Below the pieces are notes generated by a model that saw only the letters and a program-made list of their open reading frames with translations, had not been told where the DNA came from and did no database searches. A DNA stretch of 64,000 bases from Deltaproteobacteria bacterium (lineage in GTDB: Bacteria > Myxococcota > B64-G9). Numbering within the stretch: the first letter of the stretch is position 1; the number at the start of each line of letters is the position of its first letter. The translations under genes and the position numbers were made by a program. The stretch lies in contig JAFGRB010000424.1 in the NCBI GenBank assembly GCA_016935365.1, positions 1 to 64,000 on the forward strand, written 5' to 3'. Positions 1-64,000 of this stretch are shown piece by piece.

Positions 1-98
1 AGCAGATCGCGCAGTCCGCGCTGTCGAGAGAGAGCGCGGAGGAGCTGGAGCTGATCGAGCTGATCGACAAGACGGCCGCCCTGATGGGCCGGCATTGA
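1..98 (+). CDS. 3' end of an unidentified gene
   Basis: An open frame enters from the left edge (codons in phase with position 3) and ends at TGA 96-98. About 31 codons are visible; they are Glu/Leu/Ile rich (EELELIELIDKTAALMGRH at the C-terminus), suggesting a soluble helical end. The fragment is too short to assign. It runs convergent to the PhoR-like kinase and stops 27 bp before that gene's stop codon. Genes beside phoB/phoR are often pst/phoU genes, but nothing in these residues is diagnostic, so no function is given. Confidence 0.4.
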   Translation, partial: QIAQSALSRESAEELELIELIDKTAALMGRH

Positions 99-125
99 TA
101 CCGGCCGCCGATCGGCCCGCCCTCG

Positions 126-1487
126 CTAGCCTGCCTCGGGAAGACTGACCCAGAACACAGAGCCTGCGGGCCGATTGGGCTCGACGCCCACGCTGCCTTG
201 CATGCGATCGACCTGGTGCTTGACGATCGAGAGACCCAGGCCCGTGCCGCCCATGGCCCGGGAGCGCCCCTTGTCCACGCGATAGAAACGCTCGAAGATG
301 CGTGAGCGGTGCTCAGGCGCGATGCCGGTGCCGTTGTCGCACACCTCGATCCGGACGCGCCCGCCGCCTTCTCGCCGCGCCCGGACCTCGATCCGACCGC
401 CTTCCGGCGTGTACTTGACCGCGTTGTCGAGCAGGTTGAAGAGGATCTGATCCAGGGCATTGTCGCTGGCCAGGACGCGCAATGGGTCTTCCATCTGCGT
501 GTGAAGGCTCAAGCGCTTCTTCTCTGCCGGGGCAGCGAAGGCATCGATCGCGCGCTGGATGGCGGGCAGGAGGAGCAGCTCCTCGAGCTCGAGCGCGTGA
601 CCTGACTCGATGCGGGAGATCTCGAGCAGATCCGAGACGAGGTTGGAGAGCCGTTCGGCGTGCCGTGCCAGCGCCTCGACAAAGGTCGTGGCCTGCTCGC
701 TGTGCAAGGCGCCGTCCAAGAGGGTCTCGGCGTTGGCGCGGATGATGCTGACCGGTGTGCGGAGCTCGTGGGATACGTTGGCGATGAAGTCGCGCCGGAT
801 CGTCTCCAGCCGCCGCAGCTCGGTCACGTCGTCGATGACAAGGACCACGCCGCTGCCGTGCAGCTCCGGCGTGGCGCGGGCCACGACCCGCCGGGCCGGA
901 AAGGCGCCCGAGGCGGTCAGATCGAACTCCGCGGTCTTGCTCTGGCCGCCGAGAGCGGAGGAGACCAGCTGCTCGAGCTCCGCGAGCTCGGGCGGGCTCT
1001 CGGAGCCGCGCAGCACGTCGGCCAGCACCCGGCTCTCCAGCTCTCCGGGCAGGCCGAGCATCCGGCCTGCAGCCGGATTGACGAGCTCGATCCGGCAGGC
1101 GTCATCCAGCAGGAGCACGGCGCTCTCCATGCCCGAGAGCACGACCTCGAATCGATCGCGCTCAGCGGACAGTGCGGCGACCATGCGCTCGAGCTCCTCC
1201 GACAGGTGCCGGAGGGGAATGGCCGGCTCGCGAACGACGGATTCCGTGGAGGAGCCCTCGAAGGCCGAGCGTCGAATGCCGTCTACGAGCTGGCGCAGCT
1301 CCCGCGAGACGAGCCGAGACAGGATCATGCTCCACACGAGCGCAAAGGTCGCGGCCAGCGAGGCGAGCAGCACAAGGAGCAGCCAGAGGGGTCTGGCCAG
1401 CTTCAGACACAGCCAGCCCAGCCCGACCACCAGCACGGCGGCCAGGAAGGAGGCGAAAGTCAGCTTGCACCTAAGGCCCAGGCGCAT
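126..1487 (-). CDS. phoR: PhoR-like sensor histidine kinase
   Basis: Membrane sensor kinase, 453 aa, the probable partner of the response regulator immediately upstream. Two closely spaced membrane helices (about residues 10-30 and 33-56) leave almost no periplasmic loop, as in PhoR of phosphate control. A HAMP-like linker and PAS domain (about 110-220) follow. The HisKA H-box is FIANVSHELRTP with the phosphorylatable His near 240. The ATPase domain shows the N-box NLLDNAVKYT (351-360), G1 DNGTG, the F-box FERFYRVDKGRSR and G2 GGTGLGLS. All catalytic boxes are intact. The ATG lies 13 bp after the stop of the regulator gene, so the two form an operon read right to left. The family is clear; phosphate specificity is inferred from the short sensor and the PhoB-type partner. 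Confidence 0.9.
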   Translation of the reverse strand: MRLGLRCKLTFASFLAAVLVVGLGWLCLKLARPLWLLLVLLASLAATFALVWSMILSRLVSRELRQLVDGIRRSAFEGSSTESVVREPAIPLRHLSEELERMVAALSAERDRFEVVLSGMESAVLLLDDACRIELVNPAAGRMLGLPGELESRVLADVLRGSESPPELAELEQLVSSALGGQSKTAEFDLTASGAFPARRVVARATPELHGSGVVLVIDDVTELRRLETIRRDFIANVSHELRTPVSIIRANAETLLDGALHSEQATTFVEALARHAERLSNLVSDLLEISRIESGHALELEELLLLPAIQRAIDAFAAPAEKKRLSLHTQMEDPLRVLASDNALDQILFNLLDNAVKYTPEGGRIEVRARREGGGRVRIEVCDNGTGIAPEHRSRIFERFYRVDKGRSRAMGGTGLGLSIVKHQVDRMQGSVGVEPNRPAGSVFWVSLPEAG

Positions 1488-1500
1488 GGCGAGCTGCTCG

Positions 1501-2190
1501 TCAATCCGGATCCGACTTGAACCGGTATCCGATACCGCGCATCGTCTCGATGTAGGAGCCGGCCTGGCCGAGCTTCTCCCGGAGCCGCTTGACGTGCGTG
1601 TCGACGGTGCGCGTGGTCACCTCCGCTTCGATGCCCCAGACGTCGGAGAGCAGGACCTCGCGCGACTGGACCCTACCCCTGCGCTCCATCAGGGTGGTCA
1701 GCAGCTTGAACTCGAGCGCGGTCAGGCGAAGCTCCCTGTCGTCCAGCCAAACGCGATGACCGGGCAGATCGACCCGCAGCGGCCCGAAACACAGATCTTC
1801 TTCCCGGGGTCCCGATTCGGGGTGGGCGCGCCGCAGCAAGGCCCGGATGCGCAGCAGCAGCTCCCGGACGCTGAAGGGCTTGACGACGTAGTCATCGGCT
1901 CCCAGCTCGAAGCCCACCACGCGATCGATTTCCTCGCCCTTGGCGGTCAGCATGAGCACCGGCAGCTTCTTGGTGCGGCCGTCGGAGCGGACCTGGCGGC
2001 AGATGTCGAGGCCGGACATGTCGGGCAGCATGAGGTCGAGAAGCACCAGGTCGGGCAGCGGGTCCTTGGCGAGGAGATCCAGGGCGGCGCTGCCCGTCAG
2101 CGCGCTGCGGGTCTGGTAGCCCTCGCGCTTCAGGTTGTACTCCAGGGTGGAGACCAGATCCGTCTCGTCCTCGACGAGCAGAATCCGCAT
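1501..2190 (-). CDS. phoB: PhoB-family response regulator (OmpR/PhoB class)
   Basis: DNA-binding response regulator, 229 aa. The receiver domain (1-120) begins MRILLVEDE with the acidic pocket E7-D8, phospho-acceptor Asp52 (LLDLMLP), Thr82 (LTAK) and Lys104 (VKPFS). A winged-helix effector domain follows (about 130-225) with the recognition region TRTVDTHVKRLREKL and the C-terminal hairpin GIGYRF. The start is ATG at 2190, where the receiver fold begins; no residues upstream are needed. It is the first gene of the phoB-phoR pair and is divergent from the flavoprotein gene at 2335, so the 144 bp between them should hold promoters for both. Regulation of phosphate genes is inferred from family only. 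Confidence 0.9.
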   Translation of the reverse strand: MRILLVEDETDLVSTLEYNLKREGYQTRSALTGSAALDLLAKDPLPDLVLLDLMLPDMSGLDICRQVRSDGRTKKLPVLMLTAKGEEIDRVVGFELGADDYVVKPFSVRELLLRIRALLRRAHPESGPREEDLCFGPLRVDLPGHRVWLDDRELRLTALEFKLLTTLMERRGRVQSREVLLSDVWGIEAEVTTRTVDTHVKRLREKLGQAGSYIETMRGIGYRFKSDPD

Positions 2191-2334
2191 GGACACCTGA
2201 GCCCTCCGCAGCATTCGCCAGAGCGAGTGCCGTCCGACATGCTGGCATGCCCGCAGACGATTCTCAATACCCGGGGAATGCACGCCAGCGATGTCCCCCT
2301 TGTGCCCGCCCGAGCGATGCGCTATCTCCTGACC

Positions 2335-3702
2335 ATGCGCGCAAGGCGCTTCGACGTGGTGGTGGTCGGAGCCGGGGTCGCCGGCTCCGCCGCTGCGCTC
2401 CTGCTCGCCAGGGCGCACAGGCGGGTTGTGCTGGTCGAGAGACGCGCCCTGGACGAGGCGGGCGCCCGCTGGCACAACGGGGTCTTTCCGGCTGTCTTCG
2501 GCCAGGTGGGGCTCGATCGGCCCGGCGCATCGGAGTGCCTGGCCTTGGAACACGAGTGGCGCCTGGTCCCACCGGGCGGCGCGCCTTTGCGGGCGAGCTG
2601 CCCGCTGTGGCAGCTGAGCATGCCGCGCTTGCAGTGCCGGCTCCACGCGCATGCCAGGCGAGCAGGCGTGCAGATTCTGGAGCACAGCCAGGCCATGAGC
2701 CTGGATGTCGACTCGGGCGGACGGTCCCGGGCGCTCATCGTCCAAGCCGACGCCGGGCATGAAGAGCGGCTCGAGGCATCGCTTCTCGTGGACGCGAGCG
2801 GGCTCGCGGCTGCACTGCGCCGCATGCACCCGCAGTTGGCGCACCAGTGCCCGGACCTGACACCGCCGGATCTCGTCAGCGCGGCCCAGAAGCGCTGCTC
2901 GATCGTGGACCCTGGAGGCGCGCGCGCCTTTCTCGCTCGACACGGCGCCGAGCCGGGCCAAGGGGTGACCTATACCGGCGTCCACGGCGGCTACTCGACG
3001 CGGATGGTCCTCGTATCTCCGGATCTCGGGGCGGTCGAGCTGCTGGCCGGCTGCATCGCGGATCGGCAGCCGGACGGCCCCGGCATGCTGGCAGCGCTGG
3101 AGGGGGAAAACCCCTGGATCGGGCAGACGATCTCCGGCGGCGCGGGGCTGATTCCCATCCGCCGCCCCTATGCTCGCCTGAGCGCGCCGGGCCTGATCCT
3201 CATAGGAGATGCGGCCTGCATGGTCTTCCCGATGCACGGCAGCGGTGTCGCACCTGCGCTTCGAGCCGCTCGTTTGCTCGCGGACTGCACGCGGCGCGCG
3301 GACGATCCGGGATGCGAGTCGGCGACCTGGGGGTTCTCCGCACGATTCCAACGCACGGTCGGTGCCGTGCACGCAGCCTACGACGTGCTGCGCCGGCACG
3401 TGCAGTCCATCGATGGCGCAGAGGCCACGGCCCTGCTGGGCTCCGGGCTCATGCACCCGGGTCTCGTCGAGTGCGCCCTGGAGCAGCGCATGCCGGACGC
3501 GGCCAGGCTGCGGCCCGATCGGGTCTTCCTGGGCGCGCTTCGCGCTCCGCGGACAGCCGGCCGCAGCGCGCCTGTCCTGGCCCGCATGCTGGCGGCATTT
3601 GCCGCGTACAGGCTCTACCCCCACCGCTCCGATCCCGCAGCGCTGCGGCGCTGGTCGCGTCTCGGCGCATGGGTCGCAGGCTTCGCGGCGGATCCGGTCT
3701 GA
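2335..3702 (+). CDS. FAD-dependent oxidoreductase, geranylgeranyl reductase-like
   Basis: 455-aa flavoprotein. The N-terminal dinucleotide-binding motif is VVVGAGVAGSAAALLLAR and is followed by an acidic strand end (VLVERR). The second FAD motif is LILIGDAACMVFPMHGSG, matching the GDAA...P..G.G signature of the geranylgeranyl reductase/halogenase/lycopene cyclase superfamily. Substrate is unknown; relatives reduce isoprenoid chains or act on lipids. In-frame ATGs at 2278 and 2317 are alternatives, and none has a good ribosome site. The stop overlaps the radical SAM start (TGATG), so the two are translationally coupled. It heads the run ending in galactokinase. A role in modifying a lipid or lipid-linked glycan is inference. 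Confidence 0.75.
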   Translation: MRARRFDVVVVGAGVAGSAAALLLARAHRRVVLVERRALDEAGARWHNGVFPAVFGQVGLDRPGASECLALEHEWRLVPPGGAPLRASCPLWQLSMPRLQCRLHAHARRAGVQILEHSQAMSLDVDSGGRSRALIVQADAGHEERLEASLLVDASGLAAALRRMHPQLAHQCPDLTPPDLVSAAQKRCSIVDPGGARAFLARHGAEPGQGVTYTGVHGGYSTRMVLVSPDLGAVELLAGCIADRQPDGPGMLAALEGENPWIGQTISGGAGLIPIRRPYARLSAPGLILIGDAACMVFPMHGSGVAPALRAARLLADCTRRADDPGCESATWGFSARFQRTVGAVHAAYDVLRRHVQSIDGAEATALLGSGLMHPGLVECALEQRMPDAARLRPDRVFLGALRAPRTAGRSAPVLARMLAAFAAYRLYPHRSDPAALRRWSRLGAWVAGFAADPV

Positions 3703-4727
3703 TGCGATCTGGGCGATTCGAGATCGGCCCCTTGCTGGGGGGCGGTGTGGTGCTGGGGTATCGCTGCAGCTCGAGGTGCCGGCATTGCCTCTACGGATGC
3801 GGTCCTCACCGCAAAGACGGCCAGCCATCGCCGGAGGAGCTCGATCGCCTGCTGGATGACCTGGCCCGGCTGGCGCCTCGCGCTCGATACCACATCGGCG
3901 GCGGGGAGCCCTTCCTGGATCGCGGCTTGCTTCACATGGCCGTGGAAGGGATGCGGGCGCGCGGCCTGCTGCTCGAGTACGTGGAGACCAACGCAGCCTG
4001 GGTCGACGGGCGGGCCCAGGCCGAGGAGATCCTGAGCGAGCTCGCCGCGGTGGGCCTGGCGTGCATCCTGGTGAGCCTGTCGCCCTTCCACGCCGAGTTC
4101 GTGCCCTACGCGAGAACGAGCGACCTCATCCGGGCAGCGGAGCGCGTGCTGCCCGGAGGGGCTTTCGTGTGGATACCAGGCTTCGCGCCGGATCTGGAAG
4201 GCCAACCGCAAGACAGGCCCCTGGATCTCGAGAGATTGCTCGAAGAGCGGGGTGATCGATATGCCCGGGGGCTCGCCGTGCGCTATGGACTCGTGGCGGC
4301 TGGCCGGGCTGGTCGCTTTCTCGCCCGGCACGGCCAGCGCTTCGGCTGGCGAGAGCTCGTCGGCCGGGCTCCATGCCGCGAGCGGCTGGCCGACACCCGC
4401 CACTTCCACGTGGACGGTCAGGGCTGGTACGTCCCGGGCCTGTGCGCCGGCCTGGTGCTGCCATGGAGCGAGCTCGCCGGCCCGATCGATCTGGCTCGCT
4501 ACCCCGTGATCGACTGCCTGCTCCAGAGCGGGCTTGCGGGTCTCGTGGAACGGGCGTGCGGCTCGGGCTTCGAGCCGCTCGCTGACGGCTATAGCTCGCC
4601 TTGCGATCTGTGCACGCATGTCCGCGTATTCTTCTTTCAGCGCGAACCCAGCCCCGATCTCGGTCCGCCCGGGTTCTACATGCCGGCGTCTCTGCCCGAG
4701 CTCGTGTTCTGCGCCCAAAAGGATTGA
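3702..4727 (+). CDS. Radical SAM protein
   Basis: 341 aa. A radical SAM cluster motif CSSRCRHC (Cys22, Cys26, Cys29; CX3CX2C) is followed by GCGP and, about 45 residues later, a GGEPF motif (HIGGGEPFLD) that contacts the SAM amino group. The ATG overlaps the stop of the flavoprotein gene by one base. The C-terminal third carries further cysteines, including a CDLCTHVR segment that could bind a second iron-sulfur centre as in SPASM/twitch proteins, though the spacing is not canonical. No substrate can be named. Coupling to the geranylgeranyl reductase-like gene and to glycoside genes suggests both enzymes act on the same unusual metabolite or lipid. Confidence 0.8.
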   Translation: MRSGRFEIGPLLGGGVVLGYRCSSRCRHCLYGCGPHRKDGQPSPEELDRLLDDLARLAPRARYHIGGGEPFLDRGLLHMAVEGMRARGLLLEYVETNAAWVDGRAQAEEILSELAAVGLACILVSLSPFHAEFVPYARTSDLIRAAERVLPGGAFVWIPGFAPDLEGQPQDRPLDLERLLEERGDRYARGLAVRYGLVAAGRAGRFLARHGQRFGWRELVGRAPCRERLADTRHFHVDGQGWYVPGLCAGLVLPWSELAGPIDLARYPVIDCLLQSGLAGLVERACGSGFEPLADGYSSPCDLCTHVRVFFFQREPSPDLGPPGFYMPASLPELVFCAQKD

Positions 4728-4782
4728 TTCGCCGGAAAGGTCACGGATACTCTGGGGCGGCGGTCACGGCAGGAGTCTCAGG

Positions 4783-6795
4783 ATGGCGGTCGAGCTCGAC
4801 GAGGAAGGTCTGCGCATCGACGGGGAGCCGTTCGCGCTCCTGTCGGGCTCGGTCCAGTACTGGCGGCTCGATCCCCGTTGCTGGGGTGCCGTGCTCGACA
4901 GCGCAGCCGTGCTGGGATTCCGTTGCATCGAGACCTATGCGCCGTGGAGCGTGCACGAGCGGGAGGACGGCAGCTTCGACTTCGAGGGCCCACGAGATCT
5001 GGGCCGCTTTCTCGATCTGGCCGCCGAGCGTGAGCTCAAAGTGATCCTGCGCCCGGGTCCGCACATCAACGCCGAGCTCACCGGCTTCGGCTTCCCGGCG
5101 CGTGTGCTCGCCGATCCGGAATGCCAGGCGCGCTCCGCTGCCGGAAACCCGGTCTGGGTGCCCGCCCCGCCGCGCATGTTTCCCGCGCCGAGCTACGCCG
5201 GTGACAAGCTCTACCAGGCGTTCGAGCGCTACCTGGTCGCGCTGGCCGCGCACGTGCGGCCGCGGGTGCATCCTGCAGGTCCGGTGATCTTGCTTCAGGC
5301 GGACAACGAGCTGTGCTTCTTCTTCCGCAGCGGTGCGTTCGAGCAGGACTACGGCCCGGCCTCCATCGCCGAGTACCGGCGGTTCGCCCGCAAGCGATAC
5401 CGGCGCATCGACGCGCTTCGAGAGGCCTATGGAGATCGAAGTCTCGACTTCGATACGCTCGTGCCGCCGAGTCGTTTCGACGCCCGGCAGCTTAGAGACC
5501 TGCCTCCATACCTCGACTGGCAGGAGTTTCGCGAGCTGACCTTGCGGGTCGCGATTCGCCGCGTGGCCAGCCTGTTCGAGCGCCACGGCCTGGATCTGCC
5601 CGTGATCCACAACCTGCCCATGGGCTCGTTGCGAAGCCCGCTGGACCTTGCCGGCCTGGAGAACGATGTCGCGGCCGTGGGGCTGGACCTCTACTACTCG
5701 AGGGCCGACTACGTCCCCATCAAGACACGCTGCCTCGAGTTGTGCGGTGCGAGCCGCTTTCCGTTCGCCGCCGAGCTCGGCTTCGGGGGGCACCTGGCAT
5801 GGCCGCCGGTGGATCTCCAGGACCAGACCTTTGCCACCCTGGTCGCGTTGATGCACGGGCTGCGCGGGTTCAACTTCTACATGCTGGTCGATCGGGACCG
5901 CTGGTATGGCGCCCCCATCCGGCGCGACGGGAGCCTGGATCCCGAGCGGGCCGATTTCGTACGCCGTGTGTTGAGGCTGGTCAGGGAGCTGGGCTCTGCC
6001 CGCAGACGACCGGACGTCGGCCTGGCGACCTCCAGGCTCTACGGTCGGATCGAGAGCTTGTCTTGCGTTCACGCTCCCCTTTCTCCCATGGCGCTGAGCG
6101 CACTGGGCTTGCACGCGAGCGCCTGGTGCGGCCAGGAGCGCGACCGCTTCGGTCTGGGCTGCAAGCGCATTCCGGCGGCTTCTTTGGCCCGGACCGGGCG
6201 AGCGCTCTTCGAGGCGCTCGGGCTGGCGCGGCTGGATTTCAATCTGTTCGAGCTGGGCGACCGCAAGCTGGAGGAGCTCCGCCTGCTGATCCTGCCGACC
6301 GTGGAGTTCCTGTCTCGTCGAGATGCCGAGCGGCTGCTCGACTACATGCGGCGAGGCGGGACGCTGGTCGTGGGGCCGGATCTCCCCGATAGAGATGAGC
6401 GGGGCCGGAAGCTGGGACTCTTGACTCGAGCGCGCTCCGAGCCCGCCATCTGCGGCCAGGGCCGGCTCGTGCTCTGGCCCGATCTCGACAAGCGCACGCC
6501 GAAGCAGCTCGAGTCCGACCTGAGGGAGGCGGGACGCAGGGCGGGGTGTCGTCTGCTCCCGGACCCGGCGGACGAGAGCCTGGAGACGGCCCTGCATGTC
6601 GAAAAACATACCGGCAGGCTCTTCGTGTGGATCGCCAATCCCACGGCCCAGGAGCGCCAGGCGGAGATCTCCGTGCCCCTGGGGCGGCGCTTTCTGGATA
6701 TCTGGCGCGTCCGGGCGACCGAGCGGGGAGATGATGGCCATCTGGCCACGAGCTTGCCGCCATATTCGGTACGCGTGTTCGAGGTGCTGCCGTGA
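4783..6795 (+). CDS. Beta-galactosidase-like glycoside hydrolase (clan GH-A, GH35/GH42-like)
   Basis: 670 aa with no signal peptide, so probably cytoplasmic. The N-terminal half is a TIM barrel typical of GH35/GH42: SGSVQYWRLDPRCW near the start, ETYAPWSVHE, RPGPHINAE, and QADNE, where the Glu is the likely acid/base. A later AELGFGG is the likely nucleophile segment. The C-terminal part (LLILPTVEFLSRRDAERLLDYM, then GGTLVVGPDLP) resembles the trimerisation domain of GH42 enzymes. A good ribosome site (AGGAG, 4771-4775) decides the ATG. The next gene starts inside its stop codon and galactokinase follows, so release of galactose from galactosides is the most likely role. Assignment to GH35 or GH42 is uncertain. 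Confidence 0.78.
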   Translation: MAVELDEEGLRIDGEPFALLSGSVQYWRLDPRCWGAVLDSAAVLGFRCIETYAPWSVHEREDGSFDFEGPRDLGRFLDLAAERELKVILRPGPHINAELTGFGFPARVLADPECQARSAAGNPVWVPAPPRMFPAPSYAGDKLYQAFERYLVALAAHVRPRVHPAGPVILLQADNELCFFFRSGAFEQDYGPASIAEYRRFARKRYRRIDALREAYGDRSLDFDTLVPPSRFDARQLRDLPPYLDWQEFRELTLRVAIRRVASLFERHGLDLPVIHNLPMGSLRSPLDLAGLENDVAAVGLDLYYSRADYVPIKTRCLELCGASRFPFAAELGFGGHLAWPPVDLQDQTFATLVALMHGLRGFNFYMLVDRDRWYGAPIRRDGSLDPERADFVRRVLRLVRELGSARRRPDVGLATSRLYGRIESLSCVHAPLSPMALSALGLHASAWCGQERDRFGLGCKRIPAASLARTGRALFEALGLARLDFNLFELGDRKLEELRLLILPTVEFLSRRDAERLLDYMRRGGTLVVGPDLPDRDERGRKLGLLTRARSEPAICGQGRLVLWPDLDKRTPKQLESDLREAGRRAGCRLLPDPADESLETALHVEKHTGRLFVWIANPTAQERQAEISVPLGRRFLDIWRVRATERGDDGHLATSLPPYSVRVFEVLP

Positions 6796-7588
6796 TCTCG
6801 GGGCGGATCGAGGTCGTGGATCTCCATCCAGATCACTGGTGCAACCTGATCCGCGGCCCGGATGGCAAGGACGGAGGGCGGCTCGCGGAGGGCTGGTTGG
6901 TGCTCGTCTGCCGCCAGGATCGGATCGTGCACGCGAGCTTGCGGGGCTTGCCGTGCGATGCGCTGCTGGGGGGCAGCTGCCGCGATCTGGCGAGCCTGCG
7001 GGCGAGCTTCGGTGTCCAGAGAGTGATCTGCATGCAAGAGGGCCTGCTCGCGAGGGCGATCGGGCGTTTCGACGAGAGCCTGCACATGGAGATGGACTAC
7101 GCCGAGCAGCTGATCTGCGCACTGCGCGCCTTCCGAGCCGAGCGTGGGACTGGGCTGCGGATCGATCCGCCGACCCCTCCCGGGCCGGTGCCGCCTTACT
7201 CGCTCTTGCAGATGGCCTTCGACAGGCTCTGGCCCGACGGGAGCAGCTGCTTGCTCTATGTGATCGACGAGGATCTCGACGCGTTGTGGTCTTCTCTGAT
7301 CCTGAGAAAGAAAAGGGGGAGTGTCGATCTCCTGTCCAGCGATCTGCTCCTCGGCTCGGAGGGGCTCAGACCACATGCCTGGCGGGGCGACCGGGCTCGC
7401 GTCCTGCGGCTCGTCACGCGGCGCGTGGCGCCCGTGTACCTGGGTCTCTTCTCGAGCCTGGAGGCCTGGCGAGCCTTGCTCGCAAGCCCCCTGGACGCCT
7501 TGACGAACGCAGACTTCGTGCTGGACCCGGCACCGCGCCGTCTGCTGTGGCCCGCCAGCGCCGCGTCGCACGCATGGTTGGTGCTGAG

Positions 7589-7610
<22 letters not shown>
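6792..7610 (+). CDS. Unknown protein in galactoside run
   Basis: 272 aa, not recognised. It starts at GTG inside the stop codon of the hydrolase gene (GTGA overlap) and its own end overlaps galactokinase by 22 bp, so it is translated with them. No signal peptide, membrane helix or known motif is visible. Two segments look like structured alpha/beta core: LVLVCRQDRIVHASLRGLPC and SSCLLYVIDEDLDALWSS. The tight coupling says that its product is needed with the hydrolase and the kinase; a sugar-handling or sensing role is possible but nothing in the sequence proves it. Confidence 0.6.
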
Positions 7611-8755
<1,145 letters not shown>

Positions 8756-8940
8756 GAAGGTGCGGCCAAAAATGGCCACAGGCGGCCTGGATGGGCCGCT
8801 TCTGAGGGCCCTGCAGTCGGGTCCCTTCTCGGTCCTGGCGATAACAGACCGTGGCTGGCTGAGAAATACACGGCACAGGAAGATGGCATCCGCCTTGCTT
8901 CAGAGAGCGGAGAATCGGGATGCAAGCCGAGGGGTGACCC
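8756..8940. other. Intergenic region after galK with small hairpins
   Basis: 185 bp without a gene. Two small perfect inverted repeats follow galK: GGCC at 8764-8767 with 8774-8777, and GCGGCC at 8782-8787 with 8794-8799. A weaker third pairing lies near 8805-8825. No T-run follows, so they are not convincing Rho-independent terminators. The region also has to hold the promoter of the cysteine-rich lipoprotein gene at 8941; I cannot single one out. Confidence 0.3.
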
Positions 8941-11664
8941 ATGACCTGCCTCCATTCGATGCACCGGTTGGCGCTGCTTACCAGCCTTTTGGCCTCTTCT
9001 TCTTTGCCATCCTGCGGTCGAGTCGGGTTCGAGGGCGATCTATGCAGGGACATCGACTGCTCGGGCCACGGGAGCTGCGGTCTGACAACGGACGGAGAGC
9101 CGACCTGCACCTGCTTGCCCGGCTACCACAACGACGGCCCGCTGAGCTGCGTGCCCGACTTGGAGCTGTGCGGCTCGGATCTGGACTGCGATGACGCGGA
9201 TCCGTGTACGGACGACCGCTGCGATCCAGCCGGAGACTGCCGTCACGAGTTCAACCAGGCTCCTTGTGACGATGGGGCGTTCTGCACGGTGGGCGATCGC
9301 TGCGACGGCGCGGGCCGCTGTGCTCCGGGGCTGGCGCGCGACTGCAGCTCGAACGACGATTGCGTGCTGGGGCGCTGCGACGAGAGCGCGGATGCCTGTG
9401 TCTCCGAGCCGATGGCCGATGGGGCCGAGTGCGGGCCGCGTTACTGCGACGGGCTGGTCTGGTTCCGGCGGACGTGCTCGGGCGGAGCCTGCACCGGGGC
9501 CGAGGCGGTGGAGGACTGCGACGACGGGGAGATCTGCACCGCGGATGGCTGCGATACCGATGGCTGTGTTCACCTGGCCGTGGCGGACGGGATGGAGTGC
9601 GGACAGCGATTCTGCAGCGGCCCGGAGCTGAGGCGGTGGACCTGTCGGGCCGGTGCGTGCACCGAGGAGCTGGTGCTGAGCTGCGATGACGGGGATGTCT
9701 GCAATGGACAGGAGCTCTGCGTGGCGGGGACCTGTCAGCCCGGATCGCCCCTGGTCTGCGACGACGGGCAGTTCTGCAACGGCGAGGAGATCTGCCACCC
9801 GACGGCCGGCTGCCAGCCGGGCACACCGCCGTGTGACGACGCGGATCCCTGTCTCCGGTGCGACGAGGCGGTGGACACCTGCCTCTCACCGGAGGGGACG
9901 GACTGTGATGACGGTCGATTCTGCAACGGCCCGGATAGCTGCGACGGCGCGGGCCGCTGTGTGAGCTCAGGCGATCCGTGCGCCGGAGGCGACGTCTGCA
10001 ACGATCGGTGCGACGAGCAGACCGATACCTGTACCTCACCCGCGGGCACGGACTGCGACGACGGCCTGTTCTGCAATGGTGCGGATGCCTGCGACGGAGC
10101 CGGGCACTGTGTCGCCGGCTCGAGCCCCTGCCCGGCGGCGGGCCAGTGCCAAGAGTGCGACGAGGAAGCAGACAGCTGCTACTCGCCTGCGGGTGCGCCC
10201 TGCGATGACGAGGACCTCTGCACCCACTCGGACGCCTGCGATGGGGGCGGCACCTGCGCGGGCACGCCCGTCAACTGCAGCTGCTACGCGGACCAGTGCA
10301 ATGCCGCTGACTGCGATCCGGCCGATGGCCATTGTGCCCTCTCGCCTCTTCCGATCGGCACGCCCTGTGGGCCCGACGGCGGGCGCAATCCGACTTACTG
10401 CTCGGCCGGCATCTGCACGCACTGGTGCAACAACTCCCACGAGCTTCCGGGAGAGTCGGATCACGAGTGCCCGGCCGGCTATCGCTGCAGCGCATACTCC
10501 GATACGGACTCGGCCGGCGTGTGCGAGCCCAACTCGGGGGGCGCGGGCGATATCGGGGATCCCTGCAGCGACGACGCCGACTGTCGCAGCGAGAGCTGCG
10601 ATACCACGCTGATCCCCGCGCGCTGTGTGAGCGTCTGCAGCCACCTGGAGGACTGTCGAGACACGGGCCCCGATACCGCGGACTGGTCCTGCAAGGTCCG
10701 GGACTTCGGAGATGTCTTCACGGGTCATACCCAGGGGCTGTGCAACCCGTCGATGGGGATGGGGCGGACGGGCTCTCCGTGCTTCTCCTCCAGCGACTGC
10801 CGGGACAACTACTGCGACGGCTGGAGCCACACCTGCCGCGACACCTGCTGCACGGAGGCCGAGTGCTCCGCACCGCACATCTGCTGGCACCAGGCGGGAA
10901 GAAACGGCTCCTTCGTCAAGCTCTGCTCATCGAAAGGGCCCCACGGGCTCGGGGCTTTTGGCGAGCTCTGCACGGCGTCGAACTACCATGACAGCGCATG
11001 TGCGGCCGGCCTCTGTCTGGACATGGGAGATGGCGTGGAGCGCTGCGGCCGCTTCTGCTGTCGCGACGCGGACTGCCCTGCGGGCTACCTCTGCGGCTTC
11101 GCCGTCAAGGGTGGCTCTGTCGAGAACGTGCGGGCATGCCGGCTACCCTCGGAGCACTGCTGCCCCAACGAGACGCCGGATCAGCTCGAGGCGAACGACG
11201 CGGGCAACAACGCGGTCCTGTGGGAGTGGGAGCCGCTGAGAATCTCACACGGGCCGGGTACGGCAGAGCCCACCGGGCTGGTGCTCGAGCCGGGGAACGT
11301 CTACACGATCGAGGGCACGGGCCAGGACAACCATGACGACGGACCGAGCTCCGACTACCTGGACGTGGACTCCTTTGCCTTCAACTCGGGCTCGGCCAGC
11401 GACGTGCACATCGTGCTGGACGTGGCCGGCACCGGTGCGAACCTGGGCGTCATGGTCACCGACACGGCCCTGCACTTCGTGGTGAGCCCGGGCAGCCTGG
11501 CCACCGGCAGCGCGGACGTCTTCGACGGGATCTACGAAGAGGACGTGTATGCTGACGAAAACCATATGTTCTCCCCGCACACCGACTACATCGTCTCGAT
11601 CGGGACCTACATCGGCTCGACAGGCCTGCCCGCGAGCTGGCAGCTCAGCCTCTGCGCTCGATAG
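8941..11664 (+). CDS. Large cysteine-rich surface lipoprotein
   Basis: 907 aa. The N-terminus is a signal peptide with a lipobox (SSLPSC, Cys about residue 25), so a lipid-anchored exported protein. An EGF-like module follows (about 31-75), then many short cysteine repeats of the type [18 protein letters not shown] (about 75-450), then further cysteine-rich stretches. The last about 150 residues lack cysteines and look like a beta-sandwich of the pre-peptidase C-terminal kind (VDSFAFNSGSASDVHIVLDVAG). ATG 8941 and ATG 8959 are both possible starts. The same cysteine repeat type recurs at the C-terminus of the protein at 40864. Role is unknown; surface display or adhesion fits the architecture. 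Confidence 0.8.
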   Translation: MTCLHSMHRLALLTSLLASSSLPSCGRVGFEGDLCRDIDCSGHGSCGLTTDGEPTCTCLPGYHNDGPLSCVPDLELCGSDLDCDDADPCTDDRCDPAGDCRHEFNQAPCDDGAFCTVGDRCDGAGRCAPGLARDCSSNDDCVLGRCDESADACVSEPMADGAECGPRYCDGLVWFRRTCSGGACTGAEAVEDCDDGEICTADGCDTDGCVHLAVADGMECGQRFCSGPELRRWTCRAGACTEELVLSCDDGDVCNGQELCVAGTCQPGSPLVCDDGQFCNGEEICHPTAGCQPGTPPCDDADPCLRCDEAVDTCLSPEGTDCDDGRFCNGPDSCDGAGRCVSSGDPCAGGDVCNDRCDEQTDTCTSPAGTDCDDGLFCNGADACDGAGHCVAGSSPCPAAGQCQECDEEADSCYSPAGAPCDDEDLCTHSDACDGGGTCAGTPVNCSCYADQCNAADCDPADGHCALSPLPIGTPCGPDGGRNPTYCSAGICTHWCNNSHELPGESDHECPAGYRCSAYSDTDSAGVCEPNSGGAGDIGDPCSDDADCRSESCDTTLIPARCVSVCSHLEDCRDTGPDTADWSCKVRDFGDVFTGHTQGLCNPSMGMGRTGSPCFSSSDCRDNYCDGWSHTCRDTCCTEAECSAPHICWHQAGRNGSFVKLCSSKGPHGLGAFGELCTASNYHDSACAAGLCLDMGDGVERCGRFCCRDADCPAGYLCGFAVKGGSVENVRACRLPSEHCCPNETPDQLEANDAGNNAVLWEWEPLRISHGPGTAEPTGLVLEPGNVYTIEGTGQDNHDDGPSSDYLDVDSFAFNSGSASDVHIVLDVAGTGANLGVMVTDTALHFVVSPGSLATGSADVFDGIYEEDVYADENHMFSPHTDYIVSIGTYIGSTGLPASWQLSLCAR

Positions 11665-11768
11665 TCTCTTGTAAAACGGGTACTTCGAGTGCGGCGCGGC
11701 CCCTCGCTTGGCTTCTTTTCGGGATGCGGCCCGCGTGCTAGCATGTGCTGCGCTGGAGGCTCGAGCGT

Positions 11769-12566
11769 GTGGCGATCCTAGAGGTCGAGAAGCTGGGCTT
11801 TGCCTATCGGGAAGCGGCGGACGTGCTCGATGGCGTCGGATTCTCGCTGGAGGAGGGCTCGTTCTGCGGTCTGCTGGGCCCCAACGGCTCCGGCAAGACC
11901 ACGCTGATCGAGATCGTATCGGGCGCGCTCCGGCCGCAGCGGGGTCGGGTGCGCTTCCAGGGCCGGTCCGTGGAGGCCTGGGATCCGCGCGAGCTCGCCC
12001 GGGCCGTGGCCGTGGTCCCGCAGCGCTTCGAGCTGGCGTTTCCGTTCACGGTCCAGGAGCTCATCACGCTCGGGCGCTTGCCGCACCAGGCGGGCCTGTG
12101 CCTGGATGGGCCGGAGGACCGAGCGGCGGTCCGCTGGGCCATGGAGGTGACCGACACCGCGCGCTTCGCGGGCCGCCGAGCCCACGAGCTCTCCGGGGGC
12201 GAGATCAAGCGGGTCATGGTGGCCAAGGCCCTGGCCCAAAAGCCCCGCCTGCTGCTGCTGGACGAGCCCGGCGCCCACCTGGACATCCGTCACCAGGTCG
12301 AGCTGTACTCGCTCGTGCAGCGGGTCCGCGAGCAGGACGGCCTGACCGTGCTGGCCGCGGTCCACGAGCTCAACCTCGCGGCGGCCCATTGCGATCGATT
12401 CGTCTTGCTCGCCGAGGGCACGCTGCTCGCGCAGGGCCGCCTGGAAGACGTCATGACCTGGGCCCTGCTCAAGAAGGCCTATGGGATCGACATCTACGTG
12501 GGTGTGAACGACTTGACCGGCCAGCGGCTCTTCACGCCCATGATCTCCGGTGAGGGCTCGACGTGA
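11769..12566 (+). CDS. ABC transporter ATP-binding protein, FecE/BtuD type
   Basis: 265 aa, a complete cytoplasmic ABC ATPase. Walker A LLGPNGSGKTT, Q-loop VVPQRFELAF, signature LSGGEIKRVMVAKAL, Walker B LLLLDEP with a D-loop (GAHLDIRH) and H-loop AAVHELN are all present. The sequence style (GALRPQRGRVRFQG, ITLGRLPH) is that of iron-chelate, haem or cobalamin importers. The GTG at 11769 is preceded by GGAGG (11755-11759); an earlier in-frame GTG at 11745 is less likely. No permease or binding protein gene lies nearby. Instead the next gene, for an FG-GAP protein, starts inside this stop codon. Confidence 0.88.
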   Translation: MAILEVEKLGFAYREAADVLDGVGFSLEEGSFCGLLGPNGSGKTTLIEIVSGALRPQRGRVRFQGRSVEAWDPRELARAVAVVPQRFELAFPFTVQELITLGRLPHQAGLCLDGPEDRAAVRWAMEVTDTARFAGRRAHELSGGEIKRVMVAKALAQKPRLLLLDEPGAHLDIRHQVELYSLVQRVREQDGLTVLAAVHELNLAAAHCDRFVLLAEGTLLAQGRLEDVMTWALLKKAYGIDIYVGVNDLTGQRLFTPMISGEGST

Positions 12567-14086
12567 GGACGGCCCGCATCTCCGCACTCGTCGCGGTGAT
12601 CCTCTCGGCCCCGGCAGCGCACGGGCGCATGGCGCGGGTCGATCTCGCTCTGCCGGGGCGCGTCGAGGCGGTGTGGCCCGGGGACGTCGACGGCGATGGG
12701 CAGACCGATCTGCTCGTCTTCTGGCGTCAGGGGCTTCCGCCTTCGAGCGTCGGGCGCATCTCGCTCTACATGGCGCGCCAGGGCCGGATCCAGAGCCATC
12801 CCCGCCAGGTCTTGCGAATTCCGGAGCGGAGCATGGCATACGACACCGGGGATGTGGACGGCGATGGCCGGACAGACGTGCTGCTGCTCATGCACGACGG
12901 GCTGTGGCTGCTCGCCGGCGGCTCCGACGCGCGCTTGGCCGAGGCGCCCCGGCAAGTCGTGCGGGTCATGACCGCGGCCGCCTTTCCCCAGGAGGACCGC
13001 GTTCCTCCCATGCGCTTGCTGCTGCACGTCGACGGACGGCGTCGATTGCTCGTGCCCACGGTGCCCATGGGACCGCTGGCCCTGTATGCGCCGAGCTCGG
13101 ATGGCAGGGGGTGGCAGCGGCAGCAGGTGCTGCGCGTGCCCACCCGCGCAGGCCTCTACACGTCGGAAGAGGACCACCGCTACAACAGGGACTTCGCGGC
13201 CACTTTTCGTTTTACGTATCCGAGGCTGTGCGTCGCGGACTGCGATGCCGACGGCCGGCAGGACCTGTTCTTCCTCCGCGACGACGCGGTGGCGGTCTTC
13301 TGCGCGCGGCCCGACGGCTCCTTTGCGCAGGAGCCGGACATCTACCGGTCCTTCGGGCTGCTGGACGGGCAAGAGCGAATCCAGGCCGGGGCGCTGGTCA
13401 GAGGAGAGGTGGCCGACTTCGATGCCGACGGTCGCGCCGATCTGCTGTTTGCGAAGACCATCGGCGGCATCAGCAACATGCGCTCCGAGATCCGGGTTTT
13501 CAGGAATCGGCGGAGCGGTTTTTCCGCGCGACCCGAGCGCCTGCTTCGATGCCGGGGCTACGGCGCTTCCTCCCGGGTGGTGGACGTCGATGGCGATGGC
13601 CGACCGGACCTCGTGCGGCCCTGCGTGGAAGTGGATATCGTGATGATGACGCGGGTGCTGCTCTCGGGGCGGATCGACGTGCCTTTTCACGTCCACCGCA
13701 GCGCCGGGCAGGGCCTGCTGCCGGCCCGGCCCGACTTCGCGATCGAGTCTACCCTGGGCGTGAACTTCCGCTCTGCCCAGGAGATGACAGGGCTCTATCC
13801 CGTGCTCGATCGCGACTTCGACGGAGACGGCAGGCGTGACGCGGTGTTGAGCTTTGCCGGCGCAGGCAGGAGCGCGGACGCGCCCGATCGCATGAGCGTG
13901 CTGCTGGGTGACGGTCGGGGCAAGTACGCGGAGGCCTGGTCGCAGGATCTGCACGCCACGCGCTTCGTCCTGCCTTTTCGCCTGCGCCCGGACGACCGGC
14001 CGGGCCTGATCGTGTACTTCTCTCTCGTCGAAGGGCATCGCGGCGACGTCTGGGTGCTGCACAACGATGGCGACTGGCGTCGATAG
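12563..14086 (+). CDS. Secreted FG-GAP/VCBS repeat protein
   Basis: 507 aa with a signal peptide (cleavage after AAHG, about residue 21). At least six calcium-binding D-x-D-x-D-G-x-x-D loops are spaced through the protein (GDVDGDGQTDLL, GDVDGDGRTDVL, ADCDADGRQDLF, ADFDADGRADLL, VDVDGDGRPDLV, RDFDGDGRRDAV), typical of an integrin-alpha-like seven-bladed propeller. It starts at GTG 12563 with a 4-bp overlap with the ABC ATPase gene, so the two are coupled. The propeller probably acts outside the cytoplasm as a binding scaffold. Why it is paired with an importer-type ATPase is unclear. Confidence 0.82.
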   Translation: MRTARISALVAVILSAPAAHGRMARVDLALPGRVEAVWPGDVDGDGQTDLLVFWRQGLPPSSVGRISLYMARQGRIQSHPRQVLRIPERSMAYDTGDVDGDGRTDVLLLMHDGLWLLAGGSDARLAEAPRQVVRVMTAAAFPQEDRVPPMRLLLHVDGRRRLLVPTVPMGPLALYAPSSDGRGWQRQQVLRVPTRAGLYTSEEDHRYNRDFAATFRFTYPRLCVADCDADGRQDLFFLRDDAVAVFCARPDGSFAQEPDIYRSFGLLDGQERIQAGALVRGEVADFDADGRADLLFAKTIGGISNMRSEIRVFRNRRSGFSARPERLLRCRGYGASSRVVDVDGDGRPDLVRPCVEVDIVMMTRVLLSGRIDVPFHVHRSAGQGLLPARPDFAIESTLGVNFRSAQEMTGLYPVLDRDFDGDGRRDAVLSFAGAGRSADAPDRMSVLLGDGRGKYAEAWSQDLHATRFVLPFRLRPDDRPGLIVYFSLVEGHRGDVWVLHNDGDWRR

Positions 14087-14098
14087 CTCGGCGGACGG

Positions 14099-14992
14099 CT
14101 ACATGTGCAGCCGCAGGCCCACGGCGAAGATGCCTCCCCAGCCGTGATGGAACGAGCCCTGGTAGCTGAAGTTGAGGCCGAAGCGGGGATCCACGTAGCC
14201 GGCGCCCACTGACCAGTAGTACTCGTCACCCCATGGCCGCGCCTGGTCGATGGCGGCGCCGGCGCGCAATAGTACCTGGCCCATCAACAGGTACTCGGCG
14301 CCGAATCCATAGGAGAAGCCGTGGGTCTTGTCCCCGATCGGATCTTCTGGATCCACGGGCTTCTGGAAGTTCGTGAACCAGTCGAAAGACAGAGACAGGC
14401 TGCGAAAAGGCCAGTACATGATGCCGACCGCCATGCAGATGGGATGCTCCATGTAGTCGGCGGTGTTGGTCAGGTTGTATCCCGCCACGGCCAAGGAGAG
14501 GCCGAAGTCGAAGCGCAGCAGCATCCCCACGTCCACGGTCACCGCGTTGATATCGCTCTTGCCTTCGCGCTCGAACTGCAGGTACTTCACGTTGGTGCCG
14601 ACGAGCAGATTCTCGGTCAGCATGTAGGCATTGGCCAGATCGTAGCGGTTGCCTTTCTTGCTGCCGCCGCGTTCGATCCTCGTGTAGGACAGCCCGGTGG
14701 CCAAGGGAGTGACCTGGTTGTCGACCACCGAGATGTTGAACACGTGCTCGGTGGGGCCGTCCTCTTGCTCGTACTCGGGGGTCAGGAGGTACTGGGTCTC
14801 GAATGAGTATCGCTTGAACAGCGCCATGCCCGCCGGGTTGAGGAAGATGGAGTCGTTTCCGGTCACGACGGCCCGGTGGGCACCTCCCATGCCCAGTGGC
14901 CGGACGCCGAGGAAGTCGTTCATCCCCGCGCTGGCGGAGGTCGCCAGCAGCGCGAGCGCGATCAGGGCAGCGAGGATCAGGGGGGCTTTCAT
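14099..14992 (-). CDS. PorV/FadL-like outer-membrane beta-barrel protein
   Basis: 297 aa with a signal peptide ending ATSASA (about residue 24). The mature start GMNDFLGVRPLGMGGAHRAV and NDSIFLNPAGMA is the hallmark of the PorV/FadL/UPF0164 group of outer-membrane barrels. The rest alternates short amphipathic strands with aromatic ends and turns (SYGFGAEYLLMGQVLLRAGAA, LNFSYQGSFHHGW). ATG 14992 is chosen because GAGG lies just upstream; a TTG 12 bp earlier is less likely. The gene runs leftward after the ankyrin lipoprotein gene and ends 12 bp from the convergent FG-GAP gene. Transport of hydrophobic compounds, or a barrel role in secretion, are the family possibilities. Confidence 0.75.
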   Translation of the reverse strand: MKAPLILAALIALALLATSASAGMNDFLGVRPLGMGGAHRAVVTGNDSIFLNPAGMALFKRYSFETQYLLTPEYEQEDGPTEHVFNISVVDNQVTPLATGLSYTRIERGGSKKGNRYDLANAYMLTENLLVGTNVKYLQFEREGKSDINAVTVDVGMLLRFDFGLSLAVAGYNLTNTADYMEHPICMAVGIMYWPFRSLSLSFDWFTNFQKPVDPEDPIGDKTHGFSYGFGAEYLLMGQVLLRAGAAIDQARPWGDEYYWSVGAGYVDPRFGLNFSYQGSFHHGWGGIFAVGLRLHM

Positions 14993-15031
14993 CTCGTTCC
15001 TCAACGACCCAACCTATCGCCGGGCCCCGGA

Positions 15032-16183
15032 TTAATCAAGCTTGCCGCGAAGCAAGGGCAGGAGCTCGGGCGCGCGCTCTCGGGCCAGATCGAGGGCGCT
15101 GCGTCCCGAGCGCGTCTTGTGCTCGGGCCGTGCGCCTCTCTCGAGCAGCAGGGCCACAACCTCCTTGCGGGCCTTCCAGACAGCCAGGTGCAGGGGCGTC
15201 CAGCCCATGCCGTCCGGGACCTCGAGGCCGGCGCCGCGCTCGAGCAATGCCGCAACGGCTGGAGCGTGGCCCTCGAGCGCCGCGACGTGCAGTGCACTCG
15301 CCCGCGTGGATCGTCCCGGGTGGAAGGCAAAGGCTGCGTTCGGATCGGCGCCGAGCCCGAGCAGCGCATTCACCTCGGCCAGGTCTCCGGCCGCCGCGGC
15401 CTGGTACAGAGAGGCCGAGACCAGCCTGGGATATCCGAGACAGGCCCGCTCGTCCGCCGACAGCGTCTCTCCGCGCTGCTTCTTCTGGGCGGCCAGGCCG
15501 CATTGGCTCGCAAGCCAGACGATCGGGATACGGCCCTCATCATCGGCGATCTCGGGGTCGGCCCGGGCCGCGACGAGCTGCAGTCCCATGGCCAGGGCTT
15601 TCTTCTCCTGCGCCAGGTGCAGGGGGGTGCGGCCCTCCGCGTCGCGTACGTCGGCATCCGCTCCGCGCATCAACAGCAGAGAGAGGATGCTGTCCGAGCT
15701 GTGCTGCACCGCCACGTGGAGCGAGCTGCGCCCGCGCGCATCGCGCAGGTTCCCATCCGCCTTGTGGTCGAGGAGGATCTCGACCAGCCCGACGTGACCG
15801 CGCTCGACAGCCCGGTGGAGCGCGGTGCAGCCCTCGGAGTCGCGAAGGTCGGGATCCGCTCCATGCTGGAGGAGCAGATCCAGCAAAGCCCGCTCCAGGC
15901 GCCAATTGCGGCCGGAGAAGAAGCTGTGCAACGCGGAGCGCCCATTGGATGCGCTGGCATTCGGATCCGCGCCGGCGCTCAGCAGCTCGCGCGAACGGGC
16001 GATATCTCCTCGCTCGACCGCCGCCCTGAGCATGTCGGGGGGAGGGCCACCTGCCGCGCTGGGGGGCCGGGCCGTTCCCGAGTCGGGCTTCGCGGGCAGC
16101 GCGTCTCGTCGCTCGCAGCCGAGCGAGCACAGCAGAGCAAGAATCGCCACTGCGTACCGAGAATGCCTCAGAATGGCATGCAT
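15032..16183 (-). CDS. Ankyrin-repeat lipoprotein
   Basis: 383 aa. The N-terminus MHAILRHSRYAVAILALLCSLGC is a lipoprotein signal with the lipid-modified Cys near residue 23. After a Pro/Ala-rich linker come about nine ankyrin repeats (for example GCTALHRAVERGHVGLVEILL, GRTPLHLA, GWTPLHLAVWKARKEVVALLL), giving a solenoid for protein binding in the periplasm or on the surface. The fifth and sixth repeats are interrupted by a longer insert with a Cys (QCGLAAQKKQRGETLSADERACLG). Its start overlaps the end of the CPBP protease gene by 16 bp, so the two are probably one operon. It may serve as a partner or inhibitor of that protease, but this is inference. Confidence 0.85.
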   Translation of the reverse strand: MHAILRHSRYAVAILALLCSLGCERRDALPAKPDSGTARPPSAAGGPPPDMLRAAVERGDIARSRELLSAGADPNASASNGRSALHSFFSGRNWRLERALLDLLLQHGADPDLRDSEGCTALHRAVERGHVGLVEILLDHKADGNLRDARGRSSLHVAVQHSSDSILSLLLMRGADADVRDAEGRTPLHLAQEKKALAMGLQLVAARADPEIADDEGRIPIVWLASQCGLAAQKKQRGETLSADERACLGYPRLVSASLYQAAAAGDLAEVNALLGLGADPNAAFAFHPGRSTRASALHVAALEGHAPAVAALLERGAGLEVPDGMGWTPLHLAVWKARKEVVALLLERGARPEHKTRSGRSALDLARERAPELLPLLRGKLD

Positions 16184-17181
16184 ATCCTCACCGCAAAGGG
16201 CTGCCCGTCGGGATCGAGCGCAAAGGACAGGCTGGAGAGCAGGAAGTCGTACCAGAAGTGCAATGCGACCGATTCCTTGAGCGAGTAGTGGTTGTGCATA
16301 TAGACCCATCCCAGGTAGGCGCCGGTCAGGGCCATCAGGGGCAGGCCGATGGTCAGGTAGCGTAGCTGCTCCTGCTCGTCTTCGATCGCCATGGCGTTCG
16401 GCGCATGGGCTGCAGCGAAGATCAGGCTGCTCAGCGCCCAGCCGCCCCAGTCGCCGACCCGCTCGGAAAGGCTGGTCTGCACCAGTCCACGGAAGAAGGC
16501 CTCCTCCCCGATGCCCACGGGGGCGAAGAGCCCGAGGTAGTAGACCTCGCCCAGGGGAGCGCCCAGGCCGGGGTGCAGCCGCTGGCCCATGAAGCGCAGC
16601 TCGTCCCGCTCGAAGACCGTACCGCCTTGTCCGACCAGGTGGTCGCTGATCAACCATGTCGCCAGCACGCCCAGCCCTAGCATGCCCACCAGGCCGAGCG
16701 CCACCTCGGGCTCGAAGAAGGTGTCCGGGTCGAATGGCGCCCAGAGCAGATCGTCCAGGTTCTCCCCGGGTAAGGGATGGTGCAGGTCCTGGCCGTCGCG
16801 GGCCAGGCGCGCGTCTCGCCAGGCGGCGAAGATGCCGTAAAGCCATGTGTTCTGATACCACAGGGCGGAGAGCATGAAGGACGGGTCGGCGTCCAGGCCG
16901 CCTTCTGGCCAGCCGTCCAAGGCCGTGCCGACGAGCGCGCCGAGCTCCAGGGCGCCGAGCGCGCTCAGGCCCGCACCGGTGGCGGGATCGCCCAGGTAGA
17001 AGTGACCCGCTCCCGGAAAGAGCACGGACAGGGCTGCAGCGCCGGCTGGACTCTTGTCCGTCCTGCGCGGGCTATCGGCATGGGCGGGTGGCTCGGCGGC
17101 AGCCCTCCCGGCGAGAAGCAGGGCGATAGGGACCAGCACCAGGGCAGATAGGCATGGTCGCTTGACCGTCCGTGGACGCAT
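16168..17181 (-). CDS. CPBP-family intramembrane glutamic endopeptidase
   Basis: 337 aa membrane protein. The N-terminus is a signal or first helix (residues 9-28, ending AGRAAA). The CPBP motifs lie in the C-terminal half: GIGEEAFFRGL (EExxxR), FAAAHAPNA (FxxxH) and LHFWYDFL, where Asp takes the place usually held by Asn or His in HxxxN/H. At least five further hydrophobic helices surround them. ATG 17181 is preferred over TTG 17199, although its GGGAGG is only 3 bp away. CPBP proteases include type II CAAX enzymes and, as I recall, the enzymes proposed to process MYXO-CTERM tails; two such tails occur in this window. Its actual substrate is unknown. Confidence 0.8.
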   Translation of the reverse strand: MRPRTVKRPCLSALVLVPIALLLAGRAAAEPPAHADSPRRTDKSPAGAAALSVLFPGAGHFYLGDPATGAGLSALGALELGALVGTALDGWPEGGLDADPSFMLSALWYQNTWLYGIFAAWRDARLARDGQDLHHPLPGENLDDLLWAPFDPDTFFEPEVALGLVGMLGLGVLATWLISDHLVGQGGTVFERDELRFMGQRLHPGLGAPLGEVYYLGLFAPVGIGEEAFFRGLVQTSLSERVGDWGGWALSSLIFAAAHAPNAMAIEDEQEQLRYLTIGLPLMALTGAYLGWVYMHNHYSLKESVALHFWYDFLLSSLSFALDPDGQPFAVRICMPF

Positions 17182-17221
17182 CGGCCTCCCGACGCGCAAA
17201 GGCTAGCATCCCGCGAGGTGG

Positions 17222-17251
17222 TTGAAAAGCACGACCTTGCCGGCCTATGCT
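17222..17251 (+). promoter_or_regulatory. Candidate sigma-70 promoter
   Basis: TTGAAA (17222-17227), an 18-bp spacer and TATGCT (17246-17251). It lies 26 bp upstream of the ATG of the steroid-reductase-like gene, and the ribosome site AGGAGG (17262-17267) follows. TATGCT-like -10 boxes recur before other genes in this window (49952-49957, 37333-37338). Confidence 0.45.
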
Positions 17252-17277
17252 CACGGCCGACAGGAGGCGAAGGGCCG

Positions 17278-18039
17278 ATGGACGAGCTCGCTTTCTTTCC
17301 GATCCTCGCGTGGACATGGATGGGCATCGCAGGGCTGACTTTCATCGTCTTGCTCTTCGTCACCGCACCATACGGGCGCTTTGCCCGGGATGGCTGGGGT
17401 GCGCGGATGAGCAACCGGCTCGGCTGGATCGTCCAGGAGGCCCCGGCCTCGCTGGGCTTCCTCGCCTTCTTCTTGCTCGGCGATCGGCATGCCGAGACCG
17501 TGCCGCTTGCCCTGCTCGCCTTTTGGCAGATCCACTACGTGCACCGGGCCTTTGTCTTTCCCTTTCGGCTGCGCGGCGAGCGGAGACAGACCACGGTGCT
17601 GACCGTGAGCCTGGCTGTGCTGTTCAACCTGGGTAACACCTACCTCAACGCGCGCTACATCTATAGCCTGGGCCCGGGCTACGACGCGGCCTGGCTCGTC
17701 GATCCGCGGTTCCTCATCGGGGCGGTCCTCTTCTGGTCTGGCTTTGCGATCAACAAGCACGCCGATGCTGTATTGGTCCGCCTGCGCCGTCCGGGCGAGA
17801 CGGGCTACAAGATCCCCCGCGGGGGACTGTACCGGTACATCTCCAGCCCCAACTACCTGGGGGAGATGGTCCAGTGGGGCGGCTGGGCCCTGATGTGCTG
17901 GAACCTGGGCGGGCTCGCGTTTTTCGTCTGGACCGTGGCCAACCTGGCGCCCCGGGCCCTGGCGGTCCACCGCTGGTATCAGCGCACCTTTGCCGACTAC
18001 CCGCTCGAGAGAAAGGCGCTGCTTCCCTTTCTCGTTTGA
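17278..18039 (+). CDS. 3-oxo-5-alpha-steroid 4-dehydrogenase family membrane protein
   Basis: 253 aa, mostly hydrophobic, with about six membrane helices. The conserved C-terminal signature of steroid 5-alpha-reductases is present: IPRGGLYRYISSPNYLGEM, followed by a helix and the end motif HRWYQRTFADYPLERKALLPFLV. Family members reduce a C=C bond in steroids or polyprenoid chains with NADPH. ATG 17278 has AGGAGG 10 bp upstream; an open frame continues to 17218 but lacks a ribosome site. The gene is divergent from the CPBP gene and is followed 24 bp later by the MshEN/HD-GYP gene. A sterol, hopanoid or fatty-alcohol substrate cannot be chosen from sequence. Confidence 0.85.
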   Translation: MDELAFFPILAWTWMGIAGLTFIVLLFVTAPYGRFARDGWGARMSNRLGWIVQEAPASLGFLAFFLLGDRHAETVPLALLAFWQIHYVHRAFVFPFRLRGERRQTTVLTVSLAVLFNLGNTYLNARYIYSLGPGYDAAWLVDPRFLIGAVLFWSGFAINKHADAVLVRLRRPGETGYKIPRGGLYRYISSPNYLGEMVQWGGWALMCWNLGGLAFFVWTVANLAPRALAVHRWYQRTFADYPLERKALLPFLV

Positions 18040-18062
18040 GCGTTCTATGATGGCAAGCCGAG

Positions 18063-20078
18063 GTGCGGGGAAGACGCAGCGGTGAAGTGTTGAGATTCGG
18101 AGAGATTCTCATACAGGCCGGGCTCATCGACAAGGTTCAGCTCGACTCCGCGCTGGCCCACCAAGAAGGTACCGGCCAACGCATCGGCGAGTCGTTGCTC
18201 ACGCTGGGCGTCATCGAGGAGGATGTCCTGATCGAGCAGCTCGCCAAGCAGCTCCGCGTCCGCTTTCTGGGGAAAGAGAGCCTGGCCAGGCTCAAGATCC
18301 CCGCAGAGGCGCTCGAGGCCGTGCCCCACAAGATGGCCGAGGAGCACCTGCTGCTGCCCCTGGCGATCGATCGGAGCACCAGTGCCATCTCCGTGCTGAC
18401 CTGCGAGCCGCAGAACAGCCTGGCGATCGAGGAGCTCCGGATCGTCAGCGGCTTGCAGAAGGTCTTCGTCTATCTCGCCGCGAAGGCTCGCCTCGAGGAG
18501 CTGATCGCGAGGCACTACGCCGGGGAGGGCGCGAGCGAGGTGGAGGTGGACATCGACGTGGAGGCGCCCGCGCCGCAGGTGGGAGACCCCTCGCTGCTCA
18601 CGCCCATAGAGCCGCAGGTGGGAGACCCCTCGCTGCTTACGCCTGTCGAGAGCGCCGAGGGTTCGCTGCTTTCCGAGGCGGGCCTCATCGAGCTGCTCGA
18701 TGTGCTGATCGGGCTCGTGGAGACGCCACGAACCCACTTCCAGGGTCACTCGGCAAGGGTGTGCGGGCTCGCCAGATCGCTGGTCGACATGCTGGGCCGC
18801 TCGGCAGACGAGCGGGGCCAGGTCCAGATAGCGGGCTACCTGCACGATCTGGGCAAGCCGGGCGGCGTCCACCTGACGCTGCCGGGCATCGCCGGCAGCC
18901 GGGAGCAGCGCAGGCTGGCCCTGCGCGACCACGCGGTGACCGCCAAGCTGCTCGAGAACGTCCAGCTTCCGCCGGCCGTAGAGGAGATCTTGACCCACCT
19001 CTACGAGTGCTATGACGGCTCGGGTCTGCCCAGCAAGCAACGAGGCGATTCCATCCCACTCGGCTCGCGGATCATCGCCCTGGTGGATGCCTACGAGGAC
19101 CTGATCTCCAACCCGGCCAATCCCATCGGAGGACTGGTCGGGCCCGACGATGCCGTGCGCCGGCTTGCGGATCTGGGCGGAAAGCTCTTCGACCCGCGCC
19201 TGGTGGCCCTGCTGGGACAGGCCATCGACGCCCAGGCCGCCGAGACGGGCCTGCCCACGCCCAACCCCGTGGTCCTGGTGGCCGATCCGGATCGCTCGGC
19301 CACAGCTGTGCTCGAGCTCAAGCTGGCCAAGCAGGGATTTCGGATCCGGGTCGTGAGCGACAGCTCGTCGGCCCTGGAAATCCTCGAGTCCCAACCCGTG
19401 GCGGCGCTGATCACGGAGATGCATCTCGGCCCCGGCAGCGGGTTCGATCTCCTGGAGCACATCCGGAGCGAGGGTCGGCCCGTGCCGGTCTTCATGACGT
19501 CGAGCGACACATCCCCCGAGTCGGTCAACCGCGCGCTGGTCGCGGGCGTGGTCGACTTCTTCTCCAAGCCCTTTGTGCCGGATGTGGTGATCGCCAAGAT
19601 CCAGATGGAGCTGAAGCGCCCGTCACAGCCCGTCAAGCCCGCGATAAGCGTGGCGAGCGTCGCGCCCGAAGGCACGGTGTCAGCCGATATGCAGGCCGCT
19701 GGGACCGACCCTGGCCTGATGCCATCGACACCCAAGGGCACGATGGCGGGTGTGGTGTCGACCGACGCCAAGTTCCTGTCGGGCTCCCTGGAGGACCGCC
19801 GGGCCCTTTCGCTGATCAAGGCGATCTCGGGACGCAGGATGACCGGTCTGCTCAGCTTGCGCCACGGCGACAGCAAGGGCACGATCTACTTCGAGCAGGG
19901 GCACGTCTTCCAGGCCACGGCCGGCGATATCCAGGATGAGGAGGCCTTCCTGGAGCTGAGCGCCTGGTACGGATGCCTCTACAAGTTCGAGCCGGACCAG
20001 ACCCGCAAGACCCGATACATCAAGACGCACACCGGCAAGCTGATCCGGATCGCATCGATGGCACTGGAGTCGGGATGA
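18063..20078 (+). CDS. MshEN-HD-GYP-receiver-PATAN multidomain signalling protein
   Basis: 671 aa cytoplasmic protein. Domains in order: MshEN (about 9-155; LRFGEILIQAGLIDKVQLDSAL...), the c-di-GMP-binding N-domain of type II secretion ATPases; a 13-residue tandem repeat (171-196); HD-GYP (about 215-395; HSARV, HDLGKPGG, HLYECYDGSGLP, VDAYEDL); a receiver domain (about 400-520; VVLVADPD ... FFSKPF); and PATAN/DUF4388 (about 575-660; GSLEDRRALSLIKAISGRRMTG). In the receiver the phospho-acceptor position reads LITEMHLG, with Glu in place of Asp, so it is probably not phosphorylated. GTG 18063 is one start; GTG 18087 or TTG 18090 would begin exactly at the MshEN domain. It probably ties c-di-GMP binding and hydrolysis to motility or polarity. 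Confidence 0.85.
   Translation: MRGRRSGEVLRFGEILIQAGLIDKVQLDSALAHQEGTGQRIGESLLTLGVIEEDVLIEQLAKQLRVRFLGKESLARLKIPAEALEAVPHKMAEEHLLLPLAIDRSTSAISVLTCEPQNSLAIEELRIVSGLQKVFVYLAAKARLEELIARHYAGEGASEVEVDIDVEAPAPQVGDPSLLTPIEPQVGDPSLLTPVESAEGSLLSEAGLIELLDVLIGLVETPRTHFQGHSARVCGLARSLVDMLGRSADERGQVQIAGYLHDLGKPGGVHLTLPGIAGSREQRRLALRDHAVTAKLLENVQLPPAVEEILTHLYECYDGSGLPSKQRGDSIPLGSRIIALVDAYEDLISNPANPIGGLVGPDDAVRRLADLGGKLFDPRLVALLGQAIDAQAAETGLPTPNPVVLVADPDRSATAVLELKLAKQGFRIRVVSDSSSALEILESQPVAALITEMHLGPGSGFDLLEHIRSEGRPVPVFMTSSDTSPESVNRALVAGVVDFFSKPFVPDVVIAKIQMELKRPSQPVKPAISVASVAPEGTVSADMQAAGTDPGLMPSTPKGTMAGVVSTDAKFLSGSLEDRRALSLIKAISGRRMTGLLSLRHGDSKGTIYFEQGHVFQATAGDIQDEEAFLELSAWYGCLYKFEPDQTRKTRYIKTHTGKLIRIASMALESG
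18573..18650 (+). repeat. 39-bp in-frame tandem duplication
   Basis: Two adjacent 39-bp units (18573-18611 and 18612-18650) differ at only a few positions near their ends. They encode PQVGDPSLLTPIE and PQVGDPSLLTPVE in the linker between the MshEN and HD-GYP domains. This is a recent duplication that keeps the frame. Confidence 0.9.
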
Positions 20079-20449
20079 CGCACCTGAGACGAGCGCGGCT
20101 GTTTTCGCTCTTCTTTCTGGCCGCGATGGCGGCGGGCTGCTGCAAGACCCTGGAATGCGAGTCGCGCCGGATGGCCAGCCACCTGCTCGAGTGCAACCAG
20201 GACGCGGTGTGCCTGTCGGAGCCGACGCCAGCAGAAGAGGCGGGTGTTCTGCGGCGCGCGCAGGGCTGCGGACGCTCGGTGATGCTGGAGTGCGTCATGA
20301 TGGGATCCGGGCTCGTCTACTCCTCAGAGCAGAAGGAGGAGAGCCACCGCAGCCAGGTGCCCACGGAGTTTCAGGATCCGCACTGGCGGTGCTGGGAACA
20401 TGTGGAAGGGATCTCGCACGAGGATGAGAGAACGAGTCCCGGGGAGTAG
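20075..20449 (+). CDS. Small cysteine-containing lipoprotein
   Basis: 124 aa. The ATG overlaps the previous stop (ATGA). A lipoprotein signal MTHLRRARLFSLFFLAAMAAGC places the lipidated Cys at about residue 22. The mature part holds eight further cysteines (KTLECE, LLECNQDAVC, QGCGRS, LECVMM, RCWEHV), probably in disulfides, and no recognised domain. It sits between the HD-GYP gene and the Lnb-type acyltransferase gene, and its 3' end overlaps the earliest possible start of that gene. It could itself be a substrate of the acyltransferase, which is inference only. Confidence 0.7.
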   Translation: MTHLRRARLFSLFFLAAMAAGCCKTLECESRRMASHLLECNQDAVCLSEPTPAEEAGVLRRAQGCGRSVMLECVMMGSGLVYSSEQKEESHRSQVPTEFQDPHWRCWEHVEGISHEDERTSPGE

Positions 20450-21716
20450 GGCCGTGGGGACCGCCGGGTTGTGCCTGATCGCCATGCTGGCTTGGCCGAG
20501 CGGGGCCGGAGCGAGCTCACCCGACAGTCAGAAGCCGATCCGCATCCACGTGCTCACCGTGGGCCCGGGAGAGGGTCTCTTTACCCGCTTCGGGCATATC
20601 GCCCTGGTGGTGGAGGATCACAGAGGGCGGGCGCTGGTCTACAACTACGGGACCTTTGGCTTCGACGATCCGGCCTTGCTGCTCACCTATGCCAGAGGGC
20701 GCTTGACCTTCTGGCTTTCGCGCTCCAGCCTGTCCCGCTCGCTCCGGCTCTACCGGGAGGAGGACCGGGCCGTGACGCTCCGGTACCTGGATCTCGATCC
20801 CGAGCAGGCCCACGAGCTGGCGCGCAGGCTCGCTACCAATGCGCAGCCGGCCAACCGGGACTATGCCTACAAGCACTACCTGGACAACTGCTGCACGCGG
20901 GTTCGCGATCTGCTCGACGAGATCACGGGCCGGGCCCTGTCGACCGGTCGCAACGCCGAGCCCACCGGCCGGACCTACCGCGACTGGACCGCCGCCTGCC
21001 TGGACGGCCTGCCCGTCTTGCGCTCCATGATCCTCTTCGTGCTGGGGCCGGCGATCGACAAGCCGATCACCCGCTGGGACGAGCAGTTCCTGCCCGAGGT
21101 GCTGGTGGCCGACCTGGATCAGATCCGGCTCGAGCCAGATGGGCGGACCATGGTCTCTGCCAGGCGGGTGCTGTCCGAGCGCAAGGCGCCGCCCGTGCAC
21201 ACCTACGTTCCGATAGCGGACTGGCTTGTGATGATCGTCTTCTTCTCGGTGCTCGGCGCCGGGCTCATCCTGCCTCTGGCGGTTGGTGCGAAGCGCTGGT
21301 CTCGGAGGCTGTGCGGGCTGGGATTGCTCGGCTGGGGCCTGGTGGGCGGGCTCGGCGGGCTCGCCTTGCTGCTGTTCTGGACCGCCACCGAGCACCTCGA
21401 CACGCACTGCAACGAAAACCTGCTTCTCTTTCCCTGCACCCACCTGTGGCTGCTCGGACCCGGCTTCGCGCTGCTCTGCCGGGCTCGGCTGAAAGAAGGC
21501 ACCGCCCGGGTCATCGCCTGGTACCTGCTCGGCTGCCTGGTGCTGGTGGGCCTGGATGTCGCGCTCAAGCTGGGCCCCTTCATCCAGCGCAACTGGGGAT
21601 TCCTGCTCTTCGCCGCGGCCTGCCATCTGGCCGCCCTGCTCTCCGTGCAGCGTGCGGTGCGCGCGAGGCCGATGCCCGTCGAGCCCGAAGACCCGGATGG
21701 CGCGGTCAGCGCTTGA
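20424..21716 (+). CDS. Lnb-type lipoprotein N-acyltransferase (DUF4105)
   Basis: 430 aa from the chosen start. A signal peptide or first helix ends near GAGA. The periplasmic domain carries the DUF4105/Lnb_N features: FTRFGHIALVVED, VYNYGTFGF, a segment around FWLSRSSLSRS, and YKHYLDNCCTRVRDLLDEI, whose Asn-Cys region is the conserved core. The C-terminal half has four or five membrane helices with the family motif TEHLDTHCNENLLLF. As I recall, the Bacteroides member Lnb N-acylates lipoproteins in place of Lnt. Starts at ATG 20400, ATG 20424 and GTG 20454 (good GGGGAG site, but no basic N-region) are all open. The many lipoproteins in this window are possible substrates. Confidence 0.75.
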   Translation: MRERVPGSRAVGTAGLCLIAMLAWPSGAGASSPDSQKPIRIHVLTVGPGEGLFTRFGHIALVVEDHRGRALVYNYGTFGFDDPALLLTYARGRLTFWLSRSSLSRSLRLYREEDRAVTLRYLDLDPEQAHELARRLATNAQPANRDYAYKHYLDNCCTRVRDLLDEITGRALSTGRNAEPTGRTYRDWTAACLDGLPVLRSMILFVLGPAIDKPITRWDEQFLPEVLVADLDQIRLEPDGRTMVSARRVLSERKAPPVHTYVPIADWLVMIVFFSVLGAGLILPLAVGAKRWSRRLCGLGLLGWGLVGGLGGLALLLFWTATEHLDTHCNENLLLFPCTHLWLLGPGFALLCRARLKEGTARVIAWYLLGCLVLVGLDVALKLGPFIQRNWGFLLFAAACHLAALLSVQRAVRARPMPVEPEDPDGAVSA

Positions 21717-21984
21717 TGTAGTCGGGGCCCTGGCCGGCGGTCTTGCGGTAGACGCCCGGTGTCTCCTTGCGGTACTGGGTGAATCCCTTGGCTGCCAGGT
21801 TGGCGGGTGACAGGGGATCGCTGGCCCGGCTGTGCGCTCGCGGTGCCGAGATGATACGCCGGCAGGGCTGGCCGCACTCCGGGCACCGTTCGAGCGGTGG
21901 ATCGTCCATGGCCTGCAGGACCTCGAAGCCGTTCGCACACAGGGGGCAGGTCTTGCCGAGCGCCTCGTACTCGTAGAGGGGCAC
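21706..21984 (-). CDS. FmdB-family zinc-ribbon protein
   Basis: 92 aa. A small zinc ribbon with two CxxC knuckles, CPLC (13-16) and CPEC (34-37), and the typical opening MPLYEYEALGKTC followed by FEVLQAMDDPPLERCPEC. A disordered basic tail ends in YRKTAGQGPDYIKR. The start is GTG 21984, set by a strong site (GAGGAGG, about 6 bp away). It lies 11 bp downstream of QueF in the same direction. FmdB-type proteins are thought to be regulatory or to bind nucleic acid, without a settled biochemical role. The 3' end overlaps the Lnb gene by 11 bp on the other strand. Confidence 0.85.
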   Translation of the reverse strand: MPLYEYEALGKTCPLCANGFEVLQAMDDPPLERCPECGQPCRRIISAPRAHSRASDPLSPANLAAKGFTQYRKETPGVYRKTAGQGPDYIKR

Positions 21985-21995
21985 CGGGATCCTCC

Positions 21996-22433
21996 TCAGC
22001 TCTCTGGATGGCGGACGGTCACCGTGGTGACGATGCCCCCGCGCGCCCTGTACTCCAGGGTGACGGTCATGCGCCTGGGCGATATCGCTCGCAGCAGGTC
22101 GTCCAGGATCCGGCAGGCGGCGTGCTCCTGGGCGATGCCCACCTGGCGGAAGCTGAGCAGGTAGTACTTGAGCGACTTGAGCTCGAGCAGGACCCTGTCG
22201 GGTACGTACTCGATCCGCAGGCTGCCGAGATCCGGCAAGCCGGACCAGGGGCACAGGGCGGTGAACTCCTCGGTGTGGATCTGGATCTCCGGCTCGCGTG
22301 AGGTGTGCTCGAAAGGAAAGACGAGCAGCAAGTCGTTCCGGATGGACTCCTCTCCCCGGGCCTCGACCTCGATCTTTTCATCGAGCGCCGCATAGCCCGC
22401 CCGGTCGACGGCGCTTTTCTCGTCCGAGCTCAT
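21996..22433 (-). CDS. queF: NADPH-dependent 7-cyano-7-deazaguanine reductase
   Basis: 145 aa, the short monofunctional (YkvM-type) QueF. It reduces preQ0 to preQ1 in queuosine biosynthesis. The catalytic Cys61 lies in FTALCPWSGLPD, the QueF signature is ELKSLKYYLLSFR (84-96) and the His/Glu pair is in AQEHAACRILDDL. ATG 22433 has AGGAGG upstream. It sits 19 bp after the cysteine-rich lipoprotein gene and before the FmdB gene. The other queuosine genes (queC, queD, queE, tgt) are not in this window. The NADPH and active-site residues are intact, so it should be active. Confidence 0.92.
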   Translation of the reverse strand: MSSDEKSAVDRAGYAALDEKIEVEARGEESIRNDLLLVFPFEHTSREPEIQIHTEEFTALCPWSGLPDLGSLRIEYVPDRVLLELKSLKYYLLSFRQVGIAQEHAACRILDDLLRAISPRRMTVTLEYRARGGIVTTVTVRHPES

Positions 22434-22452
22434 CGGGACCTCCTGGCAAAGA

Positions 22453-23787
22453 TCATTGTCCCCGTCTCGTTTTCGGTCGCAAGGCACGCGATCCGGGCGG
22501 GGGCGGCATGCAGCCGTCGCTCGAGCAGCCCGGCTCGCCCTGGCAGCATGGCTGCATGCAGGTCGAGAATGCTGGAGGCATTCCGGAGGATATGCAGCAG
22601 ACGAGGCCCGGCCGGCAGCTCGAGGTCCAGCCGGAACCGATGCAGTCCTCGCCCGCCTCGCGGAGGATGCAGCTCTCGTCGAGGGTACAACCGGTCTGTG
22701 GATCGAAGTTGGCGTAGATCCCGCAGTCACAGCCGGGAGCCACACAGGGCTCCATGAGATTTGGCAGCCCGCAGAGGTAATGGCCACAGCTACCGTCCGT
22801 GTGCCAGTTCCCGCCCGTGTCGACGCAGCGGGACTCCTGAGAGGGCGTGCCACATCTCGCATCCCACACACAGCCCAGCTCGCGGTCGAAGTTCCGGTAC
22901 GGGCCGCAGTCGCAGGAGTCCAGGCAGGCCGTGCAGTCTCCTGGAAGCCCGCAGAAGAAGCCGCAGATGCACTCCTGCTCCGGGTACCAGTGCCCGCCCG
23001 TGGCCAGGCATGCCTCCTGCTCGGTGCAGCTCGGATCCGGCTGGCAGCCCCGGTCCGGCACGAAGCTCTGCCCCACGCCGCAGTCGCAGCCCTGGCCGCA
23101 GCACTCCAGATCGGGCGGCAGGCCGCAGTGGTAGCTGCCGCAGGGCCCGCAGATGGTATTGAAGTACCAGTAGCCTCCGGTGGCCGCGCACAGGGAGGCA
23201 GGGCAGTCCGCATGCACGGCCTCGCACTCGGCGACGGAGTCGAACGCGCGCCCGCAGCCATCGCCGAAGCAGCTACAGCCCCACAGCTCGCGGCACGCGA
23301 GGCCGTCCCAGAAGGCGCCCAGGTACACGGTCTGGGTGCAGAGGATGCACGGGTCGTCGGAGACCGGAGCCGCCTCGCAGCTCGTGTCGTAGCAGGACCT
23401 CCTGGCGGACACGCATGCCTCCACGCTCGCGTAGAGCACCTGGCAGTCGGCCCCCTCGCACTCACAGCCCGATCCGAGTCGCACGCAGTGGGTCCCGTCC
23501 CACTTCACGCCGGGTAGATCCCTGTCGCAGGAGCCCACGGCCCGGGCCTGCTGCGGCTCGCAGTCGCCGGCCTGGCCCCCGTCTCTGTGGTCGCCATCTT
23601 CCAGCGCACCATCGCCTGCATCGGGCTCGAAGCCCCCGTCGTCGGCTGCATCGCCGGCTGCATCGGGCTCGAATCCTCCATCGGCGTCGTTCGAGGCGCT
23701 GGCGTACCATCCGCAAGCCGGCAGCAAGAGGCCGAGCTGCAGAAAGGCAACGCAATACAGGCCGGCTCTCCATCTCATCGCATTCAT
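22453..23787 (-). CDS. Cysteine-rich lipoprotein
   Basis: 444 aa. Signal with lipobox LLLPAC (Cys about residue 25), then an acidic Asp/Gly linker with an internal repeat (DADGGFEPDAAGDAADDG, then GGFEPDAGDG). The body holds some forty cysteines in irregular repeats that share a G-x-W-Y/H core (TGGYWYFNTICGPCGSYHCG, TGGHWYPEQECICG, TGGNWHTDGSCGHYLCG), each followed by a CDCG block. These look like small disulfide-knotted surface modules. The start ATG 23787 has GGAGG 6 bp upstream. It is first in a leftward run with queF and fmdB, and divergent from trmO. Function is unknown. Confidence 0.78.
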   Translation of the reverse strand: MNAMRWRAGLYCVAFLQLGLLLPACGWYASASNDADGGFEPDAAGDAADDGGFEPDAGDGALEDGDHRDGGQAGDCEPQQARAVGSCDRDLPGVKWDGTHCVRLGSGCECEGADCQVLYASVEACVSARRSCYDTSCEAAPVSDDPCILCTQTVYLGAFWDGLACRELWGCSCFGDGCGRAFDSVAECEAVHADCPASLCAATGGYWYFNTICGPCGSYHCGLPPDLECCGQGCDCGVGQSFVPDRGCQPDPSCTEQEACLATGGHWYPEQECICGFFCGLPGDCTACLDSCDCGPYRNFDRELGCVWDARCGTPSQESRCVDTGGNWHTDGSCGHYLCGLPNLMEPCVAPGCDCGIYANFDPQTGCTLDESCILREAGEDCIGSGWTSSCRPGLVCCISSGMPPAFSTCMQPCCQGEPGCSSDGCMPPPPGSRALRPKTRRGQ

Positions 23788-23874
23788 CGAAGACCTCCGA
23801 GATCAACACTAGCACATCTTGCCGGACTTCCGTCCCGTCTGCATCTGCGATATCGTTCTGGCGGAGGTGTCTCG

Positions 23875-24357
23875 ATCCGCATCCGCTTGCAGCCCATCGG
23901 CGTGATCCGAAGCCCGTTCTCGCAGCACGAGGACACGCCCATCCAGCCGATCTACGCGGCCGGCCAGCGCGGCACGGTCGAGCTGGAGGCGCCTTTCCGG
24001 GAGGCCCTGGCCGACCTGGAGGGCTTCGAGCGGATCTGGTTGCTGTATTACTGCGATCGGGCCAAGCCCTTCGAGCCGCGGATCGTGCCTTACCGGGACA
24101 CGGAGCCGAGGGGGCTGTTCGCCACCCGGGCACCCGCGCGTCCCAACCCCCTGGGCCTGTCCGCCGTGAGGCTGCTCGGTGTCGATATCGCGCGGGGTGT
24201 GCTGGATGTCGACGACCTGGACGTGCTGGACGGCTCGCCCCTGATCGACATCAAGCCCTACGTGCCCGCCTTCGACGCCTTCGAAGGCCGGGTGGGCTGG
24301 CTGGAGCGCGGCCTGGACCGACGCCGAGCAGACGGGCGCTTCGAGCCCGAGGACTGA
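23875..24357 (+). CDS. trmO: tRNA (N6-threonylcarbamoyladenosine37-N6)-methyltransferase TrmO
   Basis: About 160 aa. TrmO (TsaA/YaeB family, a SAM-dependent beta-barrel) methylates t6A37 of tRNA-Thr. The N-terminal motif LQPIGVIRSPF and later FERIWLLYYCDR, GLFATRAPARPNPLGLSAVRLL and DGSPLIDIKPYVPAFDA cover the whole conserved domain. The start is a problem: no ATG or GTG begins the frame correctly. A perfect GGAGG (23863-23867) sits 7 bp before ATC 23875, which would give MRIRLQPIGVIRSPF, while TTG 23887 would give a shorter N-terminus with no ribosome site. The coordinate given assumes the ATC. The gene is divergent from the cysteine-rich lipoprotein gene. Confidence 0.85.
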   Translation: MRIRLQPIGVIRSPFSQHEDTPIQPIYAAGQRGTVELEAPFREALADLEGFERIWLLYYCDRAKPFEPRIVPYRDTEPRGLFATRAPARPNPLGLSAVRLLGVDIARGVLDVDDLDVLDGSPLIDIKPYVPAFDAFEGRVGWLERGLDRRRADGRFEPED

Positions 24358-24366
24358 GGAGCCGCA

Positions 24367-25635
24367 ATGATAGGTTTGAGGAAGGCATGCGCGAGCCTCC
24401 TGCTCGTGTGGCTGGCGGTCGGGTGCAACGGGTCGAGCAGTTCGGAAAGCGACGCGGGAACGGACGCGGGCTGCCGGCCAGAGGCGCGCTATCGCGTGCC
24501 CTGCGGCGAGGCGGACTGGACCTTCCACGTAGGGCCATACCTGGGGCATACCACGACGAGCTCGGTGGCCATCGGCTGGGAGACGCTCGAGGCGGGCAGC
24601 ACGCGCGTGGAGTACGGGCTGGATGCGAGCTACGGCGGCGAAGTGCAGGCCGAGCCGGGCACCATGCACCAGGTGGAAGTCGAGGGGCTAGAGCAGGGGC
24701 AGCTGTACCACTACCGGGCGTGCACCGATGCGCGATGCACGGCGGATCTGACCTTCGCCTCCGCGCCGGGGCCGGATGTGCCGCTGCGCTTCGCGGTCTA
24801 CGGGGACTGCCAGGACCGGCCAGAGGTCCACGAGCAGGTCGTCGAGCAGTTGCTCGCGGCCGAACCGAGCCTGGCCCTGGTGGTCGGCGACACGGTCGGC
24901 GACGGCCGCAACCGAGAGGAGTTCAAGTCGCTCTACTTCGACCCGGCCCGCAGGCTCGCCCACCACCTGCCGCGCTATGCGGCCATCGGCAACCACGACC
25001 GCAAGGACGTGGAGGCGGTGCACTACCGCGACTACAACATCCTTCCCGAGGATCCGGACGTGCCCCAGGCCGAGACGAGCTACAGCTTCGTCTACGGCAA
25101 CGCCTTCTTCCTGGTCTTCGACAACACCCTGGATCACTACGACCTGTTCTTCCCGCCGGTCGAGGGCATCGATCCGCCTCTGTGGGCCTGGATGTGCGAG
25201 CAGGCCGCGAGCGAGCCGGCCCGCGCGGCTCAGTGGCGCTTCGCCTTTGCCCACTACCCGGCCGACTCGTCCTGCTACGGGCAGGATCACGAGTACGGGC
25301 CCCCCGACTCGGCCATGCGGGCCTTCGTGCTGCCCATGCTCTGGGAGAACGGCTTCCACGCGTACTTCCACGGGCACATGCACTGCTATGAGCGCTTCGA
25401 GTTCGACGGCCACCTGGTCATCGACACCGGTGGTGGCGGCGGCACGTTGGAGGACGAGTCCAACTGCACGGACGCAGGGCCTTCCGAGGCCCGCTTTCAC
25501 TCCTGCGTCTACCACGGCCTGATCGTGGATCTGGGCTGCGATCGGGCCGAGGTGAGCGCGCGGGACGTGGCGGGCCAGGTGATCGACCGGGTCTGGATCC
25601 TGCCCGATGGGTCCTGTGAGGAGCCCGGCCAATGA
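24367..25635 (+). CDS. Secreted metallophosphoesterase lipoprotein (purple acid phosphatase-like)
   Basis: 422 aa. Lipoprotein signal MIGLRKACASLLLVWLAVGC, a Ser/Glu/Asp linker, an N-terminal fibronectin-like domain (VGPYLGHTTTSSVAIGWET ... LYHYRA, about 50-130) and a calcineurin-like phosphoesterase domain. Metal ligands are visible in order: VYGDCQD, VVGDTVGDG, AIGNHD, FAHYPAD and HGHMHCYERF. The first motif lacks the usual D-x-H histidine, as in some purple acid phosphatases. The ABC permease gene starts within its stop codon (ATGA), so the phosphatase is coupled to a MacB/Lol-type transporter. Phosphate scavenging or processing of a transported phospholipid or lipoprotein are possible roles. 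Confidence 0.82.
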   Translation: MIGLRKACASLLLVWLAVGCNGSSSSESDAGTDAGCRPEARYRVPCGEADWTFHVGPYLGHTTTSSVAIGWETLEAGSTRVEYGLDASYGGEVQAEPGTMHQVEVEGLEQGQLYHYRACTDARCTADLTFASAPGPDVPLRFAVYGDCQDRPEVHEQVVEQLLAAEPSLALVVGDTVGDGRNREEFKSLYFDPARRLAHHLPRYAAIGNHDRKDVEAVHYRDYNILPEDPDVPQAETSYSFVYGNAFFLVFDNTLDHYDLFFPPVEGIDPPLWAWMCEQAASEPARAAQWRFAFAHYPADSSCYGQDHEYGPPDSAMRAFVLPMLWENGFHAYFHGHMHCYERFEFDGHLVIDTGGGGGTLEDESNCTDAGPSEARFHSCVYHGLIVDLGCDRAEVSARDVAGQVIDRVWILPDGSCEEPGQ

Positions 25636-26846
25636 GCATCTGCGGCATGGCCTGGCGGAACATCTGGCGCAGCAAGCGCCGCTCTGTCGTGACCATCGCG
25701 GCCATGACCTTTGCGCTCTTTCTGCTCGTGCTCTACTCGGGCATGATCGAGGGCTACCTGGACGGCATGGAGCGGGACGTGCTGGACCTGGAGGTGGGCG
25801 ATGTGCAGGTCTTTGCGCAGGGCTACCGCGACGACCCGTCCATCTACCGGTGCATCGACCGTCCCGACGAGCTATGCGAGCGGATCGGCTTGCCGGCCAG
25901 CGCGCGGCTGCTGGCCGGTGGTCTGGCCGCTGCGGAACACAGCTCGGCCGGGGTGATGCTCCGGGGCCTCGACAGCGCCCGCGATGCTGCGGTCTCGCGC
26001 ATCTCCGAGCGGCTGCAGGCCGGTCGCTGGCTGGACCCGGCAGCTGCCCGGGAGGTCGTGATCGGGCGCCGGCTGGCGAAGAACCTGGGCGTCGGGCCGG
26101 GCGCCGAGATCGTCCTGCTCAGCCAGGCGGCCGACGGCAGCCTGGCCAACGACCTCTTCACCGTCCGGGGCGTGCTCATGGGCATCTCCGACCTGACCGA
26201 CCGGCGCGCGGTCTACATGAACGAGGCGGACTTCCGGGAGCTGATGGTGCTTCCGCGGGGCGCCCACCAGATCATCGTCCGCCGTTCCGAGGAGATCTCG
26301 CTCGAGGAGGCAGCCAGGCGAGTGCGCGCGGCCCGTGCACAGGGCGTCGCGCTCGAGGTGCTGTCGTGGCGGGAGCTCATGCCCACCATCGCCTCCATGC
26401 TGGACTCGGCCCGCGCGGTCATCTACGTGATCTTCTTCGTCGTCTACATCGCGGTGGGCATCCTGATCCTCAACGCCATGCTCATGGCGGTCTTCGAGCG
26501 CATCCGCGAGTTCGGCGTGCTCAAGGCCATCGGGGTGGGGCCGGGGAGGGTCTTCGGTCTGATCCTCGTCGAGAGCGCCATGCAGGCGGCCGTGGCCATC
26601 GTCTTGGGCCTGGCCCTGGCCACCCCGGCCGCCTGGTACCTGGCGGAGTACGGCATCGACGTGGGTACGCTCGGTGGACTGAGCGTGGTGGGTGTGGCCA
26701 TGCGACCCGTCTGGTTCGGGAGCTACTCTCCCGAGACCGTGGCCGGGCCCGTGCTCACCCTGCTTCTCATGGTGGGTCTGGCCGTGCTCTATCCGGGCCT
26801 CAAGGCGGCCTGGATCCGTCCGGTTCAGGCCATGCGGCACCAGTAG
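25632..26846 (+). CDS. ABC transporter permease, FtsX/MacB/LolE type (first of pair)
   Basis: 404 aa. Topology is that of FtsX-domain permeases: one N-terminal helix (about 20-40, after MAWRNIWRSKRRSVVT), a large periplasmic domain (about 45-265), then three C-terminal helices (AVIYVIFFVVYIAVGILILNA, a second near AMQAAVAIVLGLALA, a third near TLLLMVGLAVLYPGL). The cytoplasmic coupling loop FERIREFGVLKAIGVGPGRVF is conserved. The ATG overlaps the phosphoesterase stop by 4 bp. Together with the next permease and ATPase it should form a heteromeric mechanotransmission or lipoprotein-releasing transporter. Confidence 0.88.
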   Translation: MSICGMAWRNIWRSKRRSVVTIAAMTFALFLLVLYSGMIEGYLDGMERDVLDLEVGDVQVFAQGYRDDPSIYRCIDRPDELCERIGLPASARLLAGGLAAAEHSSAGVMLRGLDSARDAAVSRISERLQAGRWLDPAAAREVVIGRRLAKNLGVGPGAEIVLLSQAADGSLANDLFTVRGVLMGISDLTDRRAVYMNEADFRELMVLPRGAHQIIVRRSEEISLEEAARRVRAARAQGVALEVLSWRELMPTIASMLDSARAVIYVIFFVVYIAVGILILNAMLMAVFERIREFGVLKAIGVGPGRVFGLILVESAMQAAVAIVLGLALATPAAWYLAEYGIDVGTLGGLSVVGVAMRPVWFGSYSPETVAGPVLTLLLMVGLAVLYPGLKAAWIRPVQAMRHQ

Positions 26847-26869
26847 TCCCGAGCGCCGGAGGTGAAGCC

Positions 26870-28117
26870 GTGACCGGGAGACCCAAGCTGGCGCAGATGG
26901 CCTGGCGCAACCTGTGGCGCAACCGGCGGCGCACGGTGCTGACCCTGTCCTCGATCGCCTTTGGCGTGCTGCTGGCCGTGCTCTTCACCGCGATACAGGA
27001 CCGCAACTGGGCCGAGACCATCGACCTGGCCGCCCGGATGCAGGCGGGCCACGTCACCATCCAGCACGCAGACTACCTGGACAACCCGATGCTCGCGAAG
27101 AGCATCCAGGAGACGAAGCGCTTGATGAAGCGTGCGCTCTCCGATCCAAACGTGCGCCGGGCTGTCGTGCGCGTGTCGGGCGAGACCATGCTGCGGACAG
27201 CCAAGGGCAGCTACGGCGCGGCCTTCATCGCCTTCGACCCGGCGGCCGAGGATCCGGACAGCCTCTCGTTCCTGGAGGGCATCCAGGGAGCCGGCTTCGA
27301 GTCGTCCGACGATGATGGGATCGTGCTCGGCGAGACCCTGGCCCGCAACCTCAAGGTCGAGCTCGGCAAGAAGGTGATCTACACGCTGGTGGACAAGCAG
27401 GGCGAGATCACCAGCGGCATGGGGCGGCTGCGCGGCGTGGTGCGCAGCGGCGCACCCGGCGTGGATGCGGGGCTGTGCCTGCTGCCGATCGACACCATTC
27501 GCAAGCTCGTCGGCTACGGCCCCGACGAAGCCACCCAGGTGGCGCTCTTCTTGGACGACGCGCGCCGCAGCTCGGACGTGGCCGCCAGGCTCGAGCCCGA
27601 TCTCCCTCGCCCTGCGACTGCGCTCGGCTGGGAGGAGTCCCAGCCCCAGCTCGCGGGCTTCATCGCGCTCAAGGTGGGCGGGGCCCGGGTCATGGAGATC
27701 GTCATCGCCCTGCTCGTGGCGGCCGGGATCTTCAACACGCTCTTCGTGAGCGTCATGGAGCGCATGCGCGAGTTCGGCATCTTGATGGCAATCGGCTACT
27801 CGCCCGGCCAGCTCTTCCGCACGGTGCTCTGGGAGAGCGTCTGGCTGGGGATGGTGGGCCTGCTCGCGGGCGCGGCGGTGACCGCCTGGCCTTACTTCTA
27901 CCTCGCCGAGCACGGGCTCGACATGTCGGCCCAGATGGGCTCGGAGACGCTGGAGGTGGCCGGTGTGGGCATGTCGTCGATCATCAAGGTCGGCATCTAT
28001 CCGGAGAACGCGGTCATGATCGGGCTGGCCGTCCTGCTGGCCACCGTGCTGGCGGGGCTCTTCCCGGCCATCCGGGCCGGCCGCGTGCAGCCTGTCGAGA
28101 GCATCAAGCTGGTCTAG
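26870..28117 (+). CDS. ABC transporter permease, FtsX/MacB/LolC type (second of pair)
   Basis: 415 aa. Same plan as the preceding permease: MAWRNLWRNRRRTVLTLSSIAFG near the start, a periplasmic domain, then the helix VMEIVIALLVAAGIFNTLFV and coupling loop MERMREFGILMAIGYSPGQLF. The start GTG 26870 is set by GGAGG (26858-26862). The two permeases share clear similarity around the N-terminal helix and coupling loop but differ in the periplasmic part, as LolC and LolE do. The ATPase follows 15 bp later. Lipoprotein release is attractive given the many lipoproteins nearby, but MacB-like export fits too. Confidence 0.88.
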   Translation: MTGRPKLAQMAWRNLWRNRRRTVLTLSSIAFGVLLAVLFTAIQDRNWAETIDLAARMQAGHVTIQHADYLDNPMLAKSIQETKRLMKRALSDPNVRRAVVRVSGETMLRTAKGSYGAAFIAFDPAAEDPDSLSFLEGIQGAGFESSDDDGIVLGETLARNLKVELGKKVIYTLVDKQGEITSGMGRLRGVVRSGAPGVDAGLCLLPIDTIRKLVGYGPDEATQVALFLDDARRSSDVAARLEPDLPRPATALGWEESQPQLAGFIALKVGGARVMEIVIALLVAAGIFNTLFVSVMERMREFGILMAIGYSPGQLFRTVLWESVWLGMVGLLAGAAVTAWPYFYLAEHGLDMSAQMGSETLEVAGVGMSSIIKVGIYPENAVMIGLAVLLATVLAGLFPAIRAGRVQPVESIKLV

Positions 28118-28132
28118 CTCGCGAGGTGGGAT

Positions 28133-28825
28133 GTGGAGACGATCATCGAGCTCGAAGGAGTGACGAAGGTCTACCGCCAGGGCGCGGTGGAGGTCGAGGC
28201 CCTGCGCGGGCTGGACCTGGTGTGCGAGAAGGGCGAGTTCACCGCCGTATGCGGGCCGTCCGGATCGGGCAAGACCACCGCCTTGAACCTGATCGGCGCG
28301 CTGGACAGGATAAGCTCGGGCGCGATCCGGCTCGAGGGGCGCGATCTGACCAGGCTCGGCCGCCGTGAGCTCAGCGGACTTCGGCGGGACCGGATCGGCT
28401 TCGTGTTCCAGGCCTACAATTTGATCCCCGTGCTGACGGCCTACGAGAACGCCGAGATGGTCCTGGCCCTGCAGGGCGTGCAGGCCGCGAAGCGGCGCGA
28501 CAAGGTCATGGGCATCTTGCGCGACGTGGGTCTGGCCGAGCTCGCGGACCGGCGTCCGGATCAGCTCTCCGGCGGGCAGCAGCAGCGGGTGGCCATCGCG
28601 CGGGCCATCGCCGCCGATCCGGCCGTGGTGCTCGCCGACGAGCCCACGGCCAATGTGGACTCTGAGACGGCCGACCGGCTGCTCGGCATCATGGAGAAGC
28701 TCAACCGCGAGCGAGGGGTGACCTTCCTCTTCTCGACCCACGACCCCCGCGTCATGGAGCGCGCCCGCCGCCTGGTGCGGCTCGTCGACGGCCGGGTGGC
28801 CGGCGACGAGCGCAGGCAGGGCTGA
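28133..28825 (+). CDS. ABC transporter ATP-binding protein, LolD/MacB type
   Basis: 230 aa. Walker A CGPSGSGKTTALNLIGALD, Q-loop FVFQAYNLIPVLTAYENAEM, signature LSGGQQQRVAIARAI, Walker B AVVLADEPTANVD and H-loop FSTHD are all intact and show the LolD/MacB/FtsE style, including the LIPVLTAYEN segment. The start is GTG 28133. It is the last gene of the phosphoesterase, permease, permease, ATPase run and supplies ATP hydrolysis for the two FtsX-type permeases. Its 3' end overlaps the convergent RimK-like gene by 74 bp. Confidence 0.9.
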   Translation: METIIELEGVTKVYRQGAVEVEALRGLDLVCEKGEFTAVCGPSGSGKTTALNLIGALDRISSGAIRLEGRDLTRLGRRELSGLRRDRIGFVFQAYNLIPVLTAYENAEMVLALQGVQAAKRRDKVMGILRDVGLAELADRRPDQLSGGQQQRVAIARAIAADPAVVLADEPTANVDSETADRLLGIMEKLNRERGVTFLFSTHDPRVMERARRLVRLVDGRVAGDERRQG

Positions 28826-29975
28826 CGACGCGCTGGCGGCCGTGCTCCTGGACGAGTCGCTGGAGGTCCTCCGCGGCGCCGTAGCAGGTGAGCAGGTCTC
28901 CGGCCGCGAGCTCGGTCGCGGGCGCTGGCTGGGTCAGGCGCATGCGCTCGCGCTGGATGCTCAGCACCTTGACGTCCAGCGAGCCGAAGACGGAGTCCTG
29001 GAGATGTACGCCGTTGAGCGCGCTGCCCTCGTGGATGCGGATCTCGACGATCCCGAATCCGTCTTGCAGGACGATCTGCCGGAGAATGTCGATGTCCGGA
29101 ACGTCCATGGTCTGCTCGAGCTGCTCGACGATTGCCTGGCCCACGTCGATGCCCGTCGCCCCCTCGATGCCCACCAGGCCGGGCGAGGAGTTGACCTCCA
29201 GGACCAGCGGGCCCTGTGTGCTCTCGACGAGGTCCACGCCCGCGACCCTCAGCCCGAGCACGCCCGCGGCGCGCACGGCGAGCGCCTCGTGCTCGGCGCA
29301 GAGCTGCACGGGCTCGACGCTCGCCCCGCGGTGGAAGTTGGATCGGAACTCGTCCGCCCCCGCGACCCGGCGCATGGCCGCCACGACCCGCCCGCCGACG
29401 ACAAAGGCCCGGATGTCCGTGCCGGCGCTCTCGGAGATGAACCTCTGGATGAGCACGTTCTGGTGGGCGCTCTCCAGCGTCTCCAGAATGGCGCGGGCCG
29501 CCCGGAGGCTCTCGGCCAGCATGACGCCGACGCCCTGGGTGCCCTCGATCAGCTTGACGACCACCGGCGCGCCGCCGAGCTGCTCGATGGCCGGAAGGAC
29601 CGCGTCCGAGCTCTTGACGATCGCGGTCGGCGGCACGGGGATGGCGTGCCGGCTCAGGATCTGCAGCGCGCGCAGCTTGTCCCGCGAGGACGCGATGGCG
29701 CGCGAGGGGTTGAGGCACAAGACCCCCATGCGCTCGAGCTGGCGGACCACGGCCGTGCCGTAGAAGGTGATCTGGGCGCCGATGCGGGGGATGGCCGCGT
29801 CGAGCGGGCCCAGCGCCTTGTTCTTGTAGAGAAGCCCCGGGCCCGTCTCGTCGATGAAGATCGCGAAGTGCAGCGGATCCAGCGTGCGCACCTTGTGACC
29901 GCGGACCTGACAGGCCGCCTTGAGCCGCGCGCAGCTGTCGCTGCGCGGGTTGTTCGACAGGATTGCGATGTGCAA
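28752..29975 (-). CDS. RimK-like ATP-grasp ligase fused to TrkA_C domain
   Basis: 407 aa. The N-terminal half is a RimK-type ATP-grasp ligase: MHIAILSNN start, CLNPSRAIASSRDKLRALQIL, VKLIEGTQGVGVMLAES, IQRFISESAGTDIRAFVVGGRVVAAMRR and LVLEVNSSPGLVGIEG. Members attach glutamate or other amino acids to a protein or small-molecule carboxylate. Residues about 310-385 match a TrkA_C/RCK_C regulatory domain (GIVEIRIHEGSALNGVHLQDSVFGSLD), which binds small ligands in K+ channels. The start is TTG 29975, preceded by CGGAGG at 4 bp. The last about 24 residues are read antisense to the LolD-type ATPase and are Arg/Pro rich, so probably not functional. The acceptor is unknown. Confidence 0.82.
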   Translation of the reverse strand: MHIAILSNNPRSDSCARLKAACQVRGHKVRTLDPLHFAIFIDETGPGLLYKNKALGPLDAAIPRIGAQITFYGTAVVRQLERMGVLCLNPSRAIASSRDKLRALQILSRHAIPVPPTAIVKSSDAVLPAIEQLGGAPVVVKLIEGTQGVGVMLAESLRAARAILETLESAHQNVLIQRFISESAGTDIRAFVVGGRVVAAMRRVAGADEFRSNFHRGASVEPVQLCAEHEALAVRAAGVLGLRVAGVDLVESTQGPLVLEVNSSPGLVGIEGATGIDVGQAIVEQLEQTMDVPDIDILRQIVLQDGFGIVEIRIHEGSALNGVHLQDSVFGSLDVKVLSIQRERMRLTQPAPATELAAGDLLTCYGAAEDLQRLVQEHGRQRVVSPACARRRPPGRRRAAPGGGRAP

Positions 29976-30052
29976 GCGGCCTCCGGGCGAGAGATGCGCT
30001 ATATTACCGGCCAAGAAAAAATCCAACAACGAAACGCGTTCGGCTTCGGCCG

Positions 30053-30307
30053 TCAGGGCCGCTGGGGCGCCCTCTTTGTGAAAACGTTTTTCTTGTAGGC
30101 CAGGAGGAACCAGCAGCCGATCTTGAGCGCGTAATGGAGCACGATCGCCTCGATGAGGACGATCCCGAGCAGGCTGGGCAGCATGAGCTCCAAGGGCTGG
30201 ACCCATGGCACCGCGATATCCGCCAGCGCGGGCGGGGACCACAGCAGGACGAGCCCCAGGCCGGCGAGCGGCCAGGCCTTTCTCGCGTCGAGTGACAGTG
30301 GGCCCAT
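30053..30307 (-). CDS. Small membrane protein, paralogue of next gene
   Basis: 84 aa. An N-terminal signal or helix MGPLSLDARKAWPLAGLGLVLLWSPPALA is followed by a periplasmic bit (DIAVPWVQPLELMLPS) and a second helix (LLGIVLIEAIVLHYALKIGCWFLL) with a basic tail. The first 35 residues align without gaps to the neighbour at 30312-30827, including RKAWP and LLWSPPA, which fixes the start at ATG 30307 rather than 30322. It begins 4 bp after that gene's stop. No known family is recognised. It is upstream of the RimK-TrkA_C gene on the same strand. Confidence 0.6.
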   Translation of the reverse strand: MGPLSLDARKAWPLAGLGLVLLWSPPALADIAVPWVQPLELMLPSLLGIVLIEAIVLHYALKIGCWFLLAYKKNVFTKRAPQRP

Positions 30308-30311
30308 ATGC

Positions 30312-30827
30312 CTATGATACATCAGACTTCGCTCGATGACCCAGCTCTTGCTCGGTCAGCGGGTGCTCGGTCTCGCTCGTCTCGCTCGTCTCGCGTCTCT
30401 CAAGCGAGGAGGTCCAGGCCATCCAGCAGCCGAGCAGCAAGAGCGTGACTGCGAAGAGGCCGTAGAAGTGCTCCTGGATGAGCTCGGCCAGGGCGTTGCC
30501 CTCGTGCAGGCCCAGGCTCTGCTTGAGGTAGCAAAAAGGGCAGCGCGCGGTGGGCAGGAGGGGATCCTCGAGGAAGGGGAAGCGGCTCGAGAGCGGGGAG
30601 AACAGCCACCAGACGAACAGCAGAGCGTAGCTCGCCAGGTTGGCCGCGATCGCGGCACGCCAGAGCTTTTCTCGACGGCCGATCCAGCTCTTCAGCAGCG
30701 GGTACTCGGTCAAGATGGGATCGATCCAGGCCACCCCGAAGTTGGCTCTGGCCGGTGGGGACCAGAGCAGGATGATACCTACCAGAATGGGCCAGGCCTT
30801 GCGAGGGGTGAGGCGAGTGGAGCGCAT
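30312..30827 (-). CDS. Membrane protein with periplasmic CPFC motif, paralogue of preceding gene
   Basis: 171 aa. It opens MRSTRLTPRKAWPILVGIILLWSPPARA, aligned residue for residue with the start of the smaller paralogue downstream. It has a short periplasmic segment (NFGVAWIDPILTEYPLL), a helix (about 58-78), a segment LPTARCPFCYLKQSLGLHEGNAL, a last helix (FYGLFAVTLLLLGCWMAWTSS) and an acidic Thr/Glu repeat tail (RRETSETSETEH). The CPFC could be a redox pair or metal site facing the periplasm. A perfect TATAAT lies 6 bp before ATG 30827, suggesting leaderless mRNA; ATG 30845 is an alternative. The family is unknown to me. Confidence 0.65.
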   Translation of the reverse strand: MRSTRLTPRKAWPILVGIILLWSPPARANFGVAWIDPILTEYPLLKSWIGRREKLWRAAIAANLASYALLFVWWLFSPLSSRFPFLEDPLLPTARCPFCYLKQSLGLHEGNALAELIQEHFYGLFAVTLLLLGCWMAWTSSLERRETSETSETEHPLTEQELGHRAKSDVS

Positions 30828-30833
30828 GCGATC

Positions 30834-30839
30834 ATTATA
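30834..30839 (-). promoter_or_regulatory. Consensus -10 box (TATAAT) before membrane protein gene
   Basis: On the minus strand TATAAT occupies 30839-30834 and is followed by six bases and ATG 30827. With a normal 6-7 nt spacing the transcript would start at the A of the ATG. No good -35 element is visible at 16-18 bp. Confidence 0.45.
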
Positions 30840-30870
30840 CGTCATACGCCAATATCGGCCCGGGTAAGTG

Positions 30871-30899
30871 TTGTGCCCGCCAATCGGTGGCGCTATCCT
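30871..30899 (+). promoter_or_regulatory. Candidate sigma-70 promoter
   Basis: TTGTGC (30871-30876), a 17-bp spacer and TATCCT (30894-30899). It is placed about 40 bp before the ATG of the unknown gene at 30940, which has its own GGAGG. Confidence 0.35.
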
Positions 30900-30939
30900 C
30901 GACCATGACCGGGTCCGAGCCCGGGCTGCGGAGGCGCGG

Positions 30940-31530
30940 ATGTTCTGCTTCATGACCAATCTCCCCCGCCGGACGGACGGCTTCAAGCCCGACCTGCCGG
31001 AGGACTGGGGCTTCGTGGAGCTGGCCAGACCTGTCGGGGTGGGCGACTGGTGCATCGCGCGCCTGGGGCCGCCCAGCTCGTTCTGGAACGGCGGCGATCT
31101 GGAGCTGCCGCCCGCCTGCGAGCCGCTCGACGAGGCCTGGTCGCGCGTTCTCGGCTCCGGGCTCAGCTGGCCGCCGGCGCTCGCCTGGGCGCGGGAGATC
31201 GCCTCGACCGGCTGGGCGGGCTCACCCGGCGACAGGCAGGGATTCGGCCGGGCCTACGTGGACCTGGTCGAGGCCTACCTGCGAGGCCAGCCCGCTTGCC
31301 CCTTCTTCCTGGCCCTCTCGCTCACCCAGGGGCTGATCGGAGGCCGGCTGGCCGGCGCCTGGGTCTGGATCGTGTCGCTCGAGCCCAACGGCCGGGTGGG
31401 CTACGTGGGGCACGACTTCGCCATCTATCGGGCCAGGGCGCAGGAGCTCGAGATCTCACCCGAGCGGCTCGAGAAGCTCTCGACATGGATGGAGCGCAGG
31501 CCGGCAGAGCTGGCCACCTGTCCGAGCTGA
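30940..31530 (+). CDS. Unknown cytoplasmic protein
   Basis: 196 aa, not recognised. ATG 30940 is preceded by GGAGG 5 bp away. There is no signal peptide or clear membrane helix; a mildly hydrophobic stretch CPFFLALSLTQGLIGGRLAGAWVWIVSLEP lies near 125-155. Notable segments are FVELARPVGVGDWCIARLGPP and VGYVGHDFAIYRARAQELEISPERLEKLSTWM. The Trp content is high. It is divergent from the CPFC membrane protein gene and is followed by the first hairpin array. Nothing allows a function to be proposed. Confidence 0.6.
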   Translation: MFCFMTNLPRRTDGFKPDLPEDWGFVELARPVGVGDWCIARLGPPSSFWNGGDLELPPACEPLDEAWSRVLGSGLSWPPALAWAREIASTGWAGSPGDRQGFGRAYVDLVEAYLRGQPACPFFLALSLTQGLIGGRLAGAWVWIVSLEPNGRVGYVGHDFAIYRARAQELEISPERLEKLSTWMERRPAELATCPS

Positions 31531-31544
31531 CATGCTCTGGTGCT

Positions 31545-31730
31545 GCCTAGTCCTAAAACAAGCGCGGTTTCCACGCCGCGTTTGTTTTCAGGGCTGGCCG
31601 CCCGAAGGGCGGTCGTTTTGGGGTGAAGCTGCTGGAATCGTATTCCAGCAGCGAGGGGGCATTGCGAAAGCCCCCTGAGATGGTATTAGGCCTGAAGCAA
31701 GCGCAACGCGCTTGTTTCAGGCCTAGTCCT
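31545..31730. repeat. Five-hairpin intergenic array with inverted ends (MITE/REP-like)
   Basis: Five hairpins follow one another. (1) 31555-31567 with 31576-31588, 13 bp including one G-T. (2) 31596-31603 with 31607-31614, 8 bp, GAA loop. (3) 31628-31638 with 31642-31652, 11 bp perfect. (4) 31654-31660 with 31670-31676, 7 bp. (5) 31687-31704 with 31708-31725, 18 bp with one G-T and a 3-base loop. The two ends are inverted copies (31552-31566 against 31721-31707, 14 of 15 bases), and GCCTAGTCCT occurs directly repeated at 31545-31554 and 31721-31730. It separates two convergent genes; hairpin 5 includes the stop codon of the DUF4442 gene. A 29-bp part around hairpin 2 recurs inverted at 63972-64000. 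Confidence 0.85.
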
Positions 31731-32208
31731 TCTTCTTGGGCACCCAGGCCCAGATCATCTGGCAGCGGATCGGGCTTTGCTTCAAGTCGTCGATGGCCTC
31801 CACGAGCACGTCGACCTCGCCGCGCTCCTCTGATTGCATGCGCTCGCGCTGCTCTGGGCTGAGGGAGGCCGACACGCGAAGGCCGCCGGCTGCTCGCCTG
31901 GTGAAGTCCACCCGGAGCGACTTCATCAGCGGGAGCTTGTCCTCCGGCAGGTTCATGGCCACCAGGAAGCCGGAGGCGGTCTCGGCGGCGAGCGCCATGG
32001 CCGCCGCGTGCAGAGAGCGGATGTGGTTGCGCACCCGCCGTCGGTTCTTAAGGCTGGCCACGACGCGCTCGCTGTCCATCTGCTCGATGCGCACCCCGGC
32101 CGTACCCACGAAGGGCACCAGCCGACCCATGAGCAAGGTCAGCAGGCGCGGTCGCAGGACGGGGGCGAAGAAGTTGATCCTGGAGACGATCCTCGCGAGC
32201 GCATTCAC
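31723..32208 (-). CDS. DUF4442-type hot-dog fold protein (thioesterase-like)
   Basis: 161 aa. Residues about 45-80 carry the DUF4442/PaaI-like core VVASLKNRRRVRNHIRSLHAAAMALAAETASGF, in which the N-H-x-x-S-x-H pattern sits on the long hot-dog helix. Strands LPLMKSLRVDFTRRAAGGLRVSASL and VDVLVEAIDDLKQSPIRCQMIWAWVPKKKD complete the fold. Members are acyl-CoA thioesterase-like but often uncharacterised. The start is GTG 32208 with GGGAGG 6 bp upstream. Its stop codon is embedded in the right arm of the five-hairpin array. It is divergent from the DHH phosphoesterase gene. Confidence 0.8.
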   Translation of the reverse strand: MNALARIVSRINFFAPVLRPRLLTLLMGRLVPFVGTAGVRIEQMDSERVVASLKNRRRVRNHIRSLHAAAMALAAETASGFLVAMNLPEDKLPLMKSLRVDFTRRAAGGLRVSASLSPEQRERMQSEERGEVDVLVEAIDDLKQSPIRCQMIWAWVPKKKD

Positions 32209-32317
32209 GGCGCACCTCCCTGATCTCGATACGCGCAGCCTAGCACAGCGGTCTCGAAGGGCAAGGGCGCTGCCCGTGTTTGCCTTTGCGGGGCTTCACG
32301 GTTAGATTCTTCCGTGG

Positions 32318-33370
32318 ATGGAGCGAGGCGTGGAGCAGCTTGCACGAGCCGACATACAGGGCCTCAAGGCGGCGATCTCCCCCGCGCGCCGGCTGCTCGT
32401 CTTCCTGCACGACAACCCGGACCCCGACGCCATCACGGCTGGCTGGTTGCTCGCCAAGATAGCCGAGTCGCTCGGCAAGCGCGCTAGCCTGGTATACGGC
32501 GGCAGGCTCGGTCGTGCCGAGAACCGGACCATGGTCAAGGCGCTCGGCATTCCGCTGCGCCATATCGGCGCAAGGCGAATCCGCTACCTGAACACGGACC
32601 GCTACGCCCTGGTCGACACCCAGCCTGGCACGGGCAATAACTCCTTTCCGGCCGAGCGGCTTCGCAGTCACGTGGTCATCGACCACCACCCCTCCCGCGC
32701 CGTGGCGGCGGACTTCGTAGATGTGCGCAGCGAGGTCGGCTGTTGCACCACCTTGCTGCTCGGCTACCACGAGGCGGCCGGGCTCGTACCGGATCCCGAT
32801 CTGGCCACGGCCGCGGCCTATGCCATTCTCAGCGAAACCCAGGATCTCAAGCGCGAGGCGACCCGGGCCGATCGCGAGGCCTACCAGCGGATCTTCCCGC
32901 ACGTGCGGCTGGGTGTCCTGGGTCGGATCCGGCATCCGGTCCGATCGCGATCCTACTTTCGCACCATCGCCAGGGCCATGCAGCGCGTCCAGGTCGGGCG
33001 CAACACCTGTGTCTGCCATATGGGGGGCGTGGATGCTGCCGAGCTGGTGGCCGAGCTGGCCGACCTGCTGGCCGCAATGGAGCGCATCAGCTGGTGTCTG
33101 GTCTCCGGGCTGCACGGGCGTCAGATGGTCATGTCCATCCGCACCAACCGCGCGTGCGCCCGGGCCGACCGCGTCATCCAGCGGATGATCGGCAAGCTGG
33201 GCGCCGGCGGCGGACATGACATGATCGCCGGCGGATCGGTGGATTGCGGATCGGCCGACCAGTATCCCGAGCTCGCAGAGCGTATGACCGCGAGCTTTCT
33301 GAGGCAGATCCGGCGCCGGCAACCGGAACGGCTGCGACCCCTGCTGAGCGAGGCGCTTCGGGCCGAGTGA
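32318..33370 (+). CDS. DHH-family phosphoesterase (NrnA/RecJ superfamily)
   Basis: 350 aa. Manganese-dependent phosphoesterase motifs are present: LVFLHDNPDPDAI (motif I), DTQPG (motif II), VVIDHHPS (the DHH motif) and LSETQDLKRE (motif IV). The C-terminal DHHA1 domain ends in KLGAGGGHDMIAGGSV, the substrate-binding GGGH element. Such proteins degrade nano-RNA, pAp or cyclic dinucleotides. The start ATG 32318 has no ribosome site and lies 10 bp after a weak -10 (TTAGAT, 32302-32307), so a very short or leaderless transcript is possible. It overlaps the pseudouridine synthase start (TGATG). Confidence 0.87.
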   Translation: MERGVEQLARADIQGLKAAISPARRLLVFLHDNPDPDAITAGWLLAKIAESLGKRASLVYGGRLGRAENRTMVKALGIPLRHIGARRIRYLNTDRYALVDTQPGTGNNSFPAERLRSHVVIDHHPSRAVAADFVDVRSEVGCCTTLLLGYHEAAGLVPDPDLATAAAYAILSETQDLKREATRADREAYQRIFPHVRLGVLGRIRHPVRSRSYFRTIARAMQRVQVGRNTCVCHMGGVDAAELVAELADLLAAMERISWCLVSGLHGRQMVMSIRTNRACARADRVIQRMIGKLGAGGGHDMIAGGSVDCGSADQYPELAERMTASFLRQIRRRQPERLRPLLSEALRAE

Positions 33371-34065
33371 TGGGCGGCGAGCACAGAATCCTCTACCGAG
33401 ACGAGGATCTGGTGGCGGCATCCAAGCCGGGCGGCCTGCTGGTCCACCGCAGCAGCAGCTCGAGCGACAGGGTCTTTTTCCTGCAGCAGCTTCGCGATCA
33501 GCTCGACGGCCAGTGGATCTACCCGGTGCATCGGCTGGATCGCGCCGCCTCGGGCATCATGGTCTTCGCCTTCTCGAGCGAGGGGGCGCGCCGCCTGCAG
33601 CAGACCCTGCAGGCTGCCAGCGCGCGCAAGGAGTACCTGACCCTGGCCCGGGGGACCACCCCCGAGCACTGGGAGGTCGACCGGCCCCTGACCGACCAGG
33701 CCAAGCAGCGCAAGCCGGCCCGGACCTCGTTCGAGCGGGTCTTCGCCGCGTGCATCGGCCGGGGCCTGGACTGCTCGATGCTGCGCGCCCAGCTCCACAC
33801 GGGCCGCCGGCATCAGATCCGGCGACATCTCGCCAGGGCCGGTCACTTCATCTTCGGCGATACGACCTACGGCAAGGGCGGTATCAACAACTTCCTGCGC
33901 GAGTCTTACGGCTTGCCGAGATTGTTCCTGCACGCCATCAGGCTCGACCTCCTTCACCCGACGAGCGGCGAGCTGCTGCGCATCGACGATCCGCTCCCGG
34001 CCGACCTGCGCGCCTTTCTCGAGCGGCTGACCGACATTCCGGCCGAGCGCTACGCGAAGCTGTGA
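33370..34065 (+). CDS. truC: RluA-family pseudouridine synthase, TruC-like
   Basis: 231 aa. RluA-type synthase with catalytic Asp in HRLDRAASGIMVFA, the opening ILYRDEDLVAASKPGGLLVHRSSSSSD, GRRHQIRRHLARAGHFIFGDTTYG and LFLHAIRLDLLHPTSGE. The LLVHRS, RRHLA and GLPRLFLHA features match TruC, which modifies U65 of tRNA, better than RluA/RluC, and the protein lacks an S4 domain. The ATG overlaps the DHH gene stop. TruC specificity is a judgement by eye. The second hairpin array begins 9 bp after its stop. Confidence 0.8.
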   Translation: MGGEHRILYRDEDLVAASKPGGLLVHRSSSSSDRVFFLQQLRDQLDGQWIYPVHRLDRAASGIMVFAFSSEGARRLQQTLQAASARKEYLTLARGTTPEHWEVDRPLTDQAKQRKPARTSFERVFAACIGRGLDCSMLRAQLHTGRRHQIRRHLARAGHFIFGDTTYGKGGINNFLRESYGLPRLFLHAIRLDLLHPTSGELLRIDDPLPADLRAFLERLTDIPAERYAKL

Positions 34066-34073
34066 GGCGAATA

Positions 34074-34215
34074 TTGATGGACTCGTAAAAAGTCCATCAA
34101 CGGCCGGTGCTGGAAAGCGCCGGCCGCCAAGAGGGAGTGGAACCACTTGAATTCATTTCAAGTGGCGGGGGAGGGAAGGTCCCTCCCCCGCCGAGCCGAA
34201 GTCGCGAAGCGACTT
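34074..34215. repeat. Second five-hairpin intergenic array
   Basis: Five inverted repeats in a row. (A) 34074-34083 with 34091-34100, 10 bp perfect. (B) 34101-34111 with 34116-34126, 11 bp with one G-T. (C) 34143-34151 with 34157-34165, 9 bp. (D) 34164-34176 with 34180-34192, 13 bp perfect. (E) 34199-34205 with 34209-34215, 7 bp, GAA loop. Hairpin order, spacing and base style parallel the array at 31545-31730 (GC-rich second, GAAT-TTC third, G-run fourth, short GAA or AAC loop last), although stem sequences differ. It lies between co-directional genes, so it would be transcribed as a 3' or 5' untranslated region. Confidence 0.85.
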
Positions 34216-34244
34216 TTGCGAGGTCGACAATAGACAATATTAGG

Positions 34245-35741
34245 ATGACAGGATGCGACCCGGTGTGCGAAAAGAGCCCCGTGGGCAAGAGCATCTCGGC
34301 CGAGATCTGCATCCTGGGCGCCGGGCCTGCGGGCCTGGCAGCAGCCTGGGAGCTCGCGCAACGAGGCCTGTGCGACGTCGTGGTGCTCGACCGCAACGCC
34401 TCGGCCGGCGGGCTCGCGAGGACCGAAGCCTTTGAAGGCAGCCGCTTCGACGTGGGGCCCCATCGCTTCTTCACCGCCAACCAGGAGGTGCTGGGTCTGT
34501 GGCGCGGCCTGCTCGGAGGCGAGCTCCGGCCGGTACGGCGCCTCACCCGGATCCTCTACGGAGAGCGATTCTACCGCTACCCGATCCGAGCCGCTGACGC
34601 GCTGCTGCGAATGGGCCCGATCGAGGCGGCCGCAGCGCTGCTGTCCTACATCCGGGCCAAGGCACACGAGGATCCCTTTCGGGCCGAGAGCTTCGAGCAG
34701 TGGGTCCGGGCTCGTTTCGGCCAGCGTCTCTACAGGCGCTTCTTCGAGGCCTATACCGAGAAGGTCTGGGGCGTGCCATGCAGCCTGATCGCCGCGGAGT
34801 GGTCAGCCCAGCGCATCAAGGGCTTGGATCTGGTCGAGCTGCTCCGCCGGGCGCTGGGATGGGGAAGTGGCCGGCGACCCAAGACCCTGTCCGAGGAGTT
34901 CGACTACCCCCGCCGCGGCGCGGGCGCCATGTACGAGCGCATGGCGGAGATTCTCGCTGCGCGTGGTGTCCGCTTCTACTTCGGCGTTGAGGTCGACCGC
35001 GTCGAGCGTCGCCAGGGGCGGATCGAGACCGCTTGCGCGGGCGGGCTGAGGGTCGAGGCCGGGCGCTACATCAGCAGCCTGCCGGTCACACGGCTCCTCC
35101 AGCTCATGCGGCCGGCTCCGGATGCCGATGTCCTCTCGGCATGCCGCAGCCTGCTGTTTCGGGATCACCTTTGCGTCGATCTGTGCGTGGAGGCGTCCGG
35201 TCTCTTTGCCGACCAGTGGATCTACATACACAGCCCGGAGCTGTGCATGGCACGGGTGGTCAACTACCGAAACTTCAGCCCGCACATGGCCGCCCGACCG
35301 GGCCTGGCGCCTCTGGGGGTGGAGTACTTCACCTTCGGGTCTCCGCCGGGAGACCTGCCCCGGACCACCCGCCGAGCGGATGCGCTGTGGCACTGGCCGG
35401 ATACGGACGTGATCCAGCTCGCCGCGGACGAGCTGGAGGCAGCCCGCCTGATCCCGCGCGGATCGGTGTTTCGGGGACGGGTGCGTCGGGAGCGCGACGC
35501 CTACCCCGTCTACCTGCTCGGCTATCGAGAGCCATTCGAGCGGGTGCGCCGCGCCGTGGCCGGCCTCGGCAACCTGTACCCCGTCGGCCGGGGCGGGCTG
35601 TTTCGGTACAACAACATGGATCACGCGATCTACAGCGGGCTGCTCGTGGCGCGCAACCTGCTGGCCGGCGAGGAGATCCACGACCCCTATCGGATCAATG
35701 CCGACGCCGAGTACCAGGAGGCCGCGGCCCGGATCGACTAG
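34245..35741 (+). CDS. FAD-dependent amine oxidase/protoporphyrinogen oxidase-like protein
   Basis: 498 aa. FAD motif EICILGAGPAGLAAAWELAQRG with the acidic strand end VVLDRNASAGGLARTE, then RFDVGPHRFFTAN, typical of the amine oxidase/UDP-galactopyranose mutase-like group. WGVPCSLIAAEWSAQRIKGLDL and the C-terminal FAD contact NLYPVGRGGLFRYNNMDHAIYSGLLVARNLL complete the pattern. Close relatives often sit in polysaccharide gene sets. ATG 34245 is the first start; GTG 34281 would begin nearer the fold. Neither has a good ribosome site. The five-hairpin array directly precedes it. It ends 7 bp from the convergent hybrid kinase gene. Substrate is unknown. Confidence 0.8.
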   Translation: MTGCDPVCEKSPVGKSISAEICILGAGPAGLAAAWELAQRGLCDVVVLDRNASAGGLARTEAFEGSRFDVGPHRFFTANQEVLGLWRGLLGGELRPVRRLTRILYGERFYRYPIRAADALLRMGPIEAAAALLSYIRAKAHEDPFRAESFEQWVRARFGQRLYRRFFEAYTEKVWGVPCSLIAAEWSAQRIKGLDLVELLRRALGWGSGRRPKTLSEEFDYPRRGAGAMYERMAEILAARGVRFYFGVEVDRVERRQGRIETACAGGLRVEAGRYISSLPVTRLLQLMRPAPDADVLSACRSLLFRDHLCVDLCVEASGLFADQWIYIHSPELCMARVVNYRNFSPHMAARPGLAPLGVEYFTFGSPPGDLPRTTRRADALWHWPDTDVIQLAADELEAARLIPRGSVFRGRVRRERDAYPVYLLGYREPFERVRRAVAGLGNLYPVGRGGLFRYNNMDHAIYSGLLVARNLLAGEEIHDPYRINADAEYQEAAARID

Positions 35742-35748
35742 GCCCCGG

Positions 35749-37299
35749 TCAGCCGGTCTTGGACTTCCTGGGCAGCAGTGCGCGCAGGCTTCGGATCAGA
35801 TCCTCTGGCTGGAAGGGTTTTCTCAAGAACCCACCTCCGCCCAGGGGGGCTGCGGTAGACGATCCACTGGTCAGCAGGACCGGCATGCCAGGTCGGACCT
35901 TCCGGATGGCCTCGCAGACCTGCCAGCCGTCCATGGCGGGCATGAGCAGATCGAGCACCACTGCGCTGAAGTCGGCTGGACGCTGGTGGAACAGGTCGAG
36001 GGCCTCCCGTCCATCCCGGGCGCGCAGCGTCTCGAAGCCGGCATGTTCCAGTGCATCCGCCACGAACGCCAGGGCCTCGGGCTCGTCGTCCGCCACCAGG
36101 ATCAGCTCTCTGTGCTTTGCGGGCGCCGGCCGGCGTTCCTCCTCCTCCTCCTCCTCCTCCTCTGCGGCTCCCTCGGGCAGCAGCAGGCGAAAGGCGGTTC
36201 CCCTGCCGGGCTGGCTATCGAGCTGGATGCCGCCGCCGTGGCTGCGGATGATGCCGAGCACCGCCGACAGACCCAGGCCGCGTCCCTCGGGCTTGGTGGA
36301 GAAAAAGGGCTCGAAGATCATGGCCTGGGTCCGGCCGTCCATGCCCTCACCGTCGTCGATGACCTCCAGCAGGACATAGGGGCCCTCGGGCAGTTCGTCC
36401 TCGAGGTAGTTGGAGCCGAGCATCTTCCGGTCCGCCAGGATACGGCGCGTGCGGATCTCGACCCGTCCGGTCGTATCCCTGAGCGCCTCGGCCGCGTTCA
36501 GCAGCAGGTTCATCAGGACCTGGAGTATCTGGGTCCGATCGGCGATCACCTCGATCCCCTCCTCCAGGGCGAGGTCGACGCGAAGCGCGTCGGGGGTGGA
36601 GATCTTGACGAGCTCGACGGTCTCCCGGACGAGCCCGGCCAGATCGAATCGCTGCCGATCCAGCTCGCCGCCGCCCGAGTATGCGATCAGCTGGCGGGTG
36701 AGCTCGGAGGCGCTCAGGGCGGCCTTCTCGATGTTCTCGAGGCGGGCCCGCACGGGGGAGTCGTGCTCGACCTCGTCCAGGGCCAGCCCGACGTTGCCCA
36801 GCACGCCCAGCAGGAGGTTGTTGAAGTCGTGGGCCACGCTGCCGGCGAGCTGGGCCAGGCTCTCGAGCCTCTTGGCGCGCCGGTCGCGCTCCTCGGCCTG
36901 CAGCCGCGCGGTGATGTCGCGAACGATGACCAGGCCAGCTGGCTGGCCCTTGTATCGCACACCGCGCCCCGTGACCTCGCCGTAGAGTGTGGCGCCATCG
37001 GAGCGGACGTAGCGTTCCACCAGGACCGGCATGTCGTCGGGCGAGCTGGGAGACCGGCGCATTCGCGCGGTGACCATCTCCCGGTCCTCGGGATGGACGA
37101 AGGCGTCGGCCGGCTGGTCGATGAGCTGATCGAGCGGGATGCCGAGCGTGTCCGCGGCCCGCTGGTTCGCGTAGACGATACGGCCCTGCTGGTGGATCAC
37201 GATGATGTCCGCGGTCTGCTCCACGACGCCGCGGACGAACTCCTCGAGCTCCTCCAGCCTGGTGAGGAGATCGGATTCGTTCTCACCCGCACTCGCCAT
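35749..37299 (-). CDS. PAS-domain hybrid histidine kinase with C-terminal receiver
   Basis: 516 aa, soluble. PAS domain (about 15-135; TADIIVIHQQGRIVYANQRAADTLG), HisKA with H-box LAGSVAHDFNNLLLG, ATPase domain (QVLMNLLLNAAEAL, IDDGEGMDG, FEPFFSTKPEGRGLGLSAVLG), a nine-Glu linker, then a receiver (LILVADDEPEALA, phospho-acceptor in VVLDLLMPAMDG, FLRKPF). It should sense a cytoplasmic signal and pass phosphate from its own His to its receiver, or onward. The Glu linker is encoded by a CCT microsatellite on the plus strand (36138-36161). ATG 37299 follows a G-run ribosome site. It is divergent from the barrel protein gene at 37424. Confidence 0.9.
   Translation of the reverse strand: MASAGENESDLLTRLEELEEFVRGVVEQTADIIVIHQQGRIVYANQRAADTLGIPLDQLIDQPADAFVHPEDREMVTARMRRSPSSPDDMPVLVERYVRSDGATLYGEVTGRGVRYKGQPAGLVIVRDITARLQAEERDRRAKRLESLAQLAGSVAHDFNNLLLGVLGNVGLALDEVEHDSPVRARLENIEKAALSASELTRQLIAYSGGGELDRQRFDLAGLVRETVELVKISTPDALRVDLALEEGIEVIADRTQILQVLMNLLLNAAEALRDTTGRVEIRTRRILADRKMLGSNYLEDELPEGPYVLLEVIDDGEGMDGRTQAMIFEPFFSTKPEGRGLGLSAVLGIIRSHGGGIQLDSQPGRGTAFRLLLPEGAAEEEEEEEEERRPAPAKHRELILVADDEPEALAFVADALEHAGFETLRARDGREALDLFHQRPADFSAVVLDLLMPAMDGWQVCEAIRKVRPGMPVLLTSGSSTAAPLGGGGFLRKPFQPEDLIRSLRALLPRKSKTG
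36138..36161. repeat. (CCT)8 microsatellite encoding a poly-Glu linker
   Basis: Eight uninterrupted CCT units (GAG on the coding strand) encode most of the nine-Glu linker between the ATPase and receiver domains of the hybrid kinase. Changes in unit number would keep the frame and alter linker length. Confidence 0.9.
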
Positions 37300-37372
37300 T
37301 CGCGCCCCCCTTGCCGACAAGCCTGGCAAGTCTATGCTTCTACAAGCCGTTCATAGCAATACCTCAAGCCGA

Positions 37373-37401
37373 TTGTCAATCGAGCCCGGATGGGATAGAA
37401 A
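37373..37401 (+). promoter_or_regulatory. Candidate sigma-70 promoter
   Basis: TTGTCA (37373-37378), 17-bp spacer, TAGAAA (37396-37401). It sits 22 bp upstream of GTG 37424, with GGAG at 37411-37414 between. A second weaker pair, TTGCCG (37311-37316) and TATGCT (37333-37338), lies further upstream. Confidence 0.45.
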
Positions 37402-37423
37402 TGGTTTCCGGGAGTTCTCATCC

Positions 37424-39109
37424 GTGCGGGCCTGTGCACCGATCGCCTACTTTTTGTCGCTGGCCATGCTGGCCGCGCTCCATCCGCACGCAAGGGCGGC
37501 CGGGGAGGTGGTGGTCACCGACTGTCGGGACAAGACCGGCACGTCCATGGGACGCCTGGCGGCGCAGGCGCTTCGGCGCGCGCTGCAGGAGGGGGGCGCT
37601 CCCGTGATGGCCTACCGGGCCTATCTGCTCAAGGCCCAGAAGCTGGGCCTGGATCGCAAGGCGCTCTCCCCGGACTCGATCCGCCAGATCGCGACCAGGC
37701 ACCAGCTCTCCGGGGTGGTCACCTGCTCTGCCGCGCGCAAGGGCAGGTACGTGATCTCGTTCTACTTGCTGGGCCCGGACGGCGAGGTCCTGCTCAAGAA
37801 GGCCTTCCGGACACCCAAACCAGTCCTGCCGCCGAAGACCGTCGAGAGGCTGGCCGAGCAGGTCGTGGCCGCGCTTCCCGCTCCGGGTGAGCCCGACCCG
37901 GGCCTGGTCCCGCTGGTCTCGCCAGGCCAGAAGGATCCGAAGCCGGGCCCGCCCCGGGAAGACGACCTGCCGCTCGTACCGCTCGCCCCCCCATCGCTGG
38001 AAGGAGCCGTGACGGACAAGGCATCGGGGGAGCGGGAGAAGCTCACCCTGGCCCCGGTGACGCTCGACGGGACCGGGAAAGCGGGCGAGGCGCAGACAAA
38101 GAAGACGGAGCCCGAGAAGGCGAAAGCAGCGACTGTCGAGATCACGGACGGGGATCTGGATCTGACCCCGACCGAGGAGCCGGCCCGAGCGCTGAGCGAG
38201 CAGGAGAAGGAGTGGCAGGCCCTGCTGGATGGGGCCAAGTCTCCAAAGCAGCCCGATGAGAGCAAGGAGCTAGAGCGCTTCTATCCCGAGGAGAAGGTGG
38301 ACGAGGACGGTGCGGCTACGGCCCGCAAGACTCGTGAGGGACGCAGCACTGCTGCAAGGAAGCGCGCGAAGGCGCGTGCAACGAAGCGGCCGGAGCTGCA
38401 AGCCAGGGCCGGCGAACCCGCGGCCGGGATCGAGCTGGGTCCGGGCAGCGTGCCGCAGATTGCGCTCACCGTCGGGCTGAGCCTCAATGCCCGCGGAGGC
38501 CTGAGCCCGCGCTACGAGGCCAGCGCCTTTCCAGGCCTGCGGATCGAGGGCCTGGTCTTCCTCGGCTCCGTGCTCGACGTGCCGGTGCTGCGCGACTTCG
38601 GTGCAGCCGGTCTGTTCAATCACGGCTTCGGTCTCAAGTACTCGTCCGAGCGCGGCACCCAAGAGCTCGTCGACGGCAAGCAATGGGAGTGGCGCGCCGA
38701 GCTGGTCTATCGGCTGGGCTTCATGCGCGTCCTGCTCGAGCCCACCCTGCTATTGCGCTTCGGCTACGGAGAGCTGACGAGCAGCCTGGATACCGAGGCC
38801 GAGCCGGCTGCCCTCAGCGCGGCTTACTCTTACACCTATGGCTGCTCGGATCTGCACTTGAGCTTGCTGCCCAGCTTGCGGCTCTTCGCTTCTGTGGGGG
38901 CGGTCTTCGATGTCTGGCCCTCGGACCGGCTGGCCGGGAACGGCTGGGGCGTGCGCTTCGGTGGCGGGCTGACCTGGCTGCTCTTCGGGGAGATGGACCT
39001 GAGCGCCGGCTATGAGCAGATCCAGTTTTTCTTCGACGAGAAAGCTCTCGGAGAGACCTCGGACCGCTTCGAGCAGTTCTACGTGCGCGTGGGCTGGGAT
39101 CGCCTCTAG
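37424..39109 (+). CDS. Outer-membrane beta-barrel protein with periplasmic N-domain
   Basis: 561 aa. A signal peptide (about 1-25, ending HARA) precedes an alpha/beta domain (VVVTDCRDKTGTSMGRLAAQALRRAL ... GVVTCSAARKGRYVISFYLLGPDGEVLLKKAF, about 26-150) resembling the TolB-N/LpoB type of periplasmic domain. A long Pro/Glu/Lys linker (150-340) could span the periplasm, and about 200 C-terminal residues form alternating strands of a barrel (IALTVGLSLNARGG, LHLSLLPSLRLFASVGAVFDVW) ending in a near-terminal aromatic strand FYVRVGWDRL. The start is GTG 37424. It is followed 27 bp later by the acyl-CoA synthetase gene. Specific function unknown. Confidence 0.65.
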   Translation: MRACAPIAYFLSLAMLAALHPHARAAGEVVVTDCRDKTGTSMGRLAAQALRRALQEGGAPVMAYRAYLLKAQKLGLDRKALSPDSIRQIATRHQLSGVVTCSAARKGRYVISFYLLGPDGEVLLKKAFRTPKPVLPPKTVERLAEQVVAALPAPGEPDPGLVPLVSPGQKDPKPGPPREDDLPLVPLAPPSLEGAVTDKASGEREKLTLAPVTLDGTGKAGEAQTKKTEPEKAKAATVEITDGDLDLTPTEEPARALSEQEKEWQALLDGAKSPKQPDESKELERFYPEEKVDEDGAATARKTREGRSTAARKRAKARATKRPELQARAGEPAAGIELGPGSVPQIALTVGLSLNARGGLSPRYEASAFPGLRIEGLVFLGSVLDVPVLRDFGAAGLFNHGFGLKYSSERGTQELVDGKQWEWRAELVYRLGFMRVLLEPTLLLRFGYGELTSSLDTEAEPAALSAAYSYTYGCSDLHLSLLPSLRLFASVGAVFDVWPSDRLAGNGWGVRFGGGLTWLLFGEMDLSAGYEQIQFFFDEKALGETSDRFEQFYVRVGWDRL

Positions 39110-39136
39110 GGCGCTCGAAGTCGAGGCGGAGGGGGC

Positions 39137-40864
39137 ATGTACGAAAGCAAGCCCTGGCTCAAGTACTACGGAGAGGTGCCCGAGTCGATCGACTATCCGC
39201 GCGTCAGCCTCTACCGGGCCCTGATGCGGACGGTCCGGAAGAATCCCGAGGCCGAGGCCTGGGACTTCTTCGGCACCACTGCGACCTACCGGCAGTTCGC
39301 TGCCGAGATAGACCAGTGCAGCCGAGCTCTGGCTTCGCTTGGCCTGGGGTGCGGCGATCGCATCACCATCTCCATGCCCACCAGCCCCCAGGGTGTCATC
39401 GCCTTCTATGCGGCAAACAAGCTGGGTGCGGTCTGCTCCATGATCCATCCGCTCTCGCCGCCGCGTGAGATCGCCTTCTACCTCAAGACCGCCCGCAGCC
39501 GCTTCGCCCTGACCCTGGATGCCTTCTACCCGGCCTTTGCCGAGGCGGTGGCATTCGACAGCGACTGTCCGCTCGAGACCTTGCTGCTGACCCGCATCTC
39601 GGACTACCTGCGCTTCCCGGTCCGCCTGGGCTTCTGGCTCACCAAGGGGCGCAAGATCAAGCCCGTGCCGCCCGACCCCAAGGTGCGCTGGTGGCAGCAG
39701 CTCATGCGGGCGAGCCATCCGGATGTCGAGCCCGTCGAGGTGGGCTGCGACGATCTGGCGGCCATACTCTACAGCGGCGGGACCACGGGTGTGCCCAAGG
39801 GGATCATGCTGTCGAACATGAACTTCATCTCCGAGGGCATGCAGGCGGCCGAGTGGGGCAAGATGGGCGGGGCGGACTCCATGCTCGCCATCCTGCCGAT
39901 CTTCCACGGCTTTGGCCTGGGCGTATGCGTCAACGCGGTCTTCATGGGCGGCGGCAAGTCCATCCTGGTGCCCCAGTTCACGCCGGAGCTCGTGGCCAAG
40001 CTGATCCGCAAGAAGCGTCCGTCGGTGATGGTGGGCGTGCCCACGCTCTACGATGCGCTCACCCGGGATCCGGTCTTTCTGAAGACCGACCTGAGCTGCC
40101 TGCGGGGCGCTTTCTGCGGGGCCGATCACCTGCCGCGGGTGGTCAAGGAGAAGTTCGAGTCGATCGTGCGCGGCGGCGGCGGCGAGCTGAAGCTGCTCGA
40201 GGGCTTCGGGCTCACCGAGGCGGTCACGGCCATCATGTGCATGCCGCTCGGCGAGTACCGCGAGGGCAGCATCGGCATCCCCTTTCCTGACATGCTGGCC
40301 AAGGTGGTCGAGATCGGCGGCACGGCCGAGCTGCCGCCGGGCGAGGAGGGCGAGATCTGCATCAGCGGCCCGGCGGTCATGACGGGCTACCTGGATCAGC
40401 CCAAGGAGACCGCCGCGACCCTGCGAGAGCACGAGGACGGCCGGATATGGCTGCACACCGGCGATGTCGCCAGCATGGACTCCGACGGCTTCTTCTACTT
40501 CAAGCTGCGCATCAAGCGCATGATCAAGTCCTCGGGCATGAACGTCTACCCCAGCCAGGTCGAGGCGGTGCTTCTCGATCACCCGGCGGTCGAACAGGCC
40601 TGCGTGATCGGCGTGCCCGATCGGGCCCAGGTCGAGCGGGTCAAGGCCTTCGTGGTGCTGACCGGCGCTTCGCAGGCGGGTCCCGACATGGAGAAGGCGC
40701 TGATCGCACATTGCCGCGAGCATCTGATCAAGTGGAGCTGCCCCCGAGAGATCGAGTTTCGCAGCGAGCTGCCCAAGACCCTGGTGGGCAAGGTGGACTT
40801 CAAGAAGCTCGGCGAGCAGGAGAAGGCCCGGCTCCGCGAGCGTGGCGAGTACGCGGGGGACTGA
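39137..40864 (+). CDS. AMP-dependent acyl-CoA synthetase (long-chain fatty acid-CoA ligase type)
   Basis: 575 aa. ANL-superfamily adenylating enzyme. The phosphate loop is [19 protein letters not shown], the A5 motif [14 protein letters not shown], the A7 motif [18 protein letters not shown], the hinge [21 protein letters not shown] and the C-terminal catalytic Lys in [14 protein letters not shown]. It activates a fatty or other carboxylic acid to an acyl-CoA. The size and the absence of a leader fit a cytosolic FadD-like enzyme. The ribosome site GGAGGGGG is directly upstream. The giant FG-GAP gene starts on its stop codon (TGATG). Confidence 0.9.
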
Positions 40865-43800
40865 TGGAAGGATTCCGGATGAGGAACCCAGGCCTGGCAT
40901 TGTTCGCCTGTGCGGGGCTGCTGCTGGCGGGCTGGACGGGCGACAGGGGCGGATCGACCAAGGGGACGGTGTTTGCGCTCGATGATCCGGCCAGCTATGA
41001 CATGCGCTTCGACGGCGCGTGCTTCCTGCGGGGCCTGTCGAGCAGCATGGCCGTCGGCGACGTGAACGCGGACGGCTGGCCCGATCTCGCGCTCTGCGCC
41101 GCCGAGGTCGAGTACGCCGGCGTGCATCAGCCGGCCACCTTCGTGCTCTTCGGCGGTCCGGGTTTCGGGCTGGGGGTGCGCAGCCTCGCGGATGCGGCGA
41201 GCTACGACGTCATGCTTCCGGGCTCTGGCGACAAGGTGGCCATCGGCGACGTGGACGGAGATGGTTGGGGCGATCTGCTGCTCGCCCCGGACTCGGGCTC
41301 GGTCTGGGTCGTCTCGAGCGCTCAGCTCGCCGGGCTCTCCGGTGGCGGCCACGTGCTGCCGCTCGACGATCCGGCGAGCTTCCGGGTCCGGTACGACGGG
41401 GCGGGCGCGATGGCCTTCGGCGACTTCGACCGCGACGGCTCGGACGATCTCTTGCTCCGGAGCGAATCGAGCCTGTATGCGATATCCTCTTCTCTGATCG
41501 CGGCCCTCGGTCCCGGCCATACCCAGGGGCTCGACGACCCGACCGCATACATTATCCGCTTCGACATCGATGGCGGACGCCTCGGCGAAACCGAGGGCCA
41601 GGCCGCAGGAGATGTGGACGGCGATGGAGAATGCGATCTGGTCATCGTCTCGTCCACCGGTCGAGCCTGGATGATTTCTTCATCGCTGCTCGCAGGCGCG
41701 AGCGGCACGGGCAACATGTGGCCGCTTTCCGATCCCGGCAGCTACACGATCCGATTCGAGACCGACGGCTTCAGCACGGGGAGGCCCGTGCTGATCGAGG
41801 ATCTGAACCGGGACGGCGAGACGGATCTCGTGCTGAGCTCGACGCTCGCCGATTTCGGCGGGGAGAACGCGGGCTGCGCCTGGGTGATCTCCTCGACGCG
41901 CCTGGCCTCCGCGTCTGGAAGCGGCAACGCCTGGCCGCTGACCGATAGCGCGAGCTACGATCTGCGCATCGACGGCCCGGCAGGTGCGCGCCTCACCACC
42001 GGCCACATGCTGGCTGCCGGCGACGTGGACGGGGACGGACACGCCGATCTCTTGCTGGGCTCGCACCTGACGAGCAGCGCCTGGCTTATCGACTCGAGCC
42101 TGATCGCGGGCGCATCATCCGGCAGCGCCCTGTCGCTCGCCGATCCCGCTAGTTATTCCATGCTCTGCCAGGCCTTTGCCGGGCAGTACTTCACGGCCTG
42201 CGAGATCGGGGATGTGGATGGAGACGCGGTGGGAGACGTCGTGCTTGGCGCAGAGGACGTCTCGTCGGGCTGGAGGGGCAATGTCTGGGTGCTGCGCTCG
42301 GCGCTTCTGGGCACTCTGACCGGCACCGGCAACGAACTGGATCTGCTCGACTCTGGTGCCTACAGTGCGTATTACCGGGGCGGTATGTTCTACGAGTTCG
42401 GAGAGGTGCTGGGCATCGGAGATCTCGACGGAGATGCGTGCGGGGATCTGGTTCTGGGCGCGGCCAGCTCGGATGCGAATGGGCTCGATGCGGGCAGCGC
42501 CTGGGTGGTGCTGTCGACGAGCATCGAGGACATGCAGGGGGACGCTTTCGAAATCCGGGATCCGTCCGGCTGGGACGCCCGGCTGGACGGCGACTTCCCG
42601 GTGTCCTATCTGTCTCACGGCGGCGGGATCGCGGTCGGGGACTTGAACGAGGACGGCTGCCAGGACCTGGTTGTCGCCGCCTGCAATTCGGCCTACAACG
42701 GCCAGGAGTCAGGCAGCCTCTTCGTGGTTTTCGGCGATCCCGATCCCGGCGCCGGGGAGCGCTCTCTGGCTGACGCGGCGAGCTTCCATGTGCGGATCGA
42801 CGGGGCGGCAGCCGGAGACCGGCTCGGCTGCGATGGCTTGATTGAGGTCAGCACCTTGAGCGCGGGCGGATTGCTGGCCATCGCCGACGTGAACGGCGAC
42901 GGTCACGGGGATCTCGTCGTGGGCAGCGCGGAGTCCGATCACAACGGTGACGACAGCGGCAGCGTCTGGGTGATCTTCTCCCGGATCTTCGCGGCCCAGG
43001 CCGGGACGGGCAACGTCCTTTCGCTGGCTGACCCGGCGAGCTACAACGTCCGCTTCGACGGCGAGACCGGAGACAATCTGGGTTACGCGGGCGCGATGAG
43101 CACCGGCGACGTCAACGGAGACTCGGCCGGCGATCTGGTGATCGGCTCCCTGCGAGGAGGCTACGGCGGTGTGTGGGTCATCCTGTCGACTCTGCTCGAC
43201 GGTGTCTTCGGCACGGGCGAGGTGTGGCCCCTCGGCGACATCGCCAGCTACAAGGTGCGCTATGGGGATGGCGGTCTGCTGTACGGGCGCTCGTGCATCG
43301 GTGACGTGAACGGAGACGGCCTCGGAGATCTGGTGCTCGCAGCGCCGAGGGCGGAGTACGGAGGCCAGAACTCGGGTAGCGCATACGTGATCCTGTCTGC
43401 GCTCGTCGCAGCCGAGACCGGCACCGGGAACAACCGTACGCTCGACTATGGAGGCAACTACAGCGTTCGTTTCGATGGCGAAGCGGAATCGGACCGGCTG
43501 GCCATGTACGGGGCAATGGAGATCGGAGACGTGAACGGGGACGGGTTCGGCGACCTGGTCCTCGCGGCACCGGATGCGACCCCGGCCGGCCGGCGCTCGG
43601 GACGGGTGTACGTCATCTTCTCCACGTCGATATCCGGAGCCTCGGGCGCGATGCCGCTCGCCGATCCGGCCAGCTACAACCTCCGCCTCGAAGGGGATGC
43701 AGCCGGTCGCGCGCTCGGCCTGCAGGGCCTGATGGCCACGGGGGATGTGGATGGTGACGGCGCCGGGGACCTGGTCCTCGGCGGCATGGGCAGGACCTGG

Positions 43801-45669
43801 GTGCTGCTCTCGACGCGAATCGACGACGTCGGCGCGGGCCCGGGCTCGACCTGGTCGCTGGCGGACCCGGCCAGCTACAACATTCGCTACGACGGGACCG
43901 GGGAGGAGAACACGGCGCTGGCCATCGATGATCTCGATGGCGACGGCCTCGGCGATCTCGTCCTGAGCAACAGCCAGGCGCAGAACAACGGTTATGCGTC
44001 CGGAAGCATCTGGGTCGTGTCGTCAGCGCTGATCGACGATCTGGGAGGTACGACCGGTCATGTGATGCCGCTGTCCGATGCGGCCTCGTACAGTGCGCGA
44101 TACGACGGGAGCAGCCGCGATGCACTCGGTGAGCACGGCGCCCTGGCCACCGGCGATCTGAACGGAGACGGAACCGCAGACCTCTTCATGGGCGCCCGGT
44201 CGGCCGGCGCGGCCGGCGATGACACCGGAAGCGTCTGGGTGGTCATCGGCGGGCAGAGCTGCAGCCAGGACGCGGAATGCGACGACGGGGTGGCCTGTAC
44301 GGCCGACGACTGCATCGAGTCGGCCGGCCGTTGCCGGCACGAGCCCGACGACGCGCTGTGCAGCAATGGCCTGTTCTGCGATGGGCGGGAGCGCTGCGCG
44401 CCGGGCCATGGCTGCCAGGCGGGCGTCGATCCCTGCGACGACAGGGTCGGCTGCACCCAGGACAGCTGCGACGAGGGCATGCAGAGCTGCGCCCATGTGC
44501 CGGACGACGCCCTGTGCTCGAACGGGCTGTTCTGCGACGGCGAGGAGACCTGCGACGCCCAGCGGGGCTGCCTTGCGGGTGATGATCCCTGCCCGGGCCA
44601 GATCTGCGACGAGGGCTCGGATGTCTGCCGGGGCTGCATGTCGGATGCGGATTGCAACGACGGGGTGGATTGCACGATCGATGAGTGTGACGAGGGCGAC
44701 GGCACCTGCTCTTCCACGCCGGACGATGACCTGTGCGACGACGGGCTGTTCTGTAATGGACCGGAGGCTTGCGACGCGCTGCAGGGATGCCTGGCCGGCG
44801 AGCCGCCCTGCCCGGATCAGGTCTGCGACGAGCAGACCGACAGCTGCTCGGGCTGTGTGGACGATGCCGACTGCGACGACGGGCTGGGCTGTACGATCGA
44901 CGTCTGCGATCACGGGATCTGCACGAACTCGCCAGACTCGGACTCGTGCGACGACGATCTGTTCTGCACCGGGGAGGAGACCTGCGAGATCGGCACGGGC
45001 TGTGTGTCCAGCGGCGATCCGTGCGCGGCCGAGGGCTTGGTCTGCGACGAGGAGGCGGATGCCTGTGTGGCGTGCCAGGGTGATGCGGACTGTGATGACG
45101 GCGTGGGCTGCACGGTCGATGTCTGCGACCAGGGGCGGTGTACGAGCACGCCCGACGACGGTGCCTGTCCGGACGATGGCCTGTTCTGCAATGGCGCGGA
45201 AGGCTGCGATTTCGCATCCGGCTGCGTCTCGAGCGGGAACCCCTGTCAGGCGGAAGGGCTGCTGTGCGACGAAGAGGCCAATGCCTGCGCGGAGTGCCTG
45301 AGCGACGCGGACTGCAGCGACGGTGTGGACTGCACGGCGGATCGCTGCCAGGATGGTAGCTGTGATAGTGTGCCCGAGGATCCGCTCTGCGACAATGGCT
45401 CGTTCTGTGACGGGCAGGAAAGATGCGACCCGACCCGGGGCTGCCAGGCGGGCAGCGATCCCTGCGACGATGGAGATGAGTGCACGATCGACAGCTGCGA
45501 CGAGCAAGCCGATCGCTGCGATCACGATGCGGACCCGGCCTGCGACGAGGGCAGCGTGTCTGGCGGCTGCGGCTGCGCTGCGCTCCCCTCGGGCGCTTCG
45601 CCATGGGTGCTCGCAGGACTGCTTTTCGTCTATGCTTGGCTGAGGCGACGGAGATCCGCCTGCTCGTAG
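40864..45669 (+). CDS. Giant FG-GAP and cysteine-rich surface protein with MYXO-CTERM tail
   Basis: 1601 aa. After a signal peptide ([19 protein letters not shown]) come at least 16 FG-GAP units with D-x-D/N-x-D-G calcium loops ([14 protein letters not shown] type). Each is joined by a near-constant phrase ([25 protein letters not shown]), so the region is a long tandem array. From about 1130 onward follow seven or so cysteine modules ([27 protein letters not shown]). The end [35 protein letters not shown] is split here as a GCGCA motif, hydrophobic helix and Arg cluster, the MYXO-CTERM pattern. ATG 40879 has a better ribosome site than 40864. Likely displayed on the cell surface; ligand unknown. 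Confidence 0.88.
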
Positions 45670-45699
45670 CGGGCCTCCGCTTTTGTGGAGGATGGAGCC

Positions 45700-48546
45700 A
45701 TGAAGAGAAGGCATCGCATCGTGTGTGGGTTCCTCGTCAGCGCGCTGGCGTGGTGTTGGGCCGGCTGCGGCGACACCACCTTCAACCCGGTGGTGCGCGA
45801 GCCGGTCGAGGTGCGCATCACCGTCTCTCCGCAGCAGGCGAGCTACACCGAGGGGGCGGTGGTCCAGCTCGGGTACGTGGTGCTCGACGCGGATGGCTAT
45901 GTGGTCGACGGCATCGGCGCCACGTGGCAGAATCCGCCCGAGAGCCTGGCCGCGCCGCTGGGGGATCTGCGCTTCGAGCTCGGCTTCGGGGAACCCAGCT
46001 GGACCGTCACCCTGGAGGCGCCCTGGAGCGAGATCAGCGACACCCTGACCCTGACCGTCGGCGGCCTGCCCGCATCGGTCGAGATCGTGGTGGACCCAGA
46101 GCAGGCCTACTACGCGCTGGGCCAGACGGTCTCGGTGACCTACGTGGTCCTCGATGCCTCGGGCGAGCAGCTTCCAGACATCGGCGCGAGCTGGGATCTG
46201 CCAGACGAGGCGCAGGTGCCGAGGCTGGGAGACGACCTCTACCGGCTGGACGCCGCGGGCGAGTTCACCTGGAAGGTGACCCTGGATGCGCCCTATGGGC
46301 TGACCGACGAAGAGACCCTGCGCGTAGACGCGGCCGGGCCGGGCATCGAGATCGATTTTCCGGAGCGCGGCGACACGATCCTCAAGGACACACCGGAGGA
46401 CGAGATCTCGGTACAGGGCCACGTCTCGGATGACGTCAGCGGGCTGGATCGGGTCGTCCTCCGCTCCCCGGGCCTGGGCGAGATCGAGCTCGCAGTCCAG
46501 GCCAATGGAAGCTTTACCGCGATCGTGCCGGTCGAGCCGGGCGTGAACTTGCTGGCTGTACAGGCCTCGGATCTGGCGGGCAACACGACCGTGGTCACGC
46601 GCGGCTTCCACTACGCGCCGGACTTCTTCGGCTACGAGCAGGACCTGGAAGGAAGGCAGCGGCTCGGCTCGCGGCTGCACGCCCTGCTGTCCGAGGAAGC
46701 CCTGGACCGGGGGCAGCCACCGGCTTTCGACCCCTGCGGCTTCGACGTGTCCGAGGTCTATGCCTGCGATCCGCTCGTCGATCTGGCCTCGCTGCTCGAA
46801 CTGGCGCTCAACAACGCGGACTTCACCTCCATGCCGCCGACCTTCGAGCGGACCTTCCCCCTCTTCCAGCCCCAGGTCACGGCGATCGACATCGGCGGCG
46901 TGGAGCTGGTGGTGGAGTTCACCGGCGACTTCGAGCTGGAGCTGGCCTTCAGCGAGATCGGCGTCGGGCTGGGCAAGGTGCGCGACATGTCCGGCTACGA
47001 CGGCGGGGTGGCGGTCGACGCCCACTACGAAAGCTACGGCGATCACGCAGGGCTCAACGCCAATCTGGGCTTGACGGGCCGTCTGGTCTTCGGCGTCACG
47101 CTCGATCTCATCACACCGGGCTATAATGCCGTGCTGTGCGGGCTGGCCGCGGCGATCTGTGACGGTGGCCGCTGTCTCGACGAGTACATCGCCTCCTGTG
47201 TCCCGGACCCGCGGCCGGTGCTCGAGAGCGTGACCACCATCTCCACCCCGCTGCTGGTGGGGTTGTCGTTCGACACCCTGGACGTGGATGCCCGCTGGGC
47301 GATCTTTCTCGACTCGAGCGACATGCCGGAGGTGATCCTGGATCAGCTCGACCTGGAGATGGGCGCGGGGGCCGTGGACATGAGCGTGCTGCAAGGCTTC
47401 GACGTGGAGCTGGGTGTGGTCACGGTCGTGGGCTACGAGATCCTGGACCTGGGCACCTATACGCTGCAGTTCGATTTCCTCCAGGACCTGGCCGACTCCT
47501 TGATCGATCCGCTCATCGATCTGATCGTCCCGGTCATCGAACCGGTGATCGAGCTGCTGTTGTCGTGCTCGGAGCCGGACAACCCCGTCTGTTTCGTGAT
47601 CCCCTTCTTCGAGCACATGCTGGGCTCCTTCGTGCTGGATATGGATGTAGACTTGAGCGATCCGTTCGGCGACGAGACGTCGCCGCCGCTCGCGAGCGTG
47701 CATCTGAGCACGGCATACGACGACCTCCGATTCCGGGAAGAACAGGGCGGGCGGATGGTGCTCGGCGGCCTTTTCGATGGTGAGACGAGCGAGGATGTCC
47801 TCGCTCACTGCGATGACGACTTGCTGGGTCTGGCGCTGGTGGACGGCTGCCAGCAGGATCCCGAGGCCGGCCTGTTCCGGCCGCCGCGAACCGACGGCAA
47901 GGCGGTCCAGATCGCGCCGGCGCTGGATCTGCTCAACATGGCCATGTTCGCGGCCTGGCGCTCCGGCGCCTTCGACCTGGAGCTCGACGAGGGCGACTTC
48001 GCATCCATGGCGGAGGATGGCTTCTCGGACGTGAGCGGCTTGAGCCTGCAACTGCTGCCCTGGCTGCCGCTGCTGATGGTCGACGACTGCCCTCCGCAGT
48101 CCGAGCCCGTGCTCCTTGCCGGGCTGGGCGATCTCTGGCTCGAGGGCGGATTCGACCGTGCCGGACAGAGATATGCGTTCAGCGGCTTCGCGAGCATCGC
48201 AGTGCCCGGAAGCGTGGTCGAGGACGCCCAGGGGGTCCAGGTCGAGTTCCAGCCGGACCTGGAGGGCGTGCAGATCGAGCTGGAGCTGGGCCTGACGGTC
48301 GACGGCCAGGTGGCGGATGAAGCTGCGCGCGACTTCCTCGCCGACCTGGCGAGCCGCGCATGGCTGCCTGAGCTCGTCTGTCGGCTCACCGGGCTCGCCC
48401 TGGAGCAGGCGCCTCTGTTCGCGCCGGCCTTCGACATCAGCGCCTTTCCAGGCATGGGCTCGGGCGACAGGCTCCTGGTCACGCCCTGGACCACCCACAG
48501 CGATCAGGGCCGGGTCGTGCTGAACGGCGACTTCAACGCTCCCTGA
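45700..48546 (+). CDS. Large lipoprotein with Big-like N-domains
   Basis: 948 aa. Lipoprotein signal MKRRHRIVCGFLVSALAWCWAGC (Cys about 23). Two Ig-like repeats follow (VEVRITVSPQQASYTEGAVVQLGYVVLDADG and VEIVVDPEQAYYALGQTVSVTYVVLDASG, about 36-115 and 118-210), then a cadherin or Big-type domain with VQGHVSDDVSGLDRVVLRSPG (about 215-310). The remaining 630 residues are unassigned and rich in Asp and hydrophobic residues; segments such as VELVVEFTGDFELELAF and LIDPLIDLIVPVIEPVIELLL suggest a lipid- or hydrophobe-binding fold. ATG 45700 has GGAGG 8 bp upstream. It follows the giant FG-GAP gene by 30 bp, so the two may be exported together. Confidence 0.75.
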   Translation: MKRRHRIVCGFLVSALAWCWAGCGDTTFNPVVREPVEVRITVSPQQASYTEGAVVQLGYVVLDADGYVVDGIGATWQNPPESLAAPLGDLRFELGFGEPSWTVTLEAPWSEISDTLTLTVGGLPASVEIVVDPEQAYYALGQTVSVTYVVLDASGEQLPDIGASWDLPDEAQVPRLGDDLYRLDAAGEFTWKVTLDAPYGLTDEETLRVDAAGPGIEIDFPERGDTILKDTPEDEISVQGHVSDDVSGLDRVVLRSPGLGEIELAVQANGSFTAIVPVEPGVNLLAVQASDLAGNTTVVTRGFHYAPDFFGYEQDLEGRQRLGSRLHALLSEEALDRGQPPAFDPCGFDVSEVYACDPLVDLASLLELALNNADFTSMPPTFERTFPLFQPQVTAIDIGGVELVVEFTGDFELELAFSEIGVGLGKVRDMSGYDGGVAVDAHYESYGDHAGLNANLGLTGRLVFGVTLDLITPGYNAVLCGLAAAICDGGRCLDEYIASCVPDPRPVLESVTTISTPLLVGLSFDTLDVDARWAIFLDSSDMPEVILDQLDLEMGAGAVDMSVLQGFDVELGVVTVVGYEILDLGTYTLQFDFLQDLADSLIDPLIDLIVPVIEPVIELLLSCSEPDNPVCFVIPFFEHMLGSFVLDMDVDLSDPFGDETSPPLASVHLSTAYDDLRFREEQGGRMVLGGLFDGETSEDVLAHCDDDLLGLALVDGCQQDPEAGLFRPPRTDGKAVQIAPALDLLNMAMFAAWRSGAFDLELDEGDFASMAEDGFSDVSGLSLQLLPWLPLLMVDDCPPQSEPVLLAGLGDLWLEGGFDRAGQRYAFSGFASIAVPGSVVEDAQGVQVEFQPDLEGVQIELELGLTVDGQVADEAARDFLADLASRAWLPELVCRLTGLALEQAPLFAPAFDISAFPGMGSGDRLLVTPWTTHSDQGRVVLNGDFNAP

Positions 48547-48568
48547 TGCCGATCTCCGGAGGCGTCGG

Positions 48569-49858
48569 CTACTCGGCCGGAGACGCGCCGGGTCGATTCC
48601 CGGGCTCCTTGTGGACCAGGCGGGAGAGAATCAAGCATTGCTCGGTTTCCTGGAGACGCGCGACAGACAAGTCCCGCGTTCCCCGGCTGCTCAGAGGATA
48701 GGCTTGCTCCATCAGGCCCAGCATCTCGTTGGGCTCTGGCGTCTCGGTGCAGAAGAAGGCAAAGAAGCGCAGCCGATCCTCTTTGATGTCTCGGCCGTCC
48801 ATGTAGACCGGCAGGGGGATGGCGCTCCCAGCGACGACCGGCCACGACACCGGCCCGGCCCGCGAGGGAACCCGGGCTTCCCCTGTCTCGGGTAGCACTC
48901 CGAGAAAGACAATCCTGGGCTCCTTGCAGTCGACCTTGAAGACCAGTCGGTCATCAGGACGGAAGACGGTGCCGTCCAGCAACTCCTTCCACTCCACTCC
49001 TTGGACGCGGAAGACGTCCAGGCGCCAGGCGAGATTCTTGCCCGCGGCTGGTCCGGGCTCAGCCCACATGGCCAGAAAGACCAGGCCGACCGCCAGCGCG
49101 GCGGCAATGGCCGGGGCCCAGATGGTCTTGCGACGCATCCTCTCCCAGAAACCGCTTGGCGGGGTGCGCCCGAGCAGCTCCCGCAGGGCCTTGCTCTCTT
49201 CTGCCAGCCAGGCGTCGCTGCGCATCCGGTCGCGTTCTGCTTCGAGCGATTGGATGCGCGAGCGGATCTCCTCGCCCTCCGGGCTGCTGGCCTCGCCGGC
49301 CAGAATGCGGTCCAGCTCCAGCTCGCTCGGACCCTCCGGGCTCGCCTGTGGATCAAAGGCGAAGGGATTGTCCTCGTCCTCCGGCAGCTCCGCTCCGACG
49401 CGCTCGGCGAAGATGGCGAGCCTTCGGCGAACCGACTCGATCGGAATGCGGGTCAGATCGGCGATGGATTCCGCGGTCATCCGGTCGAGATGGTGACAGA
49501 CGAGCACCTCCTGATCATCGCGCTCCAGATCGACCAACAGGCTGGCGAGGGCGTCGCGACGGGCGTCGATCTGGGCAGCCTCGTCGCCCAGCTGGCGGAT
49601 GCCGCGCAACCACTCGGACCGTTGTCCAGCGCCGCCGCTCAGCCGCTTCAGGCAGGCCGCGCTCGTGGCCTGGTAGAGAGCGGCCATGGCGGGGCCCATC
49701 TCGGCCGTGCGCTTGCGCAAGAATCCGACCAGGGCCTCGCGAGCTGCCGCGGAGGCCAGATCCTCGCGCGCCAGGATGCGCACGCAGCGCCGATGCACCT
49801 GGAAGCCGTAGCGTTCGAGCACCGAGTCGACGATATCCCTATCGGAGTTCTGGCTCAC
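48569..49858 (-). CDS. Sigma-70-like DNA-binding region fused to membrane anchor and C-terminal domain
   Basis: 429 aa. The N-terminal half looks like an ECF-type sigma factor or a derived regulator: YGFQVHRRCVRILAREDLASAAAREALVGFLRK (region 2-like) and LERDDQEVLVCHHLDRMTAESIADLTRIPIESVRRRLAIFAE (a region 4 helix-turn-helix). A Glu-rich coiled segment follows, then one membrane helix (IWAPAIAAALAVGLVFLAMW, about 245) and a C-terminal beta-rich domain of about 160 residues, presumably periplasmic. The start GTG 49858 has AGGAG 8 bp upstream. A promoter-like pair lies at 49890-49917. The fusion implies a membrane-tethered regulator reporting on the envelope, in the manner of a sigma/anti-sigma pair in one chain. 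Confidence 0.65.
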   Translation of the reverse strand: MSQNSDRDIVDSVLERYGFQVHRRCVRILAREDLASAAAREALVGFLRKRTAEMGPAMAALYQATSAACLKRLSGGAGQRSEWLRGIRQLGDEAAQIDARRDALASLLVDLERDDQEVLVCHHLDRMTAESIADLTRIPIESVRRRLAIFAERVGAELPEDEDNPFAFDPQASPEGPSELELDRILAGEASSPEGEEIRSRIQSLEAERDRMRSDAWLAEESKALRELLGRTPPSGFWERMRRKTIWAPAIAAALAVGLVFLAMWAEPGPAAGKNLAWRLDVFRVQGVEWKELLDGTVFRPDDRLVFKVDCKEPRIVFLGVLPETGEARVPSRAGPVSWPVVAGSAIPLPVYMDGRDIKEDRLRFFAFFCTETPEPNEMLGLMEQAYPLSSRGTRDLSVARLQETEQCLILSRLVHKEPGNRPGASPAE

Positions 49859-49889
49859 GTATGTCACTCCTCGTCTGCTTGACGGGGGC

Positions 49890-49917
49890 AATGTACCACG
49901 AAATCCGGCAGGGTCAA
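49890..49917 (-). promoter_or_regulatory. Candidate promoter of the sigma-like gene
   Basis: On the minus strand TTGACC (49917-49912), 16-bp spacer, TACATT (49895-49890). The -35 matches five of six consensus bases. It lies 32 bp before GTG 49858. Confidence 0.4.
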
Positions 49918-50004
49918 AAGCGAGAGGCTGGCAGCCTGCCGAGCTGCCTGCTATGCTCCCGGCAGACAGAGCGTGCAGGCGGTCCTTGTCGAGGAGGTGA
50001 GGAG

Positions 50005-51696
50005 ATGAAGGCCTTCGCGGAACGGTGTGTGTCGAGCCGCTGGTCGCAGTGTGCAATCGTGCTCGTCGTGATCGCTTGCGCTGCCTGGCAGGTATGGGGC
50101 CGGCGGCCGCTGCATCCGGTGAGACCGGTTCGCGAGCTGCCGCCCAGGCAGCTCGAGCTCGAGCCCGCGGCCCGGCTGGCACTCGTGGGCTCCACGCCTT
50201 GTATGAGCTGGTCTCCGGACAGCCGGCGGCTGGTGATCAACAGCGCATTCGAGGCATGGACCGGAGAGAGGCAGAACCCTCGCGAGGGCATCTACGTGTT
50301 GGATGCCCGAACGGGTAGGGCCTTTCAGGTCGCGCAGAAGAAGGCCTATCACCCCTTCTGGCTGGATCGGCAGACGGTCGGCTGGGTCAAGACCTACTTT
50401 GCGGGCGAGCCCGCCGGGATCTTCCTGGCTCCAGCCCGGCGTGATGCCCAGCTGCGCCAGGTGCCCCGTATCCAGAACGCCCACCGGGGCCATCTGGCGC
50501 GCAACGGCATGATCCTGGCCTGTCTGGACGACGACAACGGCTACGGCTGGTTCTACGTGGACCCCCGAAGCGGCCGGGCGCAGAATGCGAAGATCCCCGA
50601 GAGCAAGGACTCCAGGGCGCCTTCCTGGCAGATGCCGAGAGAGTTCATCTCGGACCAGTGTCCGGATCGGGTGGGCGGGCTTGCCGCGTATGCCGACGCG
50701 GAGCACCTGCTGCTGTCCTATGGGCCCGGAGAGGTCTACGTCCTGGCCGGGGTCAAGCCCTTTCAGTTCGGGAACGCGTATGGGGATGACAACCCGGCGA
50801 TCCAGCCCTGTCTGTCCCCGGATGGACGCCAGCTGGCCTACCTCGCCGCGACCGGACGGAGCGGGTTCGAGCTCCGGGTGGTGCGCGTCCCGGGCCGCTC
50901 CCAGGCCAGGATGTCGGCGCGCCAGGTCGCGGTCGCAACGCAGCCGCAGACGGCGCTGCGGGCCCAGGTCCGGCTCGCGCTGCACGGCTCCACGCCGTCG
51001 ATGAGCTGGTCTCCGGACAGCAGCCGGATCGTGGTCAACAGCGCCTACGAGTACTACGGCCACGACGACCGGATCCGCCAGCTGGCCGACAAGCTCGGCA
51101 TCTACGTCCTCGACAGCCGAAGCGGCCGATCCCTGCAGGTCTTTCGCGGCCAGGGCTACCACCCGTTCTGGTTCTCCACTTCGGCGGTGGGCTGGTGCCA
51201 CTCGGAGTACGAGGACGGCAAGCCCGGCCTCTACGAGGCGCCGGTCCAGCACCTGGCGCGCGCGCGCCGCATCGGGGCGTGGAAGGGCGTGCACCGCAGC
51301 TTGCTCGCGAAAGATGGCAACGTGCTAGCCTACGTGGGCTTCCCCGAGGACAAGGGCTGGTCGCGCATCGAGCGTCGGAGCGGGGGGCTGGTCAAGCTGC
51401 CCGAGCTCGGCGGGGTGAGCTCATGGGACGATCCGGCGGGCTTCTACCGGGATCAGTGCTTGCAGCGCGCGGGCAGCGCCGCCCTGGAGGCCAGGGGAAG
51501 CGACGCCCTGGCCCTGGTGCGGACGGGCGTGAGCTACGCGCTCGGCGAAAGGCCGCTTTTCCAGTTCCGCGGTGACTATGGCCGGGGTAGCGGCCAGGCC
51601 GTGCGCGCCTGCCTCTCTCCCGATGGTCGGAATGTAGCCTACCTGGTCTCCGGGGAGCATACCGAGATCGAGCTGCACATCGCCCGGGTTCCCTGA
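50005..51696 (+). CDS. Membrane-anchored duplicated beta-propeller protein
   Basis: 563 aa. An N-terminal membrane helix (about 14-32) is followed by two homologous halves of about 265 residues. Each half carries LVGSTPCMSWSPDSRRLVINSAFE / LHGSTPSMSWSPDSSRIVVNSAYE, GIYVLDARTGRAFQV / GIYVLDSRSGRSLQV and CLSPDGRQLAYLAATG / CLSPDGRNVAYLVSGE. The repeats resemble WD40-like/TolB propeller blades. ATG 50005 follows GGAGG and a second GAGGAG. The gene is divergent from the sigma-like gene and 5 bp upstream of the O-antigen-ligase-like gene. Function is unknown; a scaffold or ligand-binding role on the outer face of the inner membrane is likely. Confidence 0.72.
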   Translation: MKAFAERCVSSRWSQCAIVLVVIACAAWQVWGRRPLHPVRPVRELPPRQLELEPAARLALVGSTPCMSWSPDSRRLVINSAFEAWTGERQNPREGIYVLDARTGRAFQVAQKKAYHPFWLDRQTVGWVKTYFAGEPAGIFLAPARRDAQLRQVPRIQNAHRGHLARNGMILACLDDDNGYGWFYVDPRSGRAQNAKIPESKDSRAPSWQMPREFISDQCPDRVGGLAAYADAEHLLLSYGPGEVYVLAGVKPFQFGNAYGDDNPAIQPCLSPDGRQLAYLAATGRSGFELRVVRVPGRSQARMSARQVAVATQPQTALRAQVRLALHGSTPSMSWSPDSSRIVVNSAYEYYGHDDRIRQLADKLGIYVLDSRSGRSLQVFRGQGYHPFWFSTSAVGWCHSEYEDGKPGLYEAPVQHLARARRIGAWKGVHRSLLAKDGNVLAYVGFPEDKGWSRIERRSGGLVKLPELGGVSSWDDPAGFYRDQCLQRAGSAALEARGSDALALVRTGVSYALGERPLFQFRGDYGRGSGQAVRACLSPDGRNVAYLVSGEHTEIELHIARVP

Positions 51697-51701
51697 GCCG
51701 C

Positions 51702-53198
51702 ATGAACGCATTGTTCCTGGCGCTGGCGGTCGTCCTGCCCGCCCTGTTCTGGTGGACGGAGACCGATCGGCTGGACCTGCCCAAGCAGGCTTGCCTGCTG
51801 GCCGTGGCTTTGGCCGGGCTCGGCTGGCTGATCCTGAGGGCCGGCAAGCACCGGATCGACGCGATCTCGCTGAGCCTGGCCGCGGCCTTGCTGGGCATGC
51901 TGGCGCTGGCGCCTGCGGAGGCGGCCGCCCGGGTCGAGGGCTGGGCAGGCTTGATGGCGGCGCTCTGGGTCGTGCTCGGCGCGCGGGAGACAGAAGCCGA
52001 GCGCCTGCGGGCCTGGCTCGCTCGCCTGGCTCTCGGCCTGGCCGGGCTCGCCTGGCTGCAGGCTGCAGGCCTGCCCCTGTTCAATGCCGGGATCGAGGGC
52101 TTCGAGGGCCGACGGGTGCTCGGCACGCTGGGCGGGCCAGGGCACCTGGGCTGGATGCTGGCCGGGCTGCTGCCCTGGCTGGGCTGGGGGCTGTGGAATC
52201 GCGAGCGGTGTTGGCGCTGGAGCGCAGGCGTAGGTATCGTGCTGGGCGCGGTGGTGCTCAGCGGCAGCCGCACCGCCTGGGTCATGACCGCGGTCGGGCT
52301 GCCGTTCTGGCTGCCTGTCGATCGCAAGCGTCTGCTCGCGCTCGGTGCGGTCGCGCTCGTCGCCTGCTCCCTGGCGGTCGGCCTGGACGCGCATGCCCGC
52401 CACGCCAGACTCGGCGATCGGATCGAGGATCTCTCGGAGAGCCAGGGCACGGCCCGCGGCCGGCTCTACGTGTGGCAGGTCCACCTGAGCGCCCTGACCG
52501 ACCTGCTGGTCTCGCCGGGCGCGGGCCCGGAGGGCTTTCAGCGCAGCTGGCCTGCCTGGCAGGCGCATTTCCTCGCAACGCACCCGGAGCTCGAGCCGTT
52601 CCGCTCGGACCTGCGCCACGCCCACGCAGACGCCGTGGAGCTGCTTTGCGACCTGGGCCCTGGCGGGCTGGCGCTCGCGATAGGAATCCTGGTGATCGCA
52701 GTTCGCCGACGCCGGGCCGGCGGGCATCCCTTTAGGGATCCGGTCCTGGGATGTCTGATCGTCCTGCTCGCCGGCGGCCTGGCCGCCCCGCTGTGGTCCT
52801 TCGCGCCCACGCTGGCGCTCGCCTCGCTATGCCTGGGCCTGCGCCTGGGCCCGATGCGCAGGCCCCTGTTCGCATACTCCGGCGCGGTGCTGCTCGCGGC
52901 GCTCCTGGCCGCCTCGGCCTGCCTGGGCCTGCGGCTCGGCTCGGAGATCGTCCGGGCCGAGGCCAGCCGAGCCCGGCTGGCCGCCCAGCCGGTCCAGGCC
53001 CGCAGCCTCGCAGAGCGCGCTGCCGAGATCGACGCCCGCAACCCGCTCGCCTGGATCGAGCTGGCCATGGACTGCGCGCAGCTTCGAGACGAGGGCTGCC
53101 TGTGCCAGGCGCTCCAGCAGGCCGCCCGCGACCTGCCCACGGACGCGGTCGTGGAAGCGCTCGCCCGCTGCGAGAGGCCGGCGAGGGCGTCTCGATAA
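51702..53198 (+). CDS. O-antigen ligase-like (Wzy_C) membrane protein
   Basis: 498 aa polytopic membrane protein with ten or more helices. Features of the WaaL/Wzy_C family: a central VLSGSRTAWVMTAVGLPFWLP, the periplasmic loop containing RLGDRIEDLSES, GPEGFQRSW and HAHADAVELLCDLGPGGLALAIGILVIA, which matches the conserved H-x(n)-E-x-x-x-D-x-G-x-x-G motif. These enzymes ligate polysaccharide to lipid A-core or polymerise repeat units. The soluble C-terminal part (LAERAAEIDARNPLAWIELAMDCAQL) looks like a TPR helix pair. It follows the duplicated propeller gene by 5 bp. No other polysaccharide genes are adjacent, so the acceptor is open. Confidence 0.78.
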   Translation: MNALFLALAVVLPALFWWTETDRLDLPKQACLLAVALAGLGWLILRAGKHRIDAISLSLAAALLGMLALAPAEAAARVEGWAGLMAALWVVLGARETEAERLRAWLARLALGLAGLAWLQAAGLPLFNAGIEGFEGRRVLGTLGGPGHLGWMLAGLLPWLGWGLWNRERCWRWSAGVGIVLGAVVLSGSRTAWVMTAVGLPFWLPVDRKRLLALGAVALVACSLAVGLDAHARHARLGDRIEDLSESQGTARGRLYVWQVHLSALTDLLVSPGAGPEGFQRSWPAWQAHFLATHPELEPFRSDLRHAHADAVELLCDLGPGGLALAIGILVIAVRRRRAGGHPFRDPVLGCLIVLLAGGLAAPLWSFAPTLALASLCLGLRLGPMRRPLFAYSGAVLLAALLAASACLGLRLGSEIVRAEASRARLAAQPVQARSLAERAAEIDARNPLAWIELAMDCAQLRDEGCLCQALQQAARDLPTDAVVEALARCERPARASR

Positions 53199-53217
53199 AA
53201 GAGTCATTCCGCTATGG

Positions 53218-55830
53218 TCATCTCGGGTACTGTCCGAAGATCCGGATGGCGTTGAGCGAGTCCTGCGACGTCCAGCCGGAGAACACGACCAGGGAGTCCC
53301 CGCACAGGTTCGCGCAGCCGGCGCTGTCCAGGGCGTCGGACTCGGTGTGGGAGATCAAAAAGTCCCGATAGAAGGTCCCGTCCGGGTCGACCCGCGCGCC
53401 GCGGATCACCGTCTGCTCGGGGTCGCGATCGTCCTCCCAGGAAATGAGGATTCTCTCGCCGTCGAAGTGCGCCCGCGGATGGGACTGCTCGCCGTCGGCG
53501 GTCGAGATGCCGAGATAGCCCGCGCCGTCGAGGATCTCGCCGTCGGTGGTCACCTGCACGGCGTAGATGTCGCGGTTGTCCGTATCCTGCCATGCGACCA
53601 GATAGTATTCGCCGCCAAAGGCCACCGTGGGCTGGGAGGAGGTCCAGATGTCGGTGATAGGCAAGAAGGCCATGTCCAGGATCTCGCCTTCTCCGCTCAC
53701 CCGCCTGCCGACCACGAAGCGCGGATCGAATGGGGTTCGCTGCCAGGTCCAGACCACCAGGTAGTCCTGCCCGTCCGATGCTGCGGACACGGAGTAGTTG
53801 TCGCCTTCCCCGGTCGAGATGGCGACGGCGTCCTCGCGCAGCTCTCCGGATGCATCGATCCACATGCCGAGCACGTCGGTGCCGTTCTCCACCGAGCGGG
53901 TGCACACCATGAAGTAGTCGCTTCCGTCGAAGAGGATCCCCGGTGGCGCGTTGCCCACGCTGCCCTCGACGAGCAGGCGCTCGCCGGGCTCGACAGCCTG
54001 TCCATGCCGGTCCAGGACCACTCCGTGAATCCCGCGATCCTCCTGCCCGTGGACGGTCCAGGCGACGAGGTAGTCATGCCCGTCGGAGGCAGCGGCCGGG
54101 TTCGTCTGGTCCCCTGCCGAGGTGGAGATGGAGAAGGACTCCTGGCCGATCATCGCACCGCTTCTGTCGAGCAGGGCTCCGTAGATGTCCTTCTGGTCGA
54201 CCGTGTTGTCCGAGCTCCACACCACGAGGTAGTCGGAGCCGTTCGACGCTACATTTGGCTCGTACTGGCTGTTGACGGCGAGCGAGATGTGGATGCCGGA
54301 GGTGTCGAGGACCTGGCCGTCCGTCTGGACCCTGGCGCCCGAGATGTCCGACCAGCCGGCGCTGCTGTCGGAGAAGACCACGAGGTGCCTCTCGCCGTCG
54401 AAGACCGCCGAGGGATCGATCTGGCTCTCCGCCATCTGCACCAGCGGCATCCCGTCGGTGTCGAGAACGCTCCCGGACCTGTCCACCCAGGTCGCGTAGA
54501 TGTCGGCCAGGCCCTCTCGGGCATCGTTCCAGGCGACGAAGAAGTCGCTCCCATCGAAGACGACCGTGGGATTCCCCTGCAGCTCTGGCGCCAAAGCGAT
54601 CTGGATCGGCGCTGCATCCAGCACTGCGCCCGAGCTGTCGATCCGCGCGCCGAAGAGATCGGAGTGGCCGTCCGGCTCGTCCTCCCACACGACGAGGAAC
54701 TCGTTTCCGCCGAATGCCACCGCGGCGAAGGTCTGGTTCGCTGCGGAGTCCGAGATCCGGAATCCGTCCGGATCGAGAACTGCGCCCGAGCTTTCGACTC
54801 TCGCGCCATAGATGCACGGCGCGGCGTGCCGCTCGTCCTGCCATGCGATCAGGTAGCTGTCCTGGCCGAAGGCCAGGGCCGGAAACTTGGCCAGGTCCGT
54901 GCGGACGGAGACGGGGAAGCCGTTCGGATCGAGCACCGTCCCGGAGCCTTCGACCCGAGCTGCGTAGATGTCGCATTGAAAGTCTCGGTTGTCGAGCCAG
55001 GCCACCATGTAGTTCGTCCCGTCGAAGGCCATCGAGGGAAGCAGCTGGTCCTCCGATGCATCGCAGAGCGCGAAGGGCTCGGGATCGAGCAGCGTGCCAT
55101 CGGTGGAGATCCGGGCGCCGAAGATATCGAAGCTGGTTCCGCTCACCTGGTCCCAGACCACCAGGTAGCTCGTACCGTCGAACGCCACCTGCGGATCCAT
55201 CTCGCTGTCGACGCCGTTCGAGATCTGGATGCCGCCCGGATCCAGGACCGCGCCTTCCCGATCCACCCGCGAGCAGTAGATGTCCGAGTGCGAGCCGCCG
55301 CGATAGTCGGCCCAGACCACGAGGTAGTTCGTGCCGTCGAAGGCCACCGCCGGGGTGTCCTGGCCGCGGTCTGCGAGCCCGAAGATGATGTCCTCGACGA
55401 TCATGAAGTCGCCTTCGGGCATCCGGGGATCGCACTCGAACGCCTCGCCCGAAAGGTCGATTTCCAGATGGGGCTCGTTCGCCGAGCTGTTCTCCACCAC
55501 CAGGGCAGCCTGGGCCTGGCCATCGCTCGAAGGAGCGAAGGTGACCGCAATCTCGTGCACCTCGCCCGGAAGGATCTCCATCACCTCGGATTCGTACGAG
55601 AAATCATCGGACGAGCCCGCGAGTGTGATCTCGGTGATGGCGATCGGGATCGCGTCGGACGGGTTGGAGAGCGAGACGCACAGCTGCTTGCTCTTCCCCA
55701 CGGGCACGGTGCCGAAATCCAGCGATTCAGGCTCAGCCAGGATGGAGGCCGGGCCCTCCGCCTCTCCGTCCGAGCAGGCAAGGCAGAAGAACAGGCTCCA
55801 TGACAAGAGTGCGAGGTATGCAGCTTTCAT
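53218..55830 (-). CDS. Large repeat lipoprotein with HYDIN-like N-domain
   Basis: 870 aa. A lipoprotein signal (MKAAYLALLSWSLFFCLAC) is followed by an Ig-like choice-of-anchor/HYDIN-type domain (SLDFGTVPVGKSKQLCVSLSN, about 36-125). About 13 repeats of roughly 50 residues then run to the end, each with P-x-V-A-F-D-G-T-x-Y-L-V-V-W-x-D-x-R and DIYGARV-x-x-S-G-x-V-L-D. These are four-stranded blade-like units, so the protein is probably a large propeller or toroid on the surface. ATG 55830 has GGGAGG 7 bp upstream. It converges with the O-antigen-ligase-like gene and is divergent from the S9 peptidase gene. Function unknown. Confidence 0.82.
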   Translation of the reverse strand: MKAAYLALLSWSLFFCLACSDGEAEGPASILAEPESLDFGTVPVGKSKQLCVSLSNPSDAIPIAITEITLAGSSDDFSYESEVMEILPGEVHEIAVTFAPSSDGQAQAALVVENSSANEPHLEIDLSGEAFECDPRMPEGDFMIVEDIIFGLADRGQDTPAVAFDGTNYLVVWADYRGGSHSDIYCSRVDREGAVLDPGGIQISNGVDSEMDPQVAFDGTSYLVVWDQVSGTSFDIFGARISTDGTLLDPEPFALCDASEDQLLPSMAFDGTNYMVAWLDNRDFQCDIYAARVEGSGTVLDPNGFPVSVRTDLAKFPALAFGQDSYLIAWQDERHAAPCIYGARVESSGAVLDPDGFRISDSAANQTFAAVAFGGNEFLVVWEDEPDGHSDLFGARIDSSGAVLDAAPIQIALAPELQGNPTVVFDGSDFFVAWNDAREGLADIYATWVDRSGSVLDTDGMPLVQMAESQIDPSAVFDGERHLVVFSDSSAGWSDISGARVQTDGQVLDTSGIHISLAVNSQYEPNVASNGSDYLVVWSSDNTVDQKDIYGALLDRSGAMIGQESFSISTSAGDQTNPAAASDGHDYLVAWTVHGQEDRGIHGVVLDRHGQAVEPGERLLVEGSVGNAPPGILFDGSDYFMVCTRSVENGTDVLGMWIDASGELREDAVAISTGEGDNYSVSAASDGQDYLVVWTWQRTPFDPRFVVGRRVSGEGEILDMAFLPITDIWTSSQPTVAFGGEYYLVAWQDTDNRDIYAVQVTTDGEILDGAGYLGISTADGEQSHPRAHFDGERILISWEDDRDPEQTVIRGARVDPDGTFYRDFLISHTESDALDSAGCANLCGDSLVVFSGWTSQDSLNAIRIFGQYPR

Positions 55831-55916
55831 GTGGCGCCCTCCCATAGGCATCTCATTGTGGCTTTTTGCATCCGATGGGTAAAGGGGTAAAGTACGGAGA
55901 CGAGAGGAGGACCCGC

Positions 55917-58058
55917 ATGCGCATACCCGGACCGCTGCGATCCATCCGCCCCCTCCAGCTCCTCGCGCTGGTGTGGCTGACGCTTCCGTCCTGCCAGCAT
56001 GCCCGCGGCCCGTGGGGCTACCCCGAGGCCCGCCAGGCGGACGTGGTGGACGTCTACCACGGTGTCGAAGTGCCCGATCCCTATCGCTGGCTCGAGGATC
56101 CGGATGCGCCCGAGACGTTGGCCTGGGTCGAGGCCCAGAACGAGCTCACCCGCCGCTTCGTCCGCACGCCGAGCTGGGCGCGTTTGAGAGAGCGACTTGC
56201 AGAGCTGCACGACTACGCGCGCCTGAGCGTGCCCGTGAAGCGGGGCGGCAAGATCTTCTACACCCGCGCAGAGGGCACGCAGAATCAGCCCCGGCTTCTC
56301 GTCGAGCCGGCCGGCGGCGGCGAGGCCAGCGTGGTGCTGGATCCGAACCGCTGGAGCGAGGACGGGACCGCCGCGCTCGGCTCCTTCTCGCCCAGCCGGG
56401 ACGGAGCCCGCGTCGCCTACGCGCGCAGCATGCACGGCTCGGACTGGGAGGAGATCCGGGTGCGGGATCTGGCCTCGGGCGAGGACGGGCCCGAGGTGCT
56501 CGAGTGGTGCAAGTTCTCGGCCGTGGCATGGAAGCCCGACGGCTCAGGCTTCTTCTACAACCGCTACCCGGATCCGACCGGCCGGCCGCCCGAGCAGCAT
56601 CACACGCACAACAAGGTCTACTTCCACGCGCTCGGCACGCCGCAGTCGAGCGACGCGCTGGTCTACGAGCGTCCGGACGCCGAGCTGCTGTCCTTCTACC
56701 CCCAGGTCAGCCAGGACGGCCGCTACCTGGTGCTCACGGTCTACCAGGGAACCGATCCCAAGAACCGCATCTATGTTCGAAAGCTCGACTCGAGCGAAGA
56801 CTTCGTTCGCCTGCTGGACGGTGCGGACGCATCGTACACCTACCTGGAGAACATCGGCACGACGTTCTACTTCCGGACCGACCTGGACGCGCCCCGCTAC
56901 CGGATCGTGGCGATCGACCTCACGCGTCCCCAGCCGAAGAGCTGGCGCGAGGTGGTGGCCGAGCTAGGAGGCAGCGAGGTCATCGAGCACGTGGAGATGG
57001 TCAACAACCGCTTCGTCTGCGCGGTGCTGGACGAAGCCCATAGCCGCCTGCGGATCTACGACCTCAACGGCAGACAGGTGCGAGAGATCGCCCTGCCCGG
57101 GATCGGTTCGGTCTTCTCCATTTCGGGCGAGCGGGAAGATGCCGAGTTCTTCTACGACTACACGTCTTGCTTGCAGCCCTTCACGGTCTATCGCTACCGC
57201 TTCGAGTCCGGGCGCAGCGAGCGCGTCTGGGATGTGAAGCAGCCCCTGGACCCGAGCGCCTATGTGACCCGACAGGTCTTCTACCGCTCGAAGGACGGCA
57301 CCCGCATCCCCATGTCCATCACCCACCGCAAGGATCTGCCCCGGGACGGTTCGGCGCCGGCCCTGCTGTACGGATACGGGGGCTTCAACATCAGCCTGAC
57401 GCCCTATTTCTCGATCCGACCCCTGCTCATGCTCGAGCGGGGCGGCGTCTTCGCCGTGGCCAACCTGCGCGGGGGCGGGGAGTACGGCGAGGCCTGGCAC
57501 CAGGCGGGAATCCTATCCCGCAAGCAGAACGTCTTCGACGACTTCATCGCGGCGGCCGAGCACCTGCTGCGCGAGGGCTACACGCAACCGGAGCGCTTGG
57601 CCATCATGGGTGGCTCGAACGGCGGGCTTCTGACGGCCGCCTGCATGCTGCAGCGCCCCGAGCTCTTCGGCGCGGTGGTCTCGGCCGTGCCGGTCATCGA
57701 CATGCTGCGCTACCACAAGTTCACCGTGGGCCGCTTCTGGGTCTCCGACTACGGCAACGCGGAGCAGAGCAAGGCGCAGTTCGACTTTCTGCGCGCCTAC
57801 TCGCCCCTGCACAACGTCGAGCAGGGCAAGGTCTACCCGCCGGTGCTGATCACGACCGCGGACACCGATGACCGGGTCGTGCCCGCGCACGGCAAAAAGT
57901 TCGCGGCCGCACTGCAGCAGAAAGCCGATCCGACCCATCCGGTCCTGCTCCGGGTCGAGACCAAGGCCGGCCACGGGCGCGGCAAGCCCACATCCAAGCG
58001 CATCGAGGAGTACGCGGATATCTACGGCTTCTTGTTCCGGGTGCTGGGTGTGGATTGA
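55917..58058 (+). CDS. Prolyl oligopeptidase-family (S9) lipoprotein peptidase
   Basis: 713 aa. A signal with lipobox (VWLTLPSC, Cys about 25) places the enzyme in the envelope. The N-terminal propeller begins VYHGVEVPDPYRWLEDPDAPET, the S9A signature. The alpha/beta-hydrolase domain shows GYGGFNISLTPYFS, VANLRGGGEYGEAWH, the nucleophile in MGGSNGGLL, the Asp in TADTDDRVVPAH and the His in KAGHGRGKP. All three catalytic residues are in place, so it should cleave after proline in short peptides. ATG 55917 has AGGAGG 6 bp upstream. Its 3' end overlaps the convergent nucleotidyltransferase gene by 37 bp. Confidence 0.92.
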   Translation: MRIPGPLRSIRPLQLLALVWLTLPSCQHARGPWGYPEARQADVVDVYHGVEVPDPYRWLEDPDAPETLAWVEAQNELTRRFVRTPSWARLRERLAELHDYARLSVPVKRGGKIFYTRAEGTQNQPRLLVEPAGGGEASVVLDPNRWSEDGTAALGSFSPSRDGARVAYARSMHGSDWEEIRVRDLASGEDGPEVLEWCKFSAVAWKPDGSGFFYNRYPDPTGRPPEQHHTHNKVYFHALGTPQSSDALVYERPDAELLSFYPQVSQDGRYLVLTVYQGTDPKNRIYVRKLDSSEDFVRLLDGADASYTYLENIGTTFYFRTDLDAPRYRIVAIDLTRPQPKSWREVVAELGGSEVIEHVEMVNNRFVCAVLDEAHSRLRIYDLNGRQVREIALPGIGSVFSISGEREDAEFFYDYTSCLQPFTVYRYRFESGRSERVWDVKQPLDPSAYVTRQVFYRSKDGTRIPMSITHRKDLPRDGSAPALLYGYGGFNISLTPYFSIRPLLMLERGGVFAVANLRGGGEYGEAWHQAGILSRKQNVFDDFIAAAEHLLREGYTQPERLAIMGGSNGGLLTAACMLQRPELFGAVVSAVPVIDMLRYHKFTVGRFWVSDYGNAEQSKAQFDFLRAYSPLHNVEQGKVYPPVLITTADTDDRVVPAHGKKFAAALQQKADPTHPVLLRVETKAGHGRGKPTSKRIEEYADIYGFLFRVLGVD

Positions 58059-58504
58059 TGCTGGGCGGTGAGCTTCTGGAGGTCCAGGAGATCCTGCTGC
58101 CGTCCAGTGCTTCGCTTGTTGGCCACGAGATCATCTCGGTGGATCACGAGCAGGCGCGCGCCTGCGTAATCGGACTCGACTCGTCTCGCCCATGCCTGGC
58201 TGAACTCCACTCCGTCGATCTCGTTCACGATGTCGATCCGGTTGGGGGGAACGCCCAGCTGCACCACCCTGCCCGGGGAAGTGAAGTCCTCTGCCTTCAG
58301 GTCCAGATCGGAAAAGCCGAAGCCGGCCAGCGCATCGAGTATCTTCCGGGCGTTCTCCGGCGTGGCCCGGACCCAGAAGTCGATGTCCTTGGTGAATCGG
58401 GGCCAGCCGTGGAATGCGAGCGCATGGCCGCCCACCAGGAGGTACTCAACTCCGCTTCGGTTCAAGCACTCGATAAACTCGACGAAATCTCTGCTCAGGC
58501 TCAT
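58022..58504 (-). CDS. Nucleotidyltransferase-fold protein (DUF6036/AbiEii-like), putative toxin of a TA pair
   Basis: 160 aa. The MNT-type nucleotidyltransferase motif is VGGHALAFHGWPRFTKDIDFWVRATPENARKIL with G-G-x(n)-D-x-D, followed by RIDIVNEIDGVEFSQAW with a third acidic residue, and HRDDLVANKRSTGRQQDLLDLQKL, a pattern seen in DUF6036 and AbiEii-like proteins. ATG 58504 has GAGG upstream. The small gene upstream overlaps it by 59 bp. That arrangement fits a two-gene toxin-antitoxin or defence module. The 3' end runs into the S9 peptidase gene on the other strand. Confidence 0.78.
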   Translation of the reverse strand: MSLSRDFVEFIECLNRSGVEYLLVGGHALAFHGWPRFTKDIDFWVRATPENARKILDALAGFGFSDLDLKAEDFTSPGRVVQLGVPPNRIDIVNEIDGVEFSQAWARRVESDYAGARLLVIHRDDLVANKRSTGRQQDLLDLQKLTAQHQSTPSTRNKKP

Positions 58505-58643
58505 TCCGTAGCCTCAGGTACTCCCGAACGCACTCGCCCACTGCATCGAGGCGTTGCTGGGGGCTCATCTGCAGCCAGTAGGCGAGCTCTGCTCGATCCG
58601 CCTCGGCGTGTGACTCGAACACTCTCACGGTGCGCTTGTCCAC
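58446..58643 (-). CDS. Small partner of the nucleotidyltransferase, putative antitoxin
   Basis: 65 aa from GTG 58643, which has AGGAGG 5 bp upstream; a longer frame exists but lacks a ribosome site. The sequence MDKRTVRVFESHAEADRAE then AYWLQMSPQQRLDAVGECVREYLR, ending RRVYRVLEPKRS, is charged and helical without a clear DNA-binding motif. I recall similar small proteins upstream of DUF6036-type nucleotidyltransferases in many genomes. The 59-bp overlap with the next gene implies coupled translation and fixed stoichiometry. Antitoxin function is inference. Confidence 0.6.
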   Translation of the reverse strand: MDKRTVRVFESHAEADRAELAYWLQMSPQQRLDAVGECVREYLRLRNEPEQRFRRVYRVLEPKRS

Positions 58644-58686
58644 GGCGGCCTCCTGGGACCTCGAGCATTGTATCACACCGGCTCTT

Positions 58687-59820
58687 TCAAGGCCTGCGTT
58701 GCGTTGCGCTTTCGACCAGGCGCTCGGAGATCAGCTTCCAGAAAGCGGCCAGGAAGGCGCGTGCCCGGGGACTGCGCTGCAGGCGCGCGTGGACGAAGTT
58801 CTGCTCGGGGCTGTCCTCGCGCTCGCGGTAGACCAGGTCATCGCGGTAGAGGATGCGCTTCTCGGGATGGAACTGCACCCCGAAGACAGACGGGAAGCGC
58901 TTGTGCACAAGCGCCTCCACCACCTTGCCGTCCAGCGAGCTGGCCACGGTCTCGAGATCCCCGGCCAGCCGTCCGACGGCCTGGTGGTGGAGGCTGAAGA
59001 CGGTGACCGTGCGCTTCTTCGACTTCGGCATGAGATGCCGGGTGAGTGCGTGGCGCCGGAAGCGCACCTCGTGCAGCACGCCCCAGCCGACCCCTTCGGC
59101 CGGGTGCATCTGGGCATACGCCGAGCGATGACGCTCGGACGCGGGCGCCTCGGCGTATTCCTCCAGGGTCCGCAGCCCGTAGATCTCCGAGGGGATGTCC
59201 TGGACCAGGCTGCCTCCGAGGGCCACGTTGAGCGACTGCATGCCCAGGCAGATCCCCAGGAGCAGATAGCCCGGCCGCTCGTGCTCGCGCAGAAGCGGCT
59301 CGTGTTCGTGCCCGTCGCCGCGCAGCAGCGCATGGATCAAGGCCAGCTCGAAGAAGTGGCGGGGCGGATCCTCGATCGCCGTGGTCAGCCGGGTGGCCTG
59401 CCCATAGAGCGCCGGCGGGATGTCGGGCCCGCCGGTGAGGATCAGGCCATCCGACTCCGCGAGCAGCTTCGAGAAGGTCTCCCGGCAACCGTTCTTGCCG
59501 AGGGCCGTCTTCGCGCTCACCCGGCAGTCGATGCGCATCAGCTGCATCCAGTCGGGGCCCTCCTCCTCGAGGTAGCGCTGGCTGTCGCTGTACGTCTCCC
59601 ACTCGGCCGCGTGGTGGATGCCTACGACTCGCAGGCCGGGCACCTCGAGCAGCTTCTCGTCCACGAGGGTGGCCAGGTTGCGAAGCTCGCGAGGCTTGGG
59701 GTGGGTCAGCAGCAAGACCACGTCGCCGCTGCGCGCCGGCAAGGCGAGCAGGATGCCGAGCGCGAAGGCGAGCAGCCGAAGGCCGCGTCGCGCGGTGGCA
59801 GCCCGTCTGCTCACGCTCAC
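58687..59820 (-). CDS. Exported class I glutamine amidotransferase-like protein (peptidase C26)
   Basis: 377 aa. A signal peptide (about 1-32, RRGLRLLAFALGILLALPARSG) precedes a C26 fold: VVLLLTHPKPRELRNLATLV, SDGLILTGGPDIPPALYG, the nucleophile elbow LLGICLGMQSLNVALGGSLVQD, and the catalytic His/Glu in FGVQFHPEK. It resembles gamma-glutamyl-GABA hydrolases, which are normally cytosolic, so an exported version is unusual. The start GTG 59820 overlaps the stop of the urocanase gene by 4 bp. A role in cleaving gamma-glutamyl bonds outside the cytoplasm is likely. Confidence 0.8.
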   Translation of the reverse strand: MSVSRRAATARRGLRLLAFALGILLALPARSGDVVLLLTHPKPRELRNLATLVDEKLLEVPGLRVVGIHHAAEWETYSDSQRYLEEEGPDWMQLMRIDCRVSAKTALGKNGCRETFSKLLAESDGLILTGGPDIPPALYGQATRLTTAIEDPPRHFFELALIHALLRGDGHEHEPLLREHERPGYLLLGICLGMQSLNVALGGSLVQDIPSEIYGLRTLEEYAEAPASERHRSAYAQMHPAEGVGWGVLHEVRFRRHALTRHLMPKSKKRTVTVFSLHHQAVGRLAGDLETVASSLDGKVVEALVHKRFPSVFGVQFHPEKRILYRDDLVYREREDSPEQNFVHARLQRSPRARAFLAAFWKLISERLVESATQRRP

Positions 59821-61835
59821 GCCTCGTCCACCTCGGCCAGCGCGGCCGCGATCCGCTCGTCGTCAGCGGTCTCGGGCAAGGTGAGCCGCAGGCCCGGATC
59901 CCGGTCCATGGCCTGCCTGGCCGTCCACACGGCTCCCGGGTTGGCGGCCCAGGCCCGCCTGGCGATGCCGTTGTGGACGTCCCAGGGGATCATGCGGGAG
60001 AGCCGCTGCTCGGCCTCCTGGCTGCCGTCGAGCACCAGGCCGAAGCCTCCGTTGATCACCTCGCCCCAGCCCACGCCGCCGCCATTGTGCAGGCTGACCC
60101 AGGTAGCGCCCCGGAAGGCATCGCCGATGACGTTGTGCACGGCCATGTCGGCGGTCAGCTGGCTTCCGTCGTGGATATTGGCCGTCTCGCGATACGGTGA
60201 GTCCGTTCCGCCCACGTCGTGGTGGTCGCGACCCAGCACGATGGGCGCGGAGACCTCTCCTCTGGCGATGGCCCGGTTGAAGGCGTGCGCGATGGCCACC
60301 CGGCCGCTAGCGTGGGTGTATACGATGCGGGCCTGGGAGCCTACCACCAGCTCGTTCTCGCCGGCCTGGCGGATCCAGCGCAGGTTGTCCCGCATCTGCT
60401 GCTCGATCTCCAGCGGCGATTCGGATGCCATCTCCTCGATCAGATCGCCGGCGATGCGATCGGTCAGCTGCAGGTCGGACGGCTCGCCGCTGGTGCAGAC
60501 CCAGCGGAAGGGGCCGAATCCGTAGTCGAAGCACATCGGCCCCATGATGTCCTCGACGTAGGACGGGTAGCGGAAACGGCCATCCGCCAGCTTGACCGGA
60601 GCACCGGCGCGGTGGCTCTCGAGCAGGAAGGCGTTGCCGTAGTCCCAGAAGGCCATGCCGCGTTTGGCCATCGCGTCGATGGCCTCGACCTGCCGGCACA
60701 AAGAGGCCTGAACCGCCTCTTTGAACCCGATCGGATCGGCGGTCATCATGCGCCTGGCGTTCTCCAGGCTCATACCCGCCGGGTAGTAACCGCCCGAGTA
60801 GGGCAGGTGCAGCGAGGTCTGGTCCGAGCCCAGCTCTATCTCCACGCCGGCCTCGACCAGCCGCTCCCACAGGTCGACCACGTTGCCCGAGTATGCGATC
60901 GAGACGGGCGCGGCGTCCTTGCGCGCGCGCTCGATGCGCACGAGCAGCCGGTCCAGATCGCTCTCGACTTCCATGACCCAGCCTTGCTCGCGGCGCTTGG
61001 AGATGGCCAGGGGATCGATCTCGGCGATCAAGCCCACGGCGCCGGCGATGACCGATGCCTTGGCCTGGGCGCCGCTCATGCCGCCCAGCCCAGAGCTCAC
61101 GAAGAGCTTGCCGGCCAGGCTGTCGGCGCCCAGGTAACGCCGCGCGGCGTTGAGCAGGGTGATCGTCGTGCCGTGAACGATGCCCTGCGGGCCGATATAC
61201 ATGAAGCTACCGGCCGTCATCTGCCCGTAAGAGGTGACGCCCAGAGCGGCCAGCCGGTCGTAGTCCTCGGGGCTCGAGTAGTTCGGGATCACCATGCCGC
61301 AGGTCAGCACCAGCCGCGGCGCGTCCGGGTGGGAGGGGAAGAGCCCCAGCGGGTGGCCCGAGTAGAGCACCAGGGTTTGCTCGTCGCTCATCTCGGACAA
61401 GTACTTCATGGTCAAGAGGTACTGCGCCCAGTTCTGGAACACGGTGCCGTTTCCGCCGTAGGTGATGAGCTCGTGGGGGTGCTGGGCGACGGCCGGATCC
61501 AGGTTGTTCTGGATCATGAGCATGATGGCTGCAGCCGCTCGGCTGCGAGCCGGGTACGCGTCTATCGGCCTGGCGTGCATGGTGTAGGCGGGGCGAAATC
61601 GGCGCATGTAGATCCGCCCGTCCGTGCAGAGCTCCCGGGCGAACTCCGGCGCGAGCTGGGGGTGGAGATCGCGCGAGAAGTACCGCAGCGCGTTTCTCAG
61701 CGCCTGCTGGCGCGCTGCCGGCCCCAGCACCTGCCGGCGGACCGGAGCGTGCGAGACGTCGGGATCGTCCGGCGGCAGAGGCGGAAGCGTATCCGGGATC
61801 CCCTGGCGGACCAGCTCCTGAAAGGATGGGCTCAT
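59817..61835 (-). CDS. hutU: Urocanate hydratase
   Basis: 672 aa, the long form like animal urocanases rather than the roughly 555-aa HutU of Pseudomonas. It converts urocanate to imidazolonepropionate in histidine breakdown with tightly bound NAD+. The NAD-binding segment is FVSSGLGGMSGAQAKASVIAG; ELITYGGNGTVFQNWAQY, the active region SGEPSDLQLTDRIAGDLIEEM and LGRDHHDVGGTDSPYRET are family landmarks. ATG 61835 has GAGG 8 bp upstream; GTG 61844 is an alternative. It is followed by the exported C26-like gene. No hutH, hutI or hutG lies in the window. Confidence 0.92.
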   Translation of the reverse strand: MSPSFQELVRQGIPDTLPPLPPDDPDVSHAPVRRQVLGPAARQQALRNALRYFSRDLHPQLAPEFARELCTDGRIYMRRFRPAYTMHARPIDAYPARSRAAAAIMLMIQNNLDPAVAQHPHELITYGGNGTVFQNWAQYLLTMKYLSEMSDEQTLVLYSGHPLGLFPSHPDAPRLVLTCGMVIPNYSSPEDYDRLAALGVTSYGQMTAGSFMYIGPQGIVHGTTITLLNAARRYLGADSLAGKLFVSSGLGGMSGAQAKASVIAGAVGLIAEIDPLAISKRREQGWVMEVESDLDRLLVRIERARKDAAPVSIAYSGNVVDLWERLVEAGVEIELGSDQTSLHLPYSGGYYPAGMSLENARRMMTADPIGFKEAVQASLCRQVEAIDAMAKRGMAFWDYGNAFLLESHRAGAPVKLADGRFRYPSYVEDIMGPMCFDYGFGPFRWVCTSGEPSDLQLTDRIAGDLIEEMASESPLEIEQQMRDNLRWIRQAGENELVVGSQARIVYTHASGRVAIAHAFNRAIARGEVSAPIVLGRDHHDVGGTDSPYRETANIHDGSQLTADMAVHNVIGDAFRGATWVSLHNGGGVGWGEVINGGFGLVLDGSQEAEQRLSRMIPWDVHNGIARRAWAANPGAVWTARQAMDRDPGLRLTLPETADDERIAAALAEVDEA

Positions 61836-61922
61836 GGCGTGCACCTCGCTGCGGGTTTGAACCCCTCAAAAAGAACGCCGACCAGCCCGCAAGTCAAGCG
61901 GGGATCGGGCTGGCGCCCGCTC

Positions 61923-61950
61923 TTGACAGAATCCTGGGCGGGGATACGAT
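61923..61950 (+). promoter_or_regulatory. Strong candidate promoter for leaderless FHA mRNA
   Basis: A perfect TTGACA (61923-61928), a 16-bp spacer and TACGAT (61945-61950). The expected transcription start, about 7 nt after the -10 box, falls on GTG 61957, the FHA start codon. No ribosome site precedes that GTG. Confidence 0.5.
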
Positions 61951-61956
61951 GGGCTC

Positions 61957-62526
61957 GTGTTCGCTGCAGATGCCAATCCGACCGGCTTCTCCGTGGATGA
62001 GTGGGGGCTCGTCTCGTTGCCCATGGAGGACATGGCCCAGGAGCTCGACGCCAGCGGGGAGGACGCATTCCGCGAGAAGTACACTTGCGGTTTTCTGGTC
62101 TTGCTGCAGGGGCCCCCGCGCAAGGACGAGTGGATCGACCTGAAGACCAGCGAGTCCTCGGCGCCGGATCTACCACCGCTGCGAAAGTTCGAGCACCAGC
62201 GGGCCATCCCGCTGGTCAACTCCGACCGCAATGCCTTCGATTCCAAGATCATGGTGGGCCGGGCGCGCAACAACGACATCGTCATCCGGGCTCCCAAGAT
62301 ATCCAAGCTGCACAGCGCTTTCATCCCCGATGGCCAGGGCGGCTACGCCCTCGTCGACATGGGCTCTCGAAACGGCACCATCGTCAACGGCAAGCGCCTG
62401 GGCCGCAAGGAGCAGGCCCAGCTGGCGAGCGGTGACATCATCCTCTTCTGGCGCTATATGTTCCTGTACGTGGACCAGGAGAACATGCTGGCCAGGCTCA
62501 AGGATCGCGAGATTCCGGAGCCCTGA
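61957..62526 (+). CDS. FHA-domain protein
   Basis: 189 aa, cytoplasmic. After about 70 N-terminal residues of unclear fold comes an FHA domain (about 95-180): IMVGRARNNDIVIRAPKISKLHSAF, then GYALVDMGSRNGTIVNGKRLGRKEQAQLASGDIILFW. The phosphothreonine-binding residues (G-R, S-x-x-H and N-G) are intact, so it should bind phosphothreonine peptides, for example on a Ser/Thr kinase target. No kinase gene is nearby. GTG 61957 is the only sensible start and lies at the predicted transcript end. Its 3' end overlaps the convergent MopE-repeat gene by 29 bp. Confidence 0.85.
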   Translation: MFAADANPTGFSVDEWGLVSLPMEDMAQELDASGEDAFREKYTCGFLVLLQGPPRKDEWIDLKTSESSAPDLPPLRKFEHQRAIPLVNSDRNAFDSKIMVGRARNNDIVIRAPKISKLHSAFIPDGQGGYALVDMGSRNGTIVNGKRLGRKEQAQLASGDIILFWRYMFLYVDQENMLARLKDREIPEP

Positions 62527-63910
62527 GTCCGGCGCGCCTCCGTCTCCCTGCCGCCAGGCCGAGCAGCAGAAGGCCCAGGCCGACCTCTGACCGGCCGCTC
62601 GCCGCGCAGCTGCAGCCTCCCTCGATCACGAGCTGCTCGTCGGCGCCGGGCGCATCATCGGCGCCCGCGTCCTGGGGGCCGGCGTCCGGCGTGCCCCCAT
62701 CGGCCTCCCCATCCATGCCTCCGTCGGGCGGAGACTGGCAGGCGGCCGGCTCGTCGATCTGTCCATCGCAGTCGTTGTCCAGCCCGTCGCAGCGGGTCTC
62801 CTCGGACTCGTAGTCATCGCCGTACTCGCCGGCCGAGCAGGCCAGCCAGCCGCTCTGACCCCCGCAGCGCTGCACGCTGCCGGCGCAGACGCCTTCCTGC
62901 AGTGCGCAGCCGGGCGGGCTCAGGTCGCCCGCCTCGTCGGTATGCGCGTCGCAGTCGTTGTCGAATCCGTCGCAGACCTCTTCCGTCGGCAGCACACCCG
63001 AGCACTCGCTCCAGTTGCCGTCGGCGTCGCAGACCTGCTCGCCGGCCACGCACTCGCCCTCGTCGGTGGAGCAAGCCACGCGCTCCCCCTCCGTACAACA
63101 GCCGGGCAGCGCCTCGTCGACCGAGCCATCGCAGTCGTTGTCCAGCCCGTCGCAGCGCGTCTCGTCGGCCTCGTAGTCTGCGCCGTAGTCGCACTCGCCC
63201 CAGCCGCTCTGGCCGAGGCAAGGACGGGTCGCCCCCTGGCAGACCCCGAGCCGGCGCTCGCAGGCCGGGCCCTCGAGATCCTCGTCCGTCGCGTCGTCGC
63301 AGTCGTTATCCAGCCCGTCGCAGCGGGTCTCGTCTCGCTCGTAGTCCGCACCGTAGTCGCCTGCGGTGCAGGCCTGCCAGCCGGACGCCCCGGCGCAGGG
63401 CTGCGTCGAGCCCGAGCAGACGCCGCGCTGCTCCGCGCAGTCGGGCGCGTCCAGGTTCTCGTCGGTCTGGCTGTCGCAGTCGTTGTCGAATCCGTCGCAG
63501 AGCGACGAGCCGTCCTCGGTCACCGGGCCACAATCGCTGTCCTGACAATCGGTCAGCCCGTCGCTGTCGTCGTCGACGAGGTTTCCGCAGATCTCCTCCG
63601 GCACCGTGTGGTGGACCTCCTCCGCCCACGCGCTCTCGTTGCTCGCCAGGTCCACGGCCAGCACCGAGAAGACATAGGTCTGGCCGTTTTGCAGATCGTC
63701 GATTCGGGCCGTGGTGACGGTCGAGCCCACCGAGAAGCCGTCGGTGTAGTCACCGGGTGGATCGATGCCGTAGCCGACCCTGTAGCCGCGCAGGGTCTCC
63801 GGCTGGTCGTAGATGTCGAGCGTGACCGGGTCCCAGTCGAGGATCACCGACTGAGCGAGGGCTTCGCCGGTGAGCAGCGAGCAGGCCAGGACGATAGCGG
63901 GTATGCGCAT
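62498..63910 (-). CDS. MopE-repeat surface protein with MYXO-CTERM tail
   Basis: 470 aa. A signal peptide (MRIPAIVLACSLLTGEALA) is followed by a fibronectin III domain (about 25-115; RGYRVGYGIDPPGDYTDGF). At least six MopE-type metal-binding units of the form RCDGLDNDCDGxxDE follow, with PCxGxSGWxxC cysteine modules between them. A disordered Asp/Gly/Ala linker precedes the end GGCSCAASGRSEVGLGLLLLGLAAGRRRR, a MYXO-CTERM pattern (GCSCA, helix, Arg cluster). MopE-type repeats bind copper in some relatives. ATG 63910 has GGGAG 7 bp upstream. A TATAAT box lies at 63943-63938 on the same strand. Confidence 0.9.
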   Translation of the reverse strand: MRIPAIVLACSLLTGEALAQSVILDWDPVTLDIYDQPETLRGYRVGYGIDPPGDYTDGFSVGSTVTTARIDDLQNGQTYVFSVLAVDLASNESAWAEEVHHTVPEEICGNLVDDDSDGLTDCQDSDCGPVTEDGSSLCDGFDNDCDSQTDENLDAPDCAEQRGVCSGSTQPCAGASGWQACTAGDYGADYERDETRCDGLDNDCDDATDEDLEGPACERRLGVCQGATRPCLGQSGWGECDYGADYEADETRCDGLDNDCDGSVDEALPGCCTEGERVACSTDEGECVAGEQVCDADGNWSECSGVLPTEEVCDGFDNDCDAHTDEAGDLSPPGCALQEGVCAGSVQRCGGQSGWLACSAGEYGDDYESEETRCDGLDNDCDGQIDEPAACQSPPDGGMDGEADGGTPDAGPQDAGADDAPGADEQLVIEGGCSCAASGRSEVGLGLLLLGLAAGRRRRAGLRAPESRDP

Positions 63911-63937
63911 GGGCCATCTCCCGAGTCGAGATGTCTC

Positions 63938-63943
63938 ATTATA
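63938..63943 (-). promoter_or_regulatory. Consensus -10 box before the MopE-repeat gene
   Basis: TATAAT on the minus strand, 27 bp before the ATG at 63910, with a ribosome site between. No good -35 is seen at 16-18 bp; that stretch reads into the repeat beginning near 63963. Confidence 0.4.
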
Positions 63944-63962
63944 CACCAGAGGAGACAGGGCG

Positions 63963-64000
63963 CTAGTCCTGAAACGACCGCCCTTCGGGCGGCCAGCCCT
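63963..64000. repeat. Partial copy of the dispersed hairpin element at window edge
   Basis: CTAGTCCTGAAAC (63963-63975) matches 31547-31559 in 12 of 13 bases. The following palindrome with a TTC loop, up to the window end, is the exact reverse complement of 31590-31618 (29 bases, 63972-64000). The element probably continues outside the window. Confidence 0.85.

Follow-up and report, generated by a model that had tools for sequence, protein, structure and literature searches.

Here we describe a compact, hairpin-rich element found in the window (the whole 64,000-nucleotide stretch of contig JAFGRB010000424.1 that was analysed), where it lies between two convergent genes and is bordered on both sides by the tetranucleotide CTAG. 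The features of the locus are as follows:

30868..31530, plus strand: convergent neighbouring ORF (220 aa) without a Pfam hit; 15 bp separate its end from the left duplication
31546..31551, no strand: left target-site duplication, cCTAGT; the N on either side of CTAG agrees in 20/24 and 18/24 complete copies
31552..31721, plus strand: element body, very probably a MITE, 170 bp without the duplicated site; sharp boundaries in copies
31552..31592, plus strand: hairpin 1, the left terminal inverted repeat and an inverted second copy of the same repeat
31597..31613, plus strand: hairpin 2, GCCGCCCGAAGGGCGGT
31628..31652, plus strand: hairpin 3, stem of 10-11 bp, GCTGCTGGAAT
31654..31676, plus strand: hairpin 4, AGGGGGC..GCCCCCT
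31691..31721, plus strand: hairpin 5, the right terminal inverted repeat, a near-perfect palindrome of two end sequences head to head
31722..31727, no strand: right target-site duplication, CCTAGt; the minus-strand TAG at 31723-31725 is the DUF4442 stop codon
31723..32208, minus strand: DUF4442 gene (PF14539, E 1.7e-31), whose stop codon served as target

The dispersed repeat unit spans window positions 31547-31726, from the left CTAG to the right CTAG (180 bp); these limits come from the comparison of copies, in which the element boundaries are sharp at CTAG. Read inward, both ends begin with CCTRAAACAAGCG—the right end of the window copy is CCTGAAACAAGCG—and a CCTRAAACAAGCG-type sequence is found at both ends of complete copies. 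The terminal inverted repeats are formed by the outer arms at 31547-31566 and 31707-31726, which are 20 nt long and 90% complementary. The 180-bp unit, CTAG ends included, has no coding capacity of note and no transposase gene. A sequence-only reading of the region had described five tightly packed hairpins whose outermost arms are inverted copies of each other, with no coding capacity; this description held, and all five hairpins could be placed within 31552-31721.

A search of the source genome (a 7.74-Mb draft) with a 206-bp query gave at least 45 scored matches, with the best 40 of 189 candidates scored. The end motif CTAGNCCNNAAACAAG has 161 exact occurrences (58 + 103), compared with none for the reversed control; uniqueness in the genome, which the sequence-only reading had singled out for checking, is thus not found. 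We read 169 distinct insertion flanks, up to 48 of which are accounted for by the 24 complete copies, and estimate the copy number at roughly 85-145, or about a hundred. Many copies break contigs, and at one locus (L035, 504-762) two elements stand in tandem with one shared CTAG, one having inserted at the CTAG that ends the other. An end match was found in only 1 of 38 relatives, and the exact core pattern was absent from a collection of 84,980 genomes (which possibly does not hold the source genome); the family in its present form therefore appears to be private to its own lineage. With the core pattern absent from this collection, no sister genome showed an empty site.

The flanks of the 24 complete copies—14 full-length, together with shorter or rearranged forms—were compared after pairing the ends by hand; automatic pairing had given false inner pairs involving the inner arm of hairpin 5. 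The base before CTAG is the same on the left and the right in 20 of 24 copies (6.9 expected by shuffling) and the base after CTAG in 18 of 24 (6.6 expected). All 20,000 shuffles fell short of this agreement, and all other flank positions are at expectation. Because only the N positions beside CTAG agree between the two sides, the target-site duplication is 6 bp long, NCTAGN, and reads CCTAGT in the window copy. A mismatch at an N position is seen in 4-6 of the 24 copies, and a solo 41-bp hairpin (L106, around 2501-2541) has inverted flanks, gcactCTAG...CTAGagtgc, with no direct NCTAGN repeat. The 10-base direct repeat that had been noticed at the borders, GCCTAGTCCT, is indeed present twice, at 31545-31554 and again at 31721-31730; however, the duplication is only its central 6 bp, CCTAGT. 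The match over all copies stops after these 6 bp, so the remainder of the 10-mer is element end and coincidence.

The ends of the element point to a particular family of insertion sequences: the terminal sequences of IS1380-family elements match CCTRAAACAAGCG in a genome from the same taxonomic family but a different genus, and in about 14 cases elsewhere. In the former (G006; contig JAFDKH010000369 of a deltaproteobacterial MAG), the end motif CTAGTCCCAAAACAAG closes an element that bears a transposase of 511 aa from the IS1380 family (NF033539, 2e-80; PF13701) and has CTAGCCCCACAACAAGC as its other end; in the same-family genome, the NF033539 gene lies between CTAGCCCCACAACAAGCATACTCTGA and CTAGTCCCAAAACAAGCGTACTCTGA. 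A scan for relatives of this transposase yielded 59 loci, and 36 were tested besides JAFDKH010000369 itself; about 14 of the 36 IS1380-type loci, from Planctomycetota, Acidobacteria, and others, have CCYNAAACAAGCG-type ends and CTAG-type flanks on both sides. The end form at these loci is CTAGNCCYNAAACAAGCG with small departures (and TTAG in place of CTAG in one), and the four proteins checked from CTAGNCCYNAAACAAGCG-ended loci were all IS1380 by NCBIfam. Among the IS1380 ends compared, most share 12-13 of their 13 positions with the window element, and several IS1380 copies in other genomes are without a perfect NCTAGN duplication. The IS1380 subgroup with CTAG-flanked CCYNAAACAAGCGWA ends (for example, JAFDKH010000369 and L109/L212) shares the same terminal 13 bp and the flanking CTAG with our element; in contrast, an IS1380 insertion sequence is about 1.9 kb long, carries a transposase gene, and has no end hairpins, whereas the present element is 170 bp long and gene-less.

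The IS1380 transposase model had no match in the window's own assembly, and it is therefore from the ends only that we infer an IS1380 partner. Two longer, hairpin-free ends with the same 13 bp as the MITE ends do occur in the source genome: end (a), CCTGAAACAAGCGACCTTTATAG..., in 7 copies and end (b), CCTAAAACAAGCGAAGAACATA..., in 4. All have CTAG outside and run off contigs, and both ends match some IS1380 ends at 13 of 13 positions; they probably belong to a multi-copy autonomous partner whose interior was collapsed and left unbinned. The end CCTGAAACAAGCGACCTTTATAGTCGGGGGTATTGACAAAAC... is found on seven contig edges (the right ends of L052, L053, L057, L078, L090, and L097, and L114/L207) and the end CCTAAAACAAGCGAAGAACATATAGC... 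at L075 and L157-L159; these edges are likely the two ends of the missing autonomous insertion sequence. An IS1380-family DDE transposase would bind the element ends and excise the element, which would then be joined to a CTAG site with creation of the 6-bp duplication.

At the window locus this site was the end of a gene: the DUF4442 gene ends in ..GAC TAG at the right duplication, and its stop codon is the TAG of the right CTAG. The sequence-only reading had placed this stop in the right arm, and its DUF4442 assignment is borne out by the PF14539 match (1.7e-31); its suggestion that the element had settled into a gene end is right and holds for the family at large. Among the 24 complete copies, 16 have a target TAG that closes a neighbouring coding-like frame as its in-frame stop, compared with 21 of 69 other CTAG sites used as controls (P = 0.002); when each flank is counted separately, TAG serves as a stop in 58/169 cases versus 28/168 controls (P = 0.00015), with the coding test behind these counts resting on a home-made codon model. 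The pattern is not evident at a glance in the IS1380 copies of other genomes, viewed with no organism-specific coding model, and for this reason we claim the stop-codon habit for the source genome only.

Since the stop is restored by the duplication, the encoded protein is not altered by insertion. CTAG is rare: its trinucleotides predict 66 occurrences in the window, where 20 are present. Roughly one CTAG site in three is a stop codon, at which the duplicated CTAG restores TAG; insertions there would be cost-free and hence kept, and insertions inside genes would be lost. The survival of harmless insertions is the simplest reason for the stop-codon excess and suffices to explain it—an active preference is unneeded. 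In keeping with such landing at stop codons, a survey of insertion sequences found IS1380 to be over-represented between genes (PMC9208149).

The element itself seems to be composite. CTAG directly follows hairpin 1 in 30 of 68 copies (CTGG in most others), and the inner boundary of hairpin 5 is CTAG-like (TTAG, CTAAG, or CTAG). Both hairpins also occur alone: hairpin 1 at L083 (53 bp, aCTAGG on both sides), and hairpin 5 at L106 and at L063 (41 bp, flanked by cCTAGA left and right). Hairpins 1 and 5 are thus each little short of a whole small element. On this anatomy, the most plausible account of the 180-bp form is that two palindromic mini-elements flank a segment of ~90 bp and now move together with it; hairpins 1 and 5 would have mobilised this segment, which contains hairpins 2-4. 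Shorter forms of 78-141 bp with intact duplications exist and look like internal deletions, which are expected for palindromes. At further loci (L077, L082, L086, L169, L171, and L172), hairpin 5, in two subfamilies, is followed at the same junction by a different interior, CATAGCGCGGGCTGACGCCCGCAACCCAAGTTGGAACGGCGTCGC...; these appear to represent a longer composite relative that carries other cargo and is cut by contig ends.

The sequence-only reading had offered either a mobile element of MITE or REP type or a structured RNA. A dispersed structured RNA or 3′-UTR element—acting as terminator or mRNA stabiliser, with the hairpins preserved by that function and mobility incidental or past—would account for the strong RNA fold (−121 kcal/mol on the plus strand compared with −77 ± 4.3 for shuffles, z = −10.1; z = −7.5 on the minus strand), the gene-end preference of the copies, and the terminator-like match of hairpin 5. 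It would also fit the conservation of structure among copies, which had been proposed as a check and is indeed seen: over 26 copies and 58 pairs, 97.7% of cells are paired and 7 pairs show double changes, a result reached by none of 500 shuffles. However, five of these seven pairs lie in hairpin 5 (hairpins 1 and 3 have one each), and hairpins 1 and 5 are inverted ends whose arms may be kept as transposase sites; hairpins 2-4 hardly vary, and little can be said from them for or against selection on pairing. Because hairpins 1 and 5 are built, on either arm, from transposase end sequences, covariation alone is no proof of RNA function, and the outer hairpins would be kept for this reason in the mechanism we propose. 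An Rfam search of the region returned nothing, even with the threshold at E <= 1; the terminator tail CCTTCTTCTT is external to the element and particular to the window site; and the target duplications show insertion. We consider a structured RNA unlikely; the mobile-element part of the earlier alternative stands, and an RNA or terminator role is not needed as an explanation. A secondary effect of the hairpins on mRNA 3′ ends is possible. Two ordinary bidirectional terminators would suit the convergent genes that flank the window copy, but the same 180 bp recurs with fixed ends in tens of unrelated places, other copies sit in other gene arrangements, and there are no terminator-suited T tracts inside the element; the dispersed copies and target duplications exclude this explanation, to which we give practically no credence.

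Alternatives to an IS1380-type enzyme were also weighed. An element of REP/REPIN type, mobilised by a RAYT (Y1 transposase), would share the high copy number, the inverted hairpins, the extragenic positions near gene ends, and a tetranucleotide at the hairpin base; Y1 enzymes are not known to make a target duplication. The clear 6-bp duplication is contrary to such enzymes, most comparisons of the inverted-repeat ends with IS1380 ends give 12-13 identical bases out of 13, and we judge this origin very improbable; REP type in the strict sense, named in the sequence-only reading, does not suit an element with terminal inverted repeats and a 6-bp target duplication. That the element is a MITE of another CTAG-targeting IS family, such as an IS5-type, gains some plausibility from a known MITE with CTAG/YTAA duplication (MITEPsy1, PMC3189936) and from an assembly without an IS1380 gene, but is quite unlikely given that CCTRAAACAAGCG and flanking CTAG were seen around IS1380 transposases both in one genome of the same family and across several phyla. 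We conclude with considerable confidence that the element is a gene-less MITE that duplicates NCTAGN, is by inference driven by the IS1380 family, has a composite build, and is enriched at stop codons. The dispersed copies, target duplication, conserved structure, and IS1380-like ends all agree with the non-autonomous element of MITE type that had been suggested; it would be a new MITE family whose composite build is uncommon and whose most likely driver is IS1380.

ERIC, Correia elements, and RUP are, like the present element, 100-200 bp long, high in copy number, extragenic, hairpin-rich, and non-coding; they differ in their ends and target (TA for Correia and RUP), a distinction drawn from general descriptions, with the Rfam search (no match) as the comparison by sequence. 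ISEcp1, one of the main vehicles of resistance genes, is itself an IS1380-family member. MITEPsy1 of Pseudomonas syringae (100 nt, with 18-nt inverted repeats) is likewise small and non-autonomous and duplicates CTAG or YTAA; in contrast to our element, it has other ends, a 4-nt duplication, and no five-hairpin composite build, and is thought to derive from ISPsy2 (PMC3189936). TIMEs are Tn3-derived miniature elements that form mosaic units, and resemble our composite in that paired miniature elements mobilise the intervening DNA; however, they are Tn3-type, make 5-6 bp duplications in AT-rich targets, and form units of 262-3892 bp (PMC4133298). In the literature searched—mostly non-subscription papers, with ISfinder outside its scope—we found no description of an IS1380-derived MITE.

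What makes the family interesting is chiefly the target rule, the palindromic units, and the way copies land at stop codons. A family of ~100 copies reveals which end sequences are kept as well as the target rule NCTAGN, and rebuilt stop codons would explain simply how a transposon can build up many copies in a tightly packed bacterial genome at little cost. The family also serves as a warning that 3′-UTR hairpins in such genomes may be transposon ends, not selected regulators. We tentatively put forward a further idea, which we regard as possible though rather doubtful: the minimal mobile unit may be a single palindrome of ~33-44 bp from an IS1380-type family—two ends head to head—that pairs with another to mobilise the intervening DNA, with stop codons as a safe harbour since the NCTAGN duplication rebuilds TAG, and with the hairpins then becoming a shared 3′ UTR of many genes.

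Related genomes hold other elements of similar kind. In a related genus (G003), two ends CTAGTCCTAAAACAAGCGYAGTTTTATAACAAAAATGACCCCATGACAA were seen on contig C119, at L107 around 1501 and L108 around 2016, and appear to mark an element family of its own with the same terminal motif. In a relative, at L124 (986 and 2544), another IS1380-family element has ends CTAGCCCGGATTATTCATGAA and a CTAG-like site; this would be a second end type within the same family of genomes.

Follow-up and report, generated by a model that had tools for sequence, protein, structure and literature searches.

Locus and folding of the hairpin array

The window, meaning the whole stretch of 64,000 nucleotides that was analyzed, carries at 34074-34215 a series of hairpins between two genes of the same orientation, an RNA pseudouridylate synthase gene upstream (PF00849; 33370..34065, + strand) and an FAD amine oxidase-like gene downstream (PF01593; 34263..35741, + strand), so that the placement is ++. 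Hairpin 1 (H1; 34074..34100, + strand) has 10 bp and a loop of 7 (TTGATGGACT / AGTCCATCAA) and lies within a left terminal repeat. The GC-rich hairpin 2 (H2; 34101..34126, +) has 11 bp with one G-T pair and is the most variable module, its place being taken by unrelated hairpins in relatives. Hairpin 3 (H3; 34143..34165, +) is a 9-bp stem with the arrangement CCACTTGAA TTCAT TTCAAGTGG, hairpin 4 (H4; 34164..34192, +) is a G-rich stem of 13 bp that has two G's in common with H3, and both show covariation. Hairpin 5 (H5; 34199..34215, +) consists of 7 bp (AAGTCGC GAA GCGACTT), part of which falls within a right terminal repeat.

Folded as one RNA, 34074-34215 has a minimum free energy (MFE) of -91.7 kcal/mol against -53.8 +/- 4.0 for shuffled sequences (z = -9.46), a value reached by 0/200 dinucleotide shuffles, and the folding z for the element ranges from -8.6 to -9.5. 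The five consecutive hairpins claimed in the preliminary description are thus present (z -9.5 vs shuffles), and their order, described there as that of another array in the window, agrees with the comparable folding of this first array (MFE -109.8, z = -10.4). The true unit ends at 34229, beyond the 34215 given earlier, and both arrays are multi-copy dispersed repeats, a property not visible from the letters alone. No promoter or terminator consensus was found by scan inside the window element.

Boundaries, termini, and target duplication

The hairpin series represents a single copy of a dispersed non-autonomous transposable element, a MITE. The complete element has 155 bp (34075..34229, + strand) and runs from TGATGG (34075) to TCGACA (34229), as defined by the BLAST boundaries of 43 own-genome matches, the termini TG...CA, and the target-site duplication. 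Its left terminal inverted repeat (TIR; 34075..34094, +) is TGATGGACTCGTAAAAAGTC, an end type in common with an IS1182-type element, and its right one (34209..34229, -) reads GCGACTTTTGCGAGGTCGACA on the + strand, the consensus of the two being TGATGGACTCGTAAAAAGTC and TGTTGACCTCGCAAAAAGTC. The left copy of the duplication (34071..34074) is ATAT and the right copy (34230..34233) is ATAG, a 3/4 match read from the sequence by a rule drawn from 77 complete copies, in which the four bases flanking the element on the left and right agree at 79-86% identity in the register left[-4..-1] vs right[0..3], most other registers giving about 0.3. The consensus insertion target is TcA-NNNN-TgA, and the flanking bases prefer A/T in 60/72 and 64/72 Desulfobacterota copies. 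Complete copies are mostly 143-190 bp long and gene-free. The assignment follows from a dispersed repeat with inverted ends and 4-bp target duplications that carries no gene: the element is short (within 50-500 bp), lacks a transposase, and has terminal inverted repeats, a target duplication, and dispersed copies.

Copies and distribution

In its own genome, 34060-34240 has 43 BLAST matches, up to 96% identical across the full ~157 bases, of which roughly half sit at contig ends, as a repeat that interrupts assembly would be expected to. The exact 27-mer of H1 occurs in 38 stretches of GTDB genomes, mostly Desulfobacterota and usually under the title Deltaproteobacteria, Desulfobacterales, or Desulfobacteraceae, and the order in most of these stretches is H1, a variable H2, GGGTGGAACC, H3, H4, GAG.AAAAAG, H5, and the right end. 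Scored copies number at least 39-44 in each of seven Desulfobacterota genomes and 10 in an eighth (G003), and sites with the end pattern number 21-315 per genome in eight genomes, in which the reversed pattern gives 0-6 per strand. Further five-hairpin members, whose absence from related genomes had been proposed as a refutation of the array, are therefore abundant in Desulfobacterota MAGs.

The phylum of the window presents another picture: the element or its core occurs in 1/195 genomes, the window's own, and neither was found in the other 194 that were searched, where faint DNA matches extend over 24-39 bases only. The family of the first array is likewise restricted to the window's own genome within the phylum. 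The loci holding copies in this genome have a GC content of 0.62-0.72, as high as the genome remainder, which argues against a binning artefact, and transfer between Desulfobacterota and the window lineage is the simplest account of the distribution. This occurrence, together with the inverted ends and target duplications, overturns the initial reading of a stand-alone conserved RNA of Myxococcota. Plasmid and phage records in the collections searched hold no copy of the element; in viral contigs, two TIR-pattern scans gave three matches (about the chance number) with no paired end, and the core pattern gave none. A scan of the window and three relatives against Rfam returned no match at the gathering threshold, and a search of the available literature found no relevant paper printing the TIR string.

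Covariation in the H3-H4 core

The conserved core (34132..34196, + strand) consists of a GGGTGGAA-type leader, H3, H4, and GAG, and was described by a covariance model, R1, built from Desulfobacterota copies alone. The covariance model suggested as a check at the outset was thus made from other genomes, and it scores the window core at 73.7 bits (E 4.1e-19) and recovers the first-array family more weakly; its E-values are to be read as optimistic, perhaps 100-1000 fold, since a match at E 2e-4 inside a coding frame (L304:2004-2053) is apparently due to chance.

Standard pairs fill 94.5% of the H3+H4 pair cells across 20 non-redundant Desulfobacterota cores, compared with 36-59% in slid controls, and five H3/H4 pairs have changed on both sides. 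The H3+H4 covariation score is 0.197 vs 0.128 in shuffles and 0.076-0.139 for slid structures, and its shuffle result (0/500) is strong but not final, as the shuffles take no account of relatedness among copies. Cells that have changed privately on both sides to a different Watson-Crick pair number 34, and the letters of loop and linker are conserved as well (GGGTGGAA, GAATT.ACTTC). The pairing of H3 and H4 is maintained by paired changes, and the proposal of a conserved structure with compensatory change holds for these two hairpins.

Likely relationship with the first array

The first array (31547..31726, + strand) belongs to a second family of MITE-like repeats and measures 180 bp; it was recognized from 45 own-genome matches, its ends, and model matches. 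Its ends, CTAG.CCT.AAACAAGCGCG, are unrelated to those of the second array. Both ends in this family, which has at least 45 copies, finish in CTAG, possibly a palindromic 4-bp target duplication.

The Desulfobacterota-only model matches 6/8 loci of the first array, with scores of 26-32 bits (nominal E 3e-7 to 1e-5). Comparison of the two family consensuses shows six differing bases in the H3 stems, which make up exactly three compensated pairs (C-G/T-A, A-T/G-C, and T-A/G-C), and GGGGTG and the loop TT.AC are common to both consensuses. In an independent sequence test, a likeness of this degree between family consensuses was reached in 15/20000 shuffles (p about 7e-4), and in 3/5000 when random perfect hairpins replaced H3. 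The two window copies compared by sequence alone are no more alike than expected by chance (333/1000 shuffles). The claim that stem bases differ between the arrays yet still pair is accordingly borne out for the family consensuses but not by the two window copies. A core of H3 and H4 common to both families is likely, though short of proof. Side by side at one locus of the window's own genome (L004; G000:C40, ~1507-1740) lie an array-2 element and, immediately after it, a truncated element of array 1, one family having inserted next to the other.

A candidate autonomous partner

A search among the DDE_Tnp_1 transposases of ten genomes gave one locus with both ends, a Desulfobacterota element of 1869 bp (L301:418-2286, genome G205) bounded by TGATAAGTCCGTAAAAAGTA / TGATGCCCCTGTAAAAAGTC with the duplication ATAT. 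It encodes a transposase of 559 aa with the domains DUF772 and DDE_Tnp_1_6, whose best family is IS1182 (NF033551; E 1.4e-53, 182 bits); the assignment to this IS family is provisional because the score is below the NCBIfam cut-off of 270 bits. The family is represented by ISPse1, with a 4-bp duplication and 16-bp ends (PMC3281130). The likeness to the IS1182 family lies in the 4-bp duplication, the domain make-up of the transposase, and the matching ends on L301, whereas the window element differs in being gene-free and the L301 transposase in matching under the curated cut-off.

Apart from this transposase, homologous stretches were found in only two places, an N-terminal fragment in G006 and a C-terminal one in G205, both adjoined by a MITE-type end, and the window's own genome assembly contains no homologue. 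Paired TIRs 0.6-4 kb apart were found neither in the early loci nor at 30 TIR sites of G004. Transposases of the rve type (PF00665) were rejected as partners, there being no such end pair beside them.

The same terminal repeats surround very different interiors (e.g., GTCATTCCGGCGAAAGCCGGAATCC and CACAAAGGCACTAAGAACACGAAG) at L075:112-245, L130, L131, L093:5600-5735, and L084:7487-7650, so that one end type serves many cargoes.

Strand asymmetry and gene context

In 107 Desulfobacterota copies, the + strand has 256 G.T against 65 A.C cells, although these are kin copies and the cells are not independent. H4 has 119 G.T vs 11 A.C cells, H3 alone shows no excess (14 vs 13), and private changes away from the genome consensus are similarly unequal (99 G.T vs 53 A.C, p 2e-4). 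This asymmetry points to the + strand as the folding strand.

Genes were called by a simple script based on codon usage. On these calls, the right-hand neighbor of the element is co-oriented with it in 55/72 Desulfobacterota cases (p 8e-6), and the left-hand neighbor, without bias, in 42/77. Co-directional placements are 33 ++ vs 14 -- (p 0.008), and convergent ones are 6 vs 21 divergent. An ATG stands just beyond the right end in 22/98 and beyond the left end in 14. The apparent leader position on the sense strand, together with the tolerance of G.U, makes a role at the RNA level the best reading, and suggests from sequence evidence that it is within mRNA leaders, as RNA, that the fold would act. 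In one copy (L011; G000:C189), the element ends right at an ATG, and the terminal GAGG could be the ribosome-binding site of the gene.

Proposed mechanism and rival explanations

The best explanation of the whole, held at a probability of about 0.7, is a MITE mobilized by an IS1182-type element, with a conserved hairpin interior whose RNA fold is under selection. An IS1182-type DDE transposase supplied in trans would recognize the inverted ends TGATGGACTCG.AAAAAGTC, and the element, for which ends, duplication, and a matching IS are all observed, would move by inserting at TcA-NNNN-TgA with duplication of the four central bases. The interior is unlike that of an ordinary MITE in being a conserved hairpin series, the H3-H4 core of which is kept paired by paired changes. 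In Desulfobacterota, the right end mostly faces the start of the following gene, and the + strand would be read within the leader of that gene, where the fold probably permits low-cost residence between genes or alters downstream expression; it may shield the mRNA or be cut by RNase III or E. The element looks like a parasite carrying a selected RNA fold.

It is somewhat improbable that the hairpins are instead kept at the DNA level, by cruciform or single-strand extrusion in which replication template switching or mismatch repair copies one arm to the other and so yields paired changes, and have no RNA function. H1 and H5 do lie in the terminal repeats, where recognition of the DNA itself would be anticipated, double changes of the private kind counted above are common, and whole-hairpin modules such as TCCCGC...GCGGGA come and go. 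Symmetric DNA effects, however, would not be expected to produce the strand-asymmetric mismatches of H4 or the orientation bias relative to genes, and loop and linker sequence is conserved as well; selection on an RNA fold would account for the greater accumulation of G.U than of A.C mismatches.

An ordinary MITE, an IS leftover whose functionless hairpins reflect chance and copy history, is a poorer candidate still: although prokaryotic MITEs are in general small, structured, and multi-copy (PMC10969869) and common descent leaves the copies of any one genome nearly identical, descent is exceeded by the folding z, the covariation across several genomes, and the likely sharing of the core with a family of unrelated ends. 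A free-standing structured RNA, of a riboswitch or sRNA class and near repeats by accident, would account for the strong fold, the covariation, and the leader-like positions, but is highly improbable given the terminal repeats, the dozens of copies, the absence from 194 related genomes, and the lack of an Rfam match; as the sole explanation, it is refuted by the target duplications and the copy number. A bolder extension of the selected-fold MITE, tentative at best, is that the H3-H4 core may be a mobile structured RNA module that was adopted by MITEs with unrelated ends, crossed phyla, and, as it spreads, provides many genes with preformed leader structures for their mRNAs.

Comparison with known elements

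The element resembles the IS-mobilized prokaryotic MITEs Chunjie of Geobacter uraniireducens, Nezha, and MITEAba12 in size, terminal repeats, target duplication, and intergenic copies, and in having an IS partner with which only the ends are in common (type II MITE). It differs from them in its interior, a conserved covarying hairpin series probably common to two end-distinct families. MITE interiors are usually regarded as filler that can be dispensed with; in this element, paired changes preserve the fold of the interior, which probably occurs under two sets of ends and is biased in orientation toward gene starts. Correia and ERIC elements, which are likewise folded MITEs, form longer stems out of the repeats at their ends, whereas the window element is a row of five separate hairpins. 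Correia elements of Neisseria and ERIC elements of enterobacteria occur in transcripts and are subject to RNase III cleavage or expose RNase E sites (PMC10969869). The BOX elements of Streptococcus pneumoniae are modular structured MITE-like repeats, proposed to be IS passengers affecting co-transcribed genes (PMC3049150), and the likeness covers this organization only; BOX is over-represented between convergent genes, whereas convergent placements are few here and right ends face gene starts. The folded MITE as a kind is thus known already from BOX, Correia, and ERIC, and what is new is that the hairpins of the series covary, that two end sets likely have the series in common, and that its orientation is biased. 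If the RNA reading is true, many genes of the sulfate-reducer lineages would share one transposon-borne leader fold, and its effects on host mRNAs would be directly testable with many natural replicates per genome.

Variant copies

At two loci (L099:6377-6403 and L101:7403-7429), H1 stands solo, with flanks that prolong its palindrome and the rest of the element missing. In the window's own genome (G000), the flanks of several copies (L003, L009, and L022) resemble one another, which suggests a MITE nested in another dispersed repeat. At L092, L094, L095, L112, L085, L096, L105, and L078, single hairpins are interrupted or replaced by small palindromes (TCCCGC...GCGGGA; CCTCCGGCTCGTAGAGCCTACGCCTCGGAG), and given these insertions, the hairpins of the element look like exchangeable modules.
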